This document shows, in pieces, positions 1-21,129 of a stretch of DNA of 21,129 nucleotides. The position numbers and the translations under genes are program-made. This stretch comes from a virus, in the IMG/VR virus record IMGVR_UViG_3300024518_001052, positions 1 through 21,129 of that record. One strand, written 5' to 3'. The notes beneath the pieces were generated by a model. It searched no databases, was not told the origin of the DNA, and saw only the letters and a list, made by a program, of their open reading frames with translations. Each line of letters starts with the position of its first letter. Within the stretch, counting starts at the first letter, position 1.

Positions 1-308
1 GCGAAAGATTCAGCAGGAGCCGTAACGCCTGCGAAAGTTAACTTGAACTCTTCTACAGTCCCAGCAACCTCTGTGAAAATCATTTCAGTCAGAGATACAG
101 CTGTTAAAAGATCAATATCCTGAAACTCATCAGAGCCATAGGGGCGGCATGCAACAGTGACAGTGCCAGCCGTTGGTGCGTTAATGAACCGAAACGTTAT
201 TTCATGGCGCGTTTCTTTTTTGTTGTAGGCTAGAAACTGAACCTCACCATCTACCATAGGTAGTGAAACTTTGTTCTCGCCGTATCTGTAATCTTTTGCA
301 AATGACAT
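1..308 (-). CDS. Unrecognised phage protein, C-terminus cut by window edge
   Basis: An ATG at 308-306 opens a frame with no stop up to the left edge (102 complete codons). The protein begins MSFAKDYRYG and is rich in short beta-strand-like stretches such as HEITFRFIN and GTVTVACRP. No catalytic motif, signal peptide or membrane segment is visible. It starts 10 bp after the tail-fibre stop with a weak AGG nine bases upstream of the ATG, so it is probably the next cistron of the tail operon. By position it may be a small accessory or decoration protein of the tail tip, or an Ig-like adsorption protein. That is inference from position only, and I do not recognise the family. Confidence 0.7.
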   Translation of the reverse strand, partial: MSFAKDYRYGENKVSLPMVDGEVQFLAYNKKETRHEITFRFINAPTAGTVTVACRPYGSDEFQDIDLLTAVSLTEMIFTEVAGTVEEFKLTFAGVTAPAESF

Positions 309-318
309 ATTTTTAAAC

Positions 319-1131
319 CTAATCCAATTTCGTTGCTGTTATATGAATGCCGTCTACTCGGTCGTTTGGTAGACCGTCATTACCTATTTCATAGGTGATT
401 TTTTTCTCTTCACCAATAAAGCTAACCCCTACGATGGAGAATGTAAGGTAGTAAGTCACTGTCCCAGGCCCAACGTAAACTATATCAATAGTTAACGGGT
501 CTTCAATGGGATACCTATAACTATCTAAAACTTCCGCCCCCGTACCAGTCCTTGTGACACTCATCCCAACAAAACCAGTTTGGAAAGCACTGAAGGAGAA
601 AACCAAGTCGCTTATAGATCTGGACTGAGTGAGCTCTATATAAAATCCACCGGTAAATTCATAATTTCCAGTTTCTGGAGTTGTGAATGAGTATATTGTA
701 TTCACGGTATTTGCAAAAAGTATCTCAGAAACTGAAGGGTATTTTTCAGATGAAAGGTTAACAAACCATCCAGATTCTGAAGCAGAAGGATCTTGAGATA
801 AGTTTGCCGCCTTAACATTTGTATATGTTTTGCCCATGTATGTGCATACAGATTTTTCAGCATAAGGAAATGCAACCCCACCATTATCTGCAATGGTTAT
901 AAATGGAGGTGCGCCCACCTGCTGTATGGCCTGAAGGCTGCCAGTTACATCATGAAGCACCTGATTATACTGGCCAATATCTATATCTAGGGAGCTAGGG
1001 TCTGAATAAGGTAATTCATAATTAGGGCCGTAACCTTTATCATAATTTACTGTGCCATTGCCGGGGTCTACTTCCGGTACTGGGTTTTTATCGCCTGAAT
1101 CAGCAAACGGGGTTATGAAGTATTTTGTCAT
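319..1131 (-). CDS. Tail fibre protein with baseplate-attachment N-terminus
   Basis: This 270-aa protein probably mediates receptor contact at the tail tip. Residues 1-125 resemble the N-terminal head of many phage tail fibres: FADSGDKNPVP near the start, then a GYGPNYELP segment, a DVTGSLQAIQQ helix-like stretch, an ADNGGVAFPY segment, and a YMGKTYTNV motif ending near GWFVN. This part normally anchors the fibre to the baseplate. After a short linker, residues 138-270 are beta-rich and fit a compact trimeric head domain of C1q/jelly-roll type, though that fold is a guess. The fibre is short for its class. The ATG overlaps the stop of the upstream baseplate gene (ATGA). No dedicated fibre-assembly chaperone is visible before the window ends. 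Confidence 0.8.
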   Translation of the reverse strand: MTKYFITPFADSGDKNPVPEVDPGNGTVNYDKGYGPNYELPYSDPSSLDIDIGQYNQVLHDVTGSLQAIQQVGAPPFITIADNGGVAFPYAEKSVCTYMGKTYTNVKAANLSQDPSASESGWFVNLSSEKYPSVSEILFANTVNTIYSFTTPETGNYEFTGGFYIELTQSRSISDLVFSFSAFQTGFVGMSVTRTGTGAEVLDSYRYPIEDPLTIDIVYVGPGTVTYYLTFSIVGVSFIGEEKKITYEIGNDGLPNDRVDGIHITATKLD

Positions 1132-1724
1132 GGTATGTAGACCAGTGTTGCCCCTGCCTCAGTGCCGTAAGGGGTGGGGAAAATATCGAAGTTGGCATAA
1201 GTATATACCAGCCATGTTGGCGGCTCAAAATCAACGCAATAATCAATGGTGTGATCTTCGTTGTTTTTCATCCACATTGTTCCAAGGTCGCCAACAAGCG
1301 TTGACGATGTAGAATTAAAGTCCCATGGATTACCTGTGCCGATCATCTTTAGATACTTCATCTTTAGAATTGACCGCTTTTGGTATCTAGTTAGTAGCGC
1401 CACGCCTGAAGCGTTAATTCCGAAATTTGAAGGCGGTGCAAAATTGGCTCGGTTTAATCCAAAACCCCATGCAAGCTTTTCATCTCCAATATCCACTTCA
1501 AGAAGCAGAGGTACATCCAAAACAATAGCCCAAAAAGAAATCCCGAAATCATTACATGTATCGATATTAAAAACATCAGTAATCCAATCGTCAAAAAACT
1601 GGCCTGTTAGCTGATTCATTGCATCTTGCTGGTACTGCAAAAGAGCGTCAACATTCGAGTCTTGGTATTCCCAAAACAAAAATCTCATTAACTCTAGGTT
1701 AAAGTTAAACTCTTTAATATTCAT
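1128..1724 (-). CDS. Baseplate wedge protein, DUF2612-like
   Basis: A 198-aa protein directly after baseplate J, the usual place of Mu gp48/P2 gpI-type wedge proteins that link the baseplate ring to the fibre. The N-terminal part (about 1-65) is helical and contains LLQYQQDAMNQLTGQFFDDW. The middle holds a stretch ending LTRYQKRSILKMKYLKMIG, which resembles the LLxxxxxxxILKxK pattern of DUF2612 phage proteins. The C-terminal part is strand-rich. The start overlaps the J stop (TAATG), and its own stop overlaps the tail-fibre start (ATGA). The family call rests on pattern and context, and the wedge role is inferred from gene order. Confidence 0.72.
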   Translation of the reverse strand: MNIKEFNFNLELMRFLFWEYQDSNVDALLQYQQDAMNQLTGQFFDDWITDVFNIDTCNDFGISFWAIVLDVPLLLEVDIGDEKLAWGFGLNRANFAPPSNFGINASGVALLTRYQKRSILKMKYLKMIGTGNPWDFNSTSSTLVGDLGTMWMKNNEDHTIDYCVDFEPPTWLVYTYANFDIFPTPYGTEAGATLVYIP

Positions 1725-2944
1725 TAAATTTGAACCACAGTTACATTTACAGCTGCGTAAATGGGTATTTCGAATATTGTCATCGGCTCGCTGTCAGTGG
1801 AAAATACACCGCCATTTAACCTAACTTCGCATTTGCGGCAGTTGATCGAGCTTGAATACTCGTTAACCGCCTCACTAATTTCAAAAGGATCAGAGTCAAC
1901 GTTAATTTGAGAGCCTGAATAACCATCAATAAGACCAGCCCCGTACGCAACAACGGCATCTTTTGCCACGGTTTCGGGGTTTGAGAATGACGCATTAGGC
2001 TTGATTGTTAATTGAACCTCTATTTCAACAGTATCCGGCCTGCCAAACTCTATATCATAATCCTTAAGACTGTACGGATCTTCTATTGTCTCATTAACCG
2101 CCGTACCCATATCGCTAGCAGTGAACCCAGATCCGCCTGTAACCTTGCCGAGAAGCGCGGCCCCGACATCGGCATCAGAGCCACCAAAAACAGATATGTA
2201 CATTCTATTGGCCGGTATAGTTGCACCATCAATAACCACAGGTGATCCGTCTATATTATTGTAGAACCCAACACTCTCAACACCTTCAACCGAATAAACC
2301 GAACCTGTTACCGCACCTGAAAGCGACCTTCCTTGACCTTCAAGCTCATTGATTCTTGCTATTCGGGTACTTGAGTCTGACTGAGCAAGCTTACCCGGAG
2401 TTCCTGCGGATGAATTGGTTACAGTAAACCACCCAATAACGCCGTCAGCAATAGAGGTTAAACTGGCAGACGGCACAATAATAGCGCCATCAATAGTGCA
2501 TAGAAAATCAACCTCAGCATTACCGCTACCATCAAAAGCAACATCTATCTCAGACTCAAAAAAATATTGATCTCCAGTAATCGTTGGGTTAGTTGCTGCA
2601 GAAGACCCAAGTGGAAGCACTACGCCTGGAGTACCTGTAACTTGGCAAGTAACGCGAGTTCTTTCCGCTCCATCCCTCGCGGTATCCGAAAATGCACAAA
2701 TAGCATCAAGCATGACGCCGCCAGCTACGTTAGGGTTAAACTGGTTTGCGATCTGGGCAGCGCTCTTTGCTACGTTGTCACGAGATTCCGCAATAGAGTT
2801 AATCAATACCGATAACGGCCCCACATCAACGGTCAAGTCTTGGTCGCCTTGCGCATCCTTAAACTCTTGCTGAACTTCCGCCAGAGTGTCGAGCGTGTCA
2901 ACTACAATAACGCCGTCTGGATCAAGATATACATATTCCGCCAC
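1724..2944 (-). CDS. Baseplate J-like wedge protein
   Basis: A 406-aa homologue of the P2 gpJ / Mu gp47 family, the main wedge protein that forms the baseplate periphery. Supporting segments are a GPLSVLINSIAE-type N-terminal helix, VAGGVMLDAICAF near residue 75, a central beta domain that includes VTCQVTGTPGVVLPLGS, and the characteristic GAVTGSVYSVEGVESVGFYN segment around residues 205-225. The start is GTG, one base after the stop of the gp25-like gene. An ATG would require a much later position, so GTG is preferred. It lies between the gp25-like and DUF2612-like genes, the standard order of simple contractile baseplates. Confidence 0.92.
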   Translation of the reverse strand: MAEYVYLDPDGVIVVDTLDTLAEVQQEFKDAQGDQDLTVDVGPLSVLINSIAESRDNVAKSAAQIANQFNPNVAGGVMLDAICAFSDTARDGAERTRVTCQVTGTPGVVLPLGSSAATNPTITGDQYFFESEIDVAFDGSGNAEVDFLCTIDGAIIVPSASLTSIADGVIGWFTVTNSSAGTPGKLAQSDSSTRIARINELEGQGRSLSGAVTGSVYSVEGVESVGFYNNIDGSPVVIDGATIPANRMYISVFGGSDADVGAALLGKVTGGSGFTASDMGTAVNETIEDPYSLKDYDIEFGRPDTVEIEVQLTIKPNASFSNPETVAKDAVVAYGAGLIDGYSGSQINVDSDPFEISEAVNEYSSSINCRKCEVRLNGGVFSTDSEPMTIFEIPIYAAVNVTVVQI

Positions 2945-2945
2945 T

Positions 2946-3293
2946 TTAAGAACGCCTCTCCGTTGTCACCACGTCTTGAGTGATGCCGTTAACTTGAATT
3001 TCATAGCTTAGTGTATCACCTGTAAAAGCAGACTTGTAATCAGTTAGGCTTTCCACTCCGGTCACACCCTCTAAGGCATCACGAATTTTATTCTCTGCAT
3101 TAAGCAGGTTGGGCTGGCGGCTAAAGATATCAATCCAATCAACACCAGTTAGCACATTGAATGGATTTTCGCCCAATAATTGCTGTGCAGTCACTTGGCA
3201 ATCAATGGCTATTGCCTCAGCATCGTAAGCGAACTCTAAATTGCCAGAGGATAAGTCGAAGCCGCTTTGGCTGTCTATTTTAAACGTGCTCAT
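2946..3293 (-). CDS. Baseplate wedge protein, gp25/gpW (Mu gp46)-like
   Basis: A 115-aa protein of the size and position of T4 gp25, P2 gpW and Mu gp46, which join the sheath to the baseplate wedge. The N-terminal half has a strand-like DLSSGNLEFAYDAEAIAIDC. The central segment holds GENPFNVLTGVDWIDIF, and is followed by AENKIRDALEGVTGVESL, the usual conserved helix and turn of this family. The C-terminus gives LSYEIQVNGI. The start overlaps the stop of the spike gene (TAATG), and the J gene begins one base after its stop. No lysozyme activity is implied, despite the older family name. Confidence 0.85.
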   Translation of the reverse strand: MSTFKIDSQSGFDLSSGNLEFAYDAEAIAIDCQVTAQQLLGENPFNVLTGVDWIDIFSRQPNLLNAENKIRDALEGVTGVESLTDYKSAFTGDTLSYEIQVNGITQDVVTTERRS

Positions 3294-4018
3294 TAGTTAG
3301 CCTTTTGATTGCTTGACGCGGTTGTAATCGTGCCCTTTAGGGTTGCTGATGAGAATACCGCCCCAGTTGCAGCCGTCACAACAACATTGCCAGAAGCCCC
3401 GTTTATAGGTATCTCGACCTCATCACCAATCCTAGCGATAAACTTAGGTGTACCACTAATACCCAATACCGAATCACCTGCAAGATTGAAAGTTGCCGCC
3501 GTCATATCCACTGAGGTGTCGTTAAATTCTATTGCCAGAGTCCCTTCGGGGTTGCCGATGTAGCAATTCGAATTGAAATTCTTATCCATCATATAGGCTG
3601 GTATAAATTTCGCATCGCTGTAGCTAAACATTCTTAGCGTGTTTGGCTTATGCTCTTTAATCGATTGATCTGTTTTTATAGCTTGCATAACTTTCGATAT
3701 ATCTCTATCACACGCCTCAATCCAGCCAAGATCACCTTTTTCAATCTTAAACCGCATGAATATTTTACTTGTACCGGGCGAGTACACATGAATGCCGAAC
3801 TTTTCACCTCGGCTAATCTCTTCAAACTTTGTGTTCATCATAGCCACAAGAGGTGTAACAGTTACCGTGGTCGAATCCTCGTTAACTGATTCAACGATAC
3901 ACGGCAGACGGTTATTAAGATTACCCATGGCCCACTGCTTTATAATTGCCTCTTGAGCCTCGGCTACGTTGCCAACAGCTTCCAACCCTGGACTTAATCC
4001 TAATTTATCACTACTCAT
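3293..4018 (-). CDS. Baseplate central spike, Gp138/Mu gp45-like
   Basis: This 241-aa protein is the membrane-piercing spike at the tail tip. The N-terminal OB-fold region is suggested by VTVTPLVAMMNTKF followed by MRFKIEKGDLGWIEACDRDIS, a pattern typical of the Gp138 N-terminal domain. A repetitive glycine/threonine-rich C-terminus fits a beta-helical spike. I chose the ATG at 4018 because it forms an ATGA junction with the hub stop. A start seven codons earlier, at 4039, would enlarge the overlap for no gain. No HxH iron-binding tip motif like that of Mu gp45 or P2 gpV is visible. The gene sits between hub and gp25-like genes, as in other simple myoviruses. Confidence 0.83.
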   Translation of the reverse strand: MSSDKLGLSPGLEAVGNVAEAQEAIIKQWAMGNLNNRLPCIVESVNEDSTTVTVTPLVAMMNTKFEEISRGEKFGIHVYSPGTSKIFMRFKIEKGDLGWIEACDRDISKVMQAIKTDQSIKEHKPNTLRMFSYSDAKFIPAYMMDKNFNSNCYIGNPEGTLAIEFNDTSVDMTAATFNLAGDSVLGISGTPKFIARIGDEVEIPINGASGNVVVTAATGAVFSSATLKGTITTASSNQKAN

Positions 4019-4875
4019 TGCGTTTGCACCGGAACACACTTAAGCGTGTAGTAGAATGGGTTTTCTCTGTTGTGGAGCTCAAAGAATACATTTACGACCT
4101 TCCAGACCCCATTTGTTCCGGGTACAAGCTGGCTCGTAGTTCTAACCATTGAGTGAACAGCTATAGACGGGCTAAAAAGCATTGTAACTTCAATTCCAGC
4201 CTCTAAGAATCGAGGCGTCCCAACCATGCCTGTGTCTTTATTGACTTCAATTACAGATTGAGCGCCAACCTCCTGAAAGTCATCGCGAACGGACAATATA
4301 CCCCTGTCAACCGTTGCTGTTACCCCTTGTATTTCATCCAGCATATTTGGCAAGTCCGCCATAGTTCCTGAGTGCTGAGGGTTAACCAGCGTGTGATTTT
4401 CAGCAGAAAAGTCCGGTGCAAGCTGCATTATTCCGGCTATTTTTTCGGTTAACTGCTTAAGTGTTGAAAATTCACCGAACGACCATGAGCCCATAACGCC
4501 CTTGTAGCGAAAGTTTGAAACGACTGTAAAAGTCGTGGTTATATCTGGCGGTGCACCTGTTGAAACTTCCATTACGCCGCCTTCAAAAACCTGAGAGTAC
4601 CCGCTCGCATCGTTTCCGGCTTCTATTAATACTCGGCCAGATATTGCGTCAATATTATTTGATTGATTATTGATCGGCTTATATTTTGACGCAAGATAGT
4701 CTCTCAATTCACGCGGTATATTTGTAATCGTAACCATTGATCGATTTGTTGATATGCTCGCCGTTCTATTTCCAGAACAGTCTATTTTAAGATTGTCCTC
4801 GAAAACGTACTTCTCGCCACCGCTTTGAGTCTCATCAAAAGTTACGCGCAGAAGCCTGCCAGCCAAAGCACTCAA
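4015..4875 (-). CDS. Baseplate hub protein, gp27/Mu gp44-like
   Basis: A 286-aa protein read here as the hub that surrounds the spike. It opens with a beta-rich domain (LLRVTFDE, KIDCSGNRTASIST) and has a segment SVRDDFQEVGAQSVIEVNKDTGMVGTP near residues 205-230, followed by VVNVFFELHNRENPFYYTLKCVP at the end. That C-terminal arrangement is common in phage hub proteins, where the last lines describe a tail-like ring domain. The start is TTG at 4875, which overlaps the plug stop (TTGA). No ATG or GTG lies close by in frame, so TTG is the best choice, with translation probably dependent on coupling. Assignment rests on sequence character and on its place just before the spike. Confidence 0.78.
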   Translation of the reverse strand: MSALAGRLLRVTFDETQSGGEKYVFEDNLKIDCSGNRTASISTNRSMVTITNIPRELRDYLASKYKPINNQSNNIDAISGRVLIEAGNDASGYSQVFEGGVMEVSTGAPPDITTTFTVVSNFRYKGVMGSWSFGEFSTLKQLTEKIAGIMQLAPDFSAENHTLVNPQHSGTMADLPNMLDEIQGVTATVDRGILSVRDDFQEVGAQSVIEVNKDTGMVGTPRFLEAGIEVTMLFSPSIAVHSMVRTTSQLVPGTNGVWKVVNVFFELHNRENPFYYTLKCVPVQTQ

Positions 4876-5177
4876 AGCACATCGCCAGCAATGGTTATAA
4901 ACTGAAGCTGGCTAGCGGTATTGAACGTGGTGTATTCAGGGTACTCATCACTATTTCCTGAGAATTTAAAGTTACCCGCGTTTTGATTTTTGTATGGATA
5001 AGGGATTATTTCCTGATTCATGATGCATGGCATATTGCGCACTGAAATAACATCATTAATGGTTATTGTGGCATAAGTAGTGCCGGCAATTGACCGTAGC
5101 GCAACAGTGTAATAAACATCTTCATTGTTAAAGGGGAATGTCTGGTTAGGTATCTGCTGAAGTCGAATGAAGGCCAT
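4872..5177 (-). CDS. Baseplate plug protein, Pam3 gp18-like (DUF6983)
   Basis: A 101-aa beta-rich protein with the pattern IPNQTFPFNNEDVYYTVALRS, then a repeated-strand middle and a C-terminal QLQFITIAGDVL. This resembles the phage baseplate plug family (DUF6983), first placed structurally in the cyanophage Pam3 baseplate, where the plug closes the central channel above the hub. The gene is flanked by a Dit-like gene and a hub gene, the matching order. It starts at a TAATG junction with the Dit-like stop, and its stop overlaps the TTG start of the hub. Family recognition is from memory of the pattern, so moderate confidence. Confidence 0.72.
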   Translation of the reverse strand: MAFIRLQQIPNQTFPFNNEDVYYTVALRSIAGTTYATITINDVISVRNMPCIMNQEIIPYPYKNQNAGNFKFSGNSDEYPEYTTFNTASQLQFITIAGDVL

Positions 5178-5719
5178 TATATTAAGAAGTCCAAGACAGC
5201 CTGCCCGATTGCTTTAGTTGAAAACTGGTCTGGGCTTTCCGGCACATCAGTTTTTATTCTGTTTGATGGGTCGTATTCTTTAAAGCTCACATTAAGCATA
5301 AGGCCATTAAACACCTCTTTTGTTTCCCTGTGAGGAATAGCCGTAACAATCATTCTTTTATACTCACGAGCCTTAAGCTTTACTGTAACCTCATCGCCGC
5401 GTAAATAATAATCCTCAACCTGATTGAAAATATTATTATTGTCATCCTTAGTAACCACCATAGCGATGTCAATTTCAACCGGTAAAATTATTCTATGATC
5501 TGTAAGAGTTTCATTGTTATCAAGTGGATGCGAGAAGCTTCTCGAAATATCACGAACGCTGGCCGACATTGGCTGCGCTTGATTTCTAGTCCCTAGCCTG
5601 CCACCTGATAATTGATTAACGAGGGTTTTTTCTCCAACGAAAATCTGATCACCTTCTGCGTTATATATAGCAACAGAATCTGTTGACAGCAGAGGGAGTG
5701 AAGACGTTAATATTCCCAT
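5177..5719 (-). CDS. Dit-like tail/baseplate protein
   Basis: This 180-aa protein lies between the tape measure and the baseplate plug. It contains the segment SHPLDNNETLTDHRIILPVEI, the strand series DIAMVVTKDD, and the motif YKRMIVTAIPHRETKEVFNG, which ends in a LMLNVSFKEYD strand. This series resembles the N-terminal ring-forming domain of distal tail proteins, which build the hexameric ring at the tube's end. It would connect the tail tube to the hub. Junctions on both sides are TAATG, so translation is tightly coupled to its neighbours. The Dit assignment is by pattern and order, not by an alignment. Confidence 0.74.
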   Translation of the reverse strand: MGILTSSLPLLSTDSVAIYNAEGDQIFVGEKTLVNQLSGGRLGTRNQAQPMSASVRDISRSFSHPLDNNETLTDHRIILPVEIDIAMVVTKDDNNNIFNQVEDYYLRGDEVTVKLKAREYKRMIVTAIPHRETKEVFNGLMLNVSFKEYDPSNRIKTDVPESPDQFSTKAIGQAVLDFLI

Positions 5720-6927
5720 TACGCAAGCCTGCTTGATCGGGTTAAATTGAAGGCGTCGGTCATACTGTTATTAATTTCCCTGGCTATATTCATTCCGTCA
5801 CCACCGTTAATATTAAACGTTTGGCCGCCCATGGCCGTACTGTTGTCGTTATTCGTGGTGGACGTGTTCTTTGTATTAAATGTCTCGTTGTTCTGCCTTG
5901 CGGTATCCTGCAGAGCCTCATAACCCTCAATTAAGAAATCAGGGATTAATCCCTTACTAAAATCTTTAAAGAATTGAGCGTCCGGAATGACATCTGCCGA
6001 ATCTTCACCATCCCGCATATTATTCAGTAAATTATTAGCACCCTCTAAAACATCAAATATAGCCTGTGCATTATCAAGAAGCGTTTCTGAAAAAAGGCTT
6101 TCCATTGATTGTTGAAGCTCTCGCATTTCAGTATTCAAATCTTTAACTATCTTGGTATCTTCTGGCGTCATTTGATGCTGAGTCCTGCGAACCTCTGAAA
6201 GCTGCCCTCTTGTAACTGACGATCCTTGGCGGCCAATCTTTAACATGGACTCATCCCATCCAAGTTGAGCAAACACAGATTGCCTTGCGGACTTGCTCAT
6301 GCCCTCAGCGTTAATCGCGTCATTAAGCTCTAAGAAAATCTGATCTGATTGCTTAGCCTTGTTCCCGCTCATCAATGAAACGCCGAATCGAGAAGCCATG
6401 CGCCCTAGCGAGCTTTCACCCAAAGTTTCAAGATTACCAACTTCTTGAGATATTGCGCTAAAGGTTTTGAAGGCCGCGCCTGAATCACCGCCTGCGCGTT
6501 GAACTATCCTTGACCAGTTTTGGATTTTAGCGGCGGACACATCGATAATACCAGACTGAAATGCAACATCTAAAGATCCGGTAAACGCATCAGTGAAACC
6601 AGCCGCAATTGCCTTAGCGCTCATGTATGAGGCGGCAAGGCCAGCAAGCTGAGTTACACGCCTGCGAAGAATATCATTACCCTTCGTTCGAGTTTTGTTG
6701 ATTTTCTCTTCATCATCAATCCTTCTCTTCCTGCCATGCTTCCTCTTTTGCTCAAGCGAGTCATCATCAAGCTTAATCTTAATGCTTTTATCGAGTTCTT
6801 TATCGAGTTTTTTAAGGGAGGCGACAAGTTCATCATTGCCCTTTTTGGCTGCGTCCCATTGCTTTTTTAAGGCGTCAAGGTTTGATGTGAACTCAAACCC
6901 GAACTGCGCAACGATATCTGTAGCCAC
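5719..6927 (-). CDS. Tail tape measure protein, short
   Basis: This 402-aa protein sets tail length and is released from the tail on infection. The N-terminus (to about residue 75) is a highly charged lysine/aspartate-rich coiled-coil-like stretch. Next comes an arginine-rich RRRVTQLAGLAASYMSAKAIAAGF segment, which is the usual mildly hydrophobic tape-measure helix. A glutamine/asparagine/threonine-rich linker (about 345-370) precedes a C-terminal NGGDGMNIAREINNSM helix. By the common rule of about 0.15 nm per residue, the tail would be near 60 nm, which is a short contractile tail. No peptidase or lytic domain is visible. The GTG start at 6927 directly follows the stop of the frameshifted chaperone product, with no intervening base. 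Confidence 0.85.
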   Translation of the reverse strand: MATDIVAQFGFEFTSNLDALKKQWDAAKKGNDELVASLKKLDKELDKSIKIKLDDDSLEQKRKHGRKRRIDDEEKINKTRTKGNDILRRRVTQLAGLAASYMSAKAIAAGFTDAFTGSLDVAFQSGIIDVSAAKIQNWSRIVQRAGGDSGAAFKTFSAISQEVGNLETLGESSLGRMASRFGVSLMSGNKAKQSDQIFLELNDAINAEGMSKSARQSVFAQLGWDESMLKIGRQGSSVTRGQLSEVRRTQHQMTPEDTKIVKDLNTEMRELQQSMESLFSETLLDNAQAIFDVLEGANNLLNNMRDGEDSADVIPDAQFFKDFSKGLIPDFLIEGYEALQDTARQNNETFNTKNTSTTNNDNSTAMGGQTFNINGGDGMNIAREINNSMTDAFNLTRSSRLA

Positions 6928-7514
6928 TTACTCACCTATATTTGAATTGTATTTATCAACAACGATAGATTCCCATATTAGCATGGCATCTTCAAGATCA
7001 ATAGTTGACCTCAATTCCTTCATCATCATAGGGCTTTTAGCTATGATTGTTCCGAGGATAGGGTCGATATTAACTGTAGCAATGAATCTGTCGCTGCCCC
7101 CGCCGCGAGACTTAATATTGAGCGGGAGCCTTCTGGCAAAAAACTTGTGTTGTATGCAAGCATTTCGCTTTCCAGTGCTACTAGCGTTTCCATATCGCCA
7201 ACGTGTACTGATGTGAACGCTGGAGACTCGCCGAGGCAGTGAGCCTCATTATTCACATCAACAGTTACATGACGCATGATGCAATTTGTTATTGCCATCT
7301 TTTCCATAGGAGAGGATATTTTTGGCAATGACGCATGAATGTAGTGATCAAATAACGCTTTGCCTGTCATGGCGTCAAATCGATGAATGGTGAATTTTCT
7401 CTCATCTCCATCCATGTCAGTAATAGTTATTGACTTGGGTTTAAGCAAGTCATCAACTTTAGGCGTTATCTGGTCAAAGTAATCTATAAATGGCTGGTTG
7501 TTAGTTACTCCCAT
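6928..7514 (-). CDS. Tail assembly chaperone, long (GT-type) -1 frameshift product
   Basis: A -1 shift at heptamer T TTT TTG (7143-7137) joins residues 1-126 of the short chaperone to 69 residues read from 7137 down to 6931, with stop TAA at 6930-6928. The join is at ...SFL followed by ARRLPLNIKS. The fusion is 195 aa. The extension contains AKSPMMMKELRSTIDLEDAM and LIWESIVVDKYN, a helical segment of the type expected for the T domain that binds the tape measure. The extension has no start codon of its own near its beginning and no other gene fills this space. Its stop abuts the tape-measure GTG. Frameshifting at this gene is conserved across tailed phages, though this instance is inferred from sequence only. 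Confidence 0.85.
7041..7514 (-). CDS. Tail assembly chaperone, short (G-type) product
   Basis: A 157-aa protein between tube and tape-measure genes, the position of the G/GT tail chaperones that hold the tape measure while tube subunits polymerise. It shows ITITDMDGDERKFTIHRF near residues 29-46, then AMTGKALFDHYI, followed by helical material. It resembles the beta-plus-helix G domain of such chaperones (for example T4-independent, Mu gp41-like). The zero frame ends with TAG at 7043-7041. The final 31 residues are encoded after a slippery heptamer at codons 124-126, where part of the ribosomes are expected to switch frame, so this is one of two products. The start overlaps the tube stop (TAATG). 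Confidence 0.82.
   Translation of the reverse strand: MGVTNNQPFIDYFDQITPKVDDLLKPKSITITDMDGDERKFTIHRFDAMTGKALFDHYIHASLPKISSPMEKMAITNCIMRHVTVDVNNEAHCLGESPAFTSVHVGDMETLVALESEMLAYNTSFLPEGSRSILSLAAGAATDSLLQLISTLSSEQS
7096..7129 (-). promoter_or_regulatory. Frameshift-stimulating hairpin
   Basis: Starting seven nucleotides after the heptamer, GCTCCCGC (7129-7122) pairs with GCGGGGGC (7103-7096) to make eight consecutive pairs. Seven are Watson-Crick and one is T·G (7127 with 7098). The loop is 18 nt (7121-7104). The stem is markedly more GC-rich than its surroundings. Distance and strength are those of a typical frameshift stimulator that stalls the ribosome over the slippery site. Confidence 0.8.
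7137..7143 (-). promoter_or_regulatory. Slippery heptamer for -1 ribosomal frameshift
   Basis: On the minus strand the zero frame reads AGT TTT TTG, giving the canonical X XXY YYZ heptamer T TTT TTG at codons 124-126 of the tail chaperone gene. Both tRNAs can re-pair one base back. A 7-nt spacer separates it from a strong hairpin. The -1 frame then stays open for 69 codons to the base before the tape-measure start. Confidence 0.88.
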
Positions 7515-7957
7515 TATCCTGTGAAGCCTCCGAATTTGAATGAGTAAGTTTTAGTCGTTTTGCGGCCCGAAGCATCAGCGCTGGGTAGCGGCGCGTACTC
7601 CGCACAAATACCGGTAGTGAATAGCGCTTTCTGCCCATCTGGATAAGTCCAAGCTAAAGTCACAGTGTCATTTGCAACACTCTTGCCAGCTTGAACGCGA
7701 TTCATGTTGAAGGCAGCTGAAAGGTTTTTATCATCATTGCCCCCTGGTATAACTGAAATCTCTACATCTAAAGAGTTAGCAGTTGCCCACGTCACAAAAT
7801 GACCATTAATACCCATTGCGCCGTCACCAATCTGAACGCCGTTAACTGTTATTGCACCAGTGTCATCAGAGAATTCCGTTAACTCAAACGGAACCCCCTT
7901 CAGGCTATTTGAAAAAGTAATTAAGCCGCTCTGGCCTGTTACGCTAATATTTGGCAT
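7514..7957 (-). CDS. Tail tube protein
   Basis: A 147-aa beta-rich protein between the sheath and the tail chaperone, the fixed position of the tube protein in contractile-tailed phages. Strand-like stretches include SGLITFSNSLKGVPFEL, LDVEISVIPGG and TVTLAWTYPDG, and the protein ends KTYSFKFGGFTG, close to the usual strand-rich tube C-terminus. The fold expected is the hexameric beta-barrel ring around the DNA channel. I do not recognise a named domain with certainty, so the call leans on position and size. A perfect GGAGG lies 8 nt before the ATG, the strongest ribosome site in the tail block, which fits a high-copy subunit. Confidence 0.8.
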   Translation of the reverse strand: MPNISVTGQSGLITFSNSLKGVPFELTEFSDDTGAITVNGVQIGDGAMGINGHFVTWATANSLDVEISVIPGGNDDKNLSAAFNMNRVQAGKSVANDTVTLAWTYPDGQKALFTTGICAEYAPLPSADASGRKTTKTYSFKFGGFTG

Positions 7958-7961
7958 GGTT

Positions 7962-9494
7962 TTAACCTCCGCTTACCGCAATGTTACGGCCTTCAATAAA
8001 TTTGATTGAGTCACCCATTACATAAATTAGAGTGTAATCAGCTTGGAATTCAGTGCCGTTTTTAGATAGGCTAATGGTCAAATAATAACCATTGTTCTCT
8101 ACCTGCAAATAAGCGCGTGGATCATTTGTTAATGTGGTGATTGCGCCGATGGTAGATATATCGAGCGTGTTCCCAACACTAAAAGAGCCGTTAATCAAAG
8201 CCGTATCGATAGTGGGCTGCATGGCGGACTCAATGTACTGAAGACCTGCAGTATTTGCGCTAACGATAGGGCTTGATAGCTGCATGTTAAGCAACGCAGC
8301 CACAATAGAACTCTTAATCCATATCTCGTTAACGTATGGGCCTATATTCATAATATCCGTACCAACAACACCGGACATTGCGCCGCGCTGGTAGAATGCT
8401 ATTTTTTGACCTTCTGTTTGGGTTTGCGCGTAGATGTTCATGCCTAAACCAGTGTAAAGCTCATAATCAGCAAAATCTGTGAAAGCATTAGCCTCATAAA
8501 CGCCATATTGGTAATACATGTATGACTGCGCAGCGCCGGGGTCTGAAAAGCTTGTAGCACCACAAATTAACCCAGGGAAAAATTCAACGTAGTCGGGAGC
8601 AGTTACGGTAATGTCCTTTATGGCTGTGATTGCTGTCCCGCCAGTTAGTAGCATTTCGTTAATGTTTGCCGCGTAATCTCCACCAGCAGCATAAAGCGCC
8701 ACATCCGAGCCGTACAAGAATAAGAATTTATTATTATATGTATTTAGCAGTGCCGAAGTGGAGAGCCCCATTGATGCGTCTGAATCAACACCGCATAAGC
8801 CGGTGCTAAAGAAATTATCCGACGTGGCAATTGAGTCCGCAATGCGCTCATCGATAATTGTGGCAGCGTCTTGGCCAAGTGAAGCCACAGACCCAGTAGA
8901 CCAACCGACAGCAACGAGGAAAGCAGTTCCGGCAGCATCGTCAGGGGTTACGGTAACTGAAGTCTGAACTCCGGCAGGAAAGTTTATAATCAATCTTGCC
9001 GTGTCCGTGTTGTATACGCATGTAGCGCCAGTGAATACAGCGTCAGTACCAGCAGCAAGCGCCGTTTGCACATCGGCAGCAACGTCAGTCATTGATGAGG
9101 ATGAAGCCACCACAACGGCAAATGATTCTTCGGTGCCTGATACATCGATGGATATATTATACGTATCAGCAGGCAAAACCGTGTGGCCTCCAGATGTGCC
9201 AAAGTACTGAGCGCCTAAGGCTGCAATATTAGCATTGTAAAAACTAAGCAATTTAGGCGAGCGAACCAGCTTTGATGTAAAGCCGAAATACTGCACGGCA
9301 AAAGTATATTGAGGGGATGTAAACCCAAACCATTCACCAACTTCTTTGGCGCGTTTGAATTCAATCACAGTGCCAGTAGGAAATTCAGTAACATCGAGGC
9401 ACATACCCCGAAACCCACTATCCCGACCATCCAGCAGGGAAGCGCCCGCAACCCCCGAAATGATATTGATATATTCGTTAATTGGAACGCTCAT
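7962..9494 (-). CDS. Tail sheath protein, DUF3383 family
   Basis: This 510-aa contractile sheath protein wraps the tail tube and shortens to drive the tube into the cell. The N-terminal region holds GFRGMCLDVTEFPTGTVIEF and AKEVGEWFGFTSPQYTFA, then a motif with KLLSFYNANIAALGAQYFG. Residues about 110-215 form an inserted beta domain with the DUF3383 pattern (DTYNISIDVSGTEESFAV, then VAADVQTALAAG, ARLIINFPAGVQTSVTV, ending at a SLGQDAATI segment). The C-terminal part includes a segment ending YLQVENNGYYLTISL, the usual sheath C-terminal strand region. Start ATG is preceded by a short AGAG site and by a promoter in the 76-bp gap. The tube gene follows after 4 bp. Confidence 0.9.
   Translation of the reverse strand: MSVPINEYINIISGVAGASLLDGRDSGFRGMCLDVTEFPTGTVIEFKRAKEVGEWFGFTSPQYTFAVQYFGFTSKLVRSPKLLSFYNANIAALGAQYFGTSGGHTVLPADTYNISIDVSGTEESFAVVVASSSSMTDVAADVQTALAAGTDAVFTGATCVYNTDTARLIINFPAGVQTSVTVTPDDAAGTAFLVAVGWSTGSVASLGQDAATIIDERIADSIATSDNFFSTGLCGVDSDASMGLSTSALLNTYNNKFLFLYGSDVALYAAGGDYAANINEMLLTGGTAITAIKDITVTAPDYVEFFPGLICGATSFSDPGAAQSYMYYQYGVYEANAFTDFADYELYTGLGMNIYAQTQTEGQKIAFYQRGAMSGVVGTDIMNIGPYVNEIWIKSSIVAALLNMQLSSPIVSANTAGLQYIESAMQPTIDTALINGSFSVGNTLDISTIGAITTLTNDPRAYLQVENNGYYLTISLSKNGTEFQADYTLIYVMGDSIKFIEGRNIAVSGG
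7966..7970 (-). promoter_or_regulatory. Strong ribosome binding site of the tail tube gene
   Basis: GGAGG on the minus strand lies eight bases upstream of the tube ATG (7957-7955) and overlaps the end of the sheath gene. Most neighbouring genes rely on stop/start overlap with weak Shine-Dalgarno sequences, so this site suggests independent high-level initiation. Confidence 0.8.
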
Positions 9495-9515
9495 ATTTTA
9501 AATCTCTATTTGTTG

Positions 9516-9544
9516 TTTATAAATAAGTCAATAGTGTATCACAA
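9516..9544 (-). promoter_or_regulatory. Sigma-70-like promoter upstream of the tail sheath gene
   Basis: On the minus strand, TTGTGA (9544-9539, 4 of 6 to consensus) is followed by exactly 17 bp and TATAAA (9521-9516, 5 of 6). Initiation would fall near 9509, about 15 bases before the sheath ATG, leaving a short leader with AGAG. It lies in one of only two gaps longer than 50 bp in the window, immediately before the highest-copy tail protein genes. No start-site data are available. Confidence 0.6.
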
Positions 9545-9550
9545 GGCTTT

Positions 9551-9569
9551 AAAAATCCGCTATTCAGCG
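9551..9569 (-). terminator. Weak terminator-like hairpin after the neck genes
   Basis: CGCT (9569-9566) and AGCG (9561-9558) form a 4-bp stem with loop GAAT, followed by GA and five T residues (9555-9551). The stem is short, so termination would be partial at best. Its placement between the neck-terminator stop and the promoter of the sheath gene makes it worth recording, but it may be chance. Confidence 0.25.
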
Positions 9570-9570
9570 C

Positions 9571-10140
9571 TTATGGCAAAGTTTCAGTGCTGTAAACCTC
9601 GCCAATAATTGTATCTATTCTATCACTTGCGTAGTCGAAGTCCTGCGTATAGTTAAGCGTCATATCGAATGTAGGCTCCGGCTGAAACTGATCAGAGTTA
9701 TTCAGGGGCTTATGATTTGTAACTTCCGGAATCTTCTGTATTCCTATTCCGAACTGAAGTAGTCTTTCTATCGCCTCTGGCGTCTGCATCCACATGGATA
9801 GCATCACAGCGGCATCGTATGATGATGGCCTAAACAACCCGTAATCCCCTCTAATGGGCGTGGAAACCTCCAACAATTTAACTTGAAAAGGCTGTATTAA
9901 TATTTGCTTTGGCGTTGCCGATATAACAGTATCATCTTCTGTGTAACCGCGAGACTGAGCGCCGTAGTTGAGCGCATCCATGCTAAAAATGTAACAAGTC
10001 ATATCCGCCGGAACGTTGGCCATCTCGGTGTTAAATGAGCGTTCAATCGGAACCTGAATACCATAGTCTGAATTAAACCGAGCCGCCCACAATTCCATTT
10101 CATTAATAAGTATGGTGAATATTTGATTCTCTAAAATCAT
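9571..10140 (-). CDS. Neck terminator protein, Pam3 gp12-like
   Basis: A 189-aa protein just before the sheath gene, where contractile phages encode the tail terminator that caps tube and sheath under the collar. The C-terminal region reads FQPEPTFDMTLNYTQDFDY followed by ASDRIDTIIGEVY, which matches the end pattern of neck-terminator proteins of the LIC_12616 / gp12-like type. N-terminal helices (ILINEMELWAARFN) are also as expected. Its start overlaps the collar stop (TAATG). Because the match is remembered rather than aligned, I call it a likely neck terminator. A generic tail-completion role would be the alternative. Confidence 0.7.
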   Translation of the reverse strand: MILENQIFTILINEMELWAARFNSDYGIQVPIERSFNTEMANVPADMTCYIFSMDALNYGAQSRGYTEDDTVISATPKQILIQPFQVKLLEVSTPIRGDYGLFRPSSYDAAVMLSMWMQTPEAIERLLQFGIGIQKIPEVTNHKPLNNSDQFQPEPTFDMTLNYTQDFDYASDRIDTIIGEVYSTETLP

Positions 10141-11108
10141 TAAGGCTGCTCCAGCAGTGCAAACTCTTCAAAAACTTTGTAGAGCGGCTGCGTAACCGTA
10201 ACTTGGCCAGCAATGGAGTCGCCAGTAACATTAACTATGCAAGCGTAGCCAGTTAACTGACTGAGCGGAGCGGGGGTCGTGAATTGATCTGAAATCATCT
10301 CGCCTAAATCCCTTGAATACAGAGTTATTTTTGCTGTGACCGAATCCACTTCAGCCAATGACAGCCCGTAAATATCGGAATCAATCTCTTCAATTGGCCT
10401 TAAATCATCGTACTCAACGAAATCACCAGGCGTTACCAGTTGAAATGTTGTCATGGCCACACCCCTAGCTACTAGCGTATAGGCAAGGGTTGAGGTTGAG
10501 TCGAGCGAGAAAGCAGCCCCCACAGCCCCGTTGGATATGATATCCAGAGACCCGGGCTCAATGGTGAAGTTGAATCCGCTCTCTTCTGCTGGAATGCTTA
10601 TTTCTTCACTTCTCATACCTGAAAGCGTATCTATTTCAGCGACAGAAAAAGATATGTCTGATTCAATTACAGTATTCATAGGGACTAAGTTAAATCCAGT
10701 TACGCCGCCATCATCCTGATTAACTTGAAGACCGTTCGCAGGAATTATTTCTTGGAATGGAATCTCTATGCATATGTAGCTATCAAACCCATCAGTATCT
10801 TGCCACCCTGTACGGGTAGATACTTGGTATGTTTTCCCGCTAAAATTAAACCTTGAAAGCCCTAGGCTATACCTCTGCATAGCAGTCAGTGATGGCGTTG
10901 AGTACACATGCTTATAATTCTTATGCATAGTCAGACCGTGATCAATAAACATTTTACGAGTAACTGAGTTTACCTTCAGGCATGCTTCGTAAGGAATCCC
11001 GTCACCAGTATAAATCTGTCCAGCTGAGTTCTTTTGCCTTTCCCCTGGAGGAACCACCATTACAAGCTGGGGAGGGATTATCGATAGCGCGACATCTAAA
11101 AGGCTCAC
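10140..11108 (-). CDS. Collar protein with long C-terminal extension
   Basis: This 322-aa protein has two parts. Residues 1-118 show the phage collar pattern: SLLDVALSIIPPQLVMVV at the start, MFIDHGLTMHKNYKHVYS around 53-70, FNFSGKTYQVSTRTGWQDTDG near 87-107, and YICIEIPF at 111-118. That domain normally sits in the neck between head-completion proteins and tail terminator. Residues about 119-322 are an extra, beta-rich, acidic region (for example SDISFSVAEIDTLSG) and no known domain is recognised there. Family members that I recall are close to the N-terminal part only. The start is GTG in a GTGA overlap with the upstream gene. Confidence 0.72.
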   Translation of the reverse strand: MSLLDVALSIIPPQLVMVVPPGERQKNSAGQIYTGDGIPYEACLKVNSVTRKMFIDHGLTMHKNYKHVYSTPSLTAMQRYSLGLSRFNFSGKTYQVSTRTGWQDTDGFDSYICIEIPFQEIIPANGLQVNQDDGGVTGFNLVPMNTVIESDISFSVAEIDTLSGMRSEEISIPAEESGFNFTIEPGSLDIISNGAVGAAFSLDSTSTLAYTLVARGVAMTTFQLVTPGDFVEYDDLRPIEEIDSDIYGLSLAEVDSVTAKITLYSRDLGEMISDQFTTPAPLSQLTGYACIVNVTGDSIAGQVTVTQPLYKVFEEFALLEQP

Positions 11109-11578
11109 TTATTGCCCACCCTATGATCAACAGAATTAAACATTAACATCGTATCCTCTAGGGGCTTAGTACTGTTATTTCCACGCTCCCGCCTTTCTGC
11201 AATAGTTCGAGGAGATAGCACCGGAGACTTAACGCGATTAATGGATTTCTTGATATCCTCTTCGACTATCTCGCCCAGCACATCAAATATCTCAATGACA
11301 TTCAAGCCACCTTTGGCAGCACCGCCAGCGCTTTGCCTTACAATCTCAATCCACTTTTTCCCGTTAACCGCAAGTGTTGGCCGTATAAATGGGCGTGGGG
11401 GCTGCTGTTTTTGAGCTACCCCATATTCATTATCGTAAGCTACGGAAGCAACCGACCTGCCATCTTCATACTTTGGCCCATCAAAAAATCCCGCACTCAT
11501 ACGCACAACTTTAGGTGTTTTCTCGATAAAATCGATCAACGCTTTTCCAGCTGGAGTTATGGTCGCGGTATATTTCAC
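11105..11578 (-). CDS. Head-tail or tail completion protein, HK97 gp10-like
   Basis: A 157-aa protein of the HK97 gp10-like family, which joins the finished head to the tail or stabilises the connector. Diagnostic pattern: VRMSAGFFDGPKYEDGRSVA, then DNEYGVAQKQQPPRPFIRPT (residues about 25-68), followed by a basic helical tail with SPVLSPRTIAERRERG near residues 118-133. It lies between the DUF4054 adaptor and the collar gene. It starts with GTG in a GTGA overlap with the adaptor stop and ends with TGA inside the GTG start of the collar gene. The family call is reliable; the exact step in neck assembly is not. Confidence 0.85.
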   Translation of the reverse strand: MKYTATITPAGKALIDFIEKTPKVVRMSAGFFDGPKYEDGRSVASVAYDNEYGVAQKQQPPRPFIRPTLAVNGKKWIEIVRQSAGGAAKGGLNVIEIFDVLGEIVEEDIKKSINRVKSPVLSPRTIAERRERGNNSTKPLEDTMLMFNSVDHRVGNK

Positions 11579-12060
11579 AAATAATCATTCTGGGCATTAA
11601 GGCCGGTCATTACAGCTGACCCACCAAGATAGAATCCGCCTGCGGTATTCGCTTTAAGCATGGCGATATACTGTGAGCCGTACGGGGTTTGACTGAAAAA
11701 CCAGAAATAATAATTATCTTGAACTGGTGGAGGCATTACCGTTGCCGAAACATCGCCAATGGTTGACGATATAGCAATAGTATTACCTCCAAACGGAGAC
11801 TTAGAATCAGTGCCAGCGGCAATTAAATCATTGTAAGCCATGAGGTGAGCTGTAACATAGTTCAACATCATAAATTGAGCTTGTAAATCGAACAAGCAGC
11901 TCACCTCACCATCAAGATAAGTCCACGATAAACACCAATACCAATCAATTACAGAATCAGGGTAATCAGTTTCATTTGCAAATGCAGGGAATAACTGCCT
12001 AAACAATGCATAATTAGGCTGAATATACCCGTCAATAACTTCTGGTACTGGTAGCGCCAT
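11575..12060 (-). CDS. Head-tail connector adaptor, DUF4054 family
   Basis: This 161-aa protein fits the adaptor that docks beneath the portal. Features in order: FRQLFPAFANETDYPDSVIDWY near the start, a long helix FMMLNYVTAHLMAYNDL, the IGDVSATVMPPP turn, and then FFSQTPYGSQYIAML ending in GGFYLGG. This series is the DUF4054 signature. An AAGGGG Shine-Dalgarno overlaps the stop of the upstream gene and lies 7 nt before the ATG, so this gene has its own good initiation site. The next gene overlaps its stop as GTGA. Confidence 0.88.
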   Translation of the reverse strand: MALPVPEVIDGYIQPNYALFRQLFPAFANETDYPDSVIDWYWCLSWTYLDGEVSCLFDLQAQFMMLNYVTAHLMAYNDLIAAGTDSKSPFGGNTIAISSTIGDVSATVMPPPVQDNYYFWFFSQTPYGSQYIAMLKANTAGGFYLGGSAVMTGLNAQNDYL

Positions 12061-12064
12061 GACC

Positions 12065-12073
12065 TACCCCTTA
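12065..12073 (-). promoter_or_regulatory. Ribosome binding site of the DUF4054 gene
   Basis: AAGGGG reaches into the 10-bp gap between the preceding stop (12073-12071) and the ATG at 12060. The G run lies about 6 bases upstream of the start codon. Unlike many neighbours, this gene does not depend on an overlapping stop codon. Confidence 0.65.
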
Positions 12074-12589
12074 GATGTCAAGCTGCTTAGTGGTTACTTC
12101 AGCGCTTGCTGTAGCCTTGCCAGAACTCTCAGCAGCTCGCAATGTTGCATCAGTGTGAGCGTAACCTCCATCTTTATCAGCCATCTCTTCCTGTACGATA
12201 GCTTCAATCTTGGCACGGGTATCGATAGTCTTACCGGTAAATGATAAGAATCCATTTTTATGGTGCTTGAACATCGACTTATTATTAATCGCTGCCATGA
12301 ATTGCTTGCCGGTGAATTGTGTAGCTGTACCGTTTGGAGTTACTACGCCACGGAAACCGATACCTGCAACGCCAGAGCCGCCATACACTACTAGCGAGTC
12401 AGATTGCGTAGGCGTACCACCTTCACCAACTTTATGCACTGAGCCGTAATCGTTGCTAGCGGCCATTTTTGAAATAATGGTAACTGTACTGTCATCCGCA
12501 TGCGCTTTTTTCATTTCTTCAATCCACTTAGAATGTGGGGTCTGCGCTGCACGAACTACTTGCGTGTTTTCGTCTTTATTTTTACTCAT
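12071..12589 (-). CDS. Unrecognised 172-aa protein between capsid and neck genes
   Basis: I do not recognise this protein. It begins with a highly charged, probably disordered stretch (MSKNKDENTQVVRAAQ), followed by a helix KWIEEMKKAHADD. A glycine-rich middle includes SLVVYGGSGVAGIGFRG near residues 65-81, and the tail is alanine/threonine-rich with a VQEEMADKDG helix. No membrane segment or catalytic signature is visible. It lies between the capsid terminator and the DUF4054 adaptor. Its expression is presumably lowered by that terminator. A head-vertex, capsid-decoration or connector function fits the location, but this is inference. Its RBS is a weak AGAG about 9 bases before the ATG. Confidence 0.75.
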   Translation of the reverse strand: MSKNKDENTQVVRAAQTPHSKWIEEMKKAHADDSTVTIISKMAASNDYGSVHKVGEGGTPTQSDSLVVYGGSGVAGIGFRGVVTPNGTATQFTGKQFMAAINNKSMFKHHKNGFLSFTGKTIDTRAKIEAIVQEEMADKDGGYAHTDATLRAAESSGKATASAEVTTKQLDI

Positions 12590-12620
12590 GTTGTTTTCTC
12601 TTTGGCTGGTTTATAGAATT

Positions 12621-12655
12621 AAAAAAGGTAGAACACATTACGCATTCTACCTTTT
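12621..12655 (-). terminator. Intrinsic terminator after the major capsid gene
   Basis: On the minus strand, AAAAGGTAGAA (12655-12645) pairs perfectly with TTCTACCTTTT (12633-12623), an 11-bp stem with an 11-nt loop, followed by further T residues so that the T run is six long. It sits 24 bp after the capsid stop in the 90-bp gap. It would reduce transcription into the neck and tail genes, giving the capsid protein a higher level than its downstream neighbours. The plus-strand version has a T4 tail and would be weaker. Confidence 0.85.
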
Positions 12656-12679
12656 CAGTGTCGCTATGCAAAACCGGTA

Positions 12680-13870
12680 TTAAATACCAGTGCCACGAAC
12701 GTTAGCGAAAGGACGTTTCAAGATACAACCGGCTGTAGCATTGCTGTACGCCTCTTTGTAACCTTTGGTCAATTGCTGAACGCCTAGAGCGCGGTAACGT
12801 GAAGGAACAACTTGCTCCCAAGTATTGCCGCCATCAGTACCTGAATCTGCAACGTTATCAGCGAAAATGTAAATAACATTCTCACCACCGTTGGCTGCAT
12901 CCATTTGAGGAGCAACAACCACACGCGAACGAGGGTAGGTCTTCTTCAAATAATCCAGAACTGAGAAGCCTAAAGCACCGTTAACGCTGGTGTTATTTAG
13001 GTACTGAGCGCGACTTGGGCCAATAACAATTGTAGTTGCATCGGTTGCTGGGTCGATAATGCCGTTTGATTGGGCTTGTAGCTGGGCATACAGTTGGACG
13101 AACTGATCAACAATGCCTTTATAGCTAATCAAATCCCATTCAGTGTCACCACCTTCTTGCTTCAATGGCAAGTAAGCACCAAGACCCGGATCATTCAAAA
13201 AGCCGTAAGTTGCGCCAGCGCCATCGTTATAACCGTTAAAGCCGATTAAGTTACGAGAGATTTCTAAAGCCATCATCGCAGCATTACGTTTTTCAGCGCT
13301 ATCTGAGATGCGGATTTTAGCAGAACGCTCTTGCTCTAAAATGCCGACTTGAATGCCGTTATCACGACGCACGATAGTACGACCATCAAAGCTCACAGTG
13401 TAATCACCAACTTGTACGTTAGTGGTGTCGCTGTACGGCTGAGTTTCGCCAGAGTGCTCCATGATAGTGTAAACAACTTGCTCATCAGCCCAATCACCAG
13501 CGGTTTTAACGCCTGTGATTGTATCGATCAAGCGAGGAGCTTTTAACACGTTAATGTGACCAGGCATCCACGTTTGGTTGAACTGCACCAAAGATGGGAC
13601 GTTTTGCGGCAATACTGCAGGCGCTAAACCAGCATCCATCGCAGCAGATTCAACAGCGTTATCAAAACCGGTAACATCTTGATTTACACGTGTGTAGCCT
13701 TCCATTAATCCGCGCTGATAATCAGGCGTGAAATGAATACCTACAGTCGCCAAGTTAGCAATGTCTGCATCCAAGATATGTGCATCTTGAGCAACAGACA
13801 AACCGCCTACATTAACAGCAGAGATGTCGCTGTGGACGGGGGATACGTCCGATTGATTATATTTTCTCAT
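12680..13870 (-). CDS. Major capsid protein, DUF2184 family
   Basis: This 396-aa protein forms the HK97-fold head shell. The N-terminal arm ends with GIHFTPDYQRGLMEGYTRVN. Later come LPQNVPSLVQFNQTWMPGHI, VKTAGDWADEQVVYTIMEHS, RNAAMMALEISRNLIGFNGY and VVVAPQMDAANGGENVIYIF, the typical DUF2184 series, ending in AGCILKRPFANVRGTGI. I chose ATG at 13870 because it lies one base after the cement stop with GGGTG upstream. A GTG at 13879 would add three residues and an 8-bp overlap. The gene follows a cement gene and is followed by a strong terminator, consistent with the highest-copy product of the block. Confidence 0.92.
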   Translation of the reverse strand: MRKYNQSDVSPVHSDISAVNVGGLSVAQDAHILDADIANLATVGIHFTPDYQRGLMEGYTRVNQDVTGFDNAVESAAMDAGLAPAVLPQNVPSLVQFNQTWMPGHINVLKAPRLIDTITGVKTAGDWADEQVVYTIMEHSGETQPYSDTTNVQVGDYTVSFDGRTIVRRDNGIQVGILEQERSAKIRISDSAEKRNAAMMALEISRNLIGFNGYNDGAGATYGFLNDPGLGAYLPLKQEGGDTEWDLISYKGIVDQFVQLYAQLQAQSNGIIDPATDATTIVIGPSRAQYLNNTSVNGALGFSVLDYLKKTYPRSRVVVAPQMDAANGGENVIYIFADNVADSGTDGGNTWEQVVPSRYRALGVQQLTKGYKEAYSNATAGCILKRPFANVRGTGI

Positions 13871-13871
13871 C

Positions 13872-14411
13872 TTATACACCCGCCAACATGTCAGTTGAAC
13901 CAGTTAATTGAATGATACCAACTTCATCAGCAAGAACGTTACAACGAACCACTGAAGCGCCGATAATTTGAGTTTGACCAACTGCAGGTAATGCACCTGG
14001 GGCGATAGCCGCAAGAGCACCTGTCGTGTCATCAAATACCACACCGTCACCAATATTGGCAGCGGTTGAGAATGTAACAAATACACCTGGAGTCTGAAGA
14101 ACTAACCCAGCGGTTGATTCGTTTGGCAGTGTAATGGTATCGGCTAATGGGTTGCCAGCAGCACCAAAAGAAGAATGCTCCTTAGGGTTCCACAAGATGC
14201 CAGCGAAAGAAACGCCAGCGCCGCCAGCTTCAGCGTAACCATCGTTACCAGCTCCGGCTGTTTGAGTGAATGCGCTACCAAAAACGTTATAGGCAGCATC
14301 TGCACTATTTAAAGCTTTTGGTTGTGCGAATGTCGGGCCTTCAATTGCGCGGTTGCCCACGTAACCAATGACTTGGCTTTCATATACTTTATCAGCAGCT
14401 TGAAAAGTCAT
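13872..14411 (-). CDS. Capsid cement protein, Gp24-type
   Basis: A 179-aa protein directly upstream of the capsid gene. It matches structural cement proteins of Gp24 type, which bind outside the shell and stabilise it after expansion. Evidence: EGPTFAQPKALNSADAAYNVFGSAF near the start, GVSFAGILWNPKEHSSFG around residues 65-83, then LPNESTAGLVLQTPGVFVTF and NIGDGVVFDDTTGAL. The sequence is small-residue and beta-rich. A strong AGGAG lies seven bases before the ATG, and the start also overlaps the protease/scaffold stop (TAATG). High expression is expected, to match the capsid protein. Confidence 0.85.
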   Translation of the reverse strand: MTFQAADKVYESQVIGYVGNRAIEGPTFAQPKALNSADAAYNVFGSAFTQTAGAGNDGYAEAGGAGVSFAGILWNPKEHSSFGAAGNPLADTITLPNESTAGLVLQTPGVFVTFSTAANIGDGVVFDDTTGALAAIAPGALPAVGQTQIIGASVVRCNVLADEVGIIQLTGSTDMLAGV

Positions 14412-15013
14412 TACATTTCTCCTTTCGCGTAATTTGCGATAGATGAGTTAACAGGAGCTGCATCTTCAGCATCCATTGCGATAGGCGTTTTTGGCTCTGC
14501 CATTTGAGCAACAGCAGCTGAAAAAACAGTATGTTTAACAGCGGTGTCTTCGTGGTCGCAAGCAATAGACATTTTATCCATTGAGTACGTCAAAATGTCA
14601 CCCAAGCTCATATCGGCATGATCAAACGCGCCAATGTGAGGGGATGCAGAATCGTACACTTCACCAATCAAAGCAGAATCAGCAGCAACCGAAGATGCTT
14701 CCATTTGAGCCTTCATTGAAATAAATGTAGGGTGCGATTCAACCAAAGCAGTCACAGCTTCAGCATCTAAACCGGTAGCGGAATCAGCGGCTTCTGACTT
14801 TTCGCCATCTTCCATATCTTCAGCTTTTTTCTTCTTGGCGCGTTCCTCTCGGTCTGCGTCAACTTCTTTTTTAGTTGCTTCAGATTCGTCAAGAGCGGTA
14901 GCTACGGCAGCAGCGACAACAGACTCAATGCGTGAATCAAAAGCTGCAGCCTGAGCGGTGGCATGTTCGCCGAACAGCTCCGTCATTAGCGCTCTTACTT
15001 CTTCTGGATTCAT
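14411..15013 (-). CDS. Possible nested scaffold product from internal start
   Basis: An in-frame ATG at 15013-15011 (codon 211 of the protease/scaffold gene) would give a 200-aa protein MNPEEVRALM... that lacks the protease domain. It begins exactly where protease-like sequence ends and scaffold-like sequence begins, and GAAGG lies 10 nt upstream. Nested scaffolds of this kind are established for lambda C/Nu3 and Mu I/Z. Here the spacing is somewhat long and there is no direct evidence for use of this start. Confidence 0.45.
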   Translation of the reverse strand: MNPEEVRALMTELFGEHATAQAAAFDSRIESVVAAAVATALDESEATKKEVDADREERAKKKKAEDMEDGEKSEAADSATGLDAEAVTALVESHPTFISMKAQMEASSVAADSALIGEVYDSASPHIGAFDHADMSLGDILTYSMDKMSIACDHEDTAVKHTVFSAAVAQMAEPKTPIAMDAEDAAPVNSSIANYAKGEM

Positions 15014-15643
15014 ACTAAAATTACCTTCATTAATTTCACTATCTTTAACAGCCACTTGGCTTCCCATTCGTCCAGCCTTAACCGAGGCAATGTGATTGGC
15101 TCGTAGGTTGATCTGCAGGAAGTCATATGACTGACCTTTATAAACCCCCGGTAAATACACGTAATCGCATAGATACCCAAGACTTAATTCTTTCTTACCC
15201 CCGTTAATCTTTTTGTCAAGATCATTCGAGAATAATTGAAGATTAGCATACAAGGTATCATCCTCAAAATAGACCTGTTCGCCTATAACGCCCTCCACGC
15301 CTTTCTCTTCGGCAGGCTTATAGCTACCACCTAGCATTTCATGGTCATCAATCCATGGCTTTAGCTTTAGTGAATCGATAAATATAGGGTCTGATAGCGC
15401 CTCATCAGATCGCAGCACATTGTAAACCTTCGAGTCATCAAGCTCTGCAAGGCTGCCGTCTGGATTTTTAGCGCCCCGCATTGATTGGCCGGTATAAGGG
15501 TAGATGCCAACTTTTGAAATCGGATTATCCTTTACCATGTACCAGTTCTGCCTGTCGTACTCCCTTTCGGTACAAGCGGATCTATCCAAAGCAAACGACT
15601 GAAACGCACTGTTTAGCCTTTTCTTTTCTAATCTTTTACTCAT
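14411..15643 (-). CDS. Capsid maturation protease fused to scaffold, DUF2213 family
   Basis: A 410-aa protein that should both direct shell assembly and cleave it. Residues 1-195 are the DUF2213 protease part: the candidate catalytic His is H101 in DDHEMLGG and the candidate Ser is S154 in KELSLGY, followed by LRANHIASVKAGRMG (180-194), the typical end motif of prohead proteases of this clan. From about 211 the protein turns alanine/glutamate-rich with a heptad-like helix and a charged tract (EATKKEVDADREERAKKKK, 255-273), as in scaffold proteins. An internal ATG at codon 211 could give a free scaffold. TAATG junctions lie on both sides. Confidence 0.87.
   Translation of the reverse strand: MSKRLEKKRLNSAFQSFALDRSACTEREYDRQNWYMVKDNPISKVGIYPYTGQSMRGAKNPDGSLAELDDSKVYNVLRSDEALSDPIFIDSLKLKPWIDDHEMLGGSYKPAEEKGVEGVIGEQVYFEDDTLYANLQLFSNDLDKKINGGKKELSLGYLCDYVYLPGVYKGQSYDFLQINLRANHIASVKAGRMGSQVAVKDSEINEGNFSMNPEEVRALMTELFGEHATAQAAAFDSRIESVVAAAVATALDESEATKKEVDADREERAKKKKAEDMEDGEKSEAADSATGLDAEAVTALVESHPTFISMKAQMEASSVAADSALIGEVYDSASPHIGAFDHADMSLGDILTYSMDKMSIACDHEDTAVKHTVFSAAVAQMAEPKTPIAMDAEDAAPVNSSIANYAKGEM
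14419..14423 (-). promoter_or_regulatory. Strong ribosome binding site of the cement gene
   Basis: AGGAG on the minus strand lies 7 nt before the cement ATG (14411-14409), inside the end of the protease/scaffold gene. It is one of the two strongest Shine-Dalgarno sites of the window, both in front of high-copy structural genes. Confidence 0.8.
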
Positions 15644-16392
15644 TACGCAAGTCCTACAATTGTAAATAGCGAAATTTCACCGGACACCAACTCAGCAGCT
15701 GAAGCCTGACTTGGAGGTGCAGAGAAAACGCCTCCGCCCTGATTTATCAGGAAGCTGTCTATACTATTAATCCTTACATGCAGGGATGAAAATTCAGGTG
15801 CTGAATCAGCAAGAATTATAATTAAATCATCAACACCATTAGTTGACGCTATGCTAACTATATCATGTCCGCCAACGCTATCAGGGTTTACATCACCTAT
15901 AAATCCAACGTTTACACCCCGCTCAGTACCACTTAAGGCATCTGGAAGTATCATGTTCACAAGGTCGTAATCTGCTGTCATTGATATTGGGTGCTGCTGC
16001 CCTTCAACAAACTTTGATGCAAGCGTGAAATCAGCAATCAAAAAAGACCCAGCCCCATTAAATGATAAAGTCCTAGTTGTTTGGTCTATCGTTAGGTTTA
16101 TAGAAGTCCATGCAGGCGCTCCAATAAAGTTTACAAAAACTTGCCCCAAGCTTCTTATAGAGTAAAGGGAATCGACCGGCTCGCCGTTGAGTGTCGATGG
16201 AATTAAATCACCAGCAGGATCAAAAGTTAACCCTGATGAATACCCTATGTAGCTAGGGATGCCCAAATCCCCCATAATTATTATGTCGACATCCTCCGGA
16301 GGAATGGCAGCACCCGGCTTAATTCGCATATCTACATCATTGTTAAGCGACTGCGTGTAGACCTGCACAAATTCATCTATGGGTATTGTCAT
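15643..16392 (-). CDS. Unrecognised 249-aa beta-rich protein in the head cluster
   Basis: I do not recognise this protein. It lies between the MuF-like morphogenesis gene and the protease/scaffold gene and is coupled to both (ATGA at the start, TAATG at the end), so it belongs to the head operon. I chose the ATG at 16392 for this junction; an in-frame ATG at 16431 would overlap the upstream gene by 43 bases. The sequence is rich in hydrophobic-alternating strands (VFVNFIGAPAWTSINLTID, TLSFNGAGSFLIADFTL, LIIILADSAP) with many Gly, Asp and Ser and very few Cys or Lys. This fits a beta-sandwich structural or decoration protein. No catalytic pattern, signal peptide or membrane helix is seen. Confidence 0.8.
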   Translation of the reverse strand: MTIPIDEFVQVYTQSLNNDVDMRIKPGAAIPPEDVDIIIMGDLGIPSYIGYSSGLTFDPAGDLIPSTLNGEPVDSLYSIRSLGQVFVNFIGAPAWTSINLTIDQTTRTLSFNGAGSFLIADFTLASKFVEGQQHPISMTADYDLVNMILPDALSGTERGVNVGFIGDVNPDSVGGHDIVSIASTNGVDDLIIILADSAPEFSSLHVRINSIDSFLINQGGGVFSAPPSQASAAELVSGEISLFTIVGLA

Positions 16393-17240
16393 GCTTTTTT
16401 CACCGGCTGCATCATGCACTTGCATCCCCACAATTGACCTGGGTGGCCTTTCTCGCCGGTCTTCTCATCGATAACCGGCGGTTCATCTATGCTGAATATG
16501 TTGCCAGCCAATTCAAATTTATGAAAAGGACGCGGCTCTTTGGCCCTGTCGGTGTAAACCCATCTGAAATAATTGAATCCATTACGGTCAAGCAAGGCGC
16601 GAGACATGGAATTCGTATCCTGCCTGAAGTTATCGCCAAATTTATTAGCCGTATGGCGCTCGGTAATCCCAACCTGCTTGCCGAAGTACTCAGCAACGCC
16701 ATCGGATGATTTCGCCCTGATTGCCGTAGCAACCTCGAACGCTATTTTCTCATGGTAAAAGGATTGCGCAGCCATAATGAAGTTGAACATGGCAAAATAA
16801 GCTGTTGACTCCATCGATATAAAATCTTTTGAGCTTTCCTTGAATAGCGGCGGTCTTCTTCCGTAATACAGAGGCTGCACGGCTCGCTTTACTGATGTCT
16901 TGATTAGCTTGGATAGGCCGTCCGTGTAATTGTAGGCGATGATTTTACCTTCTCGCCTAAACACCTTCTTTTGATCTACATTAATAATCCCTAGGGTTAC
17001 TTTAAGCTTGCTAGTCAGCTGAATAAAGCTGATCTCTTTGCGGTCGTATTTATTAAACAGAGCCATTATTTTACGCTCTGTCTGCCTCATCATTGGCAAT
17101 ACTAGATTGTTGATTTCTGCCAGCTGATTAGCTGCAAAAGATGCGTTGTATGCGACAACACCGCCAAGCAGGTATTCACCAGCGGAAGCTTCTGAATCAT
17201 CATCCTCCTCAACCGTAACCGTTCGAATTTCATCCGTCAT
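16389..17240 (-). CDS. Head morphogenesis protein, Mu gpF/SPP1 gp7-like
   Basis: A 283-aa minor head protein that binds the portal and is needed for head assembly and early DNA ejection. The central part is helical and basic. The C-terminal MuF motif is clear: FRWVYTDRAKEPRPFH (225-240), then LAGNIFSID, a PxxxxxGxxGHPGQ segment, and WGCKCMMQP (271-279) with cysteines 273 and 275. A run of acidic residues (EEDDDSE) marks the N-terminus. The ATG overlaps the portal stop (ATGA), the usual portal-to-MuF coupling. No toxin domain is fused to its end. Confidence 0.9.
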   Translation of the reverse strand: MTDEIRTVTVEEDDDSEASAGEYLLGGVVAYNASFAANQLAEINNLVLPMMRQTERKIMALFNKYDRKEISFIQLTSKLKVTLGIINVDQKKVFRREGKIIAYNYTDGLSKLIKTSVKRAVQPLYYGRRPPLFKESSKDFISMESTAYFAMFNFIMAAQSFYHEKIAFEVATAIRAKSSDGVAEYFGKQVGITERHTANKFGDNFRQDTNSMSRALLDRNGFNYFRWVYTDRAKEPRPFHKFELAGNIFSIDEPPVIDEKTGEKGHPGQLWGCKCMMQPVKKA

Positions 17241-18817
17241 ACTGCTAAACCGTTAACGTCATCAGAATTATCGGACTCAATATTTTTTTCATACTTGTCG
17301 AAATCAATCTCTTTGGCTACTTTTTTATCAGGTGCAATAATCATTCTGGAGTCATCAGCCTGCAATGTACTTGTGACATCCTCAGAAGAAATGGCCCCCA
17401 TGTCGAAATAGATAGAGGCAGTTTCAGCACGTAGTTTTTCAGTTTCAGCCTTTTCCTTCTCGCCCGGCGTATCGACAACGTTCCACTCATGGCATATATG
17501 CGGCATTTCCCCGCGATTAGGCTCAATGAATGACTTGTACGCGCGTATGTGATGCCCATCCAGCAGCCGGCTCATATCCATTTGAATATTTGAACACACT
17601 TGAGAGTAGTTTTTGTCATCTTGTCCGTTCTCACCTGAAAGGCCGGACTTCTGCTGCTCGCCCATCATCTTAGTGGCAGGAATTCCCGGCACAGCGCAGG
17701 CGTAAGCATACTGTCTATCTACTACGTCATCTAAATCCGCCAGTGTTGTTTCTAGCAAATCCATTTCATCAGCATCGCCAATAATCTGAACGCCTTGATT
17801 ATCCTTAAACTTAACGAATTGCGCCCACTTCTTCATTACTTGGCTGAACTTAGCGCCCATCATTGACATGTCTGCAGACTTAAGAACAAACGTGCGCTTG
17901 CTTTGGATGATTTTTGGCACTTCGTTTGAAGATTGCTCAGCAGCGTAAACCCGATTCATTATTAATTGCGGTAAAGGTATGCCGCCGTAAATGTATGACG
18001 GCTTTAAAATATCTACAGGGCTTGCATAGCGCATAATGCATAAATGAGAATAGTGGTACATAACGCCATTTACCTGCCACCACGTAGGCTCATAAAATCG
18101 ACCGCTAGCGGGATTGGCTTGTGCATCTTGATCTAATACCGGCGTAATCCACATGGGGTCAACTTGAGTTATACCCTCGTAGCTTCCCTCTGTTACGCCG
18201 TCCGGATTAAATGGCTTCTGATAATACATCTTATCTTTGCTGCGAACTTTATAGATGCCTACACGGATACCAAAAACAGCACCCATATTGGCGAATTCGA
18301 TCAATTGATTCTGAATATCGAATCGCTTATCGATCTCTTTGAAATCACTAATCACCTCTGCCGGTAATTTATCGCCGTTATTGGTTGTCATCCTGTAACC
18401 TGGGCGGGCTGCATCTTGAGCAGGCATCAAGCAAGCCTTAAGAACAAACCAGTTTTGAGCAATGATGCCAGCAGCTTCATATCCGATGAATGACTGATTA
18501 GCGTACCAATTCAACTGGATGCCAGCACCTACCCCACTAATGCCACCGTAACCGCCATCAGTAAAGCTGCCACAGCCAGCGCTATCCATTGCCATAGAGT
18601 GCCCATGCTGAATGCCACCGCTACGCTTTGCGCTGTTAACGATACCTGCAACGACTTTATTGTAATGGGCTTGCGGGGCTGGCTGAATCTCAGTAAACCC
18701 AGAGGCTTGGCGCTCCCTCAAAGAAATCAGCTCTTGAGGCTCCGCTTTAGGCTCGATAGTGGCTACGCCTTCGATAGCTTCGAGTTGTTCAATTTTACTT
18801 TTCTTTTTAAAAAACAT
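17237..18817 (-). CDS. Portal protein, DUF1073 family
   Basis: A 526-aa portal, the dodecameric gate for DNA entry and exit and the docking site of the terminase. The family core begins near FIGYEAAGIIAQNWFVLKAC with PAQDAARPGYRM, continues with IDKRFDIQNQL-type helix material, and has FVLKSADMSMMGAKFSQVMK followed by VQIIGDADEMDLLETTLADL and PGIPATKMMGEQQKSGLSGE. The family is also called Acb1-like because some members carry anti-CBASS activity. Here I find only one HxS motif (HYS) rather than the paired HxT/S of a 2H phosphodiesterase, so no such activity is claimed. Start is a TAATG junction with the large terminase. Confidence 0.9.
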   Translation of the reverse strand: MFFKKKSKIEQLEAIEGVATIEPKAEPQELISLRERQASGFTEIQPAPQAHYNKVVAGIVNSAKRSGGIQHGHSMAMDSAGCGSFTDGGYGGISGVGAGIQLNWYANQSFIGYEAAGIIAQNWFVLKACLMPAQDAARPGYRMTTNNGDKLPAEVISDFKEIDKRFDIQNQLIEFANMGAVFGIRVGIYKVRSKDKMYYQKPFNPDGVTEGSYEGITQVDPMWITPVLDQDAQANPASGRFYEPTWWQVNGVMYHYSHLCIMRYASPVDILKPSYIYGGIPLPQLIMNRVYAAEQSSNEVPKIIQSKRTFVLKSADMSMMGAKFSQVMKKWAQFVKFKDNQGVQIIGDADEMDLLETTLADLDDVVDRQYAYACAVPGIPATKMMGEQQKSGLSGENGQDDKNYSQVCSNIQMDMSRLLDGHHIRAYKSFIEPNRGEMPHICHEWNVVDTPGEKEKAETEKLRAETASIYFDMGAISSEDVTSTLQADDSRMIIAPDKKVAKEIDFDKYEKNIESDNSDDVNGLAV

Positions 18818-20313
18818 TAATTAAACAGCCCACTAGCGGCGCGAATTTCGTAATTCATAGCGTATCGAATCGCGTCTATTGTATGGTTGTGATCATCAAC
18901 TATGGCGCTGGTAATGCGCTCAGTTTTTGGATCAATTTTATATTTGTAATTCTTTGTCTCGAAAATAACATTTTTACAGCGGGGGTGAATAACAATTTTA
19001 CGCCTCCCCCTTAGCCATGTTACACCATCCTCAATCGACCCCGGCCCCTTTGGAGCACCTTTGGTATTCAAGCCATGCTTTTTCCTTAACATAGAAATTG
19101 TATCAGGTCTTGATTCATCACACCAAATACGCTCAAACTCCACCCCATCAATACCTGGGTATTTATCAGCATATTCTAAATCATACGCCATAACCTGATC
19201 AGGCAGACATCCGGCCTTGCCCGCGTAAAACATGCCAAGGTCATAAAGCTCAACGCCAGCGCCGTAAGCCTCATCATAAACATATAAAATATCTTGGCTT
19301 TCGTCATGGTAGCAATCAATAAGTGTTGATGGGTCTTGAGAGAATCCAAAGTCAGCGCCAATTCTTCTAGTCCAGTTAGGATTGACATCAAACGATTCAA
19401 TCTCACACTTGCCATGCAAAACAACCTCATGGCTGTTGTTGTAAAATTTACCCTCCCAAATCCACAAGTATCGGTCATAATCACGCTCTTTCATTGTGGC
19501 CATTTCCATTCGCATCAAGTTACCGAACCAAGGATTATGATTATGGTTCATCTCAATGATTAGCGTAGGTACGTGTTTCTCAGGGTCGTAAGTGGGGTCT
19601 GTAAAGCTATCGTAAACGCCGTCTATCATTCTTGATTCATACGGTTCAATTAAATCTGTGTAACTGGGGTCGTCATCGTTACGTGGGTTAAAGCTGCCCC
19701 ATATTTGCGGAAGCTCTACAGCATCATTACGAAAGATTGTAGGCTTTAGCGTGTCGAGTGAAATCTGACTCACATCTTCAATTTCTTCCATCCATGCAAT
19801 GTCGTGACCTGCCAAACCCTTAATGCCGGTAATATTCGACTTCATGCCACGAAATATCAGAGCGCCTGCTGAAATGGCTGATTTTATTTTGTTATGGAGG
19901 ATAGTCATGTGCTTTCCGACTATGTGGCGGCTATCGCACTCATCAACTATTTCCTGGTAAACACTGTCTTGTATTGAGTTTAAAGTCTCACGCAAAGCAA
20001 CACACCGCTTACCCTCGTAGCGTATCAGCTCAGTCATTACTTTTGAAAAGGCTTTAGTCTTACCGGAGCCGCGACCACCTTTTAGAATAATGACCGCGTA
20101 TTTAGTAGAAAGGATGTTTTGAAGGCGTAATGATATTAAGGCATCGCACTCTGCATCTTCAGGCGCTGACTTTAATCCATAGTAGAACTTTTTTACAATA
20201 TTCCTATCCATATCAACAAGGCCAAACACTGCAGGCCTCATTGAACCGGTTACAGCTTCGGCTTTCGCTTCAAGCTCATTGATATACTTTAAGGATACTC
20301 TTGATTTTGCCAC
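18817..20313 (-). CDS. Terminase large subunit
   Basis: This 498-aa protein is the packaging motor and headful/cos nuclease. Its ATPase domain has Walker A GGRGSGKT at 79-86, Walker B with IAWMEEIED at 172-180 (catalytic Glu 176 or 177), and the coupling motif SFNP at 207-210. The nuclease domain has GADFGF at 319-324 (D321), CDESRPD at 398-404 (D399), and DDHNHTIDAIRYAM at 473-486 (D473/D474 and D480) as the acidic metal site. Length is normal. The start is GTG, overlapping the upstream stop by one base (TAGTG). The portal gene follows as TAATG. It probably acts with the small subunit encoded at the right edge. Confidence 0.95.
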   Translation of the reverse strand: MAKSRVSLKYINELEAKAEAVTGSMRPAVFGLVDMDRNIVKKFYYGLKSAPEDAECDALISLRLQNILSTKYAVIILKGGRGSGKTKAFSKVMTELIRYEGKRCVALRETLNSIQDSVYQEIVDECDSRHIVGKHMTILHNKIKSAISAGALIFRGMKSNITGIKGLAGHDIAWMEEIEDVSQISLDTLKPTIFRNDAVELPQIWGSFNPRNDDDPSYTDLIEPYESRMIDGVYDSFTDPTYDPEKHVPTLIIEMNHNHNPWFGNLMRMEMATMKERDYDRYLWIWEGKFYNNSHEVVLHGKCEIESFDVNPNWTRRIGADFGFSQDPSTLIDCYHDESQDILYVYDEAYGAGVELYDLGMFYAGKAGCLPDQVMAYDLEYADKYPGIDGVEFERIWCDESRPDTISMLRKKHGLNTKGAPKGPGSIEDGVTWLRGRRKIVIHPRCKNVIFETKNYKYKIDPKTERITSAIVDDHNHTIDAIRYAMNYEIRAASGLFN

Positions 20314-20561
20314 TAACCTCGCGGCCTTTTGTAGACATGCTTACCCATGGCGCAAAGCGTTTTAGCAAAGTCTAAAGTGATCACCTCCCATGAAATATCA
20401 TCATCTTCTGTGGAGTAATGGCCCCACATGTACTCTTCATCAATAAGGCCAGCGTATAAAGTAGCACCTCCGAAAGACTGAAGCTCCCAAATGCCAGAGA
20501 ATTCTGAATGATAAGGATTGCACAAAAGGCGTCCGGTTAGCTCCATGCTTGTATTGCTCAT
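20313..20561 (-). CDS. Unrecognised 82-aa protein between terminase subunits
   Basis: I do not recognise this protein. It is coupled to both terminase genes (2-bp gap before it, one-base overlap after it), so it is probably expressed with them. It is acidic in the middle (STEDDDISWEV), contains several aromatic residues and has three His. No zinc-finger, HTH or membrane pattern is clear. It could be an accessory packaging factor or an anti-restriction type of small protein, but neither is supported beyond position. A Shine-Dalgarno-like AGGA lies 10 bases upstream of the ATG. Confidence 0.75.
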   Translation of the reverse strand: MSNTSMELTGRLLCNPYHSEFSGIWELQSFGGATLYAGLIDEEYMWGHYSTEDDDISWEVITLDFAKTLCAMGKHVYKRPRG

Positions 20562-20563
20562 AG

Positions 20564-21129
20564 CTAGCCATTCCTTTTTTCGTTTCTAGCTTCAAGAAGC
20601 ATCTTTTCGATAGCCTCCACTTTTTCGTGTATCTCGGTTTTATCTTTGGCGTCAATCATTGCCATGGCTGTTGTTTTAACCGCCGTTAGCTTTTCCAATG
20701 GAATACGGCCAATCGAATACATAGTCACAGCAAGGTTTATCATTTGCAAAGGCTCAAGTCCTTCAAGGTCTAAATCTTCACCGATAAATGCAGAGCTATT
20801 CAAACCCTGCATAGCGACAAGCTCTTTCAATGCTGCATTTTTATCGGATGTCTTGATTTCAATAGCCACCTTCTCACCGGGCTTAGGATTGCCGTCACTG
20901 TCCAGTTCTGGGATATCGTGGTGCTTAGTAAACGCAATATCTTCAAGCTCTTTTATGTATCTAGCGCGCTTCTCGCGGCCTTCTGTGAGGGTTGCATTGC
21001 GGAATGTCTGGTGGAGAGCTAGCAAACTAGGTTTTTTTAGCATCTTATTCACGCAGACACTTGCCACCTCCAAAGTTTTAACCTTAGTGAGTGTTGACTC
21101 AAAATAAGCCTTGCCTGGCTTAACTCCCC
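20564..21129 (-). CDS. Terminase small subunit, N-terminus cut by window edge
   Basis: The frame is open without a stop to the right edge, giving 187 codons. An in-frame TTG at 21073 is available but is unlikely to be the true start, because residues upstream still match the family. The visible N-terminal series KPGKAYFESTLTKVKTLEVA and then VNKMLKKPSLLALHQ resembles the helix-turn-helix region of small terminases (GYxxxKAY... LLKNPxV...). The central region includes a lysine/glutamate-rich helix and a stretch AFTKHHDIPELDSDGNPKPGEK, and the C-terminus is helical. It recognises the packaging site and recruits the large subunit encoded downstream. Confidence 0.75.
   Translation of the reverse strand, partial: GVKPGKAYFESTLTKVKTLEVASVCVNKMLKKPSLLALHQTFRNATLTEGREKRARYIKELEDIAFTKHHDIPELDSDGNPKPGEKVAIEIKTSDKNAALKELVAMQGLNSSAFIGEDLDLEGLEPLQMINLAVTMYSIGRIPLEKLTAVKTTAMAMIDAKDKTEIHEKVEAIEKMLLEARNEKRNG

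Follow-up and report, generated by a model that had tools for sequence, protein, structure and literature searches.

In phage lambda, the tail assembly chaperone gene lies between the genes for the tail tube and the tape measure, and frameshifting in the -1 direction at the slip site G_GGA_AAG yields, beside the short chaperone G, a rarer fusion, GT, with a C-terminal domain. According to the lambda model, the short product lies along the tape measure and the minor fusion brings the tail subunits (PMC5009743). P2-like phages use a T6G slippery sequence for the E/E+E' frameshift, which serves the same purpose (PMC3931495). This kind of frameshift is well known, and the joined product of S141_46/S141_47 is already annotated in Shewanella sp. 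phage 1/41, a relative of the phage described here; a literature search found no paper on a frameshift in this particular phage group.

The window, that is, the whole stretch of 21,129 nucleotides that was analysed, is a 21-kb piece of a phage that has a contractile tail; its genes lie on the minus strand. As an earlier note on this DNA had stated, a chaperone gene sits between the tube and tape measure genes; the tube gene matches PF22764, and the tape measure gene has PHROG matches. The locus resembles lambda G/GT in the position of the gene, the -1 direction and the predicted pair of a short chaperone and a rarer fusion with a C-terminal domain; it differs in its T_TTT_TTG site and contractile tail, and the likeness is one of layout. 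With P2 E/E+E' it shares the contractile tail, the T6G heptamer and an extension in the -1 frame that runs in the direction of the following tail gene (PMC3931495), but its neighbours are of the E217/DUF3383 type rather than of P2 type, and the likeness is one of layout and heptamer. Shewanella phage 1/41 has a homologous tail assembly chaperone with the same neighbours and, by the HMM used here, a T domain in the -1 frame; its own site, CTT TTT TCA, however, is without a canonical X_XXY_YYZ heptamer. On sequence grounds, there is support for counting the site as a new tail-chaperone frameshift of the type known from lambda G/GT and P2 E/E+E'.

The features are collected in the table. Annotated relatives keep the same arrangement, with sheath, tube and chaperone followed by the gap and the tape measure. 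In Vibrio phage BT-1011 (locus L018, 2002-2676), an annotated HNH endonuclease gene lies between the tube and chaperone genes. The zero-frame chaperone begins at an ATG at 7514 and stops at 7043-7041; its homologues, of which some are annotated as tail assembly chaperone, come from KLEP17-4, Leptolyngbya, Erwinia, Bordetella and Aeromonas phages. Its N-terminus (7514-7455, minus strand) has about 20 residues more than the relatives, whose starts fall near the motif 'LxKPK'; the true start may be farther downstream than the ATG at 7514.

Table. Features of the tail chaperone locus in the window and, in the last row, G-like chaperones of other loci
Feature	Position	Strand	Evidence
Tail sheath (DUF3383)	7962..9494	-	PF11863, E=8e-48; phrog_205 tail sheath
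Tail tube protein (E217 gp32-like)	7514..7957	-	PF22764, E=9.3e-38
Tail assembly chaperone (G-like), zero frame, 157 aa	7041..7514	-	ORF; homologues; leave-one-out HMM, E=2.9e-27
Slippery heptamer T_TTT_TTG, codons 124-126	7137..7143	-	Direct reading; T_TTT_TTN near the homologous place in 94/109 distinct relatives
Spacer CCAGAAG, 7 nt	7130..7136	-	Direct reading; fold
Downstream hairpin, 9 bp including two G.U, 16-nt loop, -16.0 kcal/mol	7096..7129	-	Predicted fold
-1 extension (T-like domain), 69 codons + TAA	6928..7137	-	phrog_3976; phrog_20369; tblastn; leave-one-out HMM
Tape measure protein, 402 aa, GTG start at 6927	5719..6927	-	phrog_8125, E=1.2e-10; phrog_2276, E=2.1e-10
G-like chaperone without recognisable T-like -1 extension	L015 (PB1) 8794-9199; L016 (Pluto) 8790-9204; L020 7309-7699; L009 2982-3384		

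Read letter by letter, the heptamer is in phase with zero-frame codons 124 (AGT, 7145-7143), 125 (TTT, 7142-7140) and 126 (TTG, 7139-7137) and starts on the last base of codon 124, just where the earlier note had placed it; the 7-nt spacer described there was also found. The note had further described an 8-bp GC-rich hairpin. A stem is indeed present at the usual spacing, with GCTCCCGCT (7129-7121) pairing with GGCGGGGGC (7104-7096), but it has 9 bp, two of them G.U, and is statistically weak by itself, with a z of only -1.05 to -1.5 against dinucleotide shuffles. Only 1.9% of the 50-nt windows of this sequence fold equally well. Alone, the hairpin is weak support, not clearly above shuffled sequence; it is nonetheless the probable stimulator of slippage. 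For covariation in the stem, no moderately diverged relative was found to compare: the sole near copy, IMG/VR contig 3300024520_001039 (11.9 kb), has 100% identity to positions 6881-14494 over the 7.6 kb compared, and hence contributes no independent variation. The heptamer class by itself is not rare and does not exceed chance: the window contains 25 in-phase X_XXY_YYZ heptamers in 6803 codon positions. The local sequence alone does not show more than chance, and it is the comparative evidence that is decisive.

From 7137 the -1 frame is open to a TAA at 6930-6928, directly before the tape-measure GTG, in agreement with the 69 codons counted previously. The 113 bp between the zero-frame stop and the tape measure (7040-6928) hold no called gene, and this stretch, which gene finders had been expected to leave empty, is also empty in the annotated relatives examined, except Shewanella phage 1/41. 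Among the PHROG families, phrog_3976 is matched by the -1 segment with E=1.7e-7, and a match to phrog_20369, which bears the name 'tail assembly chaperone', is weak (E=0.0089); tblastn gave matches in 15 phages (best E=5e-6). An HMM built without the window detected the segment with E=7.8e-17, and in a six-frame search the same HMM found nothing besides it above the inclusion threshold. These HMM and tblastn matches bear out the proposed GT domain arrangement, and by homology the -1 segment codes for a conserved C-terminal protein domain.

When viral contigs were scanned with single sequences of the chaperone, tube and sheath, nothing came up beyond the identical contig and a single distant relative, and these scans were replaced by searches with a sheath alignment as the query. 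The sheath-based searches gathered 133 loci in all, in viral contigs and prophages as well as in phages. Of these, 119 have both domains, or 109 after duplicates were taken out; both counts include the window itself, and the loci are related, so that counts of relatives are not independent events. In every locus having both domains (119/119), the T-like domain is in the -1 frame relative to the G-like domain. Homologues with neither the heptamer nor an open -1 frame would, according to the earlier note, speak against the frameshift; the two-domain relatives, however, all keep the -1 frame. A canonical heptamer lies within the overlap in 100 of the 109 distinct loci, and in 94 of these it is T_TTT_TTN; AAAAAAG, GGGTTTT or AAATTTT takes its place in a few relatives. 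When the loci were clustered at 70% amino acid identity, 60 of 62 clusters had a canonical site in every member, and 54 had T_TTT_TTN throughout. If each locus followed its own codon usage, the codon before the Phe would end in T in about 35% of cases and Phe would be written TTT in about 61%, whereas the two were observed together in 94/109. The comparison of these sequences thus indicates that the T_TTT_TTN pattern goes beyond amino acid demands at the nucleotide level, and that conservation in the relatives is far beyond chance.

Folding follows the same position. Across 100 relatives, the 50-nt folding minimum is the window beginning 10 nt from the heptamer start, with a mean of -12.7 kcal/mol against about -8 in the flanks; the mean z there is -1.2, with flanks near 0. 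A second calculation against shuffles gave a mean z of -0.82 there, -0.12 upstream and -0.26 farther downstream. In many relatives a stem of 9-10 bp begins about 6 nt after the heptamer. When stems were forced in the relatives to fix an exact spacer, the values scattered widely, with small maxima at 6 and 8 nt, which is not strong evidence.

The -1 domain is also kept by nine of the 109 distinct relatives, from two lineages, that have no canonical heptamer. In the enterobacterial lineage (L008, L011, L045, L071, L079, L093 and L101) the site reads TTC TTC GAA/GCA AAG, and in the other (L019 and L105) it reads CTT TTY; all nine contain A_AAG or U_UUY tetramers. Single-tRNA tetramers of this sort are known to support -1 shifting in E. 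coli constructs (PMC4066793). Locus L068, which clusters with heptamer-free loci, has T_TTT_TTC, so a change of slip site inside that lineage seems to have taken place. Possibly, the slip site drifts in this chaperone family and the two heptamer-free lineages would rely on tetramers like A_AAG or U_UUY, a suggestion that we make tentatively. The T domain was not found in PB1-type phages, Pluto and XcP1, in which a G-like gene directly adjoins the tape measure, its stop beside the tape-measure start, nor in Aeromonas phage Gekk3-15, in which the G-like gene is followed by another gene.

We put at roughly 0.95 the probability that a -1 programmed frameshift at T_TTT_TTG makes a chaperone fusion carrying the T-like domain; with the -1 frame and the heptamer so widely kept in the relatives, the fit with the known chaperone frameshift suggested by the earlier note is supported. 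The T-like domain could instead be a small gene apart from the chaperone, translated from a start codon of its own. ATG triplets do occur in frame inside the -1 frame of this phage, and phrog_3976, at 67 aa, has the size of a stand-alone product. The first ATGs in the window (ATG ATG ATG), however, fall in the middle of the conserved domain, and 72 of 100 relatives contain no ATG, GTG or TTG from the slip site to where the T domain begins, which speaks against independent initiation. The annotated relatives examined, Shewanella phage 1/41 excepted, have no gene called in the stretch, and a separate T gene would leave the conserved in-phase heptamer unexplained; we regard it as very improbable.

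Just as improbable is that RNA polymerase slips on the T run and the fusion arises in transcription, from mixed mRNAs. Six consecutive T do make the site a homopolymer, but efficient polymerase slippage usually needs longer runs, and the T run is usually only six: among the 94 T_TTT_TTN relatives it has 6 T in 70, 7 in 22 and 9 in two. Moreover, a few relatives have other heptamers in its place, the nine heptamer-free ones are without such a run, and a stem at ribosomal spacing agrees with translation. Homopolymers also favour indel errors, so that an assembly or sequencing error in the T run might have split one continuous gene. This reading, whose likelihood is close to nil, is refuted by the -1 relation that all two-domain relatives share, isolate genomes included; the second contig is also identical across the slip site.

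What we infer is the slippage, how often it happens, its stimulation by the stem and the contacts between the proteins. In this scheme most ribosomes would make the 157-aa chaperone. A minority would slip back one base at T_TTT_TTG, where the hairpin 7 nt downstream would assist them, and would translate 69 more codons, which, added to the upstream codons, would give a fusion of about 195 aa that carries the T-like domain. If lambda is a guide, many short chaperones would coat the tape measure protein, a few fusions would recruit tube subunits, and both products would depart from the finished tail. Knowledge of tail assembly itself is unchanged by these observations. What they identify is a hidden domain that gene callers omit, both here and in most deposited relatives, in an arrangement maintained by a wide range of phages and prophages that have a DUF3383 sheath.
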